From positions 1 through 64,000 of the forward strand of contig PBNW01000033.1 in NCBI GenBank assembly GCA_002723255.1: 64,000 nucleotides of DNA, given 5' to 3'. This DNA is from Pelagibacterium sp. (lineage in GTDB: Bacteria > Pseudomonadota > Alphaproteobacteria > Rhizobiales > Devosiaceae). This document shows, piece after piece, positions 1-64,000 of the stretch; the stretch's first letter is position 1; the number at the start of each line of letters is the position of its first letter. The notes beneath the pieces were generated by a model. That model saw only the letters and a program-made list of their open reading frames with translations, searched no databases and was not told the DNA's origin. The translations under genes and the position numbers were made by a program.

Positions 1-604
1 CCGACCACATGACGGGTTTGGAACCGCGATAAAGCTGGCCCGACGCTGCGACCTTCATCAATTCGGAGGCGATGGTGGCTTCGGCGTCGAAGCTCATGGT
101 GAGATAGGGGTTGGCCCAATCGCCATTGATGCCGAGGCGCTTGAATTCTTCGCGCTGGACGTCGACCCAGTGCTCGGCAAAAGTGCGGCATTCGGCGCGG
201 AACTCGTTGACCGGCACTTCGTCCTTGTTGAGGCCCTTGGCGCGGTATTGTTCCTCGATCTTCCATTCGATGGGCAGGCCGTGGCAGTCCCAGCCCGGCA
301 CATAGGCCGAATTATAGCCCAGCATCTGCATGGAGCGGGACACAAGATCCTTCAGGGTCTTGTTGAGCGCGTGGCCGATATGGATGTTGCCGTTGGCGTA
401 GGGAGGGCCATCGTGGAGCGTGAATTTTTCACGATCACGGCTCTGCTCGCGCAGCATCTTGTAGAGGTCCATATCCTCCCAGCGCTTGAGCCATTCGGGC
501 TCACGCTGGGGAAGACCGGCCCGCATGGGGAAATCGGTCCGGGGCAGGAACAGGGTGTTTGAATAGTCGCGTTCGGTTGTCGCGCCTTGTTGCGTGTCGG
601 TCAT
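1..604 (-). CDS. ileS: Isoleucyl-tRNA synthetase, N-terminal part
   Basis: Attaches isoleucine to tRNA-Ile in the cytoplasm. Only the first 201 codons lie in the window; the rest runs off the left edge. The ATG at 604 begins [20 protein letters not shown]. The class I nucleotide-binding signature appears as HIGH in the string [11 protein letters not shown], followed by the conserved [14 protein letters not shown] block, which is typical of IleRS. No frameshift is visible. It lies downstream of ribF on the same strand, a pairing common in proteobacteria. Confidence 0.95.
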
Positions 605-773
605 AAGAACTCGCGGAAATCTTCAGTCATGAGATCGGGACCGCTTTTAACAGCGGTGGCGGAGGATTGCCAATGGGTTTGGCGGCAGGGTGCGGGGCGA
701 TCACGGACTCTGAGTGTACTGGATCCCGGCTCGGGGCCAGGATGACAAGTGAGAGTGCTGCAACCAACGAGAT

Positions 774-1769
774 TTAGCCGAAAGACCCATCGACAAAGCC
801 CAGGGCGGCGTCCAGCTCGGAGAGCGGGCGGGCCTGGGCGGTGATAATTCGCGCCGTCGCCGTGTCCTTGTCCATCTGTTCTATAAGCGGGGCGAGACCA
901 TCAAACGTCATCTGGCCCCGGATGAAGCCGAGCAAGGCGATGTCGAGGGTCTTGCCATAGATGGTGCGATCGAAATCGAAAATGAAGGTCTCAAACGGCG
1001 GCCGGGCGTTGTCAAACATCGGTTTGCCATAGGCGGCGACGCCATCGAACATTTCGCCATCGAGCCGTATTTTGACGGCATAGACGCCCTGCGCCAGACC
1101 GAAGGTCTGGGGCACGGCCATGTTGGCGGTCGGATAGCCCAGTTCGCGGCCGCGCTTGTCGCCTTCGATGACCGTTCCGGAAAAGAAGTGGTGATAGCCC
1201 AGAAGATTGTTGGCGGTTTCGACATCGCCGCCGGCAAGCGCATCGCGGACGCGCGAGGACGATACGGGCTCGGTGCCATCATCGAGCATGGCGCAGATCT
1301 CGACCGAAAAGCCGTGCTCTTCGCCCTGCGCGACAAGGAAATCGGGCGTACCCGCCCTGCCCTTGCCGAAATGGAAATCGGCGCCAACGACAACCCCGGA
1401 GACCTCGAGCGCTTCGAGCAGGTAGCGTGCGACGAAATCGCTTGCCTCGACGGATGCCAGATCGCGGGAAAATTCCATGACGGCCACGGCATCAAAGCCC
1501 AGCGCCTCGATAAGAGCGGCTTTCTGATCGGCATGGGTCAGCCGATACAGAAAGGGCTGCGGCGCGAAGACGTCGCGCGGGTGCGGCTCGAAGGTCAGGA
1601 CCAGCGCCGGCACGCCCTTTTTTTCCGCCATGGCACGGGCGGCGGCGAAGACCTTCTGATGGCCGCGATGGCAACCATCGAAATTGCCAATGGCCACCAC
1701 ACCACCCTTAAGAGCGGATGGGACGGCGGAAAGGCCATCGAGTCGGGCGAAATTTTTGCCTGCGGTCAT
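774..1769 (-). CDS. ribF: Bifunctional riboflavin kinase / FAD synthetase
   Basis: Phosphorylates riboflavin to FMN and adenylates FMN to FAD. The 331-residue length is usual for prokaryotic RibF. The N-terminal FAD synthetase domain has the nucleotidyltransferase signature GNFDGCHRGH near residue 27 and the SSSRVRDAL motif near residue 170. The C-terminal riboflavin kinase domain shows RGRELGYPTANM near residue 206. The ATG start at 1769 places the conserved N-terminus normally. It is followed on the same strand by ileS. Confidence 0.95.
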   Translation of the reverse strand: MTAGKNFARLDGLSAVPSALKGGVVAIGNFDGCHRGHQKVFAAARAMAEKKGVPALVLTFEPHPRDVFAPQPFLYRLTHADQKAALIEALGFDAVAVMEFSRDLASVEASDFVARYLLEALEVSGVVVGADFHFGKGRAGTPDFLVAQGEEHGFSVEICAMLDDGTEPVSSSRVRDALAGGDVETANNLLGYHHFFSGTVIEGDKRGRELGYPTANMAVPQTFGLAQGVYAVKIRLDGEMFDGVAAYGKPMFDNARPPFETFIFDFDRTIYGKTLDIALLGFIRGQMTFDGLAPLIEQMDKDTATARIITAQARPLSELDAALGFVDGSFG

Positions 1770-1877
1770 ATTGGTCTGGATCGTTTCGTCGCGCTTTTTT
1801 GACGGAAGAGTTGGGTGAGGCCACGCAAAGTCGGGCGGAAACTGCCTCTTTGTGGGTGCGATTGCAAGAGCGCAGGT

Positions 1878-2549
1878 TCAGGCCCTTGCGCCAATATAGC
1901 GCCAGACCTGCGCGGGGCGCGGTTCTGCCGTCGCGGGTTCGCCAAAATCGACCAGCGGATAGGAGCCGAGGGCCTGCATGCGATCGCGCGGCAGATGCTC
2001 GCGGCCGATGTCTCCGACATAGATCCGGCAATGTGCGGAAAGGCAGCGGTCGAGAAAGGCCACGACGCGTCCGGCCAGCGTGCTTTCGTAAAAAAGATCG
2101 CCGACCAGGACGATTTCGGCCTCGGGTACGGGGCCATCGAGGAGATCGGCGTGTTGGGTCTGGACCGTTACCGAATTGAGGGCGGCGTTGAGCGCAACGG
2201 CGGCGATGGCATTTGCATCGGTATCGCAGGCCATGATCCTGTCGGCCCCGCTCAGGGCTGCCGCGATGGCGAGAAGGCCCGAGCCTGTGCCCAGATCGAG
2301 GACGGTACGACCCGCGACGATATCGGGATTGGCCATGATGTGGCGGGCCAAAACCAGCCCACCGGGCCAAAACCATGCCCAATAGGGCGGCACGCCGTCG
2401 CGCGCCAGCGTCCAGACCCCGCTCTGGGGGACGGCAAGGTGAAGCCGGATATCGGGAAGCCCCGGCACCGGAGCGACGGGCAGTCTATCCTTGATAAAGC
2501 CACGCGCGTCTATATCCAGGGTCTGCCGCTCTTCTTGGAATCGCGCCAT
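1878..2549 (-). CDS. Class I SAM-dependent methyltransferase, probably protein lysine type
   Basis: A 223-residue Rossmann-fold methyltransferase. Motif I reads VLDLGTGSGLLAIAAALSGA and is followed by the acidic ribose-binding residues in ACDTDANA. Motif IV-like text is VLVGDLFYEST. This pattern resembles the ETFB / nicotinamide N-methyltransferase-like group of bacterial protein lysine methyltransferases, but the substrate cannot be read from sequence. The following ribF lies 108 bp downstream on the same strand. Confidence 0.75.
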   Translation of the reverse strand: MARFQEERQTLDIDARGFIKDRLPVAPVPGLPDIRLHLAVPQSGVWTLARDGVPPYWAWFWPGGLVLARHIMANPDIVAGRTVLDLGTGSGLLAIAAALSGADRIMACDTDANAIAAVALNAALNSVTVQTQHADLLDGPVPEAEIVLVGDLFYESTLAGRVVAFLDRCLSAHCRIYVGDIGREHLPRDRMQALGSYPLVDFGEPATAEPRPAQVWRYIGARA

Positions 2550-2564
2550 GCTCTAGACCTTATG

Positions 2565-2649
2565 TTGTCGCGCTTCCGAACCGGAAAAGTGGAACCCATC
2601 CCCGATCGAGTCGAGGACAGGCTTCTTCCTGGAAGCCCTCCGGGCGCTA
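2565..2649. repeat. Diverged copy of palindromic intergenic repeat
   Basis: It begins TTGTCGCGCTTCCGAACCGG, as in the copies at 3533 and 3592, and ends with CCTGGAAGCCCTCCGGGCGCTA. The middle is longer and altered compared with the other copies. Its right end contains the TAG stop codon (minus strand) of the adjacent HAD hydrolase gene. Confidence 0.6.
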
Positions 2650-3510
2650 CCAGACCAGCCGGGGCATGAAGCCGACCATGTTGGCGCGGGAGACCGAGAC
2701 GAAATCGGCGACCCTTCGGGCCGGAGGATCGTTGAAGGCATCGAGTTCGGCGGCGTGGATCGAGCCGGTGATGAACAGAAGGTCGATGCCGAACTGGGCG
2801 GCGCCCATCGCGTCGGTGCGCACGGAATCGCCGATGGCCAGAATCTGGCTTTTCTCGAAGCGCTGACCGGCGGCCTCGTCGGCCAAAGCCTTGGTCTGCT
2901 CATAGATGGGGTTATAGGGCTTGCCGGCCATCATCACCCGGCCGCCGATGTCCTCATAGGCATCGGCCAGCGCGCCACCGCAATAAACTATACGATCCCC
3001 CTCCTCGACCACCTTGTCGGGGTTGGCGCAGATCAGGGGCAGATTGCGGGCCTTCCAGATGGTCATGCGGTCCGCATAATCGGCGGGGGTGTCGTCATCG
3101 GTATCGAGATCGGTGACGGCGACGGCGGTCGCTTCCTCATCGGAGCCGAAGGTGAGATCGAGGCCTTCGAACAAGACATCATCGACTGCAGGGCCGACCC
3201 GGGCGACGGTGCGGCCGCGCCAGTTCTCAAGCAGGGTGCGGGTGGCATCGCCCGAGGACACAAGCGCGTCATAGGCATCGCGCGGGATATTCATGGCGTC
3301 GAGCTGGGCGATGATCGAGGCGCCGGGCCGGGGCGCATTGGTGATGAGCACGACGCGGCCACCGCCGGCGCGGAATTGGCTGAGCGCCTCGACGGCACCC
3401 CAGTGCGGGGTGACGCCATTGTGCAGCACGCCCCAGACGTCGGACAGCACAGCGCCATAGCGTGTGGCGAGGCTGGAAAGACCGGGAGTGGGGCCGGTGA
3501 GAGCGGGCAT
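2647..3510 (-). CDS. HAD-superfamily IIA hydrolase, TIGR01459-like
   Basis: A 287-residue haloacid dehalogenase-type phosphatase of the alphaproteobacterial TIGR01459-like group, related to NagD-type enzymes. HAD motif I appears as LSDVWGVLHNG, where the second acidic residue of the usual DxD is Trp, as is typical of this subgroup. Motif II is VLITNAPRP, and the C-terminal motif ILAIGDSVRTDAMGA carries the acidic metal ligand. The physiological substrate is unknown. It is followed on the same strand by the methyltransferase and ribF. Confidence 0.85.
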   Translation of the reverse strand: MPALTGPTPGLSSLATRYGAVLSDVWGVLHNGVTPHWGAVEALSQFRAGGGRVVLITNAPRPGASIIAQLDAMNIPRDAYDALVSSGDATRTLLENWRGRTVARVGPAVDDVLFEGLDLTFGSDEEATAVAVTDLDTDDDTPADYADRMTIWKARNLPLICANPDKVVEEGDRIVYCGGALADAYEDIGGRVMMAGKPYNPIYEQTKALADEAAGQRFEKSQILAIGDSVRTDAMGAAQFGIDLLFITGSIHAAELDAFNDPPARRVADFVSVSRANMVGFMPRLVW

Positions 3511-3532
3511 GGGTTTCCTTGGCTCAAGTCTT

Positions 3533-3590
3533 TTGTTCGGTCGCGCTTCCGAACCGAATAAGTGGTGTCCACTTATCCTGGAAGCGCTCG
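3533..3590. repeat. Palindromic intergenic repeat, tandem copy 1
   Basis: Outer arms GCGCTTCC (3543-3550) and GGAAGCGC enclose a second inverted repeat, AATAAGTGG against CCACTTAT. The same unit follows 59 bp later. It lies between a HAD hydrolase gene and an EAL gene. Confidence 0.8.
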
Positions 3591-3591
3591 G

Positions 3592-3649
3592 GTGTTCGGT
3601 CGCGCTTCCGAACCGGATAAGCGGTGTCCACTTATCCTGGAAGCGCTCT
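3592..3649. repeat. Palindromic intergenic repeat, tandem copy 2
   Basis: It differs from copy 1 at only a few bases: GGATAAGCGG instead of GAATAAGTGG. The outer arms GCGCTTCC/GGAAGCGC are unchanged. It ends one base before the stop codon of the EAL-domain gene on the minus strand. Confidence 0.8.
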
Positions 3650-3650
3650 G

Positions 3651-4874
3651 TTATCGCGCCGCAGCCTGGCGCAGATCGTCATCGCCATCGTCGCGCAGAT
3701 CGGGCCGCAGGGGTCCGGTTTCGCCCATCACGGGGCCTTGCGCAAGCTTTATGCCATCATCGAGCAGGGCAAGGATCTCGCTCTCGCTCTCAAGGTCGGT
3801 GACGACGAGATTGATGCCGAAGCGCTTAATATAGTCATTGATGTCGGATGAATGGAAATCGGTGAGCGCGGCGGGTGTCTTGAGGAAGGTGTGGGCGCTG
3901 GTTTCGATGTAGCGCACCCCTTTTTCGGCAAGGCCACCAAAATCGAGGCGCAGCGTCGTCGCGTTGCGCAGGGCGACGAACACGCCCTGTTGCACGAGGG
4001 TTGCCAGACCATCCGATTGGGGGCGCGACAGGCCGGTCCATTCCTCGTAATCGAGGGCAAAGACGATATCGGAATTGACGGCGCGGTTGGCGGCAAGAAG
4101 GCTCAAGGTCTGATCGAGCGCCGGCTTGTCGCCCAGGCTTGCAGGGGAAACATCGACGAGCAGGCGGACGGGATCGCCGCTCAAACGCGCCCGGCGGACG
4201 ATGCGGATGGCCTCCTCGGCGCAGAGCCGGTCGATGCGGCGCAAAACGACGGTGCCCTCGCCGGTGGGGACGGGCATGTATTGGGGCGGATCGACAAGCT
4301 GGCGGCCATCGATCTGCAGGCGCGGCACCATGTCGAAAGCGTGAATTTTGCGCTGGGGGAGCGTGAGGATGGGGCGGGCATGGTGGATCAGCCGGCCCTC
4401 GTCGAGGGCGCGCTTGACGTCATCGAGGGCAATGGTGGGCACGCGGCGGGGTTCGGGGCCCGAGCCTGTAGCACGGTCGTCCTTGAGGGCCGGTGCGGAG
4501 GCAGCCTGAGCGGTTTCGAGATCGGATACCGCTTCGGCCACCTGACGGACCACGGTGCCCAGAACGCTCATGTCGGCTTCGATCACGTCGAGGCGCGAGC
4601 CGAGCTCGAGATCGACAAGGGCGTTGACGCGCTGGCTGAGAACCTGGCCGGCCTTGGCGTCGGTGGCGAGAAGGCGCCCCATTTCCTCAACGCCCTGTTC
4701 GAGGCGACGGAAGGCGCGGCGGCGGGCATTGCGCTCCTCGAGCATGGCGCCGCCCAGCATGATGACAAGCGCCAGCAGCCCGGCTTCAATGGGGGTGAGG
4801 CCGAGGGCAAAATAGGCCGCTGCGCCAATGGCGACGCCGCAAACCCCGATAAAGATCAGCACCAGATTTTGCAC
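3651..4874 (-). CDS. Membrane-anchored degenerate EAL-domain protein
   Basis: A 407-residue protein. Residues 3-43 form two hydrophobic helices, residues 45-125 look like a helical or coiled-coil linker, and residues 150-395 have the layout of an EAL (cyclic-di-GMP phosphodiesterase) domain. The EAL triad position reads FDM (about 180-182), the DDFG region reads LDFGG, and the conserved Lys after it is lost (ETSAHTF). It is therefore probably a non-catalytic c-di-GMP-binding or scaffold protein. The start is a GTG with GGAG just upstream. It is divergent from the NtrC-like regulator and followed by tandem palindromic repeats. Confidence 0.75.
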   Translation of the reverse strand: MQNLVLIFIGVCGVAIGAAAYFALGLTPIEAGLLALVIMLGGAMLEERNARRRAFRRLEQGVEEMGRLLATDAKAGQVLSQRVNALVDLELGSRLDVIEADMSVLGTVVRQVAEAVSDLETAQAASAPALKDDRATGSGPEPRRVPTIALDDVKRALDEGRLIHHARPILTLPQRKIHAFDMVPRLQIDGRQLVDPPQYMPVPTGEGTVVLRRIDRLCAEEAIRIVRRARLSGDPVRLLVDVSPASLGDKPALDQTLSLLAANRAVNSDIVFALDYEEWTGLSRPQSDGLATLVQQGVFVALRNATTLRLDFGGLAEKGVRYIETSAHTFLKTPAALTDFHSSDINDYIKRFGINLVVTDLESESEILALLDDGIKLAQGPVMGETGPLRPDLRDDGDDDLRQAAAR

Positions 4875-5036
4875 CCGGCTCCATGCCCCCTGCGGGAATC
4901 AAATTCGGCTTTCATTTAAAGGTTTACCACTCCCTCTGGCGACTAAAAAGCGGGGGGTGCCAACCCTTTGTTTACCCTAATGGATTGATAATGGCTCATC
5001 GAGTTCAGCCTTCATCTGGCAAGGAGTAGCCGCCTG

Positions 5037-6449
5037 ATGCGTGATGGAACCCCGTCGGACGCAGATGTGAATCTGTTGCTGATCGAGCGCTCGCCCGAGA
5101 GAGCGCGTGCGACCATGTCCGCCATTTTTGGCCAATGGGGCCACGGGATCACGCTCGTCCACTGTTCGAGCGGTCCGCAGGCGCTGCGCAGCCTCAAGAC
5201 GGAACGTTTCGATGTCATTTTGGCGGAAACCGAGAGCCTGGACGGGTTTGCGGGCGATGAGGAAGCCGCGTTCGGTGCGCTGGCAAATGCATCCGATGGG
5301 GCGCTCATCATCGCGCTGTCCGATGGCGGATCGGTTTCGCTTGCGGTGGCGGCCATGCGGGCGGGAGCCCATGACTATCTGCCATTGCCGGTCTCGGGGC
5401 CGGTTCTGGCCTCCCGGCTGGGCGAGTTGGGCCAGCGCCACGGCAAGGCGCGGGCCATGGTGTGCGACACACTGGCCGAACAGCGCCCCGACTTTGAAGG
5501 ATTTGTGGGGACAACGCCGCAGATGCAGGCGATTTACGACCAGATCCAGCGGATTGCGCCCTCGGCGGCCCCGGTGTTCATCACCGGAGAAAGCGGGACG
5601 GGCAAGGAAGTGACGGCCGAAGCGCTGCACAAGCGCAGCCCGCGCGCCAAAAAGCGGTTCATTGCCATCAATGCCGGCGCGATTCCGCGCGAATTGATGG
5701 AGTCCGAGGTGTTCGGGGCGGTCAAGGGCTCGTATACGGGCGCCCATGAGGACCGCAAGGGCGCCATCGAGATGGCCGATGGCGGTACGTTGTTTCTCGA
5801 CGAAGTCGGGGAAATGGACCTCGCCCTGCAGTCCAAGCTCCTGCGGTTCTTGCAGACCGGGACAATTACGCGGGTGGGAGAATCGGTGTCCCGGCCGGTC
5901 GATGTGCGGGTGATCTGCGCGACCAACCGCAATCCGATGCAACTGGTCAGCGAAAAGAAATTCCGCGAAGATCTGTTCTATCGCCTGCATGTGCTGCCCA
6001 TCCACCTGCCGCCCCTGCGGCAAAGGCCGGGCGATATCATGCCGCTGGCGCAGAGCTTTCTTGCGACATTCTCCAAGGAAGAAGGCAAGGGTTTTGCCGG
6101 ATTTGCTCCCGATGTCGCCAATCTGTTCGTGGCGCGCGAATGGCCGGGCAATGTGCGCCAGCTGCAAAATCTGGTGCGCCGGATCGTCGTGATGTTCGAT
6201 GGCGGCATGGTGACGGCTCAGATGGCGCTGGCGGCCGATATCGAATCGCGTGATGCCTTTGAGGTTGCCGTGCTCTCGAATGGATCGGTGCCCGATATCC
6301 TGCCCATGTGGCAGCAGGAGCAAAAGATCATCGAGGACGCGCTTGGCGCATTCGGCGGCAACATCGCCCGCGCCGCCGCGGCGCTGGAGATCAGCCCCTC
6401 GACGATCTATCGCAAGCGGCTGGGCTGGGAGCGGGCGGGAGCGTCGTAG
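5037..6449 (+). CDS. NtrC-family regulator with pseudo-receiver
   Basis: A 470-residue activator with three modules. Residues 10-130 form a receiver-like domain, 155-395 an AAA+ domain and 425-465 a Fis-type helix-turn-helix. Walker A is GESGTGKE (184-191), Walker B is TLFLDEVG (251-258) and the sensor II region is EWPGNVRQL. The sigma-54 contact loop reads GSYTGA (231-236) instead of GAFTGA. In the receiver the phosphoacceptor Asp position is Glu64, the metal-binding acidic pair reads ER, and the conserved Lys is Leu117, so phosphorylation control is unlikely. It has an AAGGAG ribosome site and is divergent from the EAL protein. Confidence 0.85.
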   Translation: MRDGTPSDADVNLLLIERSPERARATMSAIFGQWGHGITLVHCSSGPQALRSLKTERFDVILAETESLDGFAGDEEAAFGALANASDGALIIALSDGGSVSLAVAAMRAGAHDYLPLPVSGPVLASRLGELGQRHGKARAMVCDTLAEQRPDFEGFVGTTPQMQAIYDQIQRIAPSAAPVFITGESGTGKEVTAEALHKRSPRAKKRFIAINAGAIPRELMESEVFGAVKGSYTGAHEDRKGAIEMADGGTLFLDEVGEMDLALQSKLLRFLQTGTITRVGESVSRPVDVRVICATNRNPMQLVSEKKFREDLFYRLHVLPIHLPPLRQRPGDIMPLAQSFLATFSKEEGKGFAGFAPDVANLFVAREWPGNVRQLQNLVRRIVVMFDGGMVTAQMALAADIESRDAFEVAVLSNGSVPDILPMWQQEQKIIEDALGAFGGNIARAAAALEISPSTIYRKRLGWERAGAS

Positions 6450-6477
6450 CAGCTTACAACGCGAGCGGCGGTCTTTC

Positions 6478-8007
6478 TTACCGGGGTCTGTACCCCTGAG
6501 CGTAATAGAGCTGGATATTGCCCAACTCTATTACACCATTGCGCTCAATGGATATGGTTCCGAGATGTTCGATGCTCTCAAAGCTGTCCGAATGGACGTT
6601 GGGCACACGATCGGCGTTGGGGGTCTGGGCAACGACATAGGCGTTCCAGCCGGTGTGGGCCTGCCTGTCGAAATTGAATTCGAGATTGCGGGGATCGCTG
6701 CCGAAACAGGCCAATGGCAAGCGGCCCGAGACCTGCGTGTCGATGTAGCCGCAATCGATCCAGTTGGTGCCGGCGACGAACAGTTCGCCCTGCCCGAAGG
6801 CGCCAAGGTCATCGAGCGCCTCGCCCAGTTCGGTCCATGGCAGTTGCAGTGCCGTCGGGTCTTCCCAATCGCCCGGGAACACGGCGCGAGCCCATCCGGT
6901 TGCCGCGTGGGACACGAGCAGCGAAAGAATGACCAGCGTGGCGATGGCCGAGCCGAACAGCCAGGCGCAGACGGCCTTGCCGTCCCGATCGGCTGCCCAG
7001 GCGCCCATGAGCATGAACAGCATCAGATAGCCCGGTGCCTGCCAATGGAAATGGAACTGGGTGTCTGACCACAGCGCAACGATTGTGAAAAAGATGACGA
7101 CGGGCCAGCCGATATAGGCAAAGAGCGCCGCCGCCCCCGGCTCGGCGCCCGAGGGAAACTGTCCGCGAGCCCCCGCGCCCAGGGCGCGAACGCCGACATA
7201 GAGCGCGGGCAGCGCCAGCCAGGGAACCATGTAAAGGAGCTGCCCCCAGATCATGCGGATCAATCCGTCCCAGCGCAAACCGGATTCGGCCAGCGCCCTG
7301 CCCCCCTGGAAGCCGAAGGACACCCAATCGTTCTGCGCGTTCCAGACCAGGACGGGCGAGAAGATGGCCAGAGCGATCAGCAGAGCCAGCCATGGCGCGC
7401 GATGGGTGAGCCAGCGGCGCTGGGTGGAATTGGCGAGAATGAACAGGCCCGTGCCGGCCACGAGGAAGACCGCGTGATATTTCGAAAGAAATGTCAGCCC
7501 GAGAAATAACCCGGCAAGGCTCCAGTAGAGAAACGGCCGCTGGGCGCCCTTGCCGAAGAATATCTCGATCAGAACGCGGATCGTTGCGAGCCAGAACAAG
7601 ACCATGGGGGCATCGGGCTGTGTCCATGAGCCGACGGAGAGCGAAAACAGCACGCAGGCATTGACGATCAGTGCTGCAAAAAAGCCGCCGAGCGGGGAAT
7701 GGATGCGCCGGACAATGTCAAAGACCAGCCAGGTCGAGACGGCGAACATCACGATGAAAGGCAGCCGGATGATCAGCAGGTTGTCCGATCCGGTCAATTG
7801 CAGCGTTGCCCAGATGGTCCAGAGCGAGACAGGCGGCTGGTCGAAATAGCTCAGGTGAAACTGGCGGGCCGAGGCAAGATAATAGGCCTCTCCCGTGCCC
7901 CAGCCGACCACCGCGCCACCGATCATGCGCAGGACCAGAGTGACGGCGATGAGGATCAGAGTGGCCTGAGCGGGCGAGAAAGGGCCGATGCGATCACGCA
8001 AGGTCAT
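6478..8007 (-). CDS. GT39/ArnT-like membrane glycosyltransferase
   Basis: A 509-residue polytopic membrane protein of the dolichyl-phosphate-mannose mannosyltransferase / ArnT type (GT-C fold). The first periplasmic loop carries GEAYYLASARQFHLSYFDQP, aligning with the DEAYY...YFDHPP region of the family; the first acidic residue of the usual DE pair is Gly here while Glu is retained. Further hydrophobic helices follow to about residue 375, then a soluble C-terminal domain. Such enzymes move sugars from a polyprenyl-phosphate donor to lipid or protein acceptors on the outer face of the membrane. It starts 4 bp after the DPM1-like gene, which likely makes its donor. Confidence 0.85.
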   Translation of the reverse strand: MTLRDRIGPFSPAQATLILIAVTLVLRMIGGAVVGWGTGEAYYLASARQFHLSYFDQPPVSLWTIWATLQLTGSDNLLIIRLPFIVMFAVSTWLVFDIVRRIHSPLGGFFAALIVNACVLFSLSVGSWTQPDAPMVLFWLATIRVLIEIFFGKGAQRPFLYWSLAGLFLGLTFLSKYHAVFLVAGTGLFILANSTQRRWLTHRAPWLALLIALAIFSPVLVWNAQNDWVSFGFQGGRALAESGLRWDGLIRMIWGQLLYMVPWLALPALYVGVRALGAGARGQFPSGAEPGAAALFAYIGWPVVIFFTIVALWSDTQFHFHWQAPGYLMLFMLMGAWAADRDGKAVCAWLFGSAIATLVILSLLVSHAATGWARAVFPGDWEDPTALQLPWTELGEALDDLGAFGQGELFVAGTNWIDCGYIDTQVSGRLPLACFGSDPRNLEFNFDRQAHTGWNAYVVAQTPNADRVPNVHSDSFESIEHLGTISIERNGVIELGNIQLYYAQGYRPR

Positions 8008-8011
8008 GGGT

Positions 8012-9142
8012 TCACCGCCAGGTAAAAATGCGGGTGACCGCGTAGTTGAAGACCACGCTCATCACCGCGCCGGCCACCCCGGCGACGATGAAATTGGCCA
8101 TGTGGGTTTCAAACAGCACGCTGGCCACCGAGACATTGGCGAGCGTGCCGAAGCTGCAGACCAGATAGAAACTGAGCAGCCCGGTCCAGAAGCGAGAGCC
8201 CGTCAGTTTCTTGTCGGCGTAGGTCAATTCGTTGTTGAGCAGGTAGTTGGTGGTCATGGCCACCAGCGTTGCCGCCAACTGGCTGTTGGCGAAGTTGAAG
8301 TCGAGAACTTCGAAGACAAATGTCAGCACCGAAAGATGCACCACAACGCCCGACGCGCCAACCAGCGAAAACAGAAGAAAGCTGGTGGGCAGGATGCCAC
8401 GGGAAATCTGCGACACGATGAGCCCGAGAAACTGGGCGACGACCAGGGCGCTCATCTTGCTTTCGCCGGCAAAACGCGGGCGGAAGGTGTAGGGCACCTC
8501 GGTGATCGTCAGCTTGCGCCCCAGTTGGCGGTTGCCCGTGGCGATGATGTCGAGCAGGATCTTAAAGCCTTCGCGCGACAGGCGCGGGACGATTTCATTG
8601 AACAGCGACCGGCGCAGCAGGAAAAAGCCGCTCATCGGATCGGACAGGGCCTTGCCGGTGAGAATGCCCGAAAGCCGGGTTGCCAGTTCGGACCCCTTCT
8701 GACGGCTGGCGGAAAAACCATCCTGGGAACTGCCCTCCCCCGTGTAGCGTGAGCCAACGACAATGTCGGCCCCGGCGCGGGCCTGGTCGAGCATCTGGGT
8801 CAGAATCGTTTCGTCGTGCTGATGGTCGGCATCGATCACGGCCACAAATTCTGCCGCCGAGGATGCCATGCCTTCGATGCAGGCCGATGACAGGCCGCGC
8901 CGACCGATACGGTGAATACATCTGACATGGGGCTTTTGCGCTGCGATCTGCTTGGCCAGATCGGCGGTGCCGTCCGGGCTGTTGTCATCGACGATGATGA
9001 CTTCAAAGCTGATGCCTGCCAGCGCCGCCTCGAGCTTTTCGATGAGCGGGGCAATGTTGTCGCGTTCATTGAAGGTGGGGACGATGACCGACAGGGTCGG
9101 CGGAATCCAATCTCGTGCGGACATATTTTCCAATTCTGTCAT
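8012..9142 (-). CDS. Polyprenyl-phosphate glycosyltransferase (DPM1-like) fused to GtrA domain
   Basis: A 376-residue fusion. Residues 15-245 are a family 2 glycosyltransferase with SVIVPTFNERDNI, VDDNSPDGT and the catalytic VIDADHQHDE, as in dolichol-phosphate mannosyltransferases. Residues 250-375 contain four hydrophobic helices of a GtrA-like membrane domain, which is proposed to flip or anchor the lipid-linked sugar. It probably loads a sugar onto undecaprenyl phosphate for the adjacent GT39 enzyme 4 bp downstream. The sugar is not identifiable from sequence. A second in-frame ATG exists seven codons in. Confidence 0.9.
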   Translation of the reverse strand: MTELENMSARDWIPPTLSVIVPTFNERDNIAPLIEKLEAALAGISFEVIIVDDNSPDGTADLAKQIAAQKPHVRCIHRIGRRGLSSACIEGMASSAAEFVAVIDADHQHDETILTQMLDQARAGADIVVGSRYTGEGSSQDGFSASRQKGSELATRLSGILTGKALSDPMSGFFLLRRSLFNEIVPRLSREGFKILLDIIATGNRQLGRKLTITEVPYTFRPRFAGESKMSALVVAQFLGLIVSQISRGILPTSFLLFSLVGASGVVVHLSVLTFVFEVLDFNFANSQLAATLVAMTTNYLLNNELTYADKKLTGSRFWTGLLSFYLVCSFGTLANVSVASVLFETHMANFIVAGVAGAVMSVVFNYAVTRIFTWR

Positions 9143-9242
9143 CGTCTCGTCTTTTTATGTCCGCATGAACGGCTGGCATGCAAATCGCGCAACGGCATAA
9201 CAAGCCCCTGTCCGCGATGCAAAATTTTTTGCGTGCGGCATT

Positions 9243-9271
9243 CTTGACTCCCGCACCCCCCTCTCCTATCT
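9243..9271 (+). promoter_or_regulatory. RpoH-type heat-shock promoter of groESL
   Basis: CTTGAC at 9243-9248 and CCTATCT at 9265-9271 are separated as in the alphaproteobacterial sigma-32 consensus (CTTG, about 17-18 bases, CYTATNT). It lies directly upstream of the CIRCE operator and groES. Confidence 0.8.
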
Positions 9272-9284
9272 GCACCATATGCTG

Positions 9285-9311
9285 CTAGCACTCCCGACGT
9301 TAGAGTGCTAA
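9285..9311. promoter_or_regulatory. CIRCE operator (HrcA site) upstream of groES
   Basis: TAGCACTC at 9286-9293, a 9-base spacer and GAGTGCTA at 9303-9310 match the CIRCE inverted repeat. It differs from the consensus only in the outermost left base. It sits just downstream of the heat-shock promoter, where HrcA would block transcription. Confidence 0.93.
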
Positions 9312-9357
9312 TAGCGGAGGAAATTGCATCTCAACTTCACGTTCCAAAGGAGCGACT

Positions 9358-9648
9358 ATGAGCTTCCGTCCCCTGCATGACCGCGTTGTGGTCCGCCGCG
9401 TCGACAGCGAATCCAAGACCGCTGGCGGCATCATCATTCCAGACACCGCCAAGGAAAAACCCTCCGAGGGCGTTATCGTTTCCGTCGGCGCCGGAGCCCG
9501 CGACGACAATGGCAAGGTCGTTCCGCTCGACGTCAAGGAAGGCGACCGCGTCTTGTTTGGCAAGTGGAGCGGCACCGAAGTCAAGGTTGGCGGCGAAGAC
9601 CTGCTGATCATGAAAGAGTCCGACATCATGGGCGTGATCGAAGGTTAA
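9358..9648 (+). CDS. groES: Co-chaperonin GroES
   Basis: A 96-residue Cpn10 that caps the GroEL ring during protein folding in the cytoplasm. It begins [16 protein letters not shown]. The mobile-loop region [17 protein letters not shown] contacts GroEL. The C-terminal part [19 protein letters not shown] is standard. The ribosome site is AAAGGAG. It is the first gene of the groESL operon, under combined RpoH and CIRCE control, and is followed by an intercistronic hairpin. Confidence 0.98.
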
Positions 9649-9655
9649 TCCGGAC

Positions 9656-9675
9656 GCGCTTCCGGTTGGAAGCGC
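9656..9675 (+). promoter_or_regulatory. Intercistronic stem-loop between groES and groEL
   Basis: GCGCTTCC (9656-9663), loop GGTT, GGAAGCGC (9668-9675): an 8-bp perfect stem just after the groES stop codon. The arm sequence is identical to the outer arms of the palindromic repeats near 3.5 kb. It has no U-run, so it is more likely an mRNA-stability or processing element than a terminator. Confidence 0.6.
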
Positions 9676-9726
9676 CCCCAAAACCTTCGGATGCCCTTTT
9701 TCATTTTTTGCAAGGAGCAGAATTAA

Positions 9727-11370
<1,644 letters not shown>

Positions 11371-11398
11371 GGAATCCATTTCGCTCACGGGCCGTACC

Positions 11399-11439
11399 GC
11401 ATTCGGCCCGAAGCGCTAAAACCGCGCTGGGCCGAATGC
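11399..11439. repeat. Inverted repeat after groEL
   Basis: GCATTCGGCCC (11399-11409) and GGGCCGAATGC (11429-11439) are perfect 11-bp complements around a 19-base loop, 28 bp after the groEL stop. There is no T-run. It may stabilise the groESL mRNA 3' end. Confidence 0.55.
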
Positions 11440-11520
11440 TGGCCCTGCGCGGGCGCGGCCAACGATGGCCGGGCGCTCTTTGCGCCTTAAAGAAAAAGAA
11501 TTGGGACCTCTCCAGGGTCT

Positions 11521-11577
11521 CGAACGGGAAGGGCAGTGCTTCGGCGCTGCCCTTTTCGTTTGGAACTTCCCGTTCGC
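11521..11577 (+). terminator. Nested hairpin, likely groESL terminator
   Basis: The inner stem GGGCAGTGC/GCGCTGCCC (11531-11553, TTCG-containing loop) is followed by TTTT, as in an intrinsic terminator. An outer perfect pair, CGAACGGGAAG (11521-11531) and CTTCCCGTTCG (11567-11577), encloses it. Confidence 0.7.
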
Positions 11578-11634
11578 TTTTTGCCTGGCACGGCTTTGTC
11601 GGCGCCTGCAAAGCAGGCTTGCACACCGTACGAC

Positions 11635-12423
11635 TCAGGGGAAAAAGAGCAGCTTTATTGCGAGGATGATCGAGACGACGATCACCAGGGGGCGGATGAT
11701 TTTGGCGCCGTAGCGGATGCCGGTGACGGCGCCGAGGTAGCCGCCGAGGATCTGGCCTGTGGCCATGACGATCGCCACTGGCCAGACGACGTCTCCGGCG
11801 ATGATGAAAAAGATCAAGGCAGCGAGGTTGGAGACGACGTTGAGAATCTTGGTGTGGGCCGAGGCGCGGGCTGCCGAGAGGCCGAACAGGGCGACGAAGG
11901 CCAGCATGAAGAACGAGCCGGTGCCGGGGCCGAAAAGGCCATCGTAAAAGCCGATCACGAAGGCGAAGGCGGGAACGAAGGTTGCAAATTTGAGTCGGGC
12001 GGCGCCATCGATGTCCCTGATCGAGGGCGAGAAGGTGAAATAGAGCGCGACGGCGATCACGGCGACCGGGACAAGGATCTCAAGAGCGGAGGTATCGACC
12101 TGCTTGACGACGATGGCGCCGAAAAGCGAACCGGCGAAGGCCGCGCCGATGGCGGGGACCAGCGACAGGATCGAGACGTAGCCCTGGCGCCAATAGGTCC
12201 AGGCGGCCATCGTGGTGCCGACGATCGATTGGGCCTTGTTGGTGGCGATGGCGCCCAATGGCGGCAGGCCGGCCCAGAGCAGCGCAGGGATGGTGATCAG
12301 GCCGCCGCCGCCGGCAACGGCATCGACAAAGCCGGCGATGACGCTGACGCCGCCCAGCGCCACAAGGACCCAGATATCGTACACGGAAAGGACTCGTCGT
12401 TGCGTGGTGGCGCTTGCTGGCAC
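11635..12423 (-). CDS. TauE/SafE family sulfite/anion exporter
   Basis: A 262-residue polytopic membrane protein with about eight hydrophobic segments. The family glycine-rich motif FVDAVAGGGGLITIPALLWA is near residue 32, and a repeat-like FGPGTGSFF motif appears in the second half, matching the two-fold TauE/SafE (DUF81) layout. Members are proposed to export sulfite or organosulfur anions; the substrate here is unknown. The assigned GTG start at 12423 is uncertain, and an in-frame GTG 13 codons later (VYDIWVLV) would also suit the family N-terminus. Confidence 0.85.
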   Translation of the reverse strand: MPASATTQRRVLSVYDIWVLVALGGVSVIAGFVDAVAGGGGLITIPALLWAGLPPLGAIATNKAQSIVGTTMAAWTYWRQGYVSILSLVPAIGAAFAGSLFGAIVVKQVDTSALEILVPVAVIAVALYFTFSPSIRDIDGAARLKFATFVPAFAFVIGFYDGLFGPGTGSFFMLAFVALFGLSAARASAHTKILNVVSNLAALIFFIIAGDVVWPVAIVMATGQILGGYLGAVTGIRYGAKIIRPLVIVVSIILAIKLLFFP

Positions 12424-12574
12424 GAAGCGGGGCGGTTTGCAACCGGATCGATGCTGGGGGCGCCGCTACTGTATATTGATTGGCGAACAATCTGTCGGTG
12501 ACAGGTGGATTTTTCAAACGGTGGTCATGCGGCAGTGTCCGGTCATCGCAAATCGGATACTGGACGCAAAGACC

Positions 12575-12955
12575 ATGAACGCGCTTCAAACCTATCTACC
12601 GACTGTGGGCCGCATCTTTCTGGCCCTCATCTTCATTCTCGCCGGCCTGAGCAAGATCCCGGCCATCGAGGGCAATGTGGGCTATATGGAAATGTTCGGC
12701 GTGCCGGGCCTCCTGATCTGGCCGACCATCCTTTTGGAAGTCGTTGGCGGCATCATGCTGGCGATCGGGTTCAAGGCCCGCTGGGCGGCGGCGGCACTGG
12801 GTGCCTTCTCGCTGGTTGCGGCATTGATCTTCCACACCGACTTTTCCAACCAGATGGAAATAACCAATTTTCTCAAGAACGTCGCCATAGTGGGCGGCAT
12901 GCTTTACGTCATCGCCTTCGGGCCGGGAGCGCTGGCGGTCGATACCCGCAAGTAG
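12575..12955 (+). CDS. DoxX family membrane protein
   Basis: A 126-residue protein with four hydrophobic helices, beginning MNALQTYLPTVGRIFLALIF. The pattern FILAGLSKIPAIEGN near residue 20 and the conserved mid-protein GGIMLAIGFKARWAA fit the DoxX family, which is linked to respiratory or redox processes in membranes; a specific role cannot be assigned. An in-frame open reading frame extends far upstream, but the family N-terminus sets the start at this ATG. It ends just before a bidirectional terminator shared with hisG. Confidence 0.85.
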   Translation: MNALQTYLPTVGRIFLALIFILAGLSKIPAIEGNVGYMEMFGVPGLLIWPTILLEVVGGIMLAIGFKARWAAAALGAFSLVAALIFHTDFSNQMEITNFLKNVAIVGGMLYVIAFGPGALAVDTRK

Positions 12956-12979
12956 GCGCTATTGCCAAAAAAAGAAAAA

Positions 12980-13003
12980 GGGCCGCGCGAGCGGCCCTTT
13001 TTT
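12980..13003. terminator. Bidirectional terminator between doxX-like gene and hisG
   Basis: A perfect 7-bp stem GGGCCGC (12980-12986), tetraloop GCGA, GCGGCCC (12991-12997), with A-rich sequence on the left and TTTTTT on the right, serves both converging genes. The right T-run overlaps the hisG stop codon. Confidence 0.9.
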
Positions 13004-13712
13004 ATGGCTGGAACCGGGTGGCGCCGATGGCGTCGGTCAGTCGGTTGAGGACAGCCAGCCTGCCCTCGTGCCACTCGGCGTTGCGGGCGACGAGCAGCAG
13101 GGATTCGCTTTTGAGCATCACGCCATCTTCGAGGATGCGCAGGCCGTTGGCCTTGAGCGTTGCGCCGGTCGAGGTGATGTCGACGATGAGATCGGCGGCG
13201 CCCGATGCCGGCGCGGCCTCAGTGGCGCCGAGGCTTTCGACGATCCGGTACTCGGCAATGCCGTGCGCGGCGAAGTGGCGGCGGGTGAGATTGACGAATT
13301 TTGAGGCGATCCTGAGCCAGCGGCCATGGCGGGCGCGGAAATCGGCGGCGACATCAGAGAGATCGTCCATGGTGGTGACGTCGATCCAGGAATCGGGAAC
13401 GGCGACCACCGCATCGGCGCGGCCAAAGCCGAGGCGCTTGACGATTTCAACCTGCTGGGGCCCGGTTTCGGCGGTTTCGTGAATCAGGTCCTCGCCGGTG
13501 ATGCCGATATCGATGGTGCCGCGGATCAACTCGCGGGCGATTTCCGACGCCGAGAGAAAGCGCACGATCACATCGGGCATGGCGGCCATTTCGCCCAGAT
13601 AGGAGCGTGCGCCACCGGGGCGCTCGATGGGCAGGCCGGCTTTTTCAAAGACCGCTACAGCTTCTTCCTGTATGCGCCCTTTGGAGGGGAGCGCGAGCAT
13701 GATCGAGCTCAT
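13002..13712 (-). CDS. hisG: ATP phosphoribosyltransferase, short catalytic subunit
   Basis: Catalyses the first step of histidine biosynthesis, joining ATP and PRPP. At 236 residues it lacks the C-terminal regulatory domain of long HisG, so it should need HisZ, whose gene immediately precedes it (4-bp overlap). It begins MSSIMLALPSKGRI, with GTIDIGITGEDL near residue 68 and the PRPP-loop-like segment DLIVDITSTGATLKAN near residue 177. Feedback inhibition by histidine would be exerted through HisZ. Confidence 0.94.
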   Translation of the reverse strand: MSSIMLALPSKGRIQEEAVAVFEKAGLPIERPGGARSYLGEMAAMPDVIVRFLSASEIARELIRGTIDIGITGEDLIHETAETGPQQVEIVKRLGFGRADAVVAVPDSWIDVTTMDDLSDVAADFRARHGRWLRIASKFVNLTRRHFAAHGIAEYRIVESLGATEAAPASGAADLIVDITSTGATLKANGLRILEDGVMLKSESLLLVARNAEWHEGRLAVLNRLTDAIGATRFQP

Positions 13713-14788
13713 GGCCGAACCTCCGCTTCGAGACGGTCAACCCAGACGGCGCACCCGACGGCGGGGATATCCTGGGAGGCACCGAGGCGTTTGAGCAGGC
13801 GGTCATATTGTCCGCCGGAGACGAGCACCAGCCCCCCTGCTCCGGTCACCTCGAAGGTGATGCCGGTGTAATAATCGAGGCGCGGGGAAAAGCCGGCGTC
13901 AAACAGGATCGATTTTGCCTTGAGGCCATCGCGCAATTGGTCGACGCGGCGGCTTGCGCCGGCCAATGCCGGGGTCAGATCGATGCCGGTGGACTGGCCG
14001 AGCGCGCCGATTGCAGCGAGCGATTTGTCGGCGGGGCCGGAGATGGCGAGATAATTGCGCAGCAGATCGATTGTCGGGCCGGGAACGCGTTGGGCTTCGA
14101 GCGCCTGTTTTTCGAGATAGCGGGCGGCGATTTCCTCGGGCGTGCGGCTTTCGGTGAGGCTCAATCCGTTGGTGAGCATGAGTTCACCGACCCAATCGGC
14201 GATATCGTCGGCCGGCAGTCCGGCCGGGCCGGGCATGGGGGGTCTTGGATCGGCGAGGCGGTCGAGCAGCGCCGTCATGGCCTCGGGGTGACCGAAGCGG
14301 GCGCGGACGCGGGGGCGCCAGACATCGGGCATGTCGCAGGCGGCGAGCAGGGTTTCAAAAAGATCGATATCGCCGACGCGGATATGGGGTGCTGTCACGC
14401 CATAGATGTCGGTGACGGCGCGGGCAAAGCCGATCACCTGATCGAGCGCGGCATCGGCGTCGGGGAGGGCCAAAAGCTCCATGCCGCCCTGATCGAACTG
14501 GGCGGGGCCATCGGTGCGCTGGCGAAAGACCGGACCGAGATAACCATAGGCTGCCGGGGTCGCGGCCCCATTGGCGATGTGGTCGATGGCGTTGGGCAGC
14601 GTGAAATCGGGCCGCAGGCAGAATTCGGAGCCATCCATGCCCTGGGTGAGGATCATGCGCGCGCCCAGTTCTTCGCCAGCCAGATCGAAATAGGCGGCTG
14701 GGGAGACGAGGATCGGTGGCGCGGCAAGGGTGACGCCGGGAGCGGTGACCAGCGCTTCGAGGGCGGAGCGGCAGGCGATGGCGGTCAT
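13709..14788 (-). CDS. hisZ: ATP phosphoribosyltransferase regulatory subunit
   Basis: A HisRS-like paralogue without tRNA charging that activates short-form HisG. It is 359 residues from an ATG overlapping the hisS stop codon as TGATG; an upstream in-frame start 21 bp earlier is less likely. Class II synthetase-like features include FRQRTDGPAQFDQGGMELL near residue 90 and LDYYTGITFEVTG near the C-terminus. The arrangement hisS-hisZ-hisG with overlaps suggests one transcript in which translation is coupled. Confidence 0.92.
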   Translation of the reverse strand: MTAIACRSALEALVTAPGVTLAAPPILVSPAAYFDLAGEELGARMILTQGMDGSEFCLRPDFTLPNAIDHIANGAATPAAYGYLGPVFRQRTDGPAQFDQGGMELLALPDADAALDQVIGFARAVTDIYGVTAPHIRVGDIDLFETLLAACDMPDVWRPRVRARFGHPEAMTALLDRLADPRPPMPGPAGLPADDIADWVGELMLTNGLSLTESRTPEEIAARYLEKQALEAQRVPGPTIDLLRNYLAISGPADKSLAAIGALGQSTGIDLTPALAGASRRVDQLRDGLKAKSILFDAGFSPRLDYYTGITFEVTGAGGLVLVSGGQYDRLLKRLGASQDIPAVGCAVWVDRLEAEVRP

Positions 14789-16296
14789 CACCCGTTCGCC
14801 TTCATCCATGCGGCAACGGCCGGAATCTGTTTGACGAAATCGACCATTTGATCGCGCGGGACCGAATACTGGCCGGGGCGTTCGGTTTTCCAGGCGGCGT
14901 TGTCGGTGATCGAGGCGGCGGCTTCGGCACCCTCGGCCAGATCCTTGATCTGGACGACGCCCTGCTCGCGCTCATCGGAGCCCTGGATGATGACGGCGGG
15001 GGCGTTGCGCTTGTCAGCGTATTTCATCTGCTTGCCCATGTTCTTGGACGAACCCAGGAACAACTCGGCGCGGATGCCGTCGGCGCGCAGATCGGCGACC
15101 ATTTTCTGGTAGTCAGCGATGCGGTCCTTTTCCATGACGGTGACCACGACGGGGCCGGTGACCGGGGCGGCATCGAGATTGCCGGTGAGTTTAAGGGCCG
15201 AAGCGAGGCGCGAGACGCCAATGGAAAAGCCGGTGGCGGGGGTGTGCTCGTTGCGGAAGCGCGAGACCAGACCATCGTAACGGCCACCGCCGCCGACCGA
15301 GCCGAACACCACATCCTGACCCTTTTCGTTCTGGACGGTGAAGGTCAGTTCGATTTCGAAGACCGGGCCGGTGTAGTATTCGAGGCCACGGACGACGGAG
15401 GGGTCAATCTTGATGCGGTCGGGGCCGTAGCCGGCAGAGTCAAAAAGGCCCGCCATTGCCCGCAACTCTGCAATGCCTTCGTCATACGTCGCGTTGTCTC
15501 GGACGATCACATCATACCCAGCCAGACGCGCTACGCTTGAAGGGTCATTAAGGTTTTCCATAGCAGCGAAAGTTACCAGCCGCTGAATGGTATCAATACC
15601 ATGTTCCGTGAGGCCGGCTCCCTCCGTAAAATCTCCACTCTCATCTCTACGGCCCGGCCCTAGAAGTAGTCGAACGCCGCCAAAACCGAACTTGTCCAGC
15701 TTGTCGATGGCGCGCAGTACGGTCAACTTCTGGGCTTCATCGGTGACGCCAATCGCCTGCATGACGCCATCGAGCACCTTGCGGTTGTTGACCCGCACGA
15801 CGTATTTGCCCTGCAAACCCAGCGCGTCCATGGTGTCGGCCATCATCATGCACATTTCGGCGTCCGATTCCGGGCCACCGGCGCCCACGGTATCGGCGTC
15901 GAATTGCATGAACTGGCGGAAACGGCCGGGGCCGGGCTTTTCGTTGCGGAACACCCAGCCCTGCCGGTAGGACCTGAACGGTTTGGGCAGGTCCTGATAG
16001 TTCTGGGCGAAATAGCGGGCGAGCGGGGCTGTGAGATCGTAGCGCAGGCTCATCCATTGGTCGTCATCGTCCTGCACGGAAAACACCCCGGCATTGGGGC
16101 GGTCGGTGTCGGGCAGGAATTTGCCCAGGGTTTCGGTGTATTCGAAAAACGGGGTCTGGATGGGATCGAAGCCGTAGCGCTCGTACACATGGCGGATTTT
16201 GGCGACCATCTGTTCGATGGCGGCGAGGTCCGCGGGTTCGGAGTCGACAAAACCGCGCGGCAGGCGCGGCTCGATGAGCGCTGAATTCTTGGCCAT
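14788..16296 (-). CDS. hisS: Histidyl-tRNA synthetase, divergent alphaproteobacterial type
   Basis: A 502-residue class II synthetase. Motif 2 reads [19 protein letters not shown] near residue 112 rather than the ERPQxGR-type text of most bacterial HisRS. The histidine-binding motif is [10 protein letters not shown] near residue 300, and motif 3 contains [13 protein letters not shown]. This matches the divergent HisRS that recognises tRNA-His without G-1. A segment coding residues of about 203-275 (15470-15690) uses clearly more A/T-ending codons than the rest. It heads the hisS-hisZ-hisG operon. Confidence 0.95.
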
Positions 16297-16446
16297 GAGT
16301 TTGGTCCCTGAAGTCCCTACAATACGGGGCTTTTAGATGTATGGCCCGTTCCCTAAACGATAAGGCTTTTCGAGACAAGGCAACGGAGCACTGTTGCCGT
16401 TTCGCCACAGGCAACCGGCAAGTGCGACAACCCGCCACATCAGGGC

Positions 16447-16475
16447 TTGGCGATCACGGATTCGTTAGCTATCAA
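16447..16475 (+). promoter_or_regulatory. Putative sigma-70 promoter of a small ORF
   Basis: TTGGCG (16447-16452), a 17-base spacer and TATCAA (16470-16475) lie about 40 bp upstream of the small ORF at 16517. It was recognised by pattern only. Confidence 0.4.
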
Positions 16476-16516
16476 TTCGGCGTCTTCAACACAAACCTCT
16501 CAAGGGAGGCGTTCCT

Positions 16517-16609
16517 ATGATAGCATTCGCAAACGTCCTCACCCGTGGTGTTGAAGCCTTCGGTTGGGCCCTGTCCCGCCGCCTCAATCGCACCGGCGTC
16601 AAAGCCTGA
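16517..16609 (+). CDS. Candidate 30-residue small protein
   Basis: An ATG preceded by a near-perfect AGGGAGG ribosome site opens a 30-codon frame ending TGA. The product starts MIAFANVLTRGVEAFG and has an amphipathic, basic C-terminal half (SRRLNRTGVKA). A plausible promoter lies upstream and no other gene occupies the stretch. I recognise no family. It could be a small membrane-associated or regulatory peptide, or a leader for the DUF1127-like gene 213 bp downstream. Confidence 0.45.
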   Translation: MIAFANVLTRGVEAFGWALSRRLNRTGVKA

Positions 16610-16822
16610 CAGCCTTCGCGATAATCAGGTCGCTCTAACCGACCCGATCTTCAAAAACACCCCCAAAGCCAACCCATCCTGACGACAGCACATTTGCGTC
16701 CTGCCGCCCGGATTCCAACCAGACTCAACCCTTGGACACGTTTCCGGGCCGGATGAACCGACTCTCGAAAACGTCTCCAGCAACATGGAGCCAGTGCGCC
16801 TTTGCGCGCCTGGGTGACGACG

Positions 16823-17068
16823 ATGTCGCACGTAAACATGCAAGTGGAAGGCGCGATCCTGCGCATTTCGCTCGATACACTGATGGCCGAGCACGGCAAA
16901 TGGCGCGTGGTCATGGCCGCGATAAAAGCGATGGTGCGCGGCCGGCGCCGGGTGCAGACGATCCGTCCGCAAGATCTGCCCAATTCGATCCGCGCCGACA
17001 TAGGGCTGCCCACAATCGTGGACCCGCCTAGAATGCCGACGGTGATGATGGTCTTTGCACGGCCATAA
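16823..17068 (+). CDS. DUF1127-like small basic protein
   Basis: An 81-residue protein beginning MSHVNMQVEG, with GGTGA as a possible ribosome site. The segment WRVVMAAIKAMVRGRRR followed by LPNSIRADIGLP resembles the Arg-rich DUF1127 module, whose members usually end RDIGL and are linked to RNA metabolism or phosphate and carbon regulation in alphaproteobacteria. The C-terminal extension after IGLP is longer than usual. The similarity is by eye only. An in-frame start seven codons earlier is possible. Confidence 0.5.
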   Translation: MSHVNMQVEGAILRISLDTLMAEHGKWRVVMAAIKAMVRGRRRVQTIRPQDLPNSIRADIGLPTIVDPPRMPTVMMVFARP

Positions 17069-17137
17069 CCGTCGGCGCATTAACGGGACGCTTGCCCTGG
17101 GCCTTTCCGCATGAAACGCGGGGAGGCTCAGGGTCTT

Positions 17138-17746
17138 TCAGGGTCGCACGAACCGGGCGCGTTGCGCCTCGATGGGCGCGCGGCAATGGCAGCCCTCGAC
17201 ATGGTCGTTGACCATGCCCATGGCCTGCATGAACGCATAGCAGGTGGTGGGGCCAACGAAGGAAAAGCCGCGCTTTTTGAGGTCTTTCGAGAGCCTTATC
17301 GACTCGGGCGATGTGGCCTGCTGGCGCAGACTGTCCCACGAATAATCGGTGGGGCGATCCTCGGGGCGGGGCTCGAAACTCCAGAAATAGGTGGCGAGCG
17401 AGCCGAACTCGTCGCGCAGCGCCTGAGCGCGGCGGGCATTGTTGATGGTCGAAACGATCTTGCCGCGATGGCGCACGATGCCGGCATCGGCAAGCAGGCG
17501 ATCGATATTGGGTTCATCGAAGGCGGCGACCGTGTCGATATCGAATCGCGCGAAAGCGGCGCGGAAATTCTCGCGCTTTTTGAGGATGGTCAGCCAGGAC
17601 AGGCCCGACTGAAAGCCTTCAAGGCAAAGCTTTTCAAACAGGCGCGTATCGCTTTCGACCGGATAGCCCCATTCGGTATCGTGATAGGACTGGTACAGCG
17701 GATCGGCGCCTGCCCAGGGGCAGCGCACGGGGTCGGCATCGGTCAT
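17138..17746 (-). CDS. tag: DNA-3-methyladenine glycosylase I
   Basis: Excises 3-methyladenine from alkylated DNA. It is 202 residues from the ATG at 17746, which has GGCGAGA upstream and places the conserved RCPWAG near residue 7. The zinc site is formed by that Cys, the His of YHDTEWG and the GCHCRAP motif at the C-terminus. The LCLEGFQSGLSWLTILKKR block carries the active-site Glu and the base-stacking Trp. It stands alone, convergent with the DUF1127-like gene. Confidence 0.94.
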   Translation of the reverse strand: MTDADPVRCPWAGADPLYQSYHDTEWGYPVESDTRLFEKLCLEGFQSGLSWLTILKKRENFRAAFARFDIDTVAAFDEPNIDRLLADAGIVRHRGKIVSTINNARRAQALRDEFGSLATYFWSFEPRPEDRPTDYSWDSLRQQATSPESIRLSKDLKKRGFSFVGPTTCYAFMQAMGMVNDHVEGCHCRAPIEAQRARFVRP

Positions 17747-17867
17747 GGAATCGTCTCGCCTAGCATTTTGATAACCATAGCGGTGGAACAAGATTTAACC
17801 ATCCCATTTGACTCAATCTTTGCCGGATGCGGGCAGGATCGGCTTTCCTTTTGAAGCCCGAGACGAG

Positions 17868-18488
17868 ATGCAGATGATCCGTATCGCCCCTGCCCTTTTG
17901 ATCCTCCTGATTCTGGCCGCGCCCGCGCAGGCTGCATCGGGTTATCGCGGCTATCTCAATGCCATGTTCGGCCCGCCGCCGGGCATGGTGCTGACACCCG
18001 ACGAGCCCCAGACCATGCTCGAATATCAGACGGAGTATGTCAGCCACCCCATGTGGCTGCGCCAGGTGGTCAGCTACCGGACCAGCGAAGCGCCGGGCAC
18101 GCTGATCGTCGATACGCGCCGGCACTTCCTGTTTCTGGTGCTGGAAAACGGGCACGCCATGCGCTACGGCATCGGAGTGGCGCGGATGGGGTTCGAGTGG
18201 AGCGGAACCCATCGGGTGAGCGCCAAGCGCGAATGGCCGAGCTGGACACCGCCGGCCGAAATGCATGCCCGCCAGCCGGGCCTGCCCAAATTCATGCCCG
18301 GAGGGCCGAACAATCCGATGGGGGCGCGGGCGCTCTATCTGGGGTCGACCCTCTATCGCATCCACGGCACGAACGAGCCGTGGAGCATCGGGCGGTCGGT
18401 CTCTTCGGGGTGTATCCGGATGACCAATGAAGATGTGATCGATCTTTACGGGCGGGTGCCCGTCGGGGCCAAGGTCATCGTGGTGTAG
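17868..18488 (+). CDS. Exported L,D-transpeptidase (YkuD domain)
   Basis: Forms or remodels 3-3 peptidoglycan cross-links, or attaches proteins to peptidoglycan, in the periplasm. The protein from the ATG at 17868 has a signal peptide (MQMIRIAPALLILLILAAP, cleavage after AQA). The catalytic YkuD motif is split as HGTNEP...SVSSGCIRM, with Cys near residue 183, and the substrate-binding region RHFLFLVLENG is near residue 90. A longer in-frame start at 17808 would bury the signal peptide and is rejected. A hairpin followed by TTTT ends the gene. Confidence 0.9.
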   Translation: MQMIRIAPALLILLILAAPAQAASGYRGYLNAMFGPPPGMVLTPDEPQTMLEYQTEYVSHPMWLRQVVSYRTSEAPGTLIVDTRRHFLFLVLENGHAMRYGIGVARMGFEWSGTHRVSAKREWPSWTPPAEMHARQPGLPKFMPGGPNNPMGARALYLGSTLYRIHGTNEPWSIGRSVSSGCIRMTNEDVIDLYGRVPVGAKVIVV

Positions 18489-18537
18489 GCGCCGGCAACC
18501 TGTGAGCCGCCGGGCCAAGAGCGTGATGGTTATAAAT

Positions 18538-18565
18538 CCGAAGCGATTGCCACGCTTTCGGTTTT
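18538..18565 (+). terminator. Intrinsic terminator after L,D-transpeptidase gene
   Basis: CCGAAGCG (18538-18545), loop ATTGCCA and CGCTTTCGG form a stem with one bulge, followed by TTTT. The T-run overlaps the stop codon of the convergent Fis-like gene. Confidence 0.6.
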
Positions 18566-18776
18566 ACGCCGCATGGGGAATATTGAACCCCTTATCGGCA
18601 TAGTCCTTGAGCTTGTTGCGAACCGTACGGATCGAGAGCCCGAGGATCTGGGCGGCGCGGGTGCGATTACCATTTGTCTGTCGCAGGGTGGCGAGAATCA
18701 GCGTTCTCTCCACTTCGGCAACCGGCAAACCCACCATAGCCTCCGCCAGTTCGGCGTTTGGAGCAAAGTCGTACAC
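18564..18776 (-). CDS. Fis-type helix-turn-helix protein
   Basis: A small DNA-binding protein whose second half, LPVAEVERTLILATLRQTNG then RTRAAQILGLSIRTVRNKLK, is the Fis/NtrC C-terminal helix-turn-helix. It resembles a stand-alone copy of the DNA-binding end of flagellar or NtrC-type regulators. I chose the GTG at 18776 (VYDFAPNAEL), which has AAAGGA six bases upstream; an ATG at 18800 adds eight residues. Its targets are unknown. Confidence 0.8.
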   Translation of the reverse strand: MYDFAPNAELAEAMVGLPVAEVERTLILATLRQTNGNRTRAAQILGLSIRTVRNKLKDYADKGFNIPHAA

Positions 18777-18935
18777 TGCACGTCCTTTCTGAGCCCCCAT
18801 ACGCTTTGTCTAACGCCTCTAAGGGTCATCCCTTATGGTTAACAAAGCCCTAACAGCGGAGCTTACGAGAACGGCTTTTGCCTAACCCATGATAGGCATG
18901 GCGCGTTACGGTGCCATCCTGGTGCAAAAAGGGGG

Positions 18936-19012
18936 TGGTACCGTCGCCCCGAATTGAACGGGGGACCTCTAGATCCACAATCTAGCGCTCTAACCAACTG
19001 AGCTACGACGGC
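18936..19012 (-). tRNA. tRNA-His (GTG)
   Basis: A 77-nt cloverleaf with anticodon GTG and an encoded CCA. The acceptor stem pairs GCCGTCG with CGACGGT, giving G1-U72, discriminator A73, and a U rather than G at position -1. These are the traits of alphaproteobacterial tRNA-His lacking G-1, matched to the divergent HisRS encoded about 2.6 kb away. A CCCCCTTTTT run follows the 3' end. Confidence 0.96.
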
Positions 19013-19276
19013 ATGGTGACGCGGACACTTTGACGCTATGGCAGCGTCGTCCCGAAACGGGGCGGAACATAGGTCGAGATGACGGCAAAGACAAGGGCGG
19101 TTTTGGCAAGACCTGCAGGTTTTTTCGTGTCGGGCGCGGCGCGGTGCCTTAACCATTTCCAACCTTTGAAGGGTCAAGAATGGCGCTAGACATGGACCGG
19201 GCCGCGGAGTCCCTATATTTAAGGTTTCGTCAACCATCGGCCCGGACCGGGTCGAGGACGGACATACGGACATGAC

Positions 19277-21640
19277 ATGACGCTCGACTGGACAAGCGCA
19301 GAACAGGCCCAAACCGTAACGCGGCTCGAGGACGATCCGCGCCCGGCATGGCTATGGCCGGTCGACGGGACGCAGCCGGTCTGGACCAACCGGGCGGCCG
19401 GGCTGTTTGGCGCCCGGATCAAGGGCGGGGAAATCAAGACCCAGGAGCCGGCCGTTCCGATCAAGGGCCAGATCGCACGGATCGTGCGGCTGGGACTGAC
19501 GGGGCGGCCGACGCTGTCACGGATGCAGTTTCTGGCCGGGCGCAAGCCGCTTTCGGCCACCTGCCATTGCACACCGCTGCGGCTGGGCGATGACGGGCTG
19601 TATCTGCTGGTGGTCGGGGTCGATCCGATCAGCGATGAGGTGCTGGCGGCGGCCGGGCAGCAGCCGGATGAGATTGCACCCGCCGAGCCCGAAGCCCTGC
19701 CGGTGGCCAATGAGCAGACCGAGGATGGGCCGGAGGAAGACGATAGCGAGAGCGAAGGGTTGGCGGTGCTTGTCGACAGACTGGCCGGACACGAGCACCT
19801 TTTCGAGCCTCTCGATGCCGACGACGATGCGCCGTTCGCCGGCGCTGTCCCGAGCCGCGATTTTGCCGACATCGCCTTTGACGAAAACGTCGAAGCGGTT
19901 TCGGGCGAAGGTCAATCCGATTGGGGCATGGACGATCTGGCCAATGAGGAAGAGGCGTTCACCGCCGACGGCAATGACGACGAAGCTCCGGTGCGCGCGG
20001 GATTGTGGCAGGTCACCGGGCGGGGGCTGACCGTTTCGCGCATCAGCTACGATGAAAGCGAGCCCGATTTGCCTGCCGCAGACGCGGCAAACCAGGCTGA
20101 CGAGGATCACGCGGCCCCCGACGCCGGCGAGCAAACGACGCGGTACAATTTCGAAGAGCTTTCGCGCATTCTGACCGACCGGATCAATCGCGAGGACCCG
20201 CCCGAGCCGGCGTCTGCCCCCCTGCCCCGGACGCCGGAGCGAACGGGGGGCGAGCTGGTGGCGCTGAGCGAAGAAGCGCTGGTGCTCAACCGGCTGCCGA
20301 TCGGCATTCTGATCTTTCGCGACCAGGATATTCTGTTTGCCAACCGTGCACTGGTCGACCTGACGGGCTATGAGAACGCAACGACCCTGCGTGGATTGGG
20401 GCTTTCGGCGATTTTCCCAACCGTTGATGGTGGTGAGCCGGCGGGGCCGGTCAGCCATTTGCTGCGCCGGGATGGCGAGAAAATCGCGGTCAATGCCCGG
20501 CTTAACGCCATCACCTGGCAGGGTCGGCCCGGCTTCATGCTTTCGGCCAGGGCCAACGACATCGAGCCGCTGCGCGAAGCGGAAGTCGGTCAGTTTGCAG
20601 CGCTTTGGGCCAAGGTCGCCAATTTCGATTTCGTCACGGCGGACCGGACCGGGCTCATCGCCAGCTTCACGAATGGCCGGGACGACAGTTCCGCCGCCGA
20701 AATCGGAACGCCGATCACCAATCTGATCGCCCAGAGCGATCATTCCGCCTTGCGGCAGTTTCTGAGCCTGCCGGCGCGCTATGCGGGCGGCGTGCGGCCC
20801 GCGATTTCGCTCAAGGGAAAGCGGGCCGGACACACGCTGACGCTTTTTGCCGAGGGACGCGCCGGCATCGTTTCGGGCTATTTCGGCCTGCTTGGTCCCG
20901 CCGATACCCAGGCCGTCGCGCCGGGTCCGCGTGCTGGGCTGCCGACCGCCACGCTGAGCCGGATCACGCGCGGGCTTCGCCGTCCGCTCAACACCATTGC
21001 GGGATTTTCCGAGTTGATCGCATCGGAATCCTTCGGGCCATTGGCCAATGCACGCTACCTCGAATACGCACGCGACATCCGCTCGGCGAGCGGGGAGATC
21101 GGCGATTTGGCCGATGAACTCGACGATTATGTGCGGCTCGCCGAGGGCGAGTTGACGCTCTCTCCGGCCGATGTGGATATCGCAACGCTTCTGGCCGAGA
21201 GCCTGGTGCGGGTGCGCGCTCAGGCCGGACGGGCCCGGGTGTTGCTGCGCAGCGCGATCAGCGAACGGCTGCCCTATGTCCGGGTCGATGCCGCAACGCT
21301 CAAGCAGGCCGTGCTCAACATGCTGGCCAGCGCGATCAGCGAAGGTGGCGAGGGATCCAAGGTCGTGCTCTCGGGACAGGTCGAGGACGATGGTTCGGTT
21401 TCCATCCATGTTCGCGACACGGCCAAGGCACCCAATGCCCTGGCCGAGCGTTTCATGGTGTTTCGCGACGGGGTGGCGGCGGATGGCAGCGAGCGCAAAC
21501 CGAGCCAGTCGAGCATCGGGCTGACGCTGACCCGATCGCTGGTGGCGGTCAATGCCTGTTCACTGAGCCTTGCGCCGGCCAGCGAGAGCGGCACGCTGAT
21601 GACGCTGACCATTCCGGCGAGCCTGGTGGTGCGGGGCTGA
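19277..21640 (+). CDS. PAS-containing histidine-kinase-like protein lacking catalytic residues
   Basis: A 787-residue cytoplasmic protein. An N-terminal sensor-like region (1-120) is followed by a long acidic, low-complexity stretch (about 125-340), a PAS-like domain (about 345-445) and a C-terminal kinase-like part resembling the PleC/PdhS group. In the dimerisation domain, ITRGLRRPLNTIAGFSEL aligns with ISHELRTPLN, so the phosphoacceptor His is Arg564. The N-box Asn is Ser685 (MLASA) and the DxGxG box reads DTAKA. It therefore probably cannot autophosphorylate and may act as a scaffold or allosteric partner. It ends 46 bp before fbpC and could be cotranscribed. Confidence 0.8.
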   Translation: MTLDWTSAEQAQTVTRLEDDPRPAWLWPVDGTQPVWTNRAAGLFGARIKGGEIKTQEPAVPIKGQIARIVRLGLTGRPTLSRMQFLAGRKPLSATCHCTPLRLGDDGLYLLVVGVDPISDEVLAAAGQQPDEIAPAEPEALPVANEQTEDGPEEDDSESEGLAVLVDRLAGHEHLFEPLDADDDAPFAGAVPSRDFADIAFDENVEAVSGEGQSDWGMDDLANEEEAFTADGNDDEAPVRAGLWQVTGRGLTVSRISYDESEPDLPAADAANQADEDHAAPDAGEQTTRYNFEELSRILTDRINREDPPEPASAPLPRTPERTGGELVALSEEALVLNRLPIGILIFRDQDILFANRALVDLTGYENATTLRGLGLSAIFPTVDGGEPAGPVSHLLRRDGEKIAVNARLNAITWQGRPGFMLSARANDIEPLREAEVGQFAALWAKVANFDFVTADRTGLIASFTNGRDDSSAAEIGTPITNLIAQSDHSALRQFLSLPARYAGGVRPAISLKGKRAGHTLTLFAEGRAGIVSGYFGLLGPADTQAVAPGPRAGLPTATLSRITRGLRRPLNTIAGFSELIASESFGPLANARYLEYARDIRSASGEIGDLADELDDYVRLAEGELTLSPADVDIATLLAESLVRVRAQAGRARVLLRSAISERLPYVRVDAATLKQAVLNMLASAISEGGEGSKVVLSGQVEDDGSVSIHVRDTAKAPNALAERFMVFRDGVAADGSERKPSQSSIGLTLTRSLVAVNACSLSLAPASESGTLMTLTIPASLVVRG

Positions 21641-21686
21641 AAGCGCCGCTTGACAAGCACCGGCATGGTCAGCCTTAACTCGTCCC

Positions 21687-22772
21687 ATGAGCAAGTTCGA
21701 GCCGATCCTGCGGATTGAAAACGTGTCGCGCCATTTCGGCAGCGTGGCGGCTCTCGATGGCGTTTCCTTCGAGATCGCCCCGGGTGAGATCGTGTGCCTG
21801 GTCGGCCATTCGGGATGTGGGAAATCGACCCTGTTGCGGACAATTTCAGGGGTCGAGCAGATCGATGGCGGGTCTGTGATGCTGGCCGGCACGGTGGTCA
21901 GCGGCGCAGAGGGGTTCGTTGAGCCAGAGGACCGTAACATCGGCTTCATGTTTCAGGACTATGCGCTGTTTCCCCATCTGACAGCACGCCAGAATATCGG
22001 CTTCGGGCTCCGGGGCATGAGCCGCAAGGACGCAGCGGCCCGTGTTGGCGACGTCATTGCACGGCTCGAAATCGAGGCGCTGGCCGAGCGCTATCCCCAC
22101 ATGCTGTCGGGCGGCGAGCAACAGCGCGTTGCGTTGGCCCGCGCCCTGGCGCCTCAGCCGCGTATCCTATTGATGGACGAGCCTTTTTCCAATCTCGACC
22201 GAGGCCTGCGCGACACGATCCGGCGCGAAACCGTGGCGCTGCTGCGCCAGTTGGGAACGACGGCGATCGTGGTGACGCATGATCTGGAAGAAGCTCTGGC
22301 GATCGGGGACAAGGTCGTCCTGATGCACAAGGGCAAGGTGATCGAAAGCGGGACCGGCGACGCCATTTACAGCTTTCCCCAGACCGCCTATGCGGCTGCG
22401 TTTTTTTCGCAGGTCAACCGCATTCCGGCCCGGCGCTCGGGCGACTGGCTGGACAGTGCGCTTGGCCGGTTTCCGGCGCCGTGCGGGAGTTCCGGGCCGG
22501 TACAGCTTTTCATTCGCCCCCAGGCGCTGACACTGAACGAGGGCGGAACCATGGCAACGGTGAAGGCGCGGGTACTGCTTGGCGAGATCGAGGAGTTGAC
22601 GCTCGATGTTGCCGGCCTCGACGATCCACTGGTCATGCGCACCAGCGCCCGGCGGGGGGTTGAAGTCGGCCAACGGGTGAGCGTAGGTGTCGCCCCCAAC
22701 GACGTGCTGGTGTTTGCAGCGGATGAGGCGGCGCGGTCCACCCTGCCGCACGGCCCGGTGGCCGCAGAATAA
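21687..22772 (+). CDS. fbpC: Iron(III) ABC transporter, ATP-binding protein
   Basis: A 361-residue ATPase that powers uptake through the FbpB permease. Walker A GHSGCGKST lies near residue 39, the signature is LSGGEQQRVALARAL, Walker B is ILLMDEPFSNLD and the switch His is in VVTHD. The C-terminal 120 residues form the TOBE-like regulatory domain (LFIRPQALTL). Iron as substrate follows from the neighbouring FbpA-like binding protein and Irr box, not from this protein itself. It precedes fbpA by 143 bp. Confidence 0.88.
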   Translation: MSKFEPILRIENVSRHFGSVAALDGVSFEIAPGEIVCLVGHSGCGKSTLLRTISGVEQIDGGSVMLAGTVVSGAEGFVEPEDRNIGFMFQDYALFPHLTARQNIGFGLRGMSRKDAAARVGDVIARLEIEALAERYPHMLSGGEQQRVALARALAPQPRILLMDEPFSNLDRGLRDTIRRETVALLRQLGTTAIVVTHDLEEALAIGDKVVLMHKGKVIESGTGDAIYSFPQTAYAAAFFSQVNRIPARRSGDWLDSALGRFPAPCGSSGPVQLFIRPQALTLNEGGTMATVKARVLLGEIEELTLDVAGLDDPLVMRTSARRGVEVGQRVSVGVAPNDVLVFAADEAARSTLPHGPVAAE

Positions 22773-22790
22773 TTCCGTTACGGATCAACC

Positions 22791-22809
22791 GTTTAGAATG
22801 GTTCTAAAC
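22791..22809. promoter_or_regulatory. Irr-type iron control element (ICE box)
   Basis: GTTTAGAA (22791-22798), TGG, TTCTAAAC (22802-22809) is a perfect 8-bp inverted repeat with a 3-bp spacer, matching the rhizobial ICE form TTTAGAANNNTTCTAAA. It lies 107 bp upstream of fbpA, with TTGACT (22825-22830) as a possible -35 just downstream. Confidence 0.85.
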
Positions 22810-22915
22810 TGGGTTTGAAATTTCTTGACTCATACTATCACCTATGGGGTAGTGCCGTTCTGGGCGCGCTTTGGCCTTCGGCGCCCTTGATGCAACAACA
22901 CCAAGGGAATACCCA

Positions 22916-23944
22916 ATGACACGACTTTTGAAGACGTTTTCGGTCGCCAGTCTTCTGGCGCTGGGCGCAGCCGTGCCTGCCCTGGCCCAAGAGGTCAATA
23001 TCTACACCACCCGCGAGCCGGGCTTGATCCAGCCGATCCTTGATGCGTTTACCGCTGAGACCGGAATTGCCGTCAACACCGTCTTTTTGCAGGACGGGCT
23101 GATCGAACGCGTTTCGGCAGAGGGCGAGAGCTCCCCCGCCGACATCCTGATGACTGTCGATTTCGGGGCGCTGATCGATCTGGTCGATGTCGGACTGACC
23201 CAGCCGGTGGATTCGGACGTGCTCGAAGCCGCCGTTCCCGAGGCGCTCCGCGACCCCGAGGGCAACTGGTTCGCCTTGTCGGGCCGCGCGCGCGTGCTCT
23301 ATGCGGCCAAGGATCTCGATCTCGACAGCTTCACCTATGAGCAGCTCGACGATGAAGAATGGCGCGGGCGGCTGTGCATCCGGTCGGGCCAGCATCCCTA
23401 CAACACGGCAATGTTTGCGGCCTATATGGCCAAATATGGCGAAGAGGAAACCCGGACCTGGCTCGAAGGCATCAAGGCCAATCAGGCCCGCGTTGCCGCT
23501 GGTGGTGACCGCGACGGCGCGCGCGACATTGCCGCGGGCATTTGCGACATCGCCATCGGCAACTCCTATTACGTCGGGCTGATGACTTCAGGGGCCGGCG
23601 GTGAAGAGCAGCAGGCATGGTCCGAGGAAATCAAGGTCATCCTGCCGACTTTCGAGAATGGCGGTACGCTGGTCAATATATCGGGCGCCGGGCTGGCCGC
23701 ACATGCGCCCAACCATGACGAGGCCGTGCAATTGCTCGAGTATCTGGTCTCTGACGAGGCGCAGAAGCTCTATGCCGAAGCCAATTTCGAATATCCGGTT
23801 TCCGCATCGGCAGAGGTGCATCCGATCATCGCCGCTTTCGGCGAGCTCGAAGCTGACGAGCTCTCGCTGACCGAAGTGCTGCCGTTCCGCACGCGGGCCA
23901 GCGAACTTGTCGACGAAGTCAACTTCGACACGTTCGAAAACTAG
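22916..23944 (+). CDS. fbpA: Periplasmic iron(III)-binding protein
   Basis: A 342-residue ferric-binding protein with signal peptide MTRLLKTFSVASLLALGAAV and cleavage after ALA. The mature protein starts QEVNIYTTREPG, typical of FbpA/FutA proteins. The iron-ligand Tyr pair is in IGNSYYVGLM near residue 220. The start is set by AAGGGA seven bases upstream; a longer in-frame start would displace the signal peptide. It is controlled by the upstream ICE box and followed by a strong hairpin before fbpB. Confidence 0.9.
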   Translation: MTRLLKTFSVASLLALGAAVPALAQEVNIYTTREPGLIQPILDAFTAETGIAVNTVFLQDGLIERVSAEGESSPADILMTVDFGALIDLVDVGLTQPVDSDVLEAAVPEALRDPEGNWFALSGRARVLYAAKDLDLDSFTYEQLDDEEWRGRLCIRSGQHPYNTAMFAAYMAKYGEEETRTWLEGIKANQARVAAGGDRDGARDIAAGICDIAIGNSYYVGLMTSGAGGEEQQAWSEEIKVILPTFENGGTLVNISGAGLAAHAPNHDEAVQLLEYLVSDEAQKLYAEANFEYPVSASAEVHPIIAAFGELEADELSLTEVLPFRTRASELVDEVNFDTFEN

Positions 23945-23949
23945 GAAAC

Positions 23950-23974
23950 GCGCGGCGGGAATGACCCGCCGCGC
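23950..23974 (+). promoter_or_regulatory. Stem-loop between fbpA and fbpB
   Basis: GCGCGGCGGG (23950-23959), loop AATGA, CCCGCCGCGC (23965-23974): a perfect 10-bp GC-rich stem starting 5 bp after the fbpA stop and ending 8 bp before fbpB. There is no U-run. It probably lowers fbpB relative to fbpA by protecting or processing the mRNA. Confidence 0.75.
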
Positions 23975-23982
23975 CATCCTCG

Positions 23983-25650
23983 ATGGCAGATTTGACTCGG
24001 AGCCGCCCCGCAGCGCGGCACCACATCAGACTTTCGCTCTGGGCCGCGATGGCATTTGCCGCCGCGGCTCTCGCGCTGTTGCCGGTGGCAACGATCGGCG
24101 TGACGGCGATTGCCGATACGGGCACGCTGTGGTCGCATGTCCTCGCCAATATCCTGCCGCAGGCGGCCTGGAACACCGCCATTTTGCTGCTCGGTACCGG
24201 GATCATTGCGACCTGTGTGGGAACGGGGGCGGCGTGGCTGGTTTCGGCCTATGATTTCCGCGGGCGGGGCGTGCTCGAGTGGGCGTTGCTGCTGCCGCTG
24301 GCCGTGCCGACCTATATCATGGCCTATGCCTATCTCGATGTCTTGAGCCCGCTTGGGCCCATTCAGGGCGCCCTCCGCTGGGTGCTGGGCTATTCGAGCC
24401 CGCGCGAATTCCGGCTTCCCGATATTCGCGCCATGTGGGGAGCAATCGGTGTTTTCGGATTTGTGCTCTACCCTTACGTGTATCTGACGACGCGGGCGAT
24501 GTTTCTGACGCAGGCGGCCAATCTGGTGGAAATTTCCCGGACACTGGGGGTGACCCGCAGCGGCGTATTCTGGCGGGTCGGGCTGCCTCTTGCGCGTCCG
24601 GCGATTGCCGTTGGCGTATCGCTGGCGCTCATGGAAGCGCTTAACGATGTGGGGGCGGCACAGTTTCTGGGCATCCGCACGCTAACGGCATCGGTCTATA
24701 CCACCTGGATCGTGCGCACGGATCTGGCCGGGGCCGCGCAGATCGCCATTGCCATGCTGGTGGTGGTGATCGCGCTGATCGTTTTCGAGCGCTGGGCACG
24801 GCGCAACCAGCGTTTCGCCTCCAGCGCGCAAAGGGCACGGCCCATGCCGCCGCGCCGGCTGGACGGGGTCAAGGGATTGGGTGCCTTTGCCCTGGGGTTT
24901 CTGCCCATTCTTATCGGATTTGCGGGGCCGGCGATCTATCTGGTTGTGGCGGCGATCAGGCGGATCGAATTTGCCGGCATTTCTCCAGCGCTGGTGCGGG
25001 CGACACTCAACACGATTTCGATTTCGGCCATCGCCACTGCCGTGGTGCTGGTGCTTGGCTTTACCATTGCCTATGCGGCGCGGATCGAGCCGGGGCGGAA
25101 AACCTCGATTGCAGCGCGGATTGCGACACTGGGCTATGCCGTGCCCGGAACGGTGCTGGCCATCGGCATCCTGATCCCTGTTGCTGCGTTCGACCGTACG
25201 CTGGACGGGCTGATGCGCAACTGGTTCGGGGTTTCGAGTGGCCTGTTGCTGCTCGGCTCGGGGGCGGCGCTCATCTATGCCTATACGGCGCGGTTTCTGG
25301 CGATTTCGGCGGGCGGAATCGAGGCCGGGCTGAGCCGCATCCCGGCATCGTATGATCATGCATCACGTACGCTGGGACAGGGCGCCACGGGGACCTTGTT
25401 TCGGGTTCACCTGCCGTTGTCGCGGACGGCGCTGACCGCGGCGGGCCTTCTGGTTTTCGTCGATTGCATGAAGGAATTGCCGGCAACACTTTTGCTGCGG
25501 CCACTCAATTTCGAGAGCCTTGCGACGCTGCTTTATGGCGAGGCGGCACGCGGAACCTATGAAGACGCGGCGCTGGCGGCGCTGATCATCGTAGTTATCG
25601 GGATTTTGCCGGTGGTGCTTCTGGCGCGAATGGGCCGGACCGATCGGTAG
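23983..25650 (+). CDS. fbpB: Iron(III) ABC transporter permease, two-domain
   Basis: A 555-residue inner-membrane permease made of two fused ABC permease halves, about 12 hydrophobic segments in all. The cytoplasmic EAA-like loops are near LVEISRTLGVTRSGVFWRVG (about residue 180) and the matching ASRTLGQGATGTLFRVHLPL in the second half, which dock on FbpC. It is the last gene of the fbpC-fbpA-fbpB set; the order with the ATPase first is less common than fbpABC. Confidence 0.92.
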   Translation: MADLTRSRPAARHHIRLSLWAAMAFAAAALALLPVATIGVTAIADTGTLWSHVLANILPQAAWNTAILLLGTGIIATCVGTGAAWLVSAYDFRGRGVLEWALLLPLAVPTYIMAYAYLDVLSPLGPIQGALRWVLGYSSPREFRLPDIRAMWGAIGVFGFVLYPYVYLTTRAMFLTQAANLVEISRTLGVTRSGVFWRVGLPLARPAIAVGVSLALMEALNDVGAAQFLGIRTLTASVYTTWIVRTDLAGAAQIAIAMLVVVIALIVFERWARRNQRFASSAQRARPMPPRRLDGVKGLGAFALGFLPILIGFAGPAIYLVVAAIRRIEFAGISPALVRATLNTISISAIATAVVLVLGFTIAYAARIEPGRKTSIAARIATLGYAVPGTVLAIGILIPVAAFDRTLDGLMRNWFGVSSGLLLLGSGAALIYAYTARFLAISAGGIEAGLSRIPASYDHASRTLGQGATGTLFRVHLPLSRTALTAAGLLVFVDCMKELPATLLLRPLNFESLATLLYGEAARGTYEDAALAALIIVVIGILPVVLLARMGRTDR

Positions 25651-25695
25651 GATCGGCCCGGCCCCGGAGCCTTATCGCACTCCAGCAATTCAACC

Positions 25696-25734
25696 TAGAG
25701 CCGTGGACTTGATTCAATCGAGGCCTCGGCTCTA
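25696..25734. repeat. Inverted repeat in the fbpB-aglK gap
   Basis: TAGAGCCG (25696-25703) and CGGCTCTA (25727-25734) are perfect complements around a 23-base loop that itself contains TTGATTCAATC. It lies between two converging genes and directly beside the palindromic repeat, and the two may be one composite element. Confidence 0.5.
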
Positions 25735-25741
25735 ATCCCTT

Positions 25742-25798
25742 GTTTTGTCGCGTGTCCGAACCGCAAAACCGTTTCCACTTTTGCTGGACACGCTCTAT
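25742..25798. repeat. Palindromic intergenic repeat with compensatory changes
   Basis: It has the same layout as the copies near 3.5 kb, but the outer arms are GCGTGTCC and GGACACGC and the inner arms GCAAAA and TTTTGC, with paired changes that keep the base pairing. Its right end, CGCTCTA, contains the aglK stop codon (TAG on the minus strand). Confidence 0.8.
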
Positions 25799-27045
25799 AC
25801 CTTCGGTTTTGCCGGGGCCTTGCGGACAGGAGCCTTTTTGGCCGCGGCGGTCTTGACCGCACCAGCCTTGGGGGTTGCTGTCTTTGCTTTTGCGGCGGGC
25901 TTGCGCGCCGGCTTGGCGGGCATGGCGACCGCGCCGGCGCCGCCGACAACGCCCTCATCGGGCGTGCCCTGGGTCGTCGGGTTTGCCGGCTTTGCCGATT
26001 TGGCGGCGGGAGTGGCCCTGGCCGGTGCGCTGGCACCGGTCGTCATCGGTTTTCCTGCCTTATCGAACAGGTGATAGAGATCGCCCTTTGGGGCAAAGCT
26101 GATCTGGGCGCCAGACTTGTAGGGCGTCTTGCCTTCCTGGCGGATGATGATCGCGTCTTCCTCACCAATATCGACATAGATGAAGCTGTCCGAGCCAAGG
26201 TCTTCGGAGTAGATGACCTTACCCGACCAAACACCCTTGCCGGCGGGCACGATTTCCATGTGCTCGGGACGCACGCCGACAGTGGTTGCCTTGTAGGACT
26301 CGGCATTCTTGCCGGTCAGGAAATTCATCTTCGGCGAGCCGATGAAGCCCGCGACGAAAAGCGATTGGGGATGATCGTAGAGCTCCATGGGAGTGCCCAC
26401 CTGCATCACCACGCCATCCTTGAGCACCACGATGCGGTCGGCGAGCGTCATGGCCTCGACCTGGTCGTGAGTGACGTAAACCATGGTGGTGCCGGGCAGC
26501 GATTCCTTGAGCTTGGCAATCTCCATACGGGTCGCAACGCGCAGGGCGGCGTCGAGGTTGGAAAGCGGTTCGTCGAACAGGAAGACCTGCGGATTGCGAA
26601 CGATGGCGCGGCCGATGGCGACGCGTTGACGCTGACCACCGGAAAGCGCCTTGGGGAGCCGTTCGAGATAGGGGCCGAGCTGGAGCATTTCGGCAGCGGC
26701 CTCGACCTTTTTCCTGATCTCGTCTTTGGGCGTGCGTGTCAGCTTGAGCGAATAGGCCATGTTGTCGAACACTGTCATATGCGGATAAAGCGCATAGGAC
26801 TGGAAGACCATGGCGATGCCGCGCTTGGAGGGCGCTACGTCGTTGACGACGCGGCCACCGATTTCAAGCTGACCGGCCGAAATCGTCTCGAGCCCCGATA
26901 TGGTGCGCAGCAGCGTTGACTTGCCGCAGCCCGAGGGGCCGACAAAAACGATGAACTCACCCGACTTGATGTCGAGATTGATATCCTTGAGCACTTCGAC
27001 ATTGCCGTAGCGCTTGTAGAGATTGGTAATCTGCAGGTCAGACAT
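25795..27045 (-). CDS. aglK: Sugar ABC transporter ATPase with Lys/Ala/Pro-rich tail
   Basis: A 416-residue MalK/UgpC-type ATPase energising alpha-glucoside import. Walker A is GPSGCGKST near residue 37, the signature is LSGGQRQRVAIGRAI, Walker B is VFLFDEPLSNLD and the TOBE-type regulatory part is VGVRPEHMEIV. Family members usually end near residue 335-370. Here about 80 extra residues follow, rich in Lys, Ala and Pro (AKAKTATPKAGAVKTAAAKK), like histone H1 tails. The ribosome site is GGGGAG. It is 26 bp after aglA. The stop codon lies inside a palindromic repeat. Confidence 0.92.
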   Translation of the reverse strand: MSDLQITNLYKRYGNVEVLKDINLDIKSGEFIVFVGPSGCGKSTLLRTISGLETISAGQLEIGGRVVNDVAPSKRGIAMVFQSYALYPHMTVFDNMAYSLKLTRTPKDEIRKKVEAAAEMLQLGPYLERLPKALSGGQRQRVAIGRAIVRNPQVFLFDEPLSNLDAALRVATRMEIAKLKESLPGTTMVYVTHDQVEAMTLADRIVVLKDGVVMQVGTPMELYDHPQSLFVAGFIGSPKMNFLTGKNAESYKATTVGVRPEHMEIVPAGKGVWSGKVIYSEDLGSDSFIYVDIGEEDAIIIRQEGKTPYKSGAQISFAPKGDLYHLFDKAGKPMTTGASAPARATPAAKSAKPANPTTQGTPDEGVVGGAGAVAMPAKPARKPAAKAKTATPKAGAVKTAAAKKAPVRKAPAKPKV

Positions 27046-27071
27046 CGTTACTCCCCTGGACTGTTTTGTCC

Positions 27072-28754
27072 TTAATTCATACGCCCAATATAGGCCCCGA
27101 ACGGACCGAAACTCAACCGATTGGCTTCCAGCTGGGCATCGGCGCCGGGCGCGCCCGCATCTTCGAGGACCAGGCCGTCCGGCACATCGACGATGATGGG
27201 CTCAGGGGCCATGTTGAAGGCGCAGAACAGTTTATCTTCGCCCACCGTGCGCGTGAACGCCAGGACCGTTTCCGGCACACCTTCGACCAGCTCGAGATCA
27301 CCCTTGATCAGGACCGGATGCTCGCGCCGGAAGCGCAAAATGGCGCGGTAAAGCGAGAGGATCGAATTGGCAACATTGTCCTGCTGATCGACAGCGTAAG
27401 GCAGATGCTGGGCCGGTACGGGCAACCATGTGCGATTGGCCGTGGAGAACCCGCCATTGCGGACATGGGACTGCCAGACCATCGGTGTGCGGCAGCCGTC
27501 GCGGCCCTTGAACTCGGGCCAGAATTCGATGCCGTAGGGATCGACAAGGTCGTCATAGGCGATCTCGGCCTCGGTCAGACCGAGCTCTTCGCCCTGGTAA
27601 AGGCAGACCGAACCGCGCATGGTCATAAGCAGCAGCGCGGTCTGACGGGTCAGACGATCCTCGAACCCGTGCGGCGCCCAGCGGCTGACGTGACGGACGA
27701 CGTCATGGTTGGAAAAGGCAAGGCATATCCAGCCATCCGGTGCCTTTTCCTGCGTCAGGCGCAGCGCGTCGCGGAAATGAGGGGCGGTGTATTCGCCGCC
27801 GAGATAATCGAACGTGTAGCACATGTGCAGCTTGTCATTGCCCGAAGTGTACTGGGCCATGATCTCGAGCTGATGCTGGGCATCGCCGATTTCGCCGACG
27901 GCGGTTGTGCCGGGATACTCGTTGAGCAGCGCGCGCATACGCTGAAGGAAGGCAATGTTTTCAGGACGGCTCTTGTCGTAGAGGTGTTCCTGAAGATTGT
28001 AGGGATTGACCGCGGGCGCTGTCGAGGCGTTGAACTCTTCGGGCCTGACCGGGGGATTGTTTTCAAGTCCCTGGGAATGGAAATAGAAATTGACCGTATC
28101 GAGCCGGAAGCCATCGACGCCACGTTCGAGCCAGAAACGCATTTCACCCAGCAGGGCGTCCTGAACTGCGGGGTTGTGGAAGTTCAGATCGGGCTGGGAG
28201 ACAAGGAAATTGTGCAGGTAGTACTGCATGCGCCGCCCATCCCAGTGCCAGGCCGAGCCGCCAAAGATCGAGAGCCAGTTGTTGGGCGGGCTGCCATCGG
28301 GCTTGGGATCGGCCCAGACGTACCAGTCGGCCCTTTCATTGGTGCGAGACAGGCGGCTTTCGGCAAACCAGGGATGGCGGTCCGAGGAGTGCGAAATCAC
28401 CTGGTCGATGATGACTTTGAGGCCCAGCGAGTGGGCCTTTTCAAGCAGCCGGTCGAAATCTTCGAGCGATCCGAAGGTGGGGTCGATATCGCGATAGTTC
28501 GAGACGTCGTAGCCGAAATCCTTCATGGGCGAGGTGAATACCGGGGAGAGCCAGATCGCATCGACCCCCAGATCGGCGACGTATTCGAGGCGCGAGGTGA
28601 TGCCCACCAGATCGCCAACGCCGTCGGTGTTGTTGTCCTGGAACGATCGCGGATAGATCTGATAGATCACCGCACCGCGCCACCAGTCGCTGGCGGCAGA
28701 CGAGGTGTCTTCGGGATGCACGAACTGGCGTGACTCGGTCGCAAAATAACTCAT
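27072..28754 (-). CDS. aglA: Alpha-glucosidase, GH13 family
   Basis: A 560-residue cytoplasmic GH13 enzyme hydrolysing imported alpha-glucosides such as sucrose, maltose or trehalose; exact specificity cannot be read. Early text GAVIYQIYPRSFQDNN is typical. The catalytic nucleophile Asp is in DGFRLDTVNF, the acid/base Glu in TAVGEIGDA and the transition-state Asp in FSNHDVVRH. There is no signal peptide. It is transcribed with aglK, away from aglR, with a LacI-type operator 118 bp upstream. A close paralogue lies at 44.3 kb. Confidence 0.92.
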   Translation of the reverse strand: MSYFATESRQFVHPEDTSSAASDWWRGAVIYQIYPRSFQDNNTDGVGDLVGITSRLEYVADLGVDAIWLSPVFTSPMKDFGYDVSNYRDIDPTFGSLEDFDRLLEKAHSLGLKVIIDQVISHSSDRHPWFAESRLSRTNERADWYVWADPKPDGSPPNNWLSIFGGSAWHWDGRRMQYYLHNFLVSQPDLNFHNPAVQDALLGEMRFWLERGVDGFRLDTVNFYFHSQGLENNPPVRPEEFNASTAPAVNPYNLQEHLYDKSRPENIAFLQRMRALLNEYPGTTAVGEIGDAQHQLEIMAQYTSGNDKLHMCYTFDYLGGEYTAPHFRDALRLTQEKAPDGWICLAFSNHDVVRHVSRWAPHGFEDRLTRQTALLLMTMRGSVCLYQGEELGLTEAEIAYDDLVDPYGIEFWPEFKGRDGCRTPMVWQSHVRNGGFSTANRTWLPVPAQHLPYAVDQQDNVANSILSLYRAILRFRREHPVLIKGDLELVEGVPETVLAFTRTVGEDKLFCAFNMAPEPIIVDVPDGLVLEDAGAPGADAQLEANRLSFGPFGAYIGRMN

Positions 28755-28871
28755 GGCCGAGCGAACTCCCCCTAAGCGTGTACGCGGCAGGGTTGCCCCC
28801 TTGCCCGCAAATATAAAACCCTGGTTTGTCGGCGCCCTCGGGCACCCGCCAAACGCCTTTATTGCTTGTAT

Positions 28872-28885
28872 CCAAAACGTTTTGG
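28872..28885. promoter_or_regulatory. AglR-type operator between aglA and aglR
   Basis: CCAAAACGTTTTGG is a perfect 14-bp palindrome with the central CG typical of LacI-family sites. It lies in the divergent aglA/aglR gap, and the identical sequence occurs upstream of aglE. Confidence 0.85.
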
Positions 28886-29039
28886 CTTAGAATCCTTACG
28901 CTGACGGTCCGACTGGCGTCAACCGGGACTTGCATTGTCTCGCGCAATATTGTGCAAGAGGCAACAAGGCCGATGCCCACCGAGAAACAAAGGGATCGGC
29001 AGTGGTGAGGCGTGCGGGTGGAGGAGCCCTGAACAGACG

Positions 29040-30128
29040 ATGACCACAGGCCCGAACCGGTCGCGCAAGCAGACCGGGGCGCAGAACCGAAACGTCACGA
29101 TCAAGGATCTGGCGGCCGAACTCGACGTTTCGATCACCACCATATCGCGGGCGCTCAACGGCTATGCCGATGTGGGCGAAAAGACCCGCAAGAAGGTGAT
29201 CGATGCGGCGCGCCGGCTTGGCTATACGCCCAACCGCAATGCGCAACGCCTCGTGACACGGCGCAGCCATTCGATCGCCTGGGTCCAGGCCGATGACGAC
29301 AACAAGTTCGTCGATCCCCATTTTGTCGAGGTGATGGCCGGGGTTTTGCGCGAGGCGCGGATCGACCACTACGATATCGTGATGACCAGCGAGACGCCCG
29401 AGCGGCAATTGGCGACCTATGAGCGCTATGTGCGTGATGGGAGCGTCGACGGATTCATCGTCGACCTGCCCCGCCCCAACGATCCGCGCATCAATTTTCT
29501 GCTCGAGGCCGAGGTGCCGTTCGTGGTGCATGGGCGCGAAGAGCGGCAGGACCGGTATGGCTGGGTGGACGTCGATAATTACGGCAATTTCTATAATCTC
29601 ACCAAGCTGATCCTGGCCAATGGGCACAGGCGCATCGCCTTCATCAACGGTGATGAGCGCTTCCTTTATGCGACGACGCGACGGCAGGCAGTCTATGATG
29701 CGCTGCGCGATCTCGGCCATGCGCCTGAGACCGTGATGTATCTCGAAGGCACGCACCCGATGGTGGAAGCTGGATTTCAGCTCACCGAACTGGCGCTGAC
29801 CGACCCCTCGATCACGGCATTTCTCTATTCGTCGATCCTTCTGGCAACCGAGGGGCTGACGGCGGTATCACGCGCCGGGCGCGTGCCGGGGGAGGATGTC
29901 ATGATCGCCTCGATGAATGACGAGTTGCAATATCTCAATCTCGCGCCGGTCGATGGTCAAATCACCTATGTACGTTCATCCCTGCGGGCCGCGGGCCGGG
30001 CGCTGGTGGCCGAAGTGATCCGGCAATGCGAACGCAAGAAGACAAGCGGCATATTGATTCCGTCCCTATTCGATCTGGGGGATGGGGTTTCGGGCGAAGC
30101 CATCGCCGGCAGCGTGCATTTTGCATAA
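29040..30128 (+). CDS. aglR: LacI-family regulator of alpha-glucoside genes
   Basis: A 362-residue repressor. The DNA-binding helix-turn-helix VTIKDLAAELDVSITTISRA lies near residue 19, followed by the hinge and a periplasmic-binding-protein-like ligand domain containing GHRRIAFINGDERF near residue 200. The ATG at 29040 is chosen because the region further upstream holds the operator and poorly conserved sequence. It is divergent from aglA and convergent with aglG, so it interrupts the aglEFG-aglAK set. It probably binds the CCAAAACGTTTTGG sites. Confidence 0.9.
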   Translation: MTTGPNRSRKQTGAQNRNVTIKDLAAELDVSITTISRALNGYADVGEKTRKKVIDAARRLGYTPNRNAQRLVTRRSHSIAWVQADDDNKFVDPHFVEVMAGVLREARIDHYDIVMTSETPERQLATYERYVRDGSVDGFIVDLPRPNDPRINFLLEAEVPFVVHGREERQDRYGWVDVDNYGNFYNLTKLILANGHRRIAFINGDERFLYATTRRQAVYDALRDLGHAPETVMYLEGTHPMVEAGFQLTELALTDPSITAFLYSSILLATEGLTAVSRAGRVPGEDVMIASMNDELQYLNLAPVDGQITYVRSSLRAAGRALVAEVIRQCERKKTSGILIPSLFDLGDGVSGEAIAGSVHFA

Positions 30129-30157
30129 AAAAAGGGCCGCCCTTTCGAGCGACCCTT
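30126..30157 (-). terminator. Terminator of the aglEFG transcript
   Basis: Read on the minus strand, AAGGGTCGC, an 8-base loop and GCGGCCCTT form a stem with one mismatch, followed by a run of seven T. It lies 20 bp past the aglG stop and overlaps the 3' end of aglR. Confidence 0.7.
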
Positions 30158-30177
30158 CGTAACGTTCGAATGTACCC

Positions 30178-31377
30178 TCAACCGCCCTTGACCGAACCGG
30201 CAAGAAGGCCGCGCACGAAGTAGCGTTGTAGCGAGAAGAACACGATCAACGGAACGATGATCGAAATGAACGCGCCGGCGGTCAGGATTTCCCAATTATC
30301 GCCACGCGATCCGAGCAGGGCCCGCAACTGTCCGGTGAGCACCAATTCGTCCGAACTTTGTCCAAGAAAGACGATGGCGACCAGAAGATCGTTCCAGACC
30401 CAGAGGAACTGGAAGATCGCAAACGATGCCAGGGCCGGAAACGAGAGCGGGAGAACCATGGTCGCGAAAATCTGGAAGTGCGAAGCACCATCCATACGCG
30501 CGCTTTCCATGATCTCGCGCGGCAGGCCCGCCATATAGTTGCGCAGCAGGTAGATGGCGAGCGGCAGACCGAAGGCGGTGTGGGCGAGCCATATCCCCAG
30601 ATAGGTTTTCGAGTTGCCGCCGAACGTCGTTGCGATGACGTTATACATCCGTAACAGCGGAATAAGCGACATCTGCAATGGCACAACGAGCAAACCGACC
30701 ATCAGCGCAACCAGCAGCGTTCGACCCGGAAACCGCATCCACGCCAGCGCATAGGCAGCAAAAGCGGCGATGAGGATGGGGATGATGGTGGCTGGCACGG
30801 TTACGGTGAACGAGTTAACGAAGGCCCGCCCGATACCCGCCGAGGTCAGCACTTCGGTGTAGTTTTCCAGCGTGAACCGGGGCGGGACCGCCGAGGTGTA
30901 GAACAGCCTTACCCGGTCATGCTCGAAGGCGGTCGGCGAGGTCCAGACATAGGAGCCGTCTTCGGAGACGATGATTTCGCCGCCAACGCGCATTTGGGCC
31001 GGTGACCCCACAGAAAACTCGGTCGGGTTGTTGATCGAGGTGCCGAAGCTGACGATGGTTTCGTTGGAGCCTTCGGCCAGAACATTGCCGCGGATGACGT
31101 ATTGTCCACCCTCCTCGACCTGATCCTCGGCGGTGCCGAGAACGCCGGCACTGCTGCGCTCGACAGTGGTCAGCGAGGTCCACCAGCCGGAAACGGCGAG
31201 TTGATCCTTATCCCGGACCGAGGAAATCAACAGACCGAACGTGGGCACAGTCCAGATCACGACAAGGAGCAACAGGGCAAGATGAGCCACTGCGCGTCCC
31301 GGTGTAACGCGGACCTTGCTCAGCCAGTTGCTCCTGGCCCCAGCGCTTGTCGTCTGCACGTCTGCAATCGTAGCCAT
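30178..31377 (-). CDS. aglG: Alpha-glucoside ABC transporter permease (MalG type)
   Basis: A 399-residue inner-membrane permease. The first helix lies at residues 28-50, a periplasmic loop of roughly 120 residues follows, longer than in MalG proteins of other systems, and then five further helices. The EAA loop is MESARMDGASHFQIFATMVL near residue 290. The start overlaps the aglF stop as TGATG, indicating coupled translation. It is the last gene of aglE-aglF-aglG and ends before an intrinsic terminator. Confidence 0.92.
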   Translation of the reverse strand: MATIADVQTTSAGARSNWLSKVRVTPGRAVAHLALLLLVVIWTVPTFGLLISSVRDKDQLAVSGWWTSLTTVERSSAGVLGTAEDQVEEGGQYVIRGNVLAEGSNETIVSFGTSINNPTEFSVGSPAQMRVGGEIIVSEDGSYVWTSPTAFEHDRVRLFYTSAVPPRFTLENYTEVLTSAGIGRAFVNSFTVTVPATIIPILIAAFAAYALAWMRFPGRTLLVALMVGLLVVPLQMSLIPLLRMYNVIATTFGGNSKTYLGIWLAHTAFGLPLAIYLLRNYMAGLPREIMESARMDGASHFQIFATMVLPLSFPALASFAIFQFLWVWNDLLVAIVFLGQSSDELVLTGQLRALLGSRGDNWEILTAGAFISIIVPLIVFFSLQRYFVRGLLAGSVKGG

Positions 31378-32384
31378 CAGTGCGTCCCCTGCTCAGAACT
31401 GGCCTGGCGGATGTTCCAGATCATCACCGGCAGAACCGCAATCATGATGACCAGTGCAACGACCGATCCGTGGCCGAAATGGTTGGCGCGGAACATCTGG
31501 TCGTACATGAGGTTGGCCAGAACCTGGGTGTCCCACTGCCCGCCGGTCATGGCGAGCACGATGTCGAAAATCTTGAGCACGACGATGGTGATGGTGGTCC
31601 AGACCACGAGGATTGTGGGCAGGATCTGCGGGATCATGATATCGAAAAATATCCTGATATCGCTCGCGCCATCGATGCGTGCAGCCTCGATTGTTTCCTC
31701 GGGGATGCCGCGAAGCGCCGCCGAGAGGATCACCATGGCAAAGCCGGTCTGAATCCAGACCAGGATCACCATCAAAAAGAAGTTGTTCCAGAAGGGCAGC
31801 GTGATCCAGGCCTGAGGCTCACCGCCGAAGGCCATGACAGCGGCGTTGAGCAAACCGATCTGCTCACCGGTGCCGCGATAGTCGTAGATGAACTTCCAGA
31901 TCACCGATGCGCCGACGAAGGATATGGCCATCGGCATGAAAACGAGTGATTTGGCGATATTGCCCCACCAGAGCCGGTCGGAAAGGACCGCTACCAGCAG
32001 GCCAAACGCGGTTGCTGCCGAAGGCACCACGATCAACCAGAGCGCATTGTTGATGAGCGACTGAACGAAAGCGGGGCTGTTGAGCGCCCAGAACCAGTTG
32101 GAAGCGCCGACAAAATTGCGCCCGCCGCCATCATAGAAGGTCAGTCTTATGGTCTCGAAAACCGGATAGACCAGATAGACCGTAAGAAAGAAAAGTGCAG
32201 GAAAAAGGAAAAGCCAGGGACGTATGCGCGTGCGCAGGGTGTCACGCCGGATCGAGGCCGCACCATCGACATTGTCCGTCGACAGGGCCTTGTCGAGAAG
32301 CCAGTTGCTTCCCCAGAAATAGATGAACGCGAAACCAACGCCGACAACGATGGTTATGGCCGCATAGAGAACCTGATTGACCAT
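31377..32384 (-). CDS. aglF: Alpha-glucoside ABC transporter permease (MalF type)
   Basis: A 335-residue permease with about eight hydrophobic segments. The N-terminus MVNQVLYAAITIVVGVGF forms an extra helix before the core. The EAA motif is in TIEAARIDGASDIRIFFDIM near residue 230. The ATG at 32384 is chosen because GGGGGAG lies three bases upstream; a GTG four codons earlier is unlikely. It follows aglE after a strong hairpin and overlaps aglG. Confidence 0.92.
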   Translation of the reverse strand: MVNQVLYAAITIVVGVGFAFIYFWGSNWLLDKALSTDNVDGAASIRRDTLRTRIRPWLFLFPALFFLTVYLVYPVFETIRLTFYDGGGRNFVGASNWFWALNSPAFVQSLINNALWLIVVPSAATAFGLLVAVLSDRLWWGNIAKSLVFMPMAISFVGASVIWKFIYDYRGTGEQIGLLNAAVMAFGGEPQAWITLPFWNNFFLMVILVWIQTGFAMVILSAALRGIPEETIEAARIDGASDIRIFFDIMIPQILPTILVVWTTITIVVLKIFDIVLAMTGGQWDTQVLANLMYDQMFRANHFGHGSVVALVIMIAVLPVMIWNIRQASSEQGTH

Positions 32385-32394
32385 TTGCTCCCCC

Positions 32395-32413
32395 ACACTC
32401 TTTTTGTGAGTGT
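32395..32413 (-). promoter_or_regulatory. Small inverted repeat before aglF
   Basis: ACACTC (32395-32400) and GAGTGT (32408-32413) flank a 7-base T-rich loop, immediately upstream of the aglF ribosome site. Folding could modulate aglF translation. Confidence 0.35.
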
Positions 32414-32425
32414 CTTGTTGGAAAA

Positions 32426-32450
32426 CGCCGGAGCGGCAAACGCTCCGGCG
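32426..32450 (-). promoter_or_regulatory. Stem-loop between aglE and aglF
   Basis: CGCCGGAGCG (32426-32435), loop GCAAA, CGCTCCGGCG (32441-32450): a perfect 10-bp stem 13 bp past the aglE stop. Such stems commonly stabilise the mRNA of the abundant binding protein and reduce permease expression. Confidence 0.75.
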
Positions 32451-32463
32451 TCAGTTTGTCAGA

Positions 32464-33771
32464 TCAGAGATTGTTCCAGGCAGCTTCGATCTCGGAAGCC
32501 ACCTCTTCAGCCGAGTCGCCTCCGACGAAATCGACCATGCCGGTCCAGAATGCACCGGCGCCGATGGCACCTGGCATCAGGTCCGAACCGTCGAACCGGA
32601 AGGTATCGGCGGCGAGCAGGATCTCACCTTGAGCGCGCAGGGTATCGTCGGCATAGGCTGCCAGATCGACACCGGTGTGCGGTGTCAGGAAGCCGGCGGT
32701 CGCCATCCAGATTTCGTGCGCTTCGGGATCCTTGAGGAAGTCCATGAAGGCGCGTGCACCCGGGGTGTCGTTGGTGATGGCAGCGAGCGTGCCGGCACCG
32801 AGGACCGGGTTGCCAAGATCTTTTTCGGCATAGCCGGGGAAGTAGAAGAAGTCGGCGTCCACACCGAGTTCGGTGCCTTCAGGGAAGAAGGCCGAGATGA
32901 AGGAAGCCTGGCGGTGCATGTAGCACTGGGGCGGAACCTGGAAGAGACCGGCAGGGCTATCGCGGAAGTCGGTCGTGCCAACTGCCTGAGCACCACCAGC
33001 AGCCCAGCCGTCGGACTTGACGAACGTGCCGAAAGTATCGATCGCCTCGACCACACGCGGGTCGTCGAACGCAATTTCGTGGGCAACCCACTGGTCATAG
33101 ACGCTGGGCTCCTGGGTGCGGAGCATCAGATCTTCCACCCAGTCAGTGGCCGGCCAGCCGGTTGCTGCGTCCGATCCGATGCCAATGCACCAGGGCGTGC
33201 CGCCATCGGCCACGATCTGCTCGGAAAGTGCAAGCAGGTCTTCCATGGTCTCGGGCACTTCATAACCGGCATCGGCGAAGTTGTCGGGGACGTACCAGAC
33301 CAGCGATTTCAGGTTCACGTTGTAGAAGAAGCCGTAAAGCTCTTCCTCACCGTTTTCGTTGGCGTAGGTGCCCAGATCGACCCAAGACTCGCCGGCAGCA
33401 TAATTGTCGCGAATCCAGTCACCCGAACCTTCGGGGAGCGGCGTCAGGAAACCCTGGGACGCCATGGTGGCGGCGAGGCCGGGCTGCGGGAAGAAAGTGA
33501 CCTCCGGCGCGGAACCGGCCTGGGCGTCAATCACGATCTGCTGTTCAAGGCTGTCGGAGCCGACATATTCAGCGTTCGCACCCGTGCGTTCGTTGAAGGC
33601 ATCGACAACGGCCTCGAAGGACTCGATTTCAACACCACCGACCCAGGGGCCGAAAATGGTAAATTCTTCGCTGTTCAAATCAGGCAGGTCGACGGCCTGC
33701 GCGGCGGCAGGAGCCGCAAGGGCAAGGGAAAGCGCCAGAGCTGAAGCTCCAGCCAATAGGGTTTTGTGCAT
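32464..33771 (-). CDS. aglE: Alpha-glucoside-binding periplasmic protein
   Basis: A 435-residue type 1 sugar-binding protein with signal peptide MHKTLLAGASALALSLALAA, cleaved after AAA. The mature part shows the family pattern FTIFGPWVGGVEIESFEAVV, and a lobe-two string MHRQASFISAFFPEGTE lies near residue 285. The ATG at 33771 has GGAGGA nearby; the longer frame upstream contains the operators and is not coding. First gene of aglE-aglF-aglG. Confidence 0.92.
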   Translation of the reverse strand: MHKTLLAGASALALSLALAAPAAAQAVDLPDLNSEEFTIFGPWVGGVEIESFEAVVDAFNERTGANAEYVGSDSLEQQIVIDAQAGSAPEVTFFPQPGLAATMASQGFLTPLPEGSGDWIRDNYAAGESWVDLGTYANENGEEELYGFFYNVNLKSLVWYVPDNFADAGYEVPETMEDLLALSEQIVADGGTPWCIGIGSDAATGWPATDWVEDLMLRTQEPSVYDQWVAHEIAFDDPRVVEAIDTFGTFVKSDGWAAGGAQAVGTTDFRDSPAGLFQVPPQCYMHRQASFISAFFPEGTELGVDADFFYFPGYAEKDLGNPVLGAGTLAAITNDTPGARAFMDFLKDPEAHEIWMATAGFLTPHTGVDLAAYADDTLRAQGEILLAADTFRFDGSDLMPGAIGAGAFWTGMVDFVGGDSAEEVASEIEAAWNNL

Positions 33772-33832
33772 GTAGTCCTCCCATGGCACATGGAGACGTA
33801 TATTATGGCGTCTGTCTGCCGAATACGACATT

Positions 33833-33846
33833 CCAAAACGTTTTGG
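33833..33846. promoter_or_regulatory. AglR-type operator upstream of aglE, site 1
   Basis: CCAAAACGTTTTGG, identical to the site between aglA and aglR, 62 bp upstream of the aglE start. Confidence 0.85.
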
Positions 33847-33849
33847 CAA

Positions 33850-33863
33850 CCAAAACGTTTTTG
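33850..33863. promoter_or_regulatory. AglR-type operator upstream of aglE, site 2
   Basis: CCAAAACGTTTTTG matches the palindrome at 13 of 14 positions. Its centre is 17 bp from site 1, consistent with paired repressor dimers. Confidence 0.75.
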
Positions 33864-33984
33864 CCGCCCCTTTTAGCATTATGGGCTTTGTCGTGCGGCC
33901 CTTGGAGCGTTGCACAAAGCTTAAGGTTTGCCAAGCCGGTAACGCGGTGTTGCAGGGCGTTTGGCTGCCCCCATGCACCGGACC

Positions 33985-34377
33985 CTATCGGCCTTGCGAC
34001 CCTGCCGATCCGGCATCGTAGCTGGCCCGCGCCGCGTCGATGGTAGAAACGTTTTCCGCCGCCCAATTGCTCAGTACGGTGACCGGTGCCTGCAGCGAGC
34101 GTCCCAGATCGGTCAGTTCATATTCGACACGAGGGGGAAGCGTGGCAATGACGGTGCGGCGCACGAGGCCGTCGCGCTCGAGGCCGCGCAGGGTGCGGGT
34201 CAGCATGCGCTGGGAAATATCGTCAATGGAGCGCAGCAATTGCCCGAACCGCAGAGATCCCTCCCCCAACCGCGTCACGATCAACAGACTCCATTTGTCG
34301 CCGATACGCCCGAGAACCTGACTGACCTTGAGGCACGTTTCAGTGGGATGGGTTTCTTGCATCGTCGTTACAGTCAT
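33985..34377 (-). CDS. HxlR-family transcriptional regulator
   Basis: A 130-residue winged-helix protein. The HxlR pattern is clear: a conserved Cys in HPTETCLKVSQVLGRIGDKW, then SLRFGQLLRSIDDISQRMLT and RTLRGLERDGLVRR. In related regulators such as YodB and HypR the N-terminal Cys senses electrophiles or disulfide stress. The ATG at 34377 is preferred; a 23-residue longer frame runs into the promoter region. It is divergent from the two-flavin fusion gene 91 bp away, which it probably controls. Confidence 0.9.
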   Translation of the reverse strand: MTVTTMQETHPTETCLKVSQVLGRIGDKWSLLIVTRLGEGSLRFGQLLRSIDDISQRMLTRTLRGLERDGLVRRTVIATLPPRVEYELTDLGRSLQAPVTVLSNWAAENVSTIDAARASYDAGSAGSQGR

Positions 34378-34468
34378 GTGCCTTACCTTACAGAAAAGTG
34401 CCGTCTTGCGGGCAGTTCGACTTACTCTCATATACGACAGGAACAAAAAGTAACAAGAGGAACCGGCA

Positions 34469-36745
34469 ATGCCTGACTATGGCCACGAGCTAATGTTCGG
34501 GACATTTACGACACCATCCGCCAAGGATCCCCAGCACGCCGTTGCGATTGCCCAAGTGGCCGAAGCGGCGGGGCTGGATGCCGTGACGATCCAGGACCAC
34601 CCCTATAATTCGGACTTTCTGGACACCTACACGCTGCTGACCTGGATCGCGGCCAAGACCAGCCGCATCAGGGTAGCCGCCAATGTCACCAATCTTCCGC
34701 TTCGCCCGCCAGTGGTGCTGGCCAAGGCGGCCGCAAGCATCGACCTGCTTTCGGGCGGGCGGTTTGAGATGGGGCTGGGGGCCGGCGGGTTTGGCGATGC
34801 GATCAAGGCGGCAGGCGGGCGGGATCTGACCGCCGGCCAGCGCGTCGATGCGCTCGAAGAGGCAATCGGGATCATGCGGTCGATCTGGGATACCAGCCGG
34901 GCCGGGCTCAAGCATGAGGGCGAGCACTATCAGATCAATGGTCTGCGGCGCGGACCGCGTCCCGCGCACGCGATCGGGATCTGGCTTGGCGCCTACAAGC
35001 CCCGCATGCTTCGGATTACCGGAGCCAAGGCCGATGGATGGCTGCCAAGCTGGGATTATCTCAAGTCGCCCACGATGGTTGAATCGAACGCGATGATCGA
35101 CGAGGCGGCGCGTGCAGCCGGACGGCAGCCTTCCGATATCAAACGGCTGCTCAACTTCGGACGTCCGGCCATTCAGTCGGCCAATGGCGGGTTCTTGCAG
35201 GGACCGGTACGCCAGTGGGTCGAGCAATTGTCCGAGCTGATCCTCGAACACGGGTTCAGCGGGTTCTTTTTCGGGGGCGACGACCCGGACCTGCTGCGGG
35301 CGATTGGCGAAGAGATCGCGCCGGAGGTCCGGAGCGTTGTGAGCAGGGCGCGGGCCGGTTCAGGTGTTGTGGCGCCGCGTCCGAGTGCGGTGCTATCCAA
35401 GCGGATGGAGGGGATCGATTATGACGGCTTGCCCCCTGCCCTTGCGGACCGCGCCATCGAACCGGGCGATTTTCGCTATGAGGGCGTGCGGCATTCCTAC
35501 ATCTGGTCGGGGCGGCCGGGGCTGGTGATCAAGCCGGAAACGGCCGAAGAGGTTTCGGCGGCGGTGCTTTATGCGCGCAAGCAAGACGTGCCGCTTTCGG
35601 TGCGCAGCGGCGGGCATGGGATCAGCGGGCGTTCGACAAACAGAGGCGGGATTATCATCGATCTTGGGTCGATGAACGCCATTGAGGTGCTCGATGCGCA
35701 AAGCGGGCTGGTGCGGCTGGGCGCCGGTGCGCGCTGGAGTGAGGTTGCGGCAAAGCTCGGCGAGCATGGGCTGGCAATGAGTTCGGGCGATTATGGCGGC
35801 GTCGGGGTTGGCGGGCTCGCAACGGCGGGCGGGCTGGGTTATCTGGCGCGCAAGTTCGGGCTGACCATCGATCATGTGGCGGCCGCGGAGATTGTTTTGG
35901 CCGATGGGCGGATCGTGCGGGCGGACAAGGACAATGAGCCCGATTTATTGTGGGCCATTCGTGGCGCCGGCGGCAATTTCGGCATCGTTACGTCATTCGA
36001 GCTTGAAGCCTATCCCCTGGGCAATGTGATCCAGGCCGTTCAGGTATTCGATGGCAGCGATATGGCGGGCGTTCTCGAGCGCTGGGGCGCGCTGGTCGAG
36101 GCATCGCCGCGCGAGTTGACCAGCTTTCTCATGGCGGTGCCCGGACGGGCCGACCAGGGGCCGCTGGCCCAGGCGATCAGCGTTTATGCAGGCGAGGATG
36201 CCGATGCGGCGGCCGAGGCGATCAATGCTTTGGGCGAAGCCGGGCCGATTGTCGATCAGCGCGCTTATCTGACACCTTATGCCGGCGTTGTGGCCCATCC
36301 GGGCGGTGAGCATCGCGGGGGGAGCGCTGTGATCCGGTCGGGGCTGGTTGACCACATCACGCCCGAAGTCGCGGCGCGGGCGAACGGGCTGCTGGCCTCG
36401 GGGGCGGCCAATCTGTTGCAGATCAGATCGGTGGGCGGAGCCGTCAACGATGTTGCGGCTGACGCCATGGCCTATCCGCACCGGACGCAGAATTTTTCGC
36501 TGACTGCCGCCGGCAGTCGCGGGCGGGCGGAACTGCTCGATGGGCAATGGGGCGACCTTCGGCCACTGCTCAAGGGCATGTATCTCAATTTCGAGACCGA
36601 CACACATCCAGACAGGCTGGTCGAGGCGTTTCCCGAGCCCACATTGTCACGATTGCGGGCGCTGAAACGGCGCTATGACCCTGACAATGTGTTCAATCTG
36701 AACTTTGCAATTGAACCCCAGGAGAGCATTCGCGCCGCCTCATGA
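34469..36745 (+). CDS. LLM-class oxidoreductase fused to BBE-type FAD oxidase
   Basis: A 758-residue fusion of two flavoenzymes. Residues 1-295 have a luciferase-like fold (GTFTTPSAKDPQHAVAIAQ; SGGRFEMGLGAGGF near 94). Residues about 330-755 form an FAD-linked oxidase of the berberine-bridge / 6-hydroxy-D-nicotine oxidase type: the SVRSGGHGISGR motif has His383, a candidate for covalent FAD, and the C-terminal BBE text is YDPDNVFNLN. The second covalent position, Cys in bicovalent enzymes, is Tyr442. Each domain looks complete. A monooxygenase-oxidase couple is inferred, with unknown substrate. Divergent from an HxlR regulator and 3 bp from a convergent GH1 gene. Confidence 0.88.
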   Translation: MPDYGHELMFGTFTTPSAKDPQHAVAIAQVAEAAGLDAVTIQDHPYNSDFLDTYTLLTWIAAKTSRIRVAANVTNLPLRPPVVLAKAAASIDLLSGGRFEMGLGAGGFGDAIKAAGGRDLTAGQRVDALEEAIGIMRSIWDTSRAGLKHEGEHYQINGLRRGPRPAHAIGIWLGAYKPRMLRITGAKADGWLPSWDYLKSPTMVESNAMIDEAARAAGRQPSDIKRLLNFGRPAIQSANGGFLQGPVRQWVEQLSELILEHGFSGFFFGGDDPDLLRAIGEEIAPEVRSVVSRARAGSGVVAPRPSAVLSKRMEGIDYDGLPPALADRAIEPGDFRYEGVRHSYIWSGRPGLVIKPETAEEVSAAVLYARKQDVPLSVRSGGHGISGRSTNRGGIIIDLGSMNAIEVLDAQSGLVRLGAGARWSEVAAKLGEHGLAMSSGDYGGVGVGGLATAGGLGYLARKFGLTIDHVAAAEIVLADGRIVRADKDNEPDLLWAIRGAGGNFGIVTSFELEAYPLGNVIQAVQVFDGSDMAGVLERWGALVEASPRELTSFLMAVPGRADQGPLAQAISVYAGEDADAAAEAINALGEAGPIVDQRAYLTPYAGVVAHPGGEHRGGSAVIRSGLVDHITPEVAARANGLLASGAANLLQIRSVGGAVNDVAADAMAYPHRTQNFSLTAAGSRGRAELLDGQWGDLRPLLKGMYLNFETDTHPDRLVEAFPEPTLSRLRALKRRYDPDNVFNLNFAIEPQESIRAAS

Positions 36746-36748
36746 GGG

Positions 36749-38080
36749 TCAGGCGACGCGGGAGCGGTTGGCTCCCGTGAGAAGAGACTGGAAGGCACGG
36801 TAGGACGATTTGGGCGTGCGTTTCTGAGTCTTGTAGTCGACGTGAACCAGCCCGAAGCGCTTGTCATAACCTTCGGCCCATTCGTAATTGTCGAGCAGGG
36901 ACCAGCCGAAATAGCCCCGCACGTCAGCGCCGCGTCTTTGCGCGGCGAGGACGGCGCCCAGATGGCCGTCGTAATAAGCGATGCGACGCGGATCGTCGGT
37001 GCCCTCGATCTCGGCCATGCCGTTTTCAGTCACATAAAGCGGGATGTCGGTATAATCGGCGGCGATGCGGGTGAGGATTTCCTCGAGGCCCTCGGGGAAG
37101 ATTTCCCAGCCGATGGCCGTCTTTTCGAGGGGGCCATCAACCTTGCGCAGCGGGAAGGCGCCGCGTTCGGGAGCGTGCTCGTAAAGGCCGCGGGTGTAGT
37201 AATTGACGCCGAACCAATCGAGAGGCGTTGAAACCACCGCCATATCGTCGGCGAAATCATCGGGCATGTGGGGCGCGAAATGAGCGAGGACGTCGGCGGG
37301 GTATTTGCCCTTGAACAATCCGTCGAGATACCAGCGGTTGAAGATGCCGTCCCAAAGGCGCGCGGCGCCCATATCCTCGGGCTTGCCGGTGGCGCCCTGG
37401 GCGACTTCGAAATTGCAAACGATACCGAGGTTCTTGCCGCCTTCGGCGCGCATGGCGTTGATGGCCATGCCGTGGGCCAAGAGCACATGATGAGAGGCAC
37501 GGGCCGCGGCGCGGATGTCGCGATAGCCCGGTGCGTGGGCGCCGAGCATGTGGGACAGGAAGGCGACGCACCATGGCTCGTTAATGGTGGCCGTTGTTTC
37601 GAGCCGGTCGCCGAAATTTTTCTGGATCAACACGGCGTATTCGGCGAACCAGTTGGCGATATCGCGATTGAGCCAGCCGCCCCTGTCCTGCAGGGCACTG
37701 GGCAGATCCCAATGGTAGAGCGTTGCGAAGGGTTTAAGGCCCCGCTCGAGCATGCCGTCAATGAGCCGGTCGTAAAAATCGATACCCTTTTGATTGACCG
37801 CGCCTATGCCCTCGGGGATCAGGCGGGGCCAGGCGAAGGAAAAGCGATAAGCGTCGAACCCGCCATTGGCCAGCAGGTCGAGGTCTTCGGGCCAGCGATT
37901 GTAATGATCGCAGGCGATCTTGCCGGTTTCGCTGTTGTGAACATTGCCGGGCGTGGCTGAAAACGTATCCCAGATGGAAGACCCGCGGCCATCGGTCTGG
38001 CCGCCCTCGATCTGATAGGCAGCCGTGGCCGCGCCAAACAGGAAATTCTCGCCGAAATCGGCGCGTTTATGGCTGAACAT
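36749..38080 (-). CDS. GH1 family beta-glucosidase
   Basis: A 443-residue cytoplasmic glycoside hydrolase cleaving beta-glucosides such as cellobiose. It begins MFSHKRADFGENFLFGAATA. The acid/base Glu is in ATINEPWCVA near residue 168, and the nucleophile Glu is in LYVTENGMAE near residue 350. There is no signal peptide. The start at 38080 has GGCGGAG upstream; a longer frame would include a likely operator palindrome at 38110. It is convergent with the flavin fusion gene. Confidence 0.92.
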   Translation of the reverse strand: MFSHKRADFGENFLFGAATAAYQIEGGQTDGRGSSIWDTFSATPGNVHNSETGKIACDHYNRWPEDLDLLANGGFDAYRFSFAWPRLIPEGIGAVNQKGIDFYDRLIDGMLERGLKPFATLYHWDLPSALQDRGGWLNRDIANWFAEYAVLIQKNFGDRLETTATINEPWCVAFLSHMLGAHAPGYRDIRAAARASHHVLLAHGMAINAMRAEGGKNLGIVCNFEVAQGATGKPEDMGAARLWDGIFNRWYLDGLFKGKYPADVLAHFAPHMPDDFADDMAVVSTPLDWFGVNYYTRGLYEHAPERGAFPLRKVDGPLEKTAIGWEIFPEGLEEILTRIAADYTDIPLYVTENGMAEIEGTDDPRRIAYYDGHLGAVLAAQRRGADVRGYFGWSLLDNYEWAEGYDKRFGLVHVDYKTQKRTPKSSYRAFQSLLTGANRSRVA

Positions 38081-38109
38081 TGTCGGCTCTCCGCCCAGAG
38101 TGCGATTTT

Positions 38110-38123
38110 TGTAATCGGTTACA
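38110..38123. promoter_or_regulatory. Putative LacI-type operator of the beta-glucosidase gene
   Basis: TGTAATCGGTTACA has 5-bp perfect arms around a CG-centred core, the usual architecture of LacI-family sites. It lies 29 bp upstream of the GH1 start. It differs from the AglR site. Confidence 0.55.
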
Positions 38124-38179
38124 TTATGGTTATCAGCGTTTTTCGCCCTTGTCATCATCGAGAACCGAGACAATCGATG

Positions 38180-39259
38180 TCAGCCTATTTTTGCTCTCGA
38201 TAAAGTCGCGGCAAGCCGCTCGGCAATGGCGAGGAACGCCTGCGCGTCGGGACCGTCTCCAGAGGACACGGCGGGTTTTCCGGCATCGGCGCCCTCGCGG
38301 ATCGACATGACCAGGGGGATTTCACCGAGGAACGGGATGCCCATGTCCCCTGCTGCGGCTTTTGCACCGCCATGGCCGAAAATGTCGTAGCGGTTGCCGG
38401 TATCGGGCGCGATGAAATAGCTCATGTTTTCGACAATGCCGAGCACGGGGACGTTTGTCCTGGCGAGCATGTCGATGGCCTTTTTCGCATCGATCAGCGC
38501 CAGATCCTGTGGCGTTGAAATGATCACCGCGCCGGCCAGTTCGACCTGTTGAACGAGTGAAATCTGGATGTCGCCGGTTCCGGGAGGCAGATCGACGACG
38601 AGAACGTCGAGCTGGCCCCAATCGGTCTCACGCAGCAATTGGCGGAGCGCCGACGTTGCCATGGGACCGCGCCAGACTACCGCTTGCGTACCGGTGAGCA
38701 TGGGACCGATGGACATGGCTTTGAGGCCATAAACTTCAAACGGCTTGAAAATGCCGTCGTCGCGGACAGCGGGCTTGCCTTCGATACCGAGCAATTTTGG
38801 CAGGGACGGACCGTAAAGATCGGCGTCGAGAATACCCACCTTGAGGCCCTGCCGGACAAGGCCCAGAGCGATATTGACCGCACATGTGGACTTACCGACA
38901 CCGCCCTTGCCCGAGCCAACGGCAACGATGTGTTTGATGCCGGGAACGGCGGATTTGGGGGGCGGGCCGGGGCGCGGTGCAGCGCCTTTTGGCGCGGCCT
39001 GGGCCGGAGCCTTGTCGCCGGTTAGCGAGACCATGACCTTGCGGCCCTCGGCAGCCTGGTGGGCGGCCTGTTCGGCTGCCGTGCGAGCCGGGGCAAAGGC
39101 CGTTTCCATGCCCGGCGACACGGAGATGGCAAACGCCACTGCGCCCTTGGTAACGATGATGTCGGACAGACCGGGGAATTCGGCAAGCGAAGACCCGCCG
39201 GGCACTTCTATGGTGCCCAGCGCGTCCTGGATTTTCTTGCGGACATCATCCTCGGTCAA
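38180..39259 (-). CDS. mrp: Mrp/ApbC-type P-loop ATPase, iron-sulfur carrier
   Basis: A 359-residue protein predicted to transfer Fe-S clusters in the cytoplasm. An N-terminal MIP18/DUF59-like domain (1-85) is followed by a Pro/Ala-rich linker and the NBP35/Mrp ATPase with deviant Walker A GSGKGGVGKST near residue 116. The C-terminal NMSYFIAPDTGNRYDIFGHG lacks the CxxC found in many Mrp proteins, as seen in other alphaproteobacteria. The start is a TTG, set by the family N-terminus TEDDVRKKIQDAL. It lies 7 bp after the aldolase gene. Confidence 0.9.
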   Translation of the reverse strand: MTEDDVRKKIQDALGTIEVPGGSSLAEFPGLSDIIVTKGAVAFAISVSPGMETAFAPARTAAEQAAHQAAEGRKVMVSLTGDKAPAQAAPKGAAPRPGPPPKSAVPGIKHIVAVGSGKGGVGKSTCAVNIALGLVRQGLKVGILDADLYGPSLPKLLGIEGKPAVRDDGIFKPFEVYGLKAMSIGPMLTGTQAVVWRGPMATSALRQLLRETDWGQLDVLVVDLPPGTGDIQISLVQQVELAGAVIISTPQDLALIDAKKAIDMLARTNVPVLGIVENMSYFIAPDTGNRYDIFGHGGAKAAAGDMGIPFLGEIPLVMSIREGADAGKPAVSSGDGPDAQAFLAIAERLAATLSRAKIG

Positions 39260-39266
39260 GTCGGGC

Positions 39267-39923
39267 TCAAATGATCGACTGGCCCGTGGACTTCCAATCC
39301 TTGACGAAAGCGTCGAGGCCCTTGTCGGTCAAGGGATGATCGGCAAGCTTTTTGAGCACGCCCGGCGGAATGGTCGCCACATCGGAACCGGCCAGAGCGG
39401 CGTCGGAAACGTGGTTGGGCGAGCGGATCGAGGCGGCCAGGATCTGGGTGTCGAAACCGTAATTGTCGTAGATCACCCGGATATCGGCGATGAGCTGCAT
39501 GCCATCGAGATTGATGTCATCGAGACGGCCCAGGAACGGCGAGATGTAGGTGGCGCCGACCTTGGCGGCCAGCAGGGCCTGATTGGCCGAAAAGCACAGC
39601 GTGACGTTGGTCTTGATGCCGCGGTCGGACAGAGTCTTGCAGGCCTTCAGTCCGGCCAGAGTGAGCGGAACCTTGATGACGACGTTGTCGGCGATCTTGC
39701 TCAGCACATCAGCCTCGGCCATCATGCCGTCATAGTCCGTGGCGGCAACTTCTGCGGAAACCGGCAGGCCCGGCAACAGATCGCAGATTTCCTTGACCAC
39801 TTCCTTGAAATCGCGGCCCGACTTGGCCACCAGCGACGGGTTGGTGGTGACGCCGTCGAGCAGGCCTGCATCATGCAGTTCCCGGATTTCGCTTATGTCG
39901 GCGGTGTCGACGAAAAACTTCAT
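39267..39923 (-). CDS. fsa: Fructose-6-phosphate aldolase / transaldolase-like
   Basis: A 218-residue member of the short transaldolase family (TalC/Fsa), which cleaves fructose 6-phosphate or moves C3 units in the pentose phosphate pathway. It starts [16 protein letters not shown], the Schiff-base Lys is in NVVIKVPLT near residue 86, and [20 protein letters not shown] follows. GGGGGAG lies upstream of the ATG. Whether it acts as transaldolase or aldolase cannot be decided by eye. An inverted repeat sits in its promoter region. Confidence 0.9.
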
Positions 39924-39946
39924 TTTCTCCCCCTTGGGATAATACT

Positions 39947-39962
39947 TTGGTCTAATGACCAA
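39947..39962. promoter_or_regulatory. Inverted repeat in the fsa promoter region
   Basis: TTGGTC (39947-39952), TAAT, GACCAA (39957-39962). The TGGTC-N4-GACCA layout resembles sites of GntR/FadR-type regulators. It is 24 bp upstream of the fsa start, overlapping a possible -10 (TATTAT, minus strand). Confidence 0.5.
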
Positions 39963-40005
39963 GGTGTAGCATGGAATGGCTGTGCCGCAATAATGGCGTC
40001 AGGTT

Positions 40006-41190
40006 TTATCGGGTTGCGCCAACGATGGCATCGGCCAAGCGCTGGATGCGTTCGTCAGCCAGGCCGGCGATGTTTATGCGGCTGTCATCCAACATATAGA
40101 CAGCATTTTCGGCTTTTAAATGGTCGACGGTCTCAACTTTGAGCCCCAAAAGCGAAAACATGCCACGATGCTCGGCAACGAAATCGAAGTCCGAGCTGTT
40201 GGAGCGCGACCGGATCGCATCGGCCAGTGCCTGGCGGTTGGCGACCATGCGGTTGCGCATGGCCTCAAGCTCGGCCTTCCACTCGGCCCGCAATTCCGCA
40301 TCGTCGAGAATGATACGCACGATCTCCGCGCCGTGATCGGGCGGCTGGGAATAGGCGCCGCGAATGACGTTGAGCATCTGTGAATTGGCAATGTCGCCCT
40401 GAGCCGCGTCCTTGCCCACCACGATGGCGCAGCCGACACGCTCGCGATAGATGCCGAAATTTTTCGAGCAGCTCGTCGCGCAGACAAATTCGTCGATTTC
40501 AGCCGCCAACGCGCGCAGACCGTACGCGTCTTCGTCCAATCCGTCGCCGAACCCCTGATAGGCCATGTCGACGAGCGGGAAGGCTCCGGTACGCTTGAGA
40601 GATGCAATGACCCTGTGCCACTGGTCGTGGTCGAGATTGGCGCCCGTGGGATTGTGGCAGCAGCCATGGAGCAGGACGATATCGTTCTTGCCCAGGCTAT
40701 CGAGTTTGGAGAGCATATCGGCGAACCGGACCTTGCCGGTTTCCGGGTCGAAATAGGGGTAGGCCTCGACCTTAAAGCCAGCCTGTTCGGCCATGGGCTT
40801 GTGGTTGGGCCATGAGGGATCGGAAATCCAAACGGTCGCGTCGGGGTTGGCGCGCTTCAAAAGCGTCAGCAGCACCCAAAGGGCACCGGTGCCGCCCGGC
40901 GCCTGTGCGGCGCGAACACGGTCGTCGGGTACCGCGCCATCGAGCGCGAGATTGACCATGGCCCTGGCAAAACCCTTGTTGCCGGCCACCCCGATATAGG
41001 ACTTGGTTTTCGAGGTGGAAACGATCCGCTGCTCGGCTTTTCTGACGGCGCTCATGATGGGCGTGTTGCCCTCGTCGTCCTTATAGACGCCGATGCCGAG
41101 GTCGATCTTGCCGGGCCGGTCGTCGGCGGCAATTTCGGCCATCAGTGCAAAAATCTTGTCCTGGGGTGCCTTGGAAAGGGTCTCGAACAT
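40006..41190 (-). CDS. Aromatic amino acid aminotransferase (class I, AspC/TyrB-like)
   Basis: A 394-residue PLP enzyme transferring amino groups between aromatic or dicarboxylic amino acids and 2-oxo acids. It starts MFETLSKAPQDKIFALMAEI. The GGTGALWVL segment near residue 102 and HGCCHNPTGANL near residue 180 are typical of subgroup I-alpha, the PLP Lys is in SCSKNFGIYRERVG, and a substrate Arg lies near the C-terminus. A much longer in-frame extension upstream looks non-coding. Confidence 0.9.
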   Translation of the reverse strand: MFETLSKAPQDKIFALMAEIAADDRPGKIDLGIGVYKDDEGNTPIMSAVRKAEQRIVSTSKTKSYIGVAGNKGFARAMVNLALDGAVPDDRVRAAQAPGGTGALWVLLTLLKRANPDATVWISDPSWPNHKPMAEQAGFKVEAYPYFDPETGKVRFADMLSKLDSLGKNDIVLLHGCCHNPTGANLDHDQWHRVIASLKRTGAFPLVDMAYQGFGDGLDEDAYGLRALAAEIDEFVCATSCSKNFGIYRERVGCAIVVGKDAAQGDIANSQMLNVIRGAYSQPPDHGAEIVRIILDDAELRAEWKAELEAMRNRMVANRQALADAIRSRSNSSDFDFVAEHRGMFSLLGLKVETVDHLKAENAVYMLDDSRINIAGLADERIQRLADAIVGATR

Positions 41191-41324
41191 TCTCGCTCTC
41201 GAGCTTGGATAGGGAAACGGCGCGCGGCCTTTATAGTTTCCCCCGGCGCTAATGCAATGGCCGGGGGTAACCAAGTGGGGGAATGGTTTTGCGAAATATG
41301 ACCAGGGCCGGGATTGGCATTCGG

Positions 41325-41954
41325 TCAGAGCGGGGGAGAGGACGGAACCGTTACAAAGACATCGTAACGCGTGGTCTTGCCCGCTATCTGATGGCTGGGC
41401 TTGCGCAGACCCTCTATCGATGCGGCGCGTTGGGGCCATTTGAGGACGACGCGATGTGTTGCGGCAGCAAGCGCTGCTTCCATAAGTTCGCGCGCATCGG
41501 GATCGGCGCCGACAACATCGCGAAGATCGCGCATCTGCTTTTTGACCAGCGCTGATTTGTTACGCTCGGGGTGCATGGGATCGACCAACACAACTTCGGG
41601 CGCAAGCGTTAGCAGAAGGTCGCGGGAATCGCCGTGGAGCAGCGTCATGCGCGCAATGATGACGGCGAGGTCTTCGCTGTGGTCGCGGGCGGCGTTCATG
41701 GCGCGATCGAGGGCGGCGTGGACCTGAGGGTTGCGCTCAATGAGGGTGACCTGGGCACCAAGCGAAGCGAGGAAAAACGCGTCGCGCCCCATGCCGGCGG
41801 TCGCGTCCACGATGGTTGGCAGCGCCCCTTTTGCCATGCCGCAGGCCCGCGGCAGGGGGTGCCCCCTGCCCTCGCCACTGCGCAGACGGAAACCGACGGC
41901 GCCGCCGACAAAGTCGATCACTATTGGCGATGAGGCAGGATCAACGTCTGGCAT
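41325..41954 (-). CDS. rsmJ: 16S rRNA (guanine-1516-N2)-methyltransferase
   Basis: A 209-residue SAM-dependent methyltransferase that modifies G1516 of 16S rRNA. RsmJ hallmarks are DATAGMGRDAFFLASLGA (SAM binding) and the catalytic-region text VDPMHPERNKSALVKKQMRD. The start is taken at ATG 41954 (MPDVDPASSP); the frame stays open for 250 codons upstream, but that is opposite the M20 gene. It is divergent from the amidohydrolase. Confidence 0.88.
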   Translation of the reverse strand: MPDVDPASSPIVIDFVGGAVGFRLRSGEGRGHPLPRACGMAKGALPTIVDATAGMGRDAFFLASLGAQVTLIERNPQVHAALDRAMNAARDHSEDLAVIIARMTLLHGDSRDLLLTLAPEVVLVDPMHPERNKSALVKKQMRDLRDVVGADPDARELMEAALAAATHRVVLKWPQRAASIEGLRKPSHQIAGKTTRYDVFVTVPSSPPL

Positions 41955-42074
41955 CTCGAGGTCCAATTCTGTAAAGGGGGGATAGCCTCCTGCCCGGCCA
42001 GAGACAAGAGACGTTGACGCCGCGTGCCGCGGCGCAGACAGTAGACGCTTCACATATCGCCTCCAGGTTTTCCC

Positions 42075-43244
42075 ATGCCCATCATCAATCGTGTTGCCGA
42101 GTTCCACGCCGATATTGCCGCGTGGCGCCAGCACATCCATGCCAATCCCGAGCTTCTCTACGATGTCCATGAGACGGCCGCTTTCGTGGTCGAGCAACTC
42201 AAGAGCTTTGGCGTCGATGAGGTGGTGACGGGAATCGGGCGGACCGGGGTGGTCGGCGTTATTCGCGGCAAGGGCGATTCGGATCGCGTCGTGGGGTTGC
42301 GGGCCGATATGGACGCCCTGCCGATCACCGAGCGGACCGGCAAGCCCTATGCTTCGGGCAACAGCGGCAAGATGCATGCCTGCGGCCATGACGGGCACAC
42401 GGCCATGTTGCTGGGCGCGGCGCGGTATCTTGCCGAAACGCGCAATTTCGATGGCACCGTCATCGTCATCTTCCAACCGGCCGAAGAAGGCGGCGGCGGT
42501 GGGCGCGTCATGGTGGAAGACGGGCTGATGGAGCGTTTCGGCATTTCCCAGGTCTTCGGCATGCACAATATGCCGGGCATTCCGCTGGGCGAATTTGCCA
42601 TACGGACCGGCGGGATCATGGCTGGAACCGACCAGTTCGCGATCGATGTCGAAGGCCATGGCGGGCCCGCGGCCATGCCGCACCTGGCCGTCGATCCGGT
42701 GATCGTTTCCGCTCACATCATTTCGGGACTGCAGACGCTGGTGTCACGCTCGATCGATCCGATCCGCTCAGCGGTTCTTTCGGTGACGACCGTCAACGCC
42801 GGCACGGCCTACAACGTCATTCCGCGCACCGCGCGGCTGACCGGCACCGTCCGGACGCTGGACGAGGATGTGCGCACGCAGATGGAAGAAGGCATCAAAC
42901 GGCTGGCACCCCAGCTTGCGCAGGCGTTCGGTGCGAACGCGACGGTGACCTGGATGCAGGGGTATCCGGTTACGGTCAATGCGCCCGAGCAGACGGATTT
43001 CGCCGCCGAAGTGGCCCGGGAAATCGTCGGGGAAGATCGGGTGAACGATGCCGTCGATCCGACCATGGGGGGCGAGGATTTCGCCTATATGCTCAATGCG
43101 CGGCCGGGGTCCTATATCTTTCTCGGCAATGGCGACAGCGCGGATTTGCACACCGACACCTATGATTTCAACGATGAAGCCATTGATCTGGGCGTGAGCT
43201 ATTGGGTGCGGCTGGCGGAGAGGGCGCTGGCGGCGCGGCAGTAG
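42075..43244 (+). CDS. M20D amidohydrolase (hippurate/N-acyl amino acid hydrolase type)
   Basis: A 389-residue dinuclear metallopeptidase that removes acyl groups from N-acyl amino acids. Metal ligands are in HACGHDGHTAM near residue 98, the catalytic Glu pair in QPAEEGGGGGRVMVEDG, further His in FGMHNMPGIPLGEF and a late ligand in MGGEDFAYML. There is no signal peptide. The AbrB-type transporter begins 10 bp later, so the two are likely one transcript. Confidence 0.93.
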   Translation: MPIINRVAEFHADIAAWRQHIHANPELLYDVHETAAFVVEQLKSFGVDEVVTGIGRTGVVGVIRGKGDSDRVVGLRADMDALPITERTGKPYASGNSGKMHACGHDGHTAMLLGAARYLAETRNFDGTVIVIFQPAEEGGGGGRVMVEDGLMERFGISQVFGMHNMPGIPLGEFAIRTGGIMAGTDQFAIDVEGHGGPAAMPHLAVDPVIVSAHIISGLQTLVSRSIDPIRSAVLSVTTVNAGTAYNVIPRTARLTGTVRTLDEDVRTQMEEGIKRLAPQLAQAFGANATVTWMQGYPVTVNAPEQTDFAAEVAREIVGEDRVNDAVDPTMGGEDFAYMLNARPGSYIFLGNGDSADLHTDTYDFNDEAIDLGVSYWVRLAERALAARQ

Positions 43245-43254
43245 GAGCGCGCCG

Positions 43255-44295
43255 ATGCACTGGGCGCTGCGAACCGGTCTTACCCTCATCATAGCCGCCA
43301 TCGGCTCTTTTGCGATCAGTACGCTGGGAATTCCGGGCGGAATGCTGATGGGTGGGGCGCTGACGGTTTCCGTTGCCGCCCTGTCGGGCTTTCCGGCAAC
43401 CATGCCCAACGGCCTGCGCAATGTGCTTTTCGTATGCGTCGGGCTGTCGATGGGGGCCAATGTGGCGCCCGACACGCTGCAACTGATCGGCCAATGGCCG
43501 ATAACGCTCGGGGCGCTGGCGCTCGAACTGGTGGTTATCGTTCTGGTGTGCGGGATCGTATTGCGCAGGCTGTTCAAGTTCGACACGGGAACCGCCTATC
43601 TTTCCTCGTTTCCCGGCCATCTGTCTTTCATCATGGCGCTGGCTTCGACGGGTGTCGGCAACCCAAGGCAGATCGTTATCATCCAGGTGCAAAGGGTGAT
43701 GTTCTTGACCCTTTTCGCGCCGATCGGAGCGCTGTTCCTGCCGATTGGCCACTACTCGGGCGCGAGCACCGAGCTGATCGACATGACGACGCTGGCCATG
43801 GTTGCAGCGGGGTGCGCGTTCGTGGGCTGGGTGTTCACGCGCCTCAAGATGCCTGCGGGCTATGTGCTGGGGTCGATGGCCTGTGCGACGGCCATGAAGC
43901 TGACCGGCTTTTTCGACGGCGCACTGCCGCCGATTCTTGTCGATTTGACGTTTGTGGGCATGGGCGCCTTGATCGGGTCGCGCTTTGCGGGGATGACCCG
44001 TGCCGAATTCATGCAGGCCGCGTTCGGCGGCACGGTGTCCACGGCGATCACCGTGGCAATAACGACCGCGTTCGCGCTTGGCGTCAGTTTTTTCGTTTCC
44101 ATGCCCATCGGCCAAATCTGGCTCGGGCTGTCACCGGGAGGGCTGGAATCGATGGGCGCGCTGGGCATCGCGCTCGGGTATGACACGGCATTCATTGCCG
44201 CCCATCACGTGGCCCGGCTGCTGATGCTGACCATTGCGATTCCGCTGGTGGTCGTGCTGGTCAAAGGGCGAGAGACGTCGGCCCTTCGACCATAG
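43255..44295 (+). CDS. AbrB-family (PF05145) membrane transporter
   Basis: A 346-residue protein with about ten hydrophobic helices in two similar halves. It contains GIPGGMLMGGALTVSVAAL near residue 24 and the repeated MPAGYVLGSMACATAMKLTG near residue 200, matching the family once called ammonia monooxygenase / AbrB. Members are predicted transporters of unknown substrate. Being next to an N-acyl amino acid hydrolase suggests transport of its substrate or product, by context only. Confidence 0.85.
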   Translation: MHWALRTGLTLIIAAIGSFAISTLGIPGGMLMGGALTVSVAALSGFPATMPNGLRNVLFVCVGLSMGANVAPDTLQLIGQWPITLGALALELVVIVLVCGIVLRRLFKFDTGTAYLSSFPGHLSFIMALASTGVGNPRQIVIIQVQRVMFLTLFAPIGALFLPIGHYSGASTELIDMTTLAMVAAGCAFVGWVFTRLKMPAGYVLGSMACATAMKLTGFFDGALPPILVDLTFVGMGALIGSRFAGMTRAEFMQAAFGGTVSTAITVAITTAFALGVSFFVSMPIGQIWLGLSPGGLESMGALGIALGYDTAFIAAHHVARLLMLTIAIPLVVVLVKGRETSALRP

Positions 44296-44322
44296 GCATT
44301 CGGGCGTTCGGCCGCCTCCCCT

Positions 44323-45975
44323 TCAGGCTTTGGACAGAGTCAGCGAGATAGCGGCCGGATCGAAACCGGCCCCGCATTCGATAAAGGCGAAACCATTGCC
44401 CTCAAGCTTGAGCGTCTTTCCCTCGAACGTGGCACCGTTCGAGAGGCCGGCCATGGTGGCCAGATTGGGCAGTCCCTTGATCGACAGCGTGTGTGGCAGG
44501 GCCGAAAGATTGAAGACGCAGACCAGTGCATCCTGGCCGCTCTGTCGCGAAAAGCCGAGGATGGGGTCCTTGACGTCGTAAAAGGTGATCTCGCCGTCGA
44601 TGAGCGCGGGGTTGTCCTTACGGTATTTCAGAATGGCGCGGTAATAGTGCAGCAGCGACGCCGGGTCGGCTTCGAGCGCGGCAACGTTGCGCTTGAAATG
44701 CGGGGCCTTGACCGGCAGCCAGGGTTTGACTTCGGAAAACCCGGCATTGGGTTCGTCGGTCCACGGCATGGGGGTCCGGCAGCCGTCACGGCCCTTGTTG
44801 TCCGGCCAGAAGCGCAGGCCCGGCGGATCGGTCAGCTCGGAATATTCCAGTTCGGCCTCGGGCAGCCCGAGTTCTTCGCCCTGATAGATACAGACCGAGC
44901 CCTTGAGCGACAGCAAAAGGGCGGCAGACAGCCGTCCGAGTGAACCGGGAGTGACCGCATGGGCTTCCCAGCGGCTGATGTGCCGGTTCACGTCGTGGTT
45001 GGAAAAACTCCAGCACGGCCAGCCGTCAGGCGCGCCCTTGAAGAATTTTTCGACCCGTGAGCGGAAATGGCGCGGCGTGAACGTTGGGCCGAGCATGTCG
45101 AACGAGTAGCACATGTGCAAAAGGTCGTCGCCGGCGGTATAGGCCGCCATGATCTCGATAGCCCGGTGAGCCTCGCCCACCTCCCCGACCGTCGTCGTGC
45201 CGGGGAATTCGTCGAGCAAGGCCCGAACGCGCTTGAGAAAGCCTATATTTTCCGGCCGATTCTTGGAGAATTTATGGAACTGCATGCCGTAGGGATCGGC
45301 TTCGAGCGGGGTTTCCTTTTCCCGGGGCGCAGGCGGGTTGGACCGCAGTTTCCTGTCGTGGAAATAGTAGTTCACCGTGTCGAAGCGGAAGCCGTCGACA
45401 CCGCGCTCGAGCCAGAAGCGCATGGCGGCGAGCACCGCGTCCTGCACGTCGGGGTTGTGGAAATTGAGGTCGGGCTGGGCGATGAGGAAATTGTGCAGGT
45501 AGTACTGCTTGCGCGTGCCGTTCCATTCCCAGGCCGGTCCACCGAACACCGAGGGCCAGTTGTTGGGCGGGGTGCCGTCTTCATCGGGATCGACCCAGAC
45601 GTACCAGTCCGAGCGCGGATTGGTGCGCGAGGATTTGGATTCGATGAACCATGGATGCTTGTCTGAAGTGTGGCTCATCACCTGATCGATCACCACCTTG
45701 AGGCCAAGTTCATGGGCCTTTTCGATCAGCGCGTCGAAATCGGCCAGAGAGCCGAAAAGCGGATCGATGTCGGTGTAGTTGGAAACGTCGTAACCCATAT
45801 CGGCCATGGGCGATGTGAAGATCGGGGACAGCCAGATCGCATCCACGCCGAGCGAAGCGACATGCTCGAGCCTGTCGAGAATACCGCGAAGATCGCCGAC
45901 CCCATCGCCATTACTGTCCTGAAAGGAGCGCGGGTAAATCTGGTAGATCACCCCGCCGCGCCACCACTCGCTCAT
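44323..45975 (-). CDS. Second alpha-glucosidase, GH13 family
   Basis: A 550-residue paralogue of aglA with the same motif set: GGVIYQIYPRSFQDSNGDGV at the start, DGFRFDTVNYYFHD (nucleophile Asp), TTVGEVGEAHR (acid/base Glu) and FSNHDVNRH. The ribosome site is GGAGAAT. No copy of the CCAAAACG palindrome is visible in its upstream gap, so its regulation probably differs from aglA. There is no signal peptide, so it acts in the cytoplasm on imported glucosides. Confidence 0.92.
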   Translation of the reverse strand: MSEWWRGGVIYQIYPRSFQDSNGDGVGDLRGILDRLEHVASLGVDAIWLSPIFTSPMADMGYDVSNYTDIDPLFGSLADFDALIEKAHELGLKVVIDQVMSHTSDKHPWFIESKSSRTNPRSDWYVWVDPDEDGTPPNNWPSVFGGPAWEWNGTRKQYYLHNFLIAQPDLNFHNPDVQDAVLAAMRFWLERGVDGFRFDTVNYYFHDRKLRSNPPAPREKETPLEADPYGMQFHKFSKNRPENIGFLKRVRALLDEFPGTTTVGEVGEAHRAIEIMAAYTAGDDLLHMCYSFDMLGPTFTPRHFRSRVEKFFKGAPDGWPCWSFSNHDVNRHISRWEAHAVTPGSLGRLSAALLLSLKGSVCIYQGEELGLPEAELEYSELTDPPGLRFWPDNKGRDGCRTPMPWTDEPNAGFSEVKPWLPVKAPHFKRNVAALEADPASLLHYYRAILKYRKDNPALIDGEITFYDVKDPILGFSRQSGQDALVCVFNLSALPHTLSIKGLPNLATMAGLSNGATFEGKTLKLEGNGFAFIECGAGFDPAAISLTLSKA

Positions 45976-46080
45976 ATGATATTCTCCGTATCAATCGTTA
46001 AGGCCGTCGGTTTCCGGCAACGGGCGACGTCCTTGAAAAGTTGCACCGCGCGGCGGTGCACAAACAAGGAGAGTTTAAGC

Positions 46081-46431
46081 ATGCCTCATATTCTCAGAGC
46101 GGCGGACCGTCCCGAGGGGGCGACCAGAACGATCAAGTTCGAGGGTGGCGATTATGGAACCGACATTTCGTTTTTTGCAGTGGTCGCGGAACCGGGCAAG
46201 CGGGTGGGACTGCATATTCACCCCTATTCCGAGACCTGGATGGTGCAGGAAGGCACCGTGCGCTTTGCTGCGGGAAACCAGGCCGTTGAGGCCGGACCCG
46301 GCGACATCATGGTGGTCGAACCCGAGACACCGCACGGGTTCGAAAATATCGGCGATAGTGTGCTCAAGATGATGTGCATCCACGATGGAGCACGCATCAC
46401 CCAGACTTTTCTCGATCCGGACGATGCCTGA
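46081..46431 (+). CDS. Small cupin-domain protein
   Basis: A 116-residue single-domain cupin. Metal-binding motif 1 is GLHIHPYSETWMVQEG and motif 2 is PGDIMVVEPETPHGFEN, giving the usual His/Glu ligand pattern. The function could be an isomerase, dioxygenase or ligand sensor and cannot be told from sequence. AAGGAG lies upstream of the ATG. A long in-frame extension from 45670 overlaps the divergent glucosidase gene and is rejected. Confidence 0.85.
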   Translation: MPHILRAADRPEGATRTIKFEGGDYGTDISFFAVVAEPGKRVGLHIHPYSETWMVQEGTVRFAAGNQAVEAGPGDIMVVEPETPHGFENIGDSVLKMMCIHDGARITQTFLDPDDA

Positions 46432-46451
46432 CCGGACCAGTTCAAGCGTGG

Positions 46452-46628
46452 TCAGGTCTGGTCGTCGAGACCAGCATCGGGGGCATTCTTGCGGATGGAT
46501 TCAATGGCACTCTGGGCCGAGGCCTTTGCCTTGTATCCCTCGGATGCAAACATGACCTCCCCATTGGACGCACGAAAGCGGAACCTGAATTCCCCACCCT
46601 TGTCCTTGTAAACTTCGAACTTGTACAT
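46452..46628 (-). CDS. YegP-like DUF1508 protein
   Basis: A 58-residue protein of the YegP/DUF1508 family, starting MYKFEVYKDKGGEFRFRFRA, followed by the typical SEGYKAKASAQSAIESIRKN. The start has GGGAG eight bases upstream; an 11-residue longer frame lacks this. The family is a small alpha/beta fold found widely in bacteria, without a proven function. Confidence 0.88.
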   Translation of the reverse strand: MYKFEVYKDKGGEFRFRFRASNGEVMFASEGYKAKASAQSAIESIRKNAPDAGLDDQT

Positions 46629-46856
46629 CTTGTGCTCCCTCGATGGCTGGCGGCGCGACATATAAAGACTTCGCCGCGTCTTTTGCCTACCAGCCTACAA
46701 TTGCCCAAAACAATTGGACAGGCAAGACGTGGGGACATCTGCCCCTACCCTCTATTATTGCCGCTTCTCACGGGAGCGCTGGACGACGCAAAATAAATAT
46801 GCACCAATGGGATATGCGTCGGGAAGGCGCACACTGTCATCGCACAAAGAAGGCGT

Positions 46857-48278
46857 ATGAGCGAAGCAAAGTATTTTGACGAAATGCTCAATGCGGATGG
46901 CTCGATCCGCGAACCTTACCGCATTTTGGGTGAGTGGCTGGACGGCCAACCCAAACAAGCGCTCAAGCAATTATCGCAAGATGCGGAGACCATTTTCCGC
47001 CGGCTGGGCATTACTTTTGCGGTTTATGGTTCAAACGAGTCGACCAAGCGGCTGATCCCGTTCGATGTGATTCCCAGGGTGATTGCAGCGCAGGAATGGC
47101 GCCGGCTGGAAAAGGGAATCGAGCAGCGCGTAAAGGCGCTGAACATGTTCCTGTGGGACCTCTATCACAACCAGGACATCATCCGGGCCGGGCGTGTTCC
47201 CGAAAAGCTGATCATCCAGAATGAGGCCTTCTGCCCGCAGATGATGGGCCTCAACCCGCCCAAGGGGATCTATTCCCATATCATCGGCGTCGACATCGTG
47301 CGGACCGGACCTGACGATTTTTATGTGCTCGAGGACAATCTGCGCACGCCTTCGGGGGTCTCCTACATGCTGGAAGACCGCGAGGCGATGATGCATCTGG
47401 TCCCCGATCTCTTCCATAAGCTCAAGGTCGCGCCGGTCGAGACCTATCCGGAAAACCTTCGCCGCACCATGGAAAGCGTTGCTCCGGACAATTGTTCGGG
47501 CAATCCCAACCTCGTGGTCCTGACGCCGGGAATCTACAATTCTGCCTATTTCGAACATTCGTTCCTGGCCGACCAGATGGGCGCCACCCTGTGCGAAGGG
47601 CAGGACCTGTTTGTCGACGGAGGCAAGGTCTATATGCGGACCACACTCGGACCGCAGCGGGTCGATGTGATCTACCGGCGTATCGATGACGATTATGTCG
47701 ACCCCCTGACTTTCAGGGCCGATTCCATGCTCGGCGTGCCGGGGCTGTTCGATGCTTATAGAGCCGGCAATGTAACGCTGATCAATGCTCCGGGCACAGG
47801 CATTGCCGACGACAAGGCGGTCTATACCTACGTCCCCCAGATCATCGAATTCTATCTTGGCGAAAAGCCGATCCTCAAGAATGTGCCCACCTACAACTGC
47901 ACCAATGATGGCGAGCGGGCCTATGTGCTTGAGAATCTCGAGCATCTGGTGGTCAAGGAAGTGCATGGCTCGGGCGGATACGGCATGCTTGTCGGCCCGG
48001 CATCGACGAAAAAGCAGCGGGCCGAATTTTCCGAAAAGATCAAGGCACGGCCGGACAATTACATCGTCCAGCCAACCCTGGCGCTTTCGACCTGCCCAAC
48101 CTTTGTGAGCAAGGGCATTGCGCCCCGTCATGTCGATCTGCGCCCTTACGTGCTGGTGGGCGACAAGATCAGGATTACGCCCGGCGGGCTGACGCGCGTT
48201 GCTCTCAAGCAAGGGTCTCTGGTGGTCAACTCCTCGCAGGGGGGTGGCACCAAGGACACCTGGGTGCTCGAAGAATGA
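46857..48278 (+). CDS. Circularly permuted ATP-grasp protein
   Basis: A 473-residue protein of the circularly permuted ATP-grasp type 2 family (formerly DUF404/DUF407). Conserved blocks include RILGEWLDGQ, FLWDLYHNQD, DFYVLEDNLRTPSGVSYMLE near residue 157 and KEVHGSGGYGML near residue 368, with ATP/Mg residues in the Glu/Asn-rich segments. The family is predicted to form peptide or amide bonds in an uncharacterised pathway. It heads a three-gene operon, overlapping the alpha-E gene by 4 bp. Confidence 0.92.
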   Translation: MSEAKYFDEMLNADGSIREPYRILGEWLDGQPKQALKQLSQDAETIFRRLGITFAVYGSNESTKRLIPFDVIPRVIAAQEWRRLEKGIEQRVKALNMFLWDLYHNQDIIRAGRVPEKLIIQNEAFCPQMMGLNPPKGIYSHIIGVDIVRTGPDDFYVLEDNLRTPSGVSYMLEDREAMMHLVPDLFHKLKVAPVETYPENLRRTMESVAPDNCSGNPNLVVLTPGIYNSAYFEHSFLADQMGATLCEGQDLFVDGGKVYMRTTLGPQRVDVIYRRIDDDYVDPLTFRADSMLGVPGLFDAYRAGNVTLINAPGTGIADDKAVYTYVPQIIEFYLGEKPILKNVPTYNCTNDGERAYVLENLEHLVVKEVHGSGGYGMLVGPASTKKQRAEFSEKIKARPDNYIVQPTLALSTCPTFVSKGIAPRHVDLRPYVLVGDKIRITPGGLTRVALKQGSLVVNSSQGGGTKDTWVLEE

Positions 48279-49222
48279 TGCTGGGCCGTTCTGCTGCAAA
48301 TCTGTTCTGGATGTCACGCTATGTGGAGCGGGCCGAAAACATGGCCCGGCTGCTTGAAGTCGGCTACCGCATGAGTCTGACCGAACGGAGTGAAGACGGC
48401 TCGAGCGAATATCTGCTCTCCATGCTTCAGGCCGCAGAGGCCGAAGAGGCCTTCAAGGAAAAGCACGAGACCGTCGATATAGCCAGCGTCGCCCATTTCA
48501 TGCTGTTTGATACCGACAATCCCTCGTCGGTGAAATCGTGCCTGTTCAACGCGCGAACCAACGCCAAGTCGGTGCGCACCGAAATCACCACCGACATGTG
48601 GGAGAGCCTTAACGGCACCTGGCTGGAATTTTCGCAGGTCCAGCCCCGTTATGTGCTCGGCAACAAGCTTCCCAGTTTCCTGCAATCGGTCAAGCAGGGC
48701 TCAAACCAGTTTCGGGGCGCCCTTCTGGGCACCCTGATGCGCACCGACGGGTTTGCCTTTGCGCAGACGGGCGGTTTTATCGAGCGGGCCGACAACACGG
48801 CGCGGATTCTGGACGTCAAATATTACGTTCTGTTGCCGCGCTCTTCGATGGTGGGTGGCGACGTTGATATCCAGCAATGGACGATGATCCTGCGCGCGGC
48901 TTCGGCCCATCGCGCTTATCGCCATATCTATCACGACCGCTACAAGGCCTGGAATATTTCCGATTTCCTGATTTTCCGGAAGGAGATGCCCCGGTCCCTT
49001 GCCTTTTGCTGCACCTCGGTGACGGCCATGCTGGGCATGCTCGAGCAGATTTACGGGGAGCCGTCGGGCTGTCACGACGAGGCGATCAAGATGGCGCAGT
49101 TCCTGACAGCGGGGGACATGAGCAAGGTTTTCGACCAGGGGTTGCACGAATATCTGACCGGCTTCATGGCGGCCAACAACCAGCTCACCAACGCGATTTC
49201 GGAGAGTTATAATTTCTACTGA
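48275..49222 (+). CDS. Alpha-E domain protein
   Basis: A 315-residue all-helical protein of the alpha-E (DUF403) family: ANLFWMSRYVERAENMARLL at the start, repeated as FIERADNTARILDVKYYVLL near residue 168. Its genes are almost always next to the ATP-grasp protein, and it is thought to work with it. The two reading frames overlap in ATGATGA, implying coupled translation. No catalytic residues are recognised. Confidence 0.92.
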   Translation: MMLGRSAANLFWMSRYVERAENMARLLEVGYRMSLTERSEDGSSEYLLSMLQAAEAEEAFKEKHETVDIASVAHFMLFDTDNPSSVKSCLFNARTNAKSVRTEITTDMWESLNGTWLEFSQVQPRYVLGNKLPSFLQSVKQGSNQFRGALLGTLMRTDGFAFAQTGGFIERADNTARILDVKYYVLLPRSSMVGGDVDIQQWTMILRAASAHRAYRHIYHDRYKAWNISDFLIFRKEMPRSLAFCCTSVTAMLGMLEQIYGEPSGCHDEAIKMAQFLTAGDMSKVFDQGLHEYLTGFMAANNQLTNAISESYNFY

Positions 49223-49235
49223 GACGAGCGGACCC

Positions 49236-50048
49236 ATGCGCATATCGATACGCCACGAATTTCGCTTTGCGACCAGCGAGGCTCTGCCGCACGCCGTTCA
49301 ACATCTGCTTTTGACGCCCATCGAGACCGCCTCGCAATCGGTTGTCGAGTGGTCCATCAAAATGGACGGGATCGACGCATCCGCCAGCTTTACCGATGCG
49401 TTCGGCAACACTGCCCATCTTGTCAGCCAGCATCGCCCCGAAAAGGACCTCTTCATCTCGGTTTCCGGTGTTGTGGAGACCAGCGACACCCATGGGGTGA
49501 TCGGGCGGGTGGCCGGAGGCCCGAATTTGGCGCTGTTCAAGCGCTTCACGGCCCAGACACGACCCAATGGCAATTTGGTCAACCGGATGAAAGCGCATGC
49601 CAAGGCCGGCATGAGCCGGGTCGAACTGTTGCACTGGCTGATGAACCGGTTGCATGAAGCCCGCGAGACGGCGCCTGAGGACGATGAGGATGCGCCCGAG
49701 ATCGTGGCCGAAGACCATGCGCATGTGTTCGTTGCCGCCGCACGCGGCATGGACATTCCCGCGCGGTTCGTGACCGGCTATGTTTTGGGCGAAGATGACG
49801 AGCCGGCGCGGCTGCACGCCTGGGCCGAAGCCTGGGATGACGGGCTGGGCTGGATCGGGTTCGACCCTTCGGTCGATTTGTGCCCGACCGCTGGATATGT
49901 GCGGATTGCCTGCGGGCTCGATGCGGAAACGACGGCGCCAGTCAGGCTGGCACCGGAGCTGGAGCGGCAGGCCGAGGATACGATCCGGGTGGCCCAGGTC
50001 ATGATGAACCAGCAGCAGCAACAGCAGTCAGGCGCCCAGGAGCAATAG
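49236..50048 (+). CDS. Transglutaminase-like protein lacking the catalytic Cys
   Basis: A 270-residue member of the bacterial transglutaminase family. The usual GVCQDxxH motif reads IVAEDHAH, so the nucleophile Cys is Ala158; the His (LHAWAEAW, His194) and Asp (GFDPS, Asp210) of the triad remain. It is thus probably a non-catalytic binding partner of the ATP-grasp/alpha-E pair. The N-terminal third is the family beta-domain (MRISIRHEFRF). The C-terminus carries a poly-Gln tract and overlaps the convergent AEC gene by 21 bp. Confidence 0.85.
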   Translation: MRISIRHEFRFATSEALPHAVQHLLLTPIETASQSVVEWSIKMDGIDASASFTDAFGNTAHLVSQHRPEKDLFISVSGVVETSDTHGVIGRVAGGPNLALFKRFTAQTRPNGNLVNRMKAHAKAGMSRVELLHWLMNRLHEARETAPEDDEDAPEIVAEDHAHVFVAAARGMDIPARFVTGYVLGEDDEPARLHAWAEAWDDGLGWIGFDPSVDLCPTAGYVRIACGLDAETTAPVRLAPELERQAEDTIRVAQVMMNQQQQQQSGAQEQ

Positions 50049-50963
50049 CCAGCCGGTGATTGTGAAGACCGAAAGGACGGTCGAGAGCAGGATCGTATTG
50101 GCGGCAACGTCCATGGCGCGATTGTAATAGGTCGCGAAGATATAGACGTTGATGCCGGCGGGCATGGCGGCGAGCAGAACCCCATAGCGGGCGATGTGCG
50201 GGTCAACACCGAGGATCGGCACCATGACGATCCACGCGATGGCCGGGTGAACCACCAGCTGCATCGAGGTGGTCATCAAGGCCTGGGTCCATGTTTCCCC
50301 GAGCTTATATTCATTGAGGGCGCCGCCGAGACCGAACAGGGCGACCGGCATGACCGTTCCGGCCAGCAAAAGCGTGACGTCATCGGCGACCCCGGACAAT
50401 TGGAGCCCGAAAAGATTGGCCAGAAGCCCCAGCGCAATGCCGATCAAAATGGGGTTGGCCAATGACTTCCTGAGGCCCTGGAACAGTGCCGTGGAAACCT
50501 TGCCGCCGTCGCGGCGCGCCAGTTCCATGACGAACATGCCAATGGTCATCAGCATCGGCGCATGCAGCCCGATGATGGAATAGACGATCGGCATCGCCTC
50601 CTCGCCATAGGCACGCTGCATGATCGGAATGCCGACCAGAACGGTGTTGGTAAACATCGCCGAAAACCCAACGGCAACCGCTTCGCCGGGTCGGCGCCTG
50701 AACACTCTGGCCGCGCCGATAGCGCCCAGCGCGAGTACCGATATCGCCCCAATATAGAAGGGCCCGATGATCGCGGGATTGAACGCCGTGGAAAAATCGA
50801 CGTCGATCATCGCCCTGAATAACAGACAAGGTGTGGCGAAATTGTTGACATAGGCGATGAGCCCGCCAACGCCGGCGCGCGGATAGAATTTAACCCTCAC
50901 GGCGAGGTATCCGAGCCCGATCAGGATGAAGACCGGGGCGATGACGTTAAGAACGGAAAGCAT
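50028..50963 (-). CDS. AEC-family (auxin efflux carrier type) transporter
   Basis: A 311-residue polytopic protein with about ten hydrophobic helices. It begins MLSVLNVIAPVFILIGLGYL and has FSAMFTNTVLVGIPIM near residue 118, the broken-helix region of this family. Bacterial AEC proteins transport small organic anions such as malate or malonate; the substrate here is unknown. The start at 50963 gives the normal family length; a 20-residue longer frame exists. Confidence 0.87.
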   Translation of the reverse strand: MLSVLNVIAPVFILIGLGYLAVRVKFYPRAGVGGLIAYVNNFATPCLLFRAMIDVDFSTAFNPAIIGPFYIGAISVLALGAIGAARVFRRRPGEAVAVGFSAMFTNTVLVGIPIMQRAYGEEAMPIVYSIIGLHAPMLMTIGMFVMELARRDGGKVSTALFQGLRKSLANPILIGIALGLLANLFGLQLSGVADDVTLLLAGTVMPVALFGLGGALNEYKLGETWTQALMTTSMQLVVHPAIAWIVMVPILGVDPHIARYGVLLAAMPAGINVYIFATYYNRAMDVAANTILLSTVLSVFTITGWLLLLGA

Positions 50964-51083
50964 GCGGAAGGCTTTGGCAAGGCTGGACAAAACTAAAAGA
51001 CATGGAATGGTCCGGCGCGTCAATCTTTACGCCGTGGGCGGTTTAAGGCACGGTCTGGGCAATCGATGATGGGAGGAGACGCG

Positions 51084-52577
51084 ATGGGGAGTCATATTCT
51101 GGCCATCGATCAGGGCACGACGTCCAGCCGGGCGCTGGTTTTCGACGCGGCCATGAACGTTGTCGGTCAGGGCCAAAAAGAGTTCGCACAGCATTTTCCC
51201 CAAAGCGGCTGGGTTGAGCATGATCCCGAGGACATCTGGGAATCGGTGGATTATGCCATCCGAACAGCGTTGAAGCGCGCCGGGCTGTCCGCTGACGATG
51301 TTGCCGCCATCGGGATTACCAACCAGCGGGAAACCACGCTGGTGTGGGACCGGAAATCCGGCAAGCCAATTTATAGAGCCATCGTCTGGCAGGATCGCCG
51401 GACCGCCAGCATCTGCAATCAACTCAAATCGGCGGGCAAGGAAGCGCTGGTCACTGAGAAGACCGGCTTACTGCTCGATCCTTATTTTTCGGCCACCAAG
51501 GTGAAGTGGTTGCTCGACAATGTCGAAGGCGCGCGGGCGAAAGCTCAGGCGGGGGATTTGGCGTTTGGCACCGTCGATACCTATTTGATCTGGCGCCTGA
51601 CGGATGGCGCGGTGCACGCGACCGATGCGACCAATGCCGGGCGCACGCTTTTGTTCGACATCGAAAAGGGCGAATGGGACGATCAATTGCTCGCGCTTTT
51701 CGATATCCCCGCTTCCATGCTTCCTAACGTTCGCGATTGCGACGGCGATTTCGGGCAGACCGATGCATCCATTCTGGGCCGGGCGATCCCCATTCGGGGT
51801 GTTGCAGGAGACCAGCATGCCGCCGTGATCGGGCAGGCCTGTTTTGCGCCCGGCATGATCAAATCGACCTATGGGACGGGATGTTTTGCCGTACTCAACA
51901 CCGGCGATACGCTGGTGCGGTCGCAGAACCGGCTGTTGACAACGATCGCCTATCGGATGGGCGGCAAGACAATTTATGCGTTGGAGGGCTCGATCTTTGT
52001 GGCCGGGGCCGCCGTGCAGTGGTTGCGCGACGGGCTCAAGATCATCGGCAAGGCATCGGACTCCGGGCGGCTGGCAATGGCGGCCGATCCGAAGCAGAAC
52101 GTCTATCTGGTGCCGGCCTTTGTCGGGTTGGGGGCCCCCTATTGGGATGCGGAGGCGCGCGGTGCCATGTTCGGGCTGACGCGCAATACCGGGCCTGAGG
52201 AATTTGCCCGCGCGGCGCTCGAAGCGGTCTGCTACCAGACCGCAGACCTACTCGATGCCATGCAAAAAGACTGGACCGGCCACGGCGCCGCAACAGTGCT
52301 CCGCGTGGATGGCGGCATGGTGCAGTCCGACTATACGATGCAGTTTCTCGCCGACATTCTCGATGCGCCGGTCGACAGGCCCCATATGCTCGAGACAACG
52401 GTTCTCGGTGCTGCCTGGCTCGCCGGCCAGGCTATAGGGTTATGGCCGGGACAAGACGAGTTTGCCCGAAGCTGGGCCCGCGAGCGTCAATTCGTGCCCG
52501 AAATGGATAGCGCGATGCGCGAGGAAAAACTGGCCGGTTGGCGCGATGCCGTGAGCCGCACATTGTCCGGGCGATGA
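51084..52577 (+). CDS. glpK: Glycerol kinase
   Basis: A 497-residue FGGY-family kinase converting glycerol to glycerol 3-phosphate. It starts [20 protein letters not shown] (phosphate-binding loop). It has [20 protein letters not shown], the substrate-binding [15 protein letters not shown] near residue 257, the FGGY-type [20 protein letters not shown] and the C-terminal [10 protein letters not shown]. The start is chosen by GGGAGGAG upstream of the third in-frame ATG. No glpF or glpD is adjacent. Confidence 0.95.
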
Positions 52578-52682
52578 AGCCCAACCCACCTGCCTCAAAA
52601 AGAATACCGAATTGATTCTGACCGCTTTCCAACCAAGGGTGGCATCGAATAGAGTGCGCCGTGGACCGAGCGGAGGGTGCAT

Positions 52683-54470
52683 TTGTTCGCTAGCCTGATT
52701 GAGCCCTATGGCGCGCTGATCGTCAGTGTCGTCATTGTCGGTCTCTTTATCGCGTTTGCCCGGGAGTGGCGCTCGCCGGAGGTGAGTGCGGCCATCGCGG
52801 TTTCCGTCCTTATCGTTCTCAACATCGTTTCGGTCGACGATCTGCTCGGGGTACTTTCCAACAGTGCTCCGGCGACAATTGCGGGAATGTTCGTGATCTC
52901 GGCGGCGCTCGTGCGCACCGGAGCGCTGGAAAGTTTCGCGACCTGGGCCACCGCCGGAGCCCAAAAGCACCCCTATCGCAGCCTGATTTCCTTCTTGCTG
53001 GCCATCGCAGTGATGTCGGCATTCATGAACAATACGCCGCTCGTAATGATGATGATCCCGGTGGCCGTTGCCATGGCCCGGCAGATGGAAACTCCGGCCT
53101 CCAAGCTGCTCATCCCGGTTTCGTTTTCCGCCATCCTGGGTGGAACGTGTACCCTGATCGGGACCTCAACCAACATTCTGGTCGACAGCGTCGCGCAAAG
53201 AAGCGGCATGGAGCCGTTCCACATCTTCGAAATGGCGCCGGTGGGTATCGCGATTGCCGTGGCCGGTATCGCGACGATGCTGCTTGCCCGCGGCCTGCTG
53301 CCCGACCGAACGACGGTCTCCTCGATTTCGCTTTCAGAAACGAGCAAGAAATTCGTGCTCGAAGCCGTGATCGAGGACAACTCCCCCCATGTGGGCAAAA
53401 AGGCCCGCGAGGTTGCGGCTTTCAATCGCTCGGACCGTCAACTCATCGACGTTCTGCGCGCCAGTTTTTCGCTGCGCCGGCACATTCATGACGTCGTTCT
53501 GCAGCCCGGCGACGTCGTGGTCCTGCGCACCTCGGTGGCCGAATTGCTATCGATGAAAGAAGAAGGCGACCTCAATGTGCCCGAATCCGAGCACATGCAA
53601 TCGCTCGGCAGCCGGTCCTCTTCGATCGTCGAAGTTCTGATGGGACCGAGTTCGGGCATTCTGGGCAAGACCCTAAAACATCTGCGCCTGCGCCGGCGCT
53701 ACGGTGTCTATCCGCTGGCGCTGCACCGCCGCGGCGCCAACCTGGCGGAGCGGTTCGAAACCGCGCCCATCGAAGTCGGCGATACTTTGCTGATCGAGGG
53801 GGCGCCAGAAGATTTGCGGCGCATGGTCGAAGACTATGATCTGGTCAATGTTTCCGAGCCTGCCGAACGCGGTTTCCGCCGGGCGAGAGCCCCGATTGCC
53901 ATTGGCGTGCTGATCGCCGTGGTCGTGGGCGCGGCGTTGGGGCTGATGCCGATTGCAGGGCTTGCCGTGATCGGTGCGGCCACTGTCCTTGCCACACGCT
54001 GCGTGGAGCCCGACGAGGCCGTACAGGCGGTCGACTGGCGCATCCTGGGCCTCATCATCGCCATGCTGGGCGTCGGGGTCGGCATGGAGAATGTCGGGCT
54101 GGTCGAAGGTATGGTGACCTTTATCGCGCCCTATCTGGTGGCGCTTTCGCCACTGTTTGCGCTTGGTGTGGTTTATATCCTTTCCTCGATCCTCACCGAG
54201 GTCGTGACCAACAATGCGGTCGCGGTGATCGTTACGCCGGTCGCAATCGGTCTGGCTGCGGGCCTTGGGGTCGACCCACGTCCGTTTGTAGCGGCTGTCA
54301 TGTTTGCCGCGAGCGCCAGTTTTCTTACCCCGATCGGGTACCAGACCAATACGCTTGTCTATAGTGCCGGGGGGTACAAGTTCTTCGATTTCGTGCGCAT
54401 CGGCGCGCTCATCAATGTCGTGGTTTTCGTTGTCGCCATGATCATGATCCCCATCGTCTGGCCCTTCTGA
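52683..54470 (+). CDS. SLC13-family anion transporter with two TrkA-C domains
   Basis: A 595-residue membrane protein. N-terminal helices (1-200) contain MSAFMNNTPLVMMMIPVAVA and LGGTCTLIGTSTNILVD near residue 155, the Na+/anion motif of the SLC13 / ArsB-like fold. Residues 210-400 are two cytosolic TrkA-C (RCK-C) domains. A second helical half has EVVTNNAVAVIVTPVAIGLA and SASFLTPIGYQTNTLVY. Sulfate or dicarboxylates are possible substrates. I chose the TTG at 52683, correctly spaced from GGAGG; the GTG at 52677 abuts it. Confidence 0.88.
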   Translation: MFASLIEPYGALIVSVVIVGLFIAFAREWRSPEVSAAIAVSVLIVLNIVSVDDLLGVLSNSAPATIAGMFVISAALVRTGALESFATWATAGAQKHPYRSLISFLLAIAVMSAFMNNTPLVMMMIPVAVAMARQMETPASKLLIPVSFSAILGGTCTLIGTSTNILVDSVAQRSGMEPFHIFEMAPVGIAIAVAGIATMLLARGLLPDRTTVSSISLSETSKKFVLEAVIEDNSPHVGKKAREVAAFNRSDRQLIDVLRASFSLRRHIHDVVLQPGDVVVLRTSVAELLSMKEEGDLNVPESEHMQSLGSRSSSIVEVLMGPSSGILGKTLKHLRLRRRYGVYPLALHRRGANLAERFETAPIEVGDTLLIEGAPEDLRRMVEDYDLVNVSEPAERGFRRARAPIAIGVLIAVVVGAALGLMPIAGLAVIGAATVLATRCVEPDEAVQAVDWRILGLIIAMLGVGVGMENVGLVEGMVTFIAPYLVALSPLFALGVVYILSSILTEVVTNNAVAVIVTPVAIGLAAGLGVDPRPFVAAVMFAASASFLTPIGYQTNTLVYSAGGYKFFDFVRIGALINVVVFVVAMIMIPIVWPF

Positions 54471-54528
54471 CATTCGGAACTCCCCGGCTCGCCGCGCGTT
54501 CCCATCGGGAATTTGTGGGGACCGAGAA

Positions 54529-55023
54529 ATGGAAGATTTCCTCGCTCTGGGGGGCAATCCAACGCATGAAGCTTTTGGTGTGCTTGCCGTGCGTCTGGCA
54601 GTTGCGGCCGTTCTGGGTGCGCTGATCGGGTTTGAACGTGAAATCAAGAAGCACCCCGCCGGTTTGCGAACACATATGCTTGTATCGACGGCCGCGGCGG
54701 CATTCACCATCATGACGTTCGAAATCTATCATGAGATGGTTGATCTGGGCGCCGACACGATCGCACGTCTTGATCCGATCCGCGTCATAGAGGCGGTAAC
54801 GGCCGGTGTTGCCTTTCTTGCTGCGGGCGCCATCATACGCTCTGGCACAGACATCAAGGGACTGACAACCGGCGCCGGTCTGTGGATGGCCGGGGCGATT
54901 GGGGTTGCGGCGGGGTCGGGCTTTTTTTCCGTGGCCGTGATGGCGACGGTCCTGGTGCTCATCATCACAATCGTGCTGGGCCAGTTCGAGAAGCGCTTTC
55001 TTGGTGACGAGGACGATCTCTAG
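54529..55023 (+). CDS. MgtC/SapB family membrane protein
   Basis: A 164-residue inner-membrane protein with the MgtC motif RLAVAAVLGALIGFEREIK near residue 23 and GLRTHMLVSTAAAAF, and about five hydrophobic helices. It lacks the longer C-terminal soluble domain of virulence-type MgtC. Family members modulate F-type ATPase or cope with low magnesium; its role here is inferred only from the family. It follows the SLC13 gene by 58 bp on the same strand. Confidence 0.9.
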   Translation: MEDFLALGGNPTHEAFGVLAVRLAVAAVLGALIGFEREIKKHPAGLRTHMLVSTAAAAFTIMTFEIYHEMVDLGADTIARLDPIRVIEAVTAGVAFLAAGAIIRSGTDIKGLTTGAGLWMAGAIGVAAGSGFFSVAVMATVLVLIITIVLGQFEKRFLGDEDDL

Positions 55024-55103
55024 CCAACACGATAACGTTTGCTGCCGGAACCGGGTATCGACAGCATCGTTTTGCCCTCTCTCGATCTCGATGGAGGATG
55101 AAC

Positions 55104-55286
55104 ATGCCAGCCAAATCCAAAGCTCAGCAAAAAGCGGCAGGCGCCGCCTTGGCCGCAAAGCGCGGCGAAATCGAAAAGAAAGACCTCAAAGGCGCTTCGC
55201 GCGAAATGGTCGATTCGATGACCGAAAAAGAACTCGAAGAGTTCGCTTCAACCGACCGCAAGGGGCTTCCCGACAAGAAGGACTGA
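55104..55286 (+). CDS. DUF3008-like small basic protein
   Basis: A 60-residue protein starting MPAKSKAQQKAAGAALAAKR, with KGASREMVDSMTEKELEEFA and ending RKGLPDKKD, the layout of DUF3008 proteins common in alphaproteobacteria. It is highly charged and probably flexible. GGAGG lies seven bases before the second ATG (55104), which is preferred over the one at 55098. The function is unknown. Confidence 0.85.
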   Translation: MPAKSKAQQKAAGAALAAKRGEIEKKDLKGASREMVDSMTEKELEEFASTDRKGLPDKKD

Positions 55287-55513
55287 GGGCCCCGCCCCTT
55301 CTGTTGGTTGCAGGAGACTTCTGCCGGCACGGTGCGCGCTATCGGGTATGTCTGTCGAGCGGATTGGTTACAATAAATATCGAATTTGCGCCCATCGCTT
55401 CAATTGGATTTTACCATGGAGGTTTAGTGTTGTGGGTAGGTTGGGGGTATGCGCTGGTCCGACTCAAATGCACTCCGTATCGGTGTGTGTGTTGAAAGCC
55501 ACGGAGACGCCCA

Positions 55514-55738
55514 ATGCCGACTGCATATCTTCTGGCAAAGGATCGCATTGAACAGGCGAGAGCCATGCTGGCCAATGAAGTCTGGTACGATGCGGGGATG
55601 GATCATCTCCTCGAAGTCGCACTGGCACGGCTTGATGAACTCGATGCAAGACTGACCGAAGATCCTCCCCGGACGCCTCCAAGACAGCCGGAAGGCTCGC
55701 CGCGCGTACGGCTCATGCCATGGTTGGAAAAGCGCTAA
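55514..55738 (+). CDS. Hypothetical 74-residue protein
   Basis: It starts MPTAYLLAKDRIEQARAMLA after a GGAG ribosome site. The first 50 residues look helical (EVALARLDELDARLTE) and the rest is rich in Pro and Arg. I recognise no family. It is preceded by an unusually A/T-rich gap (55320-55430) and ends 40 bp before the kinase-like gene. Confidence 0.6.
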   Translation: MPTAYLLAKDRIEQARAMLANEVWYDAGMDHLLEVALARLDELDARLTEDPPRTPPRQPEGSPRVRLMPWLEKR

Positions 55739-55778
55739 ACTGCTCCCTTTCCCCGGAACCAGACGGCGCGCCCGAAAT

Positions 55779-56702
55779 TTGCTAGAAAGCGTGTGTATCG
55801 AACCAACAGTGATTCTTTCCCGGCGCGCGCCCAAACGCTTTCCACAGGGGGTTCCGATCGGCACCGCACCGCACGACACAGTCCTCAACAAGGCCGCCAT
55901 CCGCTGGAGCCTTTCCAAGATTACCCAAGTGGCCGAGACATCCGTTGCCTGGACCTACAAGGTCCAGCGTGACGATAACAGCCACGCAGCCTTGCGTATC
56001 TACAAGCCTGGCACTGTCGATCCCGAAAGGGCAGGAAACCTGCTCGAATGGTATCGCGGGGACGGGGCGATACGCCATTTCGGCACGGCCGAGAACGCCG
56101 TTCTGACCGAGTGGGCGGAAGGCAGGATGCTGTCCGAGCCGGCGCTTGACGGCAAGGACGCGCAGGCAACGAGCGCCATCGCCAACCTTGTTGGCATGCT
56201 CCATGTCAGCCGTCCGGACGAACCGGACAATCTGGTGCCGTTGCGCGAATATCTGAGCGATTTTTTTGCCGCCGACGTGCGGATATGGCCCGACACCGCG
56301 CGCGATCTCTATGCCCGCTCAGTGGGCATTGCCTACGCGACGCTCGACAAACCCGCAGCCGAAATTCCGCTCCACGGCGCCGTTCATCACGATCGGATCG
56401 TTCTGGCCGAGCGGGGTTGGATTGCGCGTTCCCCCGTAGGGCTTTGGGGCGACCCCGCCTATGATCTGGCGGCCAGCTTTCTGCACCCCTGGGGAAAGGT
56501 CGAATTGGCGGCCGATCCTGTTCGGATCAATGCCATGGCCGATGCCTTTGCCACCAAGCTCGGCCACAAGCGCAAGCGCATCCTGGCCTTCGCGGCAATC
56601 TATGCGGCCAATTCAGCCTGTCAGGCGCTTGCCGCCGGCGAATCCATCAACTGGCATTTGGCCGTTCTGCCCAATCTTCTGGCGGTCTACGATCTGGCTT
56701 GA
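55779..56702 (+). CDS. Aminoglycoside/hydroxyurea phosphotransferase-like pseudokinase
   Basis: A protein of about 300 residues with the layout of the APH(6)/hydroxyurea kinase family: WTYKVQRDDNSHAALRIYKP (ATP site), WYRGDGAIRHF and the late PVGLWGDPAYDLAASFLHPW. In the catalytic loop HGDxHxxN the Asp is Ala201 and the Asn is Arg206; the metal-binding Asp of DPKG is Ser218 (numbered from the TTG at 55779). It is unlikely to phosphorylate drugs. No good ATG is present and the true start (TTG 55779, GTG 55791 or GTG 55809) is uncertain. Confidence 0.75.
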   Translation: MLESVCIEPTVILSRRAPKRFPQGVPIGTAPHDTVLNKAAIRWSLSKITQVAETSVAWTYKVQRDDNSHAALRIYKPGTVDPERAGNLLEWYRGDGAIRHFGTAENAVLTEWAEGRMLSEPALDGKDAQATSAIANLVGMLHVSRPDEPDNLVPLREYLSDFFAADVRIWPDTARDLYARSVGIAYATLDKPAAEIPLHGAVHHDRIVLAERGWIARSPVGLWGDPAYDLAASFLHPWGKVELAADPVRINAMADAFATKLGHKRKRILAFAAIYAANSACQALAAGESINWHLAVLPNLLAVYDLA

Positions 56703-56729
56703 TTGTGCGAAGCTGGATGCTGGGGCAAG

Positions 56730-56805
56730 TGGTGCCCAGGGACGGAATTGAACCGCCGACACGCGGATTTTCAATCCGCTGCTCTACCAACTGAGCTACC
56801 TGGGC
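56730..56805 (-). tRNA. tRNA-Phe (GAA)
   Basis: A 76-nt cloverleaf with acceptor stem GCCCAGG/CCTGGGC, discriminator A, encoded CCA, anticodon GAA in the loop TTGAAAA, D-loop AGCTCAGTTGGTAGAGC and T-loop GTTCAATTC. It lies downstream of yacG on the same strand. Confidence 0.97.
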
Positions 56806-56982
56806 ATCGGGTCGGGGCTCTTGCGGGCCTCGTGTTGGTGGCCGGGTTATAGGCAGTCAGGTCCGGGCTGTCCAGCGTCCGGAGAAGAAATTTGTGGGCA
56901 GTCCATACTTTTTCCCAAACCGCTGTCCGGACATTCAAAAATCGACGAACCCGCCGGCGGGGCGCTGCGCATTTAGGGATGA

Positions 56983-57198
56983 TCAGTCCTGGTCCTCATC
57001 GTTCGGCAGGAACGAGTCTGCATCGTCCTCGTCAGCCGAAGAGGTGGCTCCGGGGATCACATAATTGCCCGTGAGCCAACGGTTGAGATCGACGTCGGCG
57101 CAGCGGGCCGAGCAGAAGGGATGGAACTGCTGCACCGAAGACTTGCCGCAGATCGGGCACGGTTTGGGTGGCCGTAGTCGCGTTACATTGGTGGGCAT
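56983..57198 (-). CDS. yacG: YacG zinc-finger protein (DNA gyrase inhibitor family)
   Basis: A 71-residue protein with the four-Cys zinc site CPICGKSS...HPFCSARCADVD and the following DLNRWLTGNYVIPG. In Escherichia coli YacG binds GyrB and inhibits gyrase. The acidic C-terminal tail (ADEDDADSFLPNDEDQD) is typical. The start lies two bases after the maf stop, so the genes are probably cotranscribed. Confidence 0.92.
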   Translation of the reverse strand: MPTNVTRLRPPKPCPICGKSSVQQFHPFCSARCADVDLNRWLTGNYVIPGATSSADEDDADSFLPNDEDQD

Positions 57199-57200
57199 GG

Positions 57201-57842
57201 TTACACCCCTGGAAGGGCCGTCGCGTTGAGCCAGTTGAAATGGACGGGGTAGCCCTCGCCGGTCAACAGGCCGACAGTTTCAAACAGCGGCAAACCCACG
57301 ACGGCGGAATAAGACCCGCTGAGCTTGACCGCAAAGGCTCCGGCAATGCCCTGAATGGCATAGCCGCCCGCCTTGCCGTTCCATTCGCCACTGGCCAGAT
57401 AGGCCTCGATTTCCTTGTTGGAAAGACGCTTGAAGCGGATGCGGGTATCGACCAGCCGTTCGCGGGCCTGCCCGGATGCGGAAATAACGCATACGCCGGT
57501 AAAGACCCGATGCGCACGGCCCGACAGCAGCCGCAGGCAGCTTGCCGCCTCGTCCATGGTTTCGGCCTTGGGCAGAATGCGTCGTCCCACGGCCACCACC
57601 GTATCGGCGGCAAGGATCACCGATTCGGTCGCCAATCCCGCCTGACGCGCCTTGTTGCGAACCTCGAAAGCCTTGGCGTGCGCAAGGCGCTGGGCCAGAC
57701 GGCGCGGCAACTCGCCCTTTTCGGGAGTCTCGTCGACATGGGCGGGAATCAGATGGTCGGGCTCGATGCCGATCTGGTTGAGGAGCGCGAGCCGACGCGG
57801 CGAGGCCGAAGCAAGAATGAATTCGGGGCGTCTGCTGGACAC
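57201..57842 (-). CDS. maf: Maf-type nucleoside triphosphate pyrophosphatase
   Basis: A 213-residue Maf/YceF-family enzyme that hydrolyses non-standard or excess nucleotides to monophosphates. It has the phosphate-binding [17 protein letters not shown] at residue 10, [12 protein letters not shown] near residue 72 and [13 protein letters not shown]. The start is a GTG without a strong ribosome site, 19 bp after infA, so translation may depend on coupling. It belongs to the conserved infA-maf-yacG block. Confidence 0.92.
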
Positions 57843-57861
57843 TATCGGCTCACTGAGGAGT

Positions 57862-58080
57862 TTACTTGAAACGGTAGGTGATGCGGCCCTTGGTCAGATC
57901 GTAGGGCGTCATCTCCACGAGCACCTTGTCGCCGGCCAGAACGCGGATGCGATTCTTGCGCATGCGCCCGGCTGTATGGGCGATGATCTCGTGTTCGTTC
58001 TCGAGCTTGACGCGAAATGTCGCGTTGGGAAGCAATTCGGTGACAACGCCCGGAAATTCGAGCACTTCTTCCTTTGCCAT
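57862..58080 (-). CDS. infA: Translation initiation factor IF-1
   Basis: A 72-residue OB-fold protein that binds the A site of the 30S subunit. It begins [20 protein letters not shown] and contains [20 protein letters not shown] and the ending [16 protein letters not shown] lies five bases upstream of the ATG. Upstream sequence contains two short hairpins in the presumed leader. It is followed by maf and yacG. Confidence 0.97.
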
Positions 58081-58126
58081 TCTTTCTCCTGATATTGCCC
58101 CATGACTGATCGCGAATGCGGACCGA

Positions 58127-58157
58127 GGCCTTCCTAAGGCCCGCACTCAACTGCGGG
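58127..58157 (-). promoter_or_regulatory. Two adjacent hairpins in the infA leader
   Basis: GGCCTT-CCT-AAGGCC (58127-58141) and CCCGCA-CTCAAC-TGCGGG (58140-58157) are perfect short stems, about 50-75 bp upstream of infA and just downstream of the phosphatase gene. They could mark the end of the upstream transcript or shape the infA leader. Confidence 0.4.
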
Positions 58158-58211
58158 GCGCGATTTGGCGCGCAAACTAAACGCAAACGCAAATAATTGA
58201 AAGTCCCTGAT

Positions 58212-59171
58212 TCAGGCGCTTTTTCCTGCCCTGGTCAGCATGGGCTCGAGCACACCACGCAGCTTGATATCCATGGTATCTCGCAACTCGCGATAGGCGC
58301 CCAGGACCAGTTCGCGGCTGCCTTCGATTTCGGAAGGATCGGGCGTCGCCCAATGTTCCATGATGGCCGCTTCGAGCCCGCGTTCAGCAACGGCGATGTT
58401 GGCATCATCGGCCAGAGTGACGATGATGTCGAAGTTGGAGGCCACCAGTTCGTCCATGGTATGCGGCGTGTGAACCGACATGTCGATGCCCACCTCTTCC
58501 ATGACCTGATGGACGAAATGGTCGACCTTGCCCGAGCGCACACCGGCCGAGCGGGCAACGAGGCGTCCGGGGAAATGCTTACGGGCCAGGGCCGCAGCGA
58601 TGGGAGAGCGCACCGAATTCATCGAACACACGAACAGGATGGTGGGCAACTGGCTTTCCTGCTCGGTCACCCGAGCCGCGTAGGGCTGGACCGCACAAAT
58701 AAGGGTGAACAGCCGACGCGCGGTTTCGAGATCCATGACCAGTTTATTGTCGAGCCGCTCGATCAAGAGTTCGGCTGCCTGGTTGTGCAGGCCGCGCCGG
58801 CCCATATCGACGGCCTCGATCTGAAACGTCGAGGCCGAACGGATCGCCTCGTAATAGCTTTCGCGGATGCGGAAATAGTCCCGAATCAGGCTCCTGAACG
58901 GGGTGAGCGAAAGATAATGCGCGGCAATGGGACTGAACGTTTCGGGATGCCGGACGTCGAGCACGATATGGTTGTGAATGATCGACAGGTGCAGTGCGTA
59001 AGGGCCGTTGGCGGTGACCCGTGCGGGGTAAAAGCGGTTGGTGTCGATAAGGTCGTAGATGGCGACGCGCCATTCATGGACCTCGTCGGGATCGACCGAG
59101 GTGATCGTTGTGGGATCGAGCGTAACCGTTACGATCCTGTCGGTCTCGGGATCGAAGGGCCGCTTTTCCAT
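58212..59171 (-). CDS. UPF0262 domain fused to a low-molecular-weight phosphatase domain
   Basis: A 319-residue in-frame fusion. Residues 1-160 match UPF0262 (LSLTPFRSLIRDYFRIRESY; AVDMGRRGLHNQAAELLIER; ARRLFTLICAV). Residues 175-319 form a low-molecular-weight protein-tyrosine phosphatase / arsenate reductase-like domain with the P-loop VCSMNSVRSP (Cys182, Arg188). In relatives these are usually two neighbouring genes. The ATG overlaps the hisD stop as TGATG. The UPF0262 function is unknown. Confidence 0.85.
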   Translation of the reverse strand: MEKRPFDPETDRIVTVTLDPTTITSVDPDEVHEWRVAIYDLIDTNRFYPARVTANGPYALHLSIIHNHIVLDVRHPETFSPIAAHYLSLTPFRSLIRDYFRIRESYYEAIRSASTFQIEAVDMGRRGLHNQAAELLIERLDNKLVMDLETARRLFTLICAVQPYAARVTEQESQLPTILFVCSMNSVRSPIAAALARKHFPGRLVARSAGVRSGKVDHFVHQVMEEVGIDMSVHTPHTMDELVASNFDIIVTLADDANIAVAERGLEAAIMEHWATPDPSEIEGSRELVLGAYRELRDTMDIKLRGVLEPMLTRAGKSA

Positions 59172-60463
59172 CAGCGATTGAGCCTTATCGATACCGACTT
59201 TCCATGAGCCTGGAGACCTTCGGTTTCGGCCAGGGTCACGGTGGCATCTGCCAGTTCGGCCAAAGCCTGGGGCGTGCAGCCCAGGATCGATGTGCGCTTG
59301 ACGAAATCGAGGACACCGAGCCCGGACGCGAACCGGGCCGAGCGGGCCGTGGGCAGCACGTGATTGGAGCCGCCCACATAATCGCCGATCGATTCGGGGG
59401 TGTGGTGGCCAACGAAAATCGCGCCCGCATTGCGAATTTTGCCGATCCACGGTTGAGGGTCGTCGAGCGCAAGTTCGACGTGCTCGGATGCGATACGATT
59501 GGCCAGCGGCATGGCCTGCTCGAGGCTTGCGACCGTGATGATCGCGCCAAACTCTTCCCAGCCCTGACGCGCGTTATCTGGTGCCCGTAGCGTTGCCAAC
59601 TGCCTTTCGACTTCGGCAAGGACAGCCTTCGCCAATTGTTCGTCTGTGGTCAGAAGGATCGATTGGGCCCCAGCCCCATGCTCGGCTTGCGCCAGCAGAT
59701 CGGCCGCAACCCAGGCGGGATTGGCCGAACCATCGGCAATGATGAGCACTTCGGAAGGTCCGGCCATCATATCGATGCCCACCGTGCCGAAGACCTGGCG
59801 CTTGGCTGCGGCCACATAGGCGTTGCCCGGCCCGGTTATCTTGGCAACGGGTGCGATCGTTTCGGTACCAAAGGCCAGCGCCGCAATCGCCTGTGCGCCG
59901 CCGACGCGGTAAATTTCGGTGACGCCGGCGATCCTGGCCGCGGCGAGAATGGCCGGATTGACCACGCCGTTGGGCGTCGGCACCACCATGGCCAGGCGTT
60001 CCACGCCTGCCACCTTGGCCGGAATGGCGTTCATGAGCACCGAGGAGGGGTAGGATGCCAACCCTCCAGGCACATAGAGCCCGGCGGCTTCGACCGCCGT
60101 CCAGCGGCTTCCCAGCGTAACACCGATATCGTCGGTATAGATGTGATCGGTGGGCTTTTGCTTTTCGTGATGGGCTGTGATGCGCTTGTGCGCCAGTGTC
60201 AACGCATCGCGAATTTGCGGCGAAACCGCCCCGTAGGCTGTATCGATCTCCTGGGCAGAGAACCGCATGGTTTGGGGCGTGAGTTCGAGACCATCAAATT
60301 TCCGGGTCAACTCGATCAGAGCGGCATCACCGCGGGCCCGCACGTCGGCGATGATCGCCGCGACGGTTTCGCCCACCTCGACCGAGGCTTCGCGCTTGGA
60401 GCCCAGCAGCGTTTCGAAGGCCTGCGCAAAGCCCGGGTCAGCGCTTGAAAGAAGTGCAGTCAT
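59171..60463 (-). CDS. hisD: Histidinol dehydrogenase
   Basis: A 430-residue zinc enzyme that oxidises histidinol to histidine with two NAD+, the last step of the pathway. Conserved blocks are YVPGGLASYPSSVLMNAIPA, ITGPGNAYVAAAKRQVFG, DMMAGPSEVLIIAD and HVELALDDPQPW, with the catalytic Glu/His in SEHVEL and the following HHTPESIGDYVGG. It is separated from the other his genes of this window by 43 kb, in the conserved murA-hisD block. Confidence 0.96.
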   Translation of the reverse strand: MTALLSSADPGFAQAFETLLGSKREASVEVGETVAAIIADVRARGDAALIELTRKFDGLELTPQTMRFSAQEIDTAYGAVSPQIRDALTLAHKRITAHHEKQKPTDHIYTDDIGVTLGSRWTAVEAAGLYVPGGLASYPSSVLMNAIPAKVAGVERLAMVVPTPNGVVNPAILAAARIAGVTEIYRVGGAQAIAALAFGTETIAPVAKITGPGNAYVAAAKRQVFGTVGIDMMAGPSEVLIIADGSANPAWVAADLLAQAEHGAGAQSILLTTDEQLAKAVLAEVERQLATLRAPDNARQGWEEFGAIITVASLEQAMPLANRIASEHVELALDDPQPWIGKIRNAGAIFVGHHTPESIGDYVGGSNHVLPTARSARFASGLGVLDFVKRTSILGCTPQALAELADATVTLAETEGLQAHGKSVSIRLNR

Positions 60464-60484
60464 GGTTGGCTGATCGCGCCCCGG

Positions 60485-60910
60485 TCAGTCGACGTCGTGC
60501 TTGGGCTGGGCCTTGGCGGCCCAGACGCCGCCGAGATCGCGAAGACGCGCTTCGAGACATTCAGCGTCCAGCCGCACCCTGCCACCGCCCGCAAACGTAA
60601 GCAAGACCTGCCCAGCCGGGGCATCGTTCGGTTCAAAGGTCACGGCGAGCAGTTCGAGAACGCCATCCTTGGAATTGAGATCGAACCCCTCGGCATGGGC
60701 CGCAGTGACGTGATCGAAATGCAACCCGGCGCGCTTGCGCTGCCCCCGCTTGTCTCCGGCCTCCCAGGCATAACGGTTCATGAGCAGCACGAAGCGCCGA
60801 TCATTTTTGGAATAGCCCATATCGCCCACGCGGACGACAGCATCCTGCACATGGGCGGAAACGATCTCGAGGTCTTCGCTGTCGAGCGCCAGAAGCTTGA
60901 GGTCGGTCAT
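60485..60910 (-). CDS. DUF2948 family protein
   Basis: A 141-residue alphaproteobacterial protein starting MTDLKLLALDSEDLEIVSAH, with VQDAVVRVGDMGYSKNDRRF, GLHFDHVTAAHAEGFD and the ending RLRDLGGVWAAKAQPKHD. It lies between murA and hisD, as in many Hyphomicrobiales. The start is set by the conserved MTDLKLLA; a 14-residue longer frame exists. The function is unknown. Confidence 0.88.
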   Translation of the reverse strand: MTDLKLLALDSEDLEIVSAHVQDAVVRVGDMGYSKNDRRFVLLMNRYAWEAGDKRGQRKRAGLHFDHVTAAHAEGFDLNSKDGVLELLAVTFEPNDAPAGQVLLTFAGGGRVRLDAECLEARLRDLGGVWAAKAQPKHDVD

Positions 60911-60997
60911 GGTTGCCTTGGGTAGGGGATCGATGGAGGTCATGGCGAACATCTGGGCATTTACGGCCCAAAGTGCAAGCCTATTATAGCCGCTTGC

Positions 60998-62290
60998 TTA
61001 ACCGGCAATCCGCTCGATCTCCGCCCCGCAGCGCGAAAGCTTGTTTTCGAGGCGCTCGAAACCGCGGTCGAGATGATAGATGCGGTTGACCACCGTTTCT
61101 CCACGCGCCGCCAGCCCGGCAATGACCAGCGAGACCGACGCACGCAAATCGGTTGCCATCACCTGGGCGCCCTTGAGTTCGGGGACGCCGGTCACGGTCG
61201 CGGTCTGTCCATCGACGTGGATGTTTGCGCCAAAGCGCGCGAGCTCGGCCACGTGCATGAAGCGGTTCTCGAAAATGGTTTCCTTGATCGCCGATACCCC
61301 GCTCGAGCGGGCCATGAGCGCCATGAACTGGGCCTGCAGATCGGTCGGAAATCCGGGAAACGGATCGGTTTCGACATCGACGGGCATGATGCCGTTTCCA
61401 TTGCGTTTGATGCGCAGACCGCCATGCTCGGGGGTAACGTCCACCCCGGTGCGGACCAGCACGTCGAGCGCCGACTGCAACAGCTCGGGCCGTGCATTGC
61501 GCAAAAACACCTCGCCGCCCGTAATCGCCGCCGCAAAGGCATAGGTGCCGGTCTCGATACGGTCCGGGACCACCTCGTGGATCGCCCCATCGAGCTTTTC
61601 CACACCTTCGATGACCAGCCGTCCAGTGCCGATACCAGAAATTTTCGCGCCCATGGCGACGAGGCATTCGGCCAGATTGGTCACTTCGGGTTCGAGGGCG
61701 GCGTTTTCGATTGTCGTGGTTCCCTGGGCAAGAGTCGCTGCCATCATCACCACATGAGTGGCGCCGACCGAGACCTTGGGGAACCGGACGCTGGCACCCT
61801 TGAGCCTGCCGCCCGGTGCGCGCGCCAGCACATAGCCGGCATCGATTTCGATTTCGGCGCCAAGCTGGCGCAAACCGTCGAGATAGAAATCAACCGGCCG
61901 CGTGCCGATGGCGCAACCGCCTGGCAGAGAAACCTTGGCATGACCTTCCCTGGCCAGCAGCGGACCGATGACCCAAAAGCTGGCCCGCATTGTCGACACA
62001 AGTTCGTAAGGTGCTGTCGTGTCGACGATATCGGAGGCCGTGAAGGTGATCCGCTGCCCGCCCATTTCGGTGTCGCCGCGCCGCCGTCCATGCACGGCGA
62101 TGTCGACGCCGTGATTTTCGAGGATGCGTTCGAGTTGCTTGACGTCTGCCAGGCGCGGCACGTTGACGAGCACCAGCGGCTCTTCGGTCAGAAGCGAGGC
62201 GATCATCAGGGGCAGAGCCGCGTTCTTGGCGCCCGAGATGTGGATTTCGCCATTGAGCTGATTGCCACCCACGATGCGGATGCGGTCCAT
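60998..62290 (-). CDS. murA: UDP-N-acetylglucosamine 1-carboxyvinyltransferase
   Basis: A 430-residue enzyme that adds enolpyruvate to UDP-GlcNAc, the first committed step of peptidoglycan synthesis. It starts [20 protein letters not shown] (Lys22 in SGAKNAALP), has the active-site Cys in [13 protein letters not shown] near residue 124, Arg/Asp-rich [18 protein letters not shown], and ends with [20 protein letters not shown]. The Cys means it should be sensitive to fosfomycin by family rule. First gene of the conserved block toward infA. Confidence 0.96.
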
Positions 62291-62398
62291 ATGGCACTCC
62301 TTGGACAGGGATTTCTGCGCGAATCGTCCTGGAACAGGCGATGCGAAGGTTGAAGCTGTTGGTAGCGCAGCCCGGGTCGGGCCGCAAGAAACGGTGGT

Positions 62399-62563
62399 TC
62401 AGGTATCTTTTCTGCCGGTTGGCTCAGGTTTTGAAGTGCCCGTTGCCTCTTGTTGGTCCGACTGATCGGTCGGCGCGGTTCGTGCCTTGGCCTGTGCTTT
62501 ACGGCGACGAAGATTTTCCCGCAGCTTTGCGGCCAATCTTTGGTCGCGATCCGGATTGGACAT
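62399..62563 (-). CDS. Small basic alphaproteobacterial protein
   Basis: A 54-residue protein starting MSNPDRDQRLAAKLRENLRR, strongly helical and basic, with a Ser/Thr/Gln/Pro-rich tail. Similar short proteins beginning with RxAAKLRENLRRRKAQ occur beside murA in related bacteria (recalled, not searched). The ATG at 62563 is preferred over a longer frame that starts near the tRNA-Thr gene. It lies 108 bp upstream of murA. Confidence 0.6.
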   Translation of the reverse strand: MSNPDRDQRLAAKLRENLRRRKAQAKARTAPTDQSDQQEATGTSKPEPTGRKDT

Positions 62564-62682
62564 GGACTGGACCCTGTCGGATATCGTTGGCGTTCTAGTG
62601 GCAGTTTTTTGCCCTTGCGTCCACACATGGCCTGTGGCAGTAGAGGCCCGCATTCAGATGGCTCACGGGCCATCACGCCGGC

Positions 62683-62757
<75 letters not shown>

Positions 62758-62839
62758 TTTTCCCTCTTCGGTATCGGCATGTTCAGTTTGAGGCAACGTT
62801 GAGCGGTTGCCGTGCGTTGTTGGGAAAAGGAGAGTGTTC

Positions 62840-63430
62840 ATGGAAAAAATCATTGCCGCCATCGTCACCGTATTTCTGGTTTCGCCGGCTCTGGCCCAGC
62901 CGGTAACGCCGGCGGCGCCCGTCGCGGCGGAGGTGACTGTGGTTCCCGGCGAGGTGGAGGCGCCGCAACCTGGAGCAGACGACCTCGATGAGCCGGTGCC
63001 CGACAATCCCTATTACGACGACCGCTCGACCGCCGCTGCGGTCATTGAATCGCTCTACAACGCCATTAGTCGCTCAGAATATCTGCGCGCATGGTCCTAT
63101 TTCGAGCATGAGGACGGCATCGACCAGCAGGCCGATTTCGAAGCCTTTGCCGCCGGCTATCAGGATACCGAATCCGTCCAACTGATTGTCGGTCCCGAAG
63201 TCACCGAAGGTGCCGCCGGGACGATCTATTACGCCATCCCGGCAGCCATCGAAGCGACCATGGCCGACGGAACAACCGCCCGTTTTGCGGGGTGTTACAC
63301 CCTTCGGCTCGCTCAACCCGCGGTTCAGGCAACCCCACCTTTTCGGCCAATGGCCATCACCGAGGGCGAACTCGATCCTGCCCAGGGCTCTCTGGACACC
63401 ATCCTTCCGGGGAGTTGCGAACCGCAATAG
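62840..63430 (+). CDS. Exported hypothetical protein
   Basis: A 196-residue protein with signal peptide MEKIIAAIVTVFLVSPALAQ and an AAAAGGAG ribosome site. A Pro/Ala/Glu-rich linker to about residue 60 is followed by a compact domain (AAAVIESLYNAISRSEYLRA and WSYFEHEDG) that loosely resembles NTF2/SnoaL-like folds. Two Cys residues (FAGCYTLRL and PGSCEPQ) might form a disulfide. No family is assigned with certainty. Confidence 0.75.
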   Translation: MEKIIAAIVTVFLVSPALAQPVTPAAPVAAEVTVVPGEVEAPQPGADDLDEPVPDNPYYDDRSTAAAVIESLYNAISRSEYLRAWSYFEHEDGIDQQADFEAFAAGYQDTESVQLIVGPEVTEGAAGTIYYAIPAAIEATMADGTTARFAGCYTLRLAQPAVQATPPFRPMAITEGELDPAQGSLDTILPGSCEPQ

Positions 63431-63560
63431 CGCTTGGCCCTGCGATACTGCGACAGTTGAGCAACAGAACGCTGTCTGCGCGCTTCAGGCAGCGACAGGG
63501 ATGTTGAGACGGCCAGCGATTTGAAGTTGAGTGGCTTGAAATCGTGGGTGGGATTTGGTG

Positions 63561-63890
63561 ATGCGCGTTGCGGTAGCATCGGTGGTGGGTATTTTGGGGC
63601 TGGGATTTACCAACCCTGCGTTGTCGCAAGGTTTTTCCAACATCGAGGCGATCAATCGGTGTGATGCCTATGTCGAGAGCGCCATCAGGCCGGAAATCAG
63701 CGAGAGCTTCAAGGAGCGCTACAAGATCACCTGCTATTTCGGCCTCATCGATCCATTGATCCATGAAGACCACGAGGGCGTTTGCCTGCGCACCTCCCGC
63801 GCTTTTCCCGGCAGGGCCGGCGAGTTGGCCGAGCTTATGTGTGTGGGCGCCTACCAGAGCTATCTCGATGAAGCGGGGGCCGCGCAATAG
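63561..63890 (+). CDS. Small exported hypothetical protein
   Basis: A 109-residue protein with signal peptide MRVAVASVVGILGLGFTNPA, cleaved after LSQ. The mature part has four Cys (NRCDAYVES, ITCYFGLID, GVCLRTSRA, LMCVGAYQS), likely forming two disulfides in the periplasm. It follows the previous exported protein by 130 bp on the same strand. The function is unknown. Confidence 0.7.
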   Translation: MRVAVASVVGILGLGFTNPALSQGFSNIEAINRCDAYVESAIRPEISESFKERYKITCYFGLIDPLIHEDHEGVCLRTSRAFPGRAGELAELMCVGAYQSYLDEAGAAQ

Positions 63891-63955
63891 AGGTTTGGGA
63901 ACCGGGAGGCGGTCCTGATCGTTTGACCCTGCACATAAGTGCATGGAGAACCGCT

Positions 63956-64000
63956 ATGGCTGATTTCAGTTTAACCAATGGCTTGGAAAAGCCCGCCAGA
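63956..64000 (+). CDS. Start of an unidentified gene, cut by the window edge
   Basis: An ATG with GGAGA eight bases upstream opens the frame MADFSLTNGLEKPAR, still open at the edge. It is too short to identify. Confidence 0.4.
   Translation, partial: MADFSLTNGLEKPAR

Follow-up and report, generated by a model that had tools for sequence, protein, structure and literature searches.

A luciferase-like/FAD oxidase fusion with a divergent HxlR regulator in Pelagibacterium sp. and its counterparts in Actinomycetes

The DNA analyzed here, a 64,000-nucleotide stretch of Pelagibacterium sp. (referred to as the window), carries a gene that joins a luciferase-like (LLM) domain to a VAO/BBE-type FAD oxidase domain in a single uninterrupted frame of 758 residues, with a gene for an HxlR/DUF24 regulator diverging from it (Table 1). 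In Pfam searches, Bac_luciferase (PF00296) matches residues 17–228 of the fusion (E = 4e-48; 164.8 bits against a cut-off of 27.9), FAD_binding_4 (PF01565) residues 350–485 (E = 4e-32; 111.2 bits against 26.4), and BBE (PF08031) residues 705–748 (E = 1e-6; 29.0 bits against 20.6). The FAD half also aligns with EncM (PDB) over residues 326–751 (E of about 2e-53) and with 6-hydroxy-D-nicotine oxidase over residues 323–752. With all three profiles above their cut-offs and the frame open, the joining of the two domains proposed by the first-pass annotation is borne out, and we confirmed a real fusion of two flavoenzymes, both complete in one chain. The frameshift considered at 35.35–35.45 kb does not exist: all seven copies of the gene in the genus, including that of the window, are in frame at the LLM/FAD junction, and intact copies in five other genus genomes led us to reject an assembly artifact. 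Six of the seven copies are stop-free, and the remaining one (genome G696) has a stop at codon 191, within the LLM half.

Table 1. Features of the fusion locus and its borders (window coordinates).
Feature	Coordinates	Strand	Basis
ABC sugar-binding protein ORF as listed, start uncertain; left-hand cassette border	32464..33978	-	ORF list
HxlR/DUF24 regulator, divergent, N-terminal Cys-Leu-Lys	33985..34377	-	Pfam, alignment
Shared intergenic region, candidate operator and promoters	34378..34468	.	Blocks conserved in six genus sequences
LLM-FAD oxidase fusion gene, 758 aa, cysteine-free	34469..36745	+	ORF list, Pfam, EncM alignment, Cys count
LLM half, about residues 1–296; DHPY motif at residues 43–46	34469..35356	+	Pfam PF00296; conservation in 54 sequences; Foldseek of model
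Linker, about residues 297–318, varies among species	35357..35422	+	Alignment of residues 296–330
VAO/BBE-type FAD oxidase half, about residues 319–758; His383, Gly440/Val445 oxygen gate	35423..36742	+	Pfam, EncM alignment, conservation; gate meaning from part of PMC4898691
Beta-glucosidase ORF as listed, right-hand cassette border; outside the function	36749..38173	-	ORF list

The HxlR and fusion genes form a cassette between genes for a putative beta-glucosidase (36749..38173) and a putative ABC sugar-binding protein (32464..33978). This position is shared by all seven cassette-bearing genomes of the genus, the window's included. Five genus members without the cassette have the glucosidase followed by the binding protein, with about 55–551 bases between the matches, and a sixth fusion-free member did not match the glucosidase at 1e-100. 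Comparisons of the genus copies give a dN/dS of 0.07–0.19 for the LLM half and 0.04–0.24 for the FAD half (the ratio is defined for 20 of the 21 pairs, and the most distant pairs are near saturation at synonymous sites); these low values show that both halves are kept under purifying selection. Residues 296–330, which contain the linker, are 49–63% identical between the more distant members. The system looks dispensable in one genus lineage, where two genomes have a frameshifted regulator and one of the two also carries a stop in the enzyme.

The location of the cassette might imply that the enzyme oxidizes phenolic aglycones supplied by the beta-glucosidase/glucoside transporter operon that hosts it. 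We consider this improbable, because the same genes occur without the cassette in five genus members, the cassette has its own regulator while the neighboring transporter genes have LacI-like operators of their own, and, when genes within 8 kb on either side of 20 actinobacterial fusions were sorted into similarity groups, only the regulator was common to more than seven loci (antisense frames within the fusion aside), most of these neighbors being without annotation (10 scanned).

The fusion gene is present in 7 of 13 genomes of the genus (the source genome included; one other belongs to the same species). Outside the genus its distribution is uneven. Among 297 genomes of the order, a full-length match at E 1e-30 was obtained only with the source genome and one genus member, and the remaining matches, among those listed, cover the FAD half; among 398 genomes of the phylum, only the source genome passed 1e-75. 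Only the best two or three candidates per genome were scored in both samples. Among 394 genomes from the class of a Micromonospora, 108 passed 1e-75 with either half or both. The 56 places that were fetched comprise 42 plain one-chain fusions, 13 loci in which an LLM gene accompanies a gene for an LLM-derived stretch joined to FAD (hereafter tandem loci), and one side-by-side pair (L156). The L156 pair lies in a genome already among the 42, and G342, cut by a contig end, was left out; the fusion or the tandem form thus occurs in at least 55 of the 394 genomes. The rarity that had been assumed for the fusion is therefore not sustained in the sampled class (42 plain fusions in 394 genomes). The first-pass annotation had also asked about many characterized homologs: homologs are indeed many, but none that has been characterized was found in the literature. 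We found no account of an LLM-FAD fusion in the open-licence literature, nor a description of one in the excerpted literature on kratom, quinoxaline, aflatoxin, and pseudouridimycin. Although the two enzyme families are well known and have many members, a fused form that is frequent in the sampled actinobacterial class is absent from the literature found.

In the plasmid collection, 661 records had a match, and in two of them a single place spans 80% or more of the query, namely an 11.9-Mb Nonomuraea replicon and a Streptomyces plasmid. Phage records gave partial matches only, in 5 records, and a scan of viral contigs for further FAD relatives found none. In a quick, midpoint-rooted tree of the fusions, six genus sequences fall in a 27-row clade together with actinobacterial fusions (SH-aLRT 100). 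An FAD tree with an outgroup (L013, L022, and L016 were omitted because a first tree had shown long branches for them or their frames had been chosen wrongly) also places the genus sequences within the fused set, with an unsure nearest neighbor (82/83). This tree allows one fused clade (p-AU 0.36), but a lone Streptomyces plasmid oxidase falls within it. The position of the window's clade among actinobacterial fusions makes horizontal transfer of the fusion likely, and the source of the cassette was probably Actinomycetes.

Residue conservation was assessed in 54 aligned sequences, of which 49 are actinobacterial (seven from tandem loci) and five are from the genus. His383, the candidate site of covalent FAD attachment, is present in all 54 and is aligned with the covalent His of EncM. 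Position 442 is occupied by Tyr in the window protein and by Tyr, His, and Phe in 40, 8, and 5 of the 54 sequences, respectively (the last one is not shown). A bicovalent BBE-type attachment is not indicated, as position 442 has no Cys and the window protein is wholly without Cys; the single candidate His and the Tyr in place of Cys pointed out earlier both hold. Gly440 and Val445 are invariant in the 54 sequences. According to part of PMC4898691, Gly and Val in BBE-like oxidases correspond to an open oxygen pocket and the oxidase state; the gate residues of the window protein are those of an oxidase rather than a dehydrogenase, so that reaction with O2, and hence H2O2 formation, is predicted. 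Thr139 of EncM, located from the letter pattern and the paper's numbering, aligns with Val445, and the T139V variant of EncM has oxidase activity (PMC7662398, in part); a plain oxidase is accordingly what this position predicts. Given the role of T139 described in the same excerpt, EncM-type N5-oxide chemistry is disfavored. Taken together, these residues predict that the FAD half is a monocovalent FAD oxidase.

In the LLM half, Asp43 and His44 are found in 52 and 50 of the 54 sequences, respectively; both lie within the DHPY motif, and we take them to have the catalytic role of their counterparts in related enzymes. The nearest solved structures include Mer and FGD1, both by sequence and by fold, and F420-type LLM enzymes rank first in a Foldseek search with the LLM model. 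Membership in an F420-dependent subfamily was not found: the best F420 subfamily match, among the matches listed, is TIGR03619 with 127.7 bits against a cut-off of 166.9, and the F420 genes searched for were not found in the genus. cofD was detected in none of three genus genomes and cofH in none of six (the source genome, 84% complete, is in both sets), whereas among the actinobacterial genomes tested cofD was present in three of three and cofH in the one examined. F420 is thereby disfavored as the cofactor in this host, and FMN is the likely cofactor of the LLM half here. An F420-like branch in a host without the F420 genes tested is a poor fit, and offers a case in which a cofactor change can be tested. 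RutA-type N5 monooxygenase chemistry is also disfavored, because the oxygen-pocket residues of RutA are missing in the LLM half.

LLM enzymes use reduced flavin and O2, or F420, and are not known to use H2O2. This argues against the suggestion of the first-pass annotation that the oxidase half supplies H2O2 to a monooxygenase half, for which we found no support. The gate residues do predict H2O2 formation and both halves are in one chain, but we found no sign of a peroxide channel, and the whole-chain model is too poor to place the two sites (mean pLDDT 55.6, with the FAD half mostly below 50; the input alignment held only the window protein and six related sequences). We therefore regard peroxide feeding as very improbable. 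The other part of the suggestion, the supply of an oxidized substrate, overlaps with the two-step reaction discussed below.

The affinities of the LLM half bear on a different possibility, in which oxidation by the FAD half yields an imine, iminium, or ketone that the LLM half reduces again, resulting in net epimerization or isomerization. By sequence and fold, F420-dependent reductases and dehydrogenases are the closest to the LLM half, which is without the oxygenase residues of RutA, and comparable systems are documented in part of PMC12441186, namely a BBE-like oxidase paired with an iminium reductase in kratom and, for reticuline epimerization in plants, a fused P450 and aldo-keto reductase (AKR). 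However, an O2-using oxidase combined with a reductase would require a steady supply of reduced FMN, the host genus is without the F420 genes tested, an epimerase needs no detoxification-type regulator, and we have no hint of a substrate. These points leave oxidation followed by reduction a possible, though unlikely, function.

Locus arrangements provide an insight into whether the two activities belong together. On the Streptomyces plasmid, LLM and FAD are encoded by overlapping genes beside an HxlR gene; in L156 from Micromonospora they are in separate frames side by side with HxlR adjoining, and in L187 and L188 they are likewise side by side in separate frames. In the 13 sampled tandem loci and in L002 of Nonomuraea, the FAD protein has a DHPY-bearing LLM gene close by on its strand. 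Among the 13, DHPY is missing from a shortened fused LLM domain in 10 cases and retained in three. An intact same-strand LLM gene is nearby in 10 of 10 cases without a fused DHPY versus 3 of 45 with it (Fisher p = 1e-8, a guide only because the sequences are related and not independent). This is a recount by DHPY alone, a criterion picked after the first result had been seen: the first intact/decayed count used two motifs (37/2/6/11; Fisher p = 5e-6) and failed six loci that keep DHPY. L156 was left out of the recount because LLM and FAD are separate genes there. In six of the 13 tandem loci BLAST finds no LLM in the FAD protein, and a profile search matches all six N-terminal stretches, the most decayed of the set, with 29–96 bits.

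The second LLM genes form two sets in the LLM tree, apart from most fused domains, and thus the tandem arrangement may have had more than one origin. The LLM of L137 groups with the second LLM genes, and a 126-residue stretch precedes its FAD match; this locus may represent a renewed fusion. Fifteen further places with FAD matches only were searched for decayed copies lacking a second LLM; they comprise the split pairs of L187 and L188, the lone FAD oxidase of L186 with about 50% identity, and 12 distant paralogs with 37–41%. At about 50% identity, an FAD partner without LLM is seen in L186 and in L039, a lone Streptomyces oxidase, which indicates that the coupling is not absolute. Nevertheless, the split neighboring pairs and the intact LLM gene near DHPY-less fusions argue for it, and functional coupling of the LLM and FAD activities is supported by these arrangements. 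Fusion, neighboring genes, and a second LLM gene next to a decaying fused copy constitute a natural experiment on tying two catalysts together.

The same loci could be read to mean that in this genus the LLM half is only a scaffold and the working enzyme is the FAD oxidase, since a remnant of the fused LLM persists in tandem loci while it decays, and cofD and cofH were not found in the genus genomes tested. We judge this to have a low probability, because the window's LLM half has an intact DHPY and a dN/dS near 0.1, as low as that of the FAD half, and every observed loss of DHPY (10 of 10) coincides with the presence of another LLM gene.

The product of the divergent gene is a true HxlR protein (E = 1.5e-28; 99 bits against a Pfam cut-off of 20.8). 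Translation probably begins at the ATG at 34377, which lies in a context that six genus sequences conserve; the gene is thus shorter than the TTG-started ORF listed. An N-terminal Cys is present in all 22 aligned HxlRs that adjoin a fusion or a split pair; together with the profile match, this gives the sequence features of an HxlR/DUF24 thiol sensor, in agreement with the redox-sensing type of Cys claimed earlier. In the HxlR family, the residue matching this Cys, by position in the N-terminal helix and not by alignment with the reported protein, is described as an electrophile/oxidant sensor, and a formaldehyde-sensing HxlR from Bacillus uses Cys11 and Lys13 (both from part of PMC7835342). 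Cys-Leu-Lys occurs in all three fusion-linked HxlRs of three genus genomes and in none of the 14 others (one of which has no residue there), and the actinobacterial HxlRs in the alignment have no Lys at the Cys-x-Lys position. A divergent MarR gene accompanies 17 of the 42 plain actinobacterial fusions and an HxlR gene 15, leaving 10 with neither, although the test missed L147, in which the HxlR match is in an overlapping long frame. The Streptomyces plasmid LLM/FAD pair is followed by a Flavodoxin_2 gene, and this family includes quinone reductases. Induction of the fusion by an electrophile is plausible in view of the conserved Cys, the Cys-x-Lys pair, and the Cys-free enzyme.

The near absence of Cys extends to the whole family. 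Of the plain fusions (42 actinobacterial and six from the genus), 47 of 48 are Cys-free and one has a single Cys. In a tally of distinct homologous stretches, with short or stop-bearing rows dropped and identity limits set after the table had been seen, LLM stretches with at least 36% identity have no Cys in 22,378 residues (76 sequences), and FAD stretches with at least 42% identity have five in 30,287 residues (70 sequences), two of them in L039. More distant stretches contain 2 Cys in 979 residues (LLM, 25–36%; four sequences), 22 in 4,727 (FAD, 36–42%), and 146 in 12,148 (FAD, 25–36%). For comparison, genes neighboring the actinobacterial fusions have 463 Cys in 60,488 residues (0.77%), with 24 of 157 proteins Cys-free. 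Paralogs from three genomes have 49 Cys in 7,794 residues for LLM (7 of 27 Cys-free; 30 of 47 places fetched, three family members left out) and 84 in 9,515 for FAD_binding_4 (3 of 23 Cys-free; 27 of 27 places fetched, four family members left out). Two permeases in the window are also Cys-free. Single Cys-free proteins are hence not rare, but an entire diverged Cys-free family is unusual, common ancestry lowering the number of independent cases behind these figures. The lone FAD oxidase of L186, which lies outside the tally above, is Cys-free too, so that Cys loss does not strictly follow LLM. The near absence of Cys beside a Cys-based regulator leads to a testable idea about the chemistry. 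In its boldest form, which we consider rather unlikely, the protein would be a Cys-excluding two-flavin machine, with both halves purged of Cys to survive a thiol-reactive substrate or product, a Cys sensor with a formaldehyde-type Cys-x-Lys pair, and an LLM half that exchanged F420 for FMN after its acquisition from Actinomycetes.

As for the substrate, the evidence favors two coupled redox steps on a thiol-reactive molecule. The explanation that we prefer, to which we assign about an even chance, is that the locus encodes an inducible two-site flavoenzyme that takes a single reactive small molecule through two linked redox steps; this is based on the presence of the domains in one chain, purifying selection, and the recurrent association of LLM and FAD in the sampled class. 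In this two-step reaction, the FAD half, with FAD bound covalently to His383 only, would take a hydride from the substrate and hand it to O2, so that H2O2 is formed. For the LLM half, which belongs to an F420-type branch, reduced FMN would be the cofactor here because the genus showed no F420 pathway; this half would work on the same compound, either preceding or following the oxidase. Having both sites in one chain may reduce the escape of a thiol-reactive intermediate, and the enzyme may be Cys-free because it works amid thiol-reactive compounds or peroxide. HxlR would sense the toxic compound through its N-terminal Cys and control the promoter region shared with the fusion gene. The most likely role would be to detoxify or use a phenolic, N-heterocyclic, or aldehyde-type compound from the environment.

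A separate observation speaks against the two-step reaction: 10 of the 42 actinobacterial fusions are without HxlR or MarR by our test, which missed the HxlR of L147.

Each part of the protein resembles known systems and differs from them. The FAD half belongs with the EncM/6-hydroxynicotine oxidase branch, with which it aligns almost end to end, its candidate His aligning with the covalent one of EncM; EncM, however, is a single-domain enzyme with a flavin N5-oxide, whereas the FAD half of the window protein is fused to LLM, is Cys-free, and has Val for Thr139. The LLM half is near Mer, FGD1, and KvPepI (the last by fold and only weakly by sequence), and the Asp-His pair is common to it and Mer in the alignment. 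Unlike F420-type LLM enzymes, it stays under the TIGR F420 subfamily cut-offs among the matches listed and comes from a genus in which cofD and cofH were not found. RutA-type group C monooxygenases share the LLM fold and a detectable sequence match, but Thr105, Asn134, and Val136 of RutA correspond to Asn72, Gly102, and Gly104 in the LLM half (mapped by letters and a constant offset of chain numbering). LLM-hemerythrin proteins of Actinomycetes (L040 and L005) combine a related LLM domain with another partner, hemerythrin instead of an FAD oxidase. The reticuline epimerase belongs to other protein families and is a plant enzyme, and a reductive role of LLM is only putative here; as described in part of PMC12441186, it nevertheless resembles the present protein in being a naturally occurring oxidase fused to a second redox domain, the two working on a single substrate.

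The two halves of the fusion gene have diverged unevenly between the window copy (34469-36745) and its counterpart in another genome of the genus (L001 6001-8277). Synonymous divergence reaches 0.52 for the LLM half and only 0.12 for the FAD half, a pattern suggestive of a recent recombination event that had a breakpoint close to the linker. In two genomes of the genus the HxlR gene is spread over two reading frames (L001 5527-5969 and L124 5952-6394), and in one of these, G696, the fusion gene carries a stop at codon 191 as well. Among the MarR regulators adjoining actinobacterial fusions (e.g., L102 7373-7906), 21 of 23 have a Cys at one provisional alignment column.

The LLM domain of another LLM-FAD protein (L137 2577-5267) clusters with the separate, intact LLM genes of actinobacterial tandem loci, and a 126-residue stretch precedes its FAD match; this protein is possibly a second, independent LLM-FAD fusion. 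In Streptomyces and Asanoa, a related LLM domain has hemerythrin as its fusion partner (L040 6001-7545 and L005 6001-7530). On a Streptomyces plasmid where LLM and FAD form a split pair, a Flavodoxin_2 gene (L038 8295-8945) lies immediately 3' of that pair.

Palindromic sites of the CCAAAACGTTTTGG type in the window
Site	Window position
CCAAAACGTTTTGG-type palindrome	28872-28885
CCAAAACGTTTTGG-type palindrome	33833-33846
CCAAAACGTTTTGG-type palindrome	33850-33863

Palindromes of this type gave six matches in the window, both strands counted, versus 0.1 expected from shuffling. The sites are LacI-operator-like, and the glucoside transport genes may be under their control.
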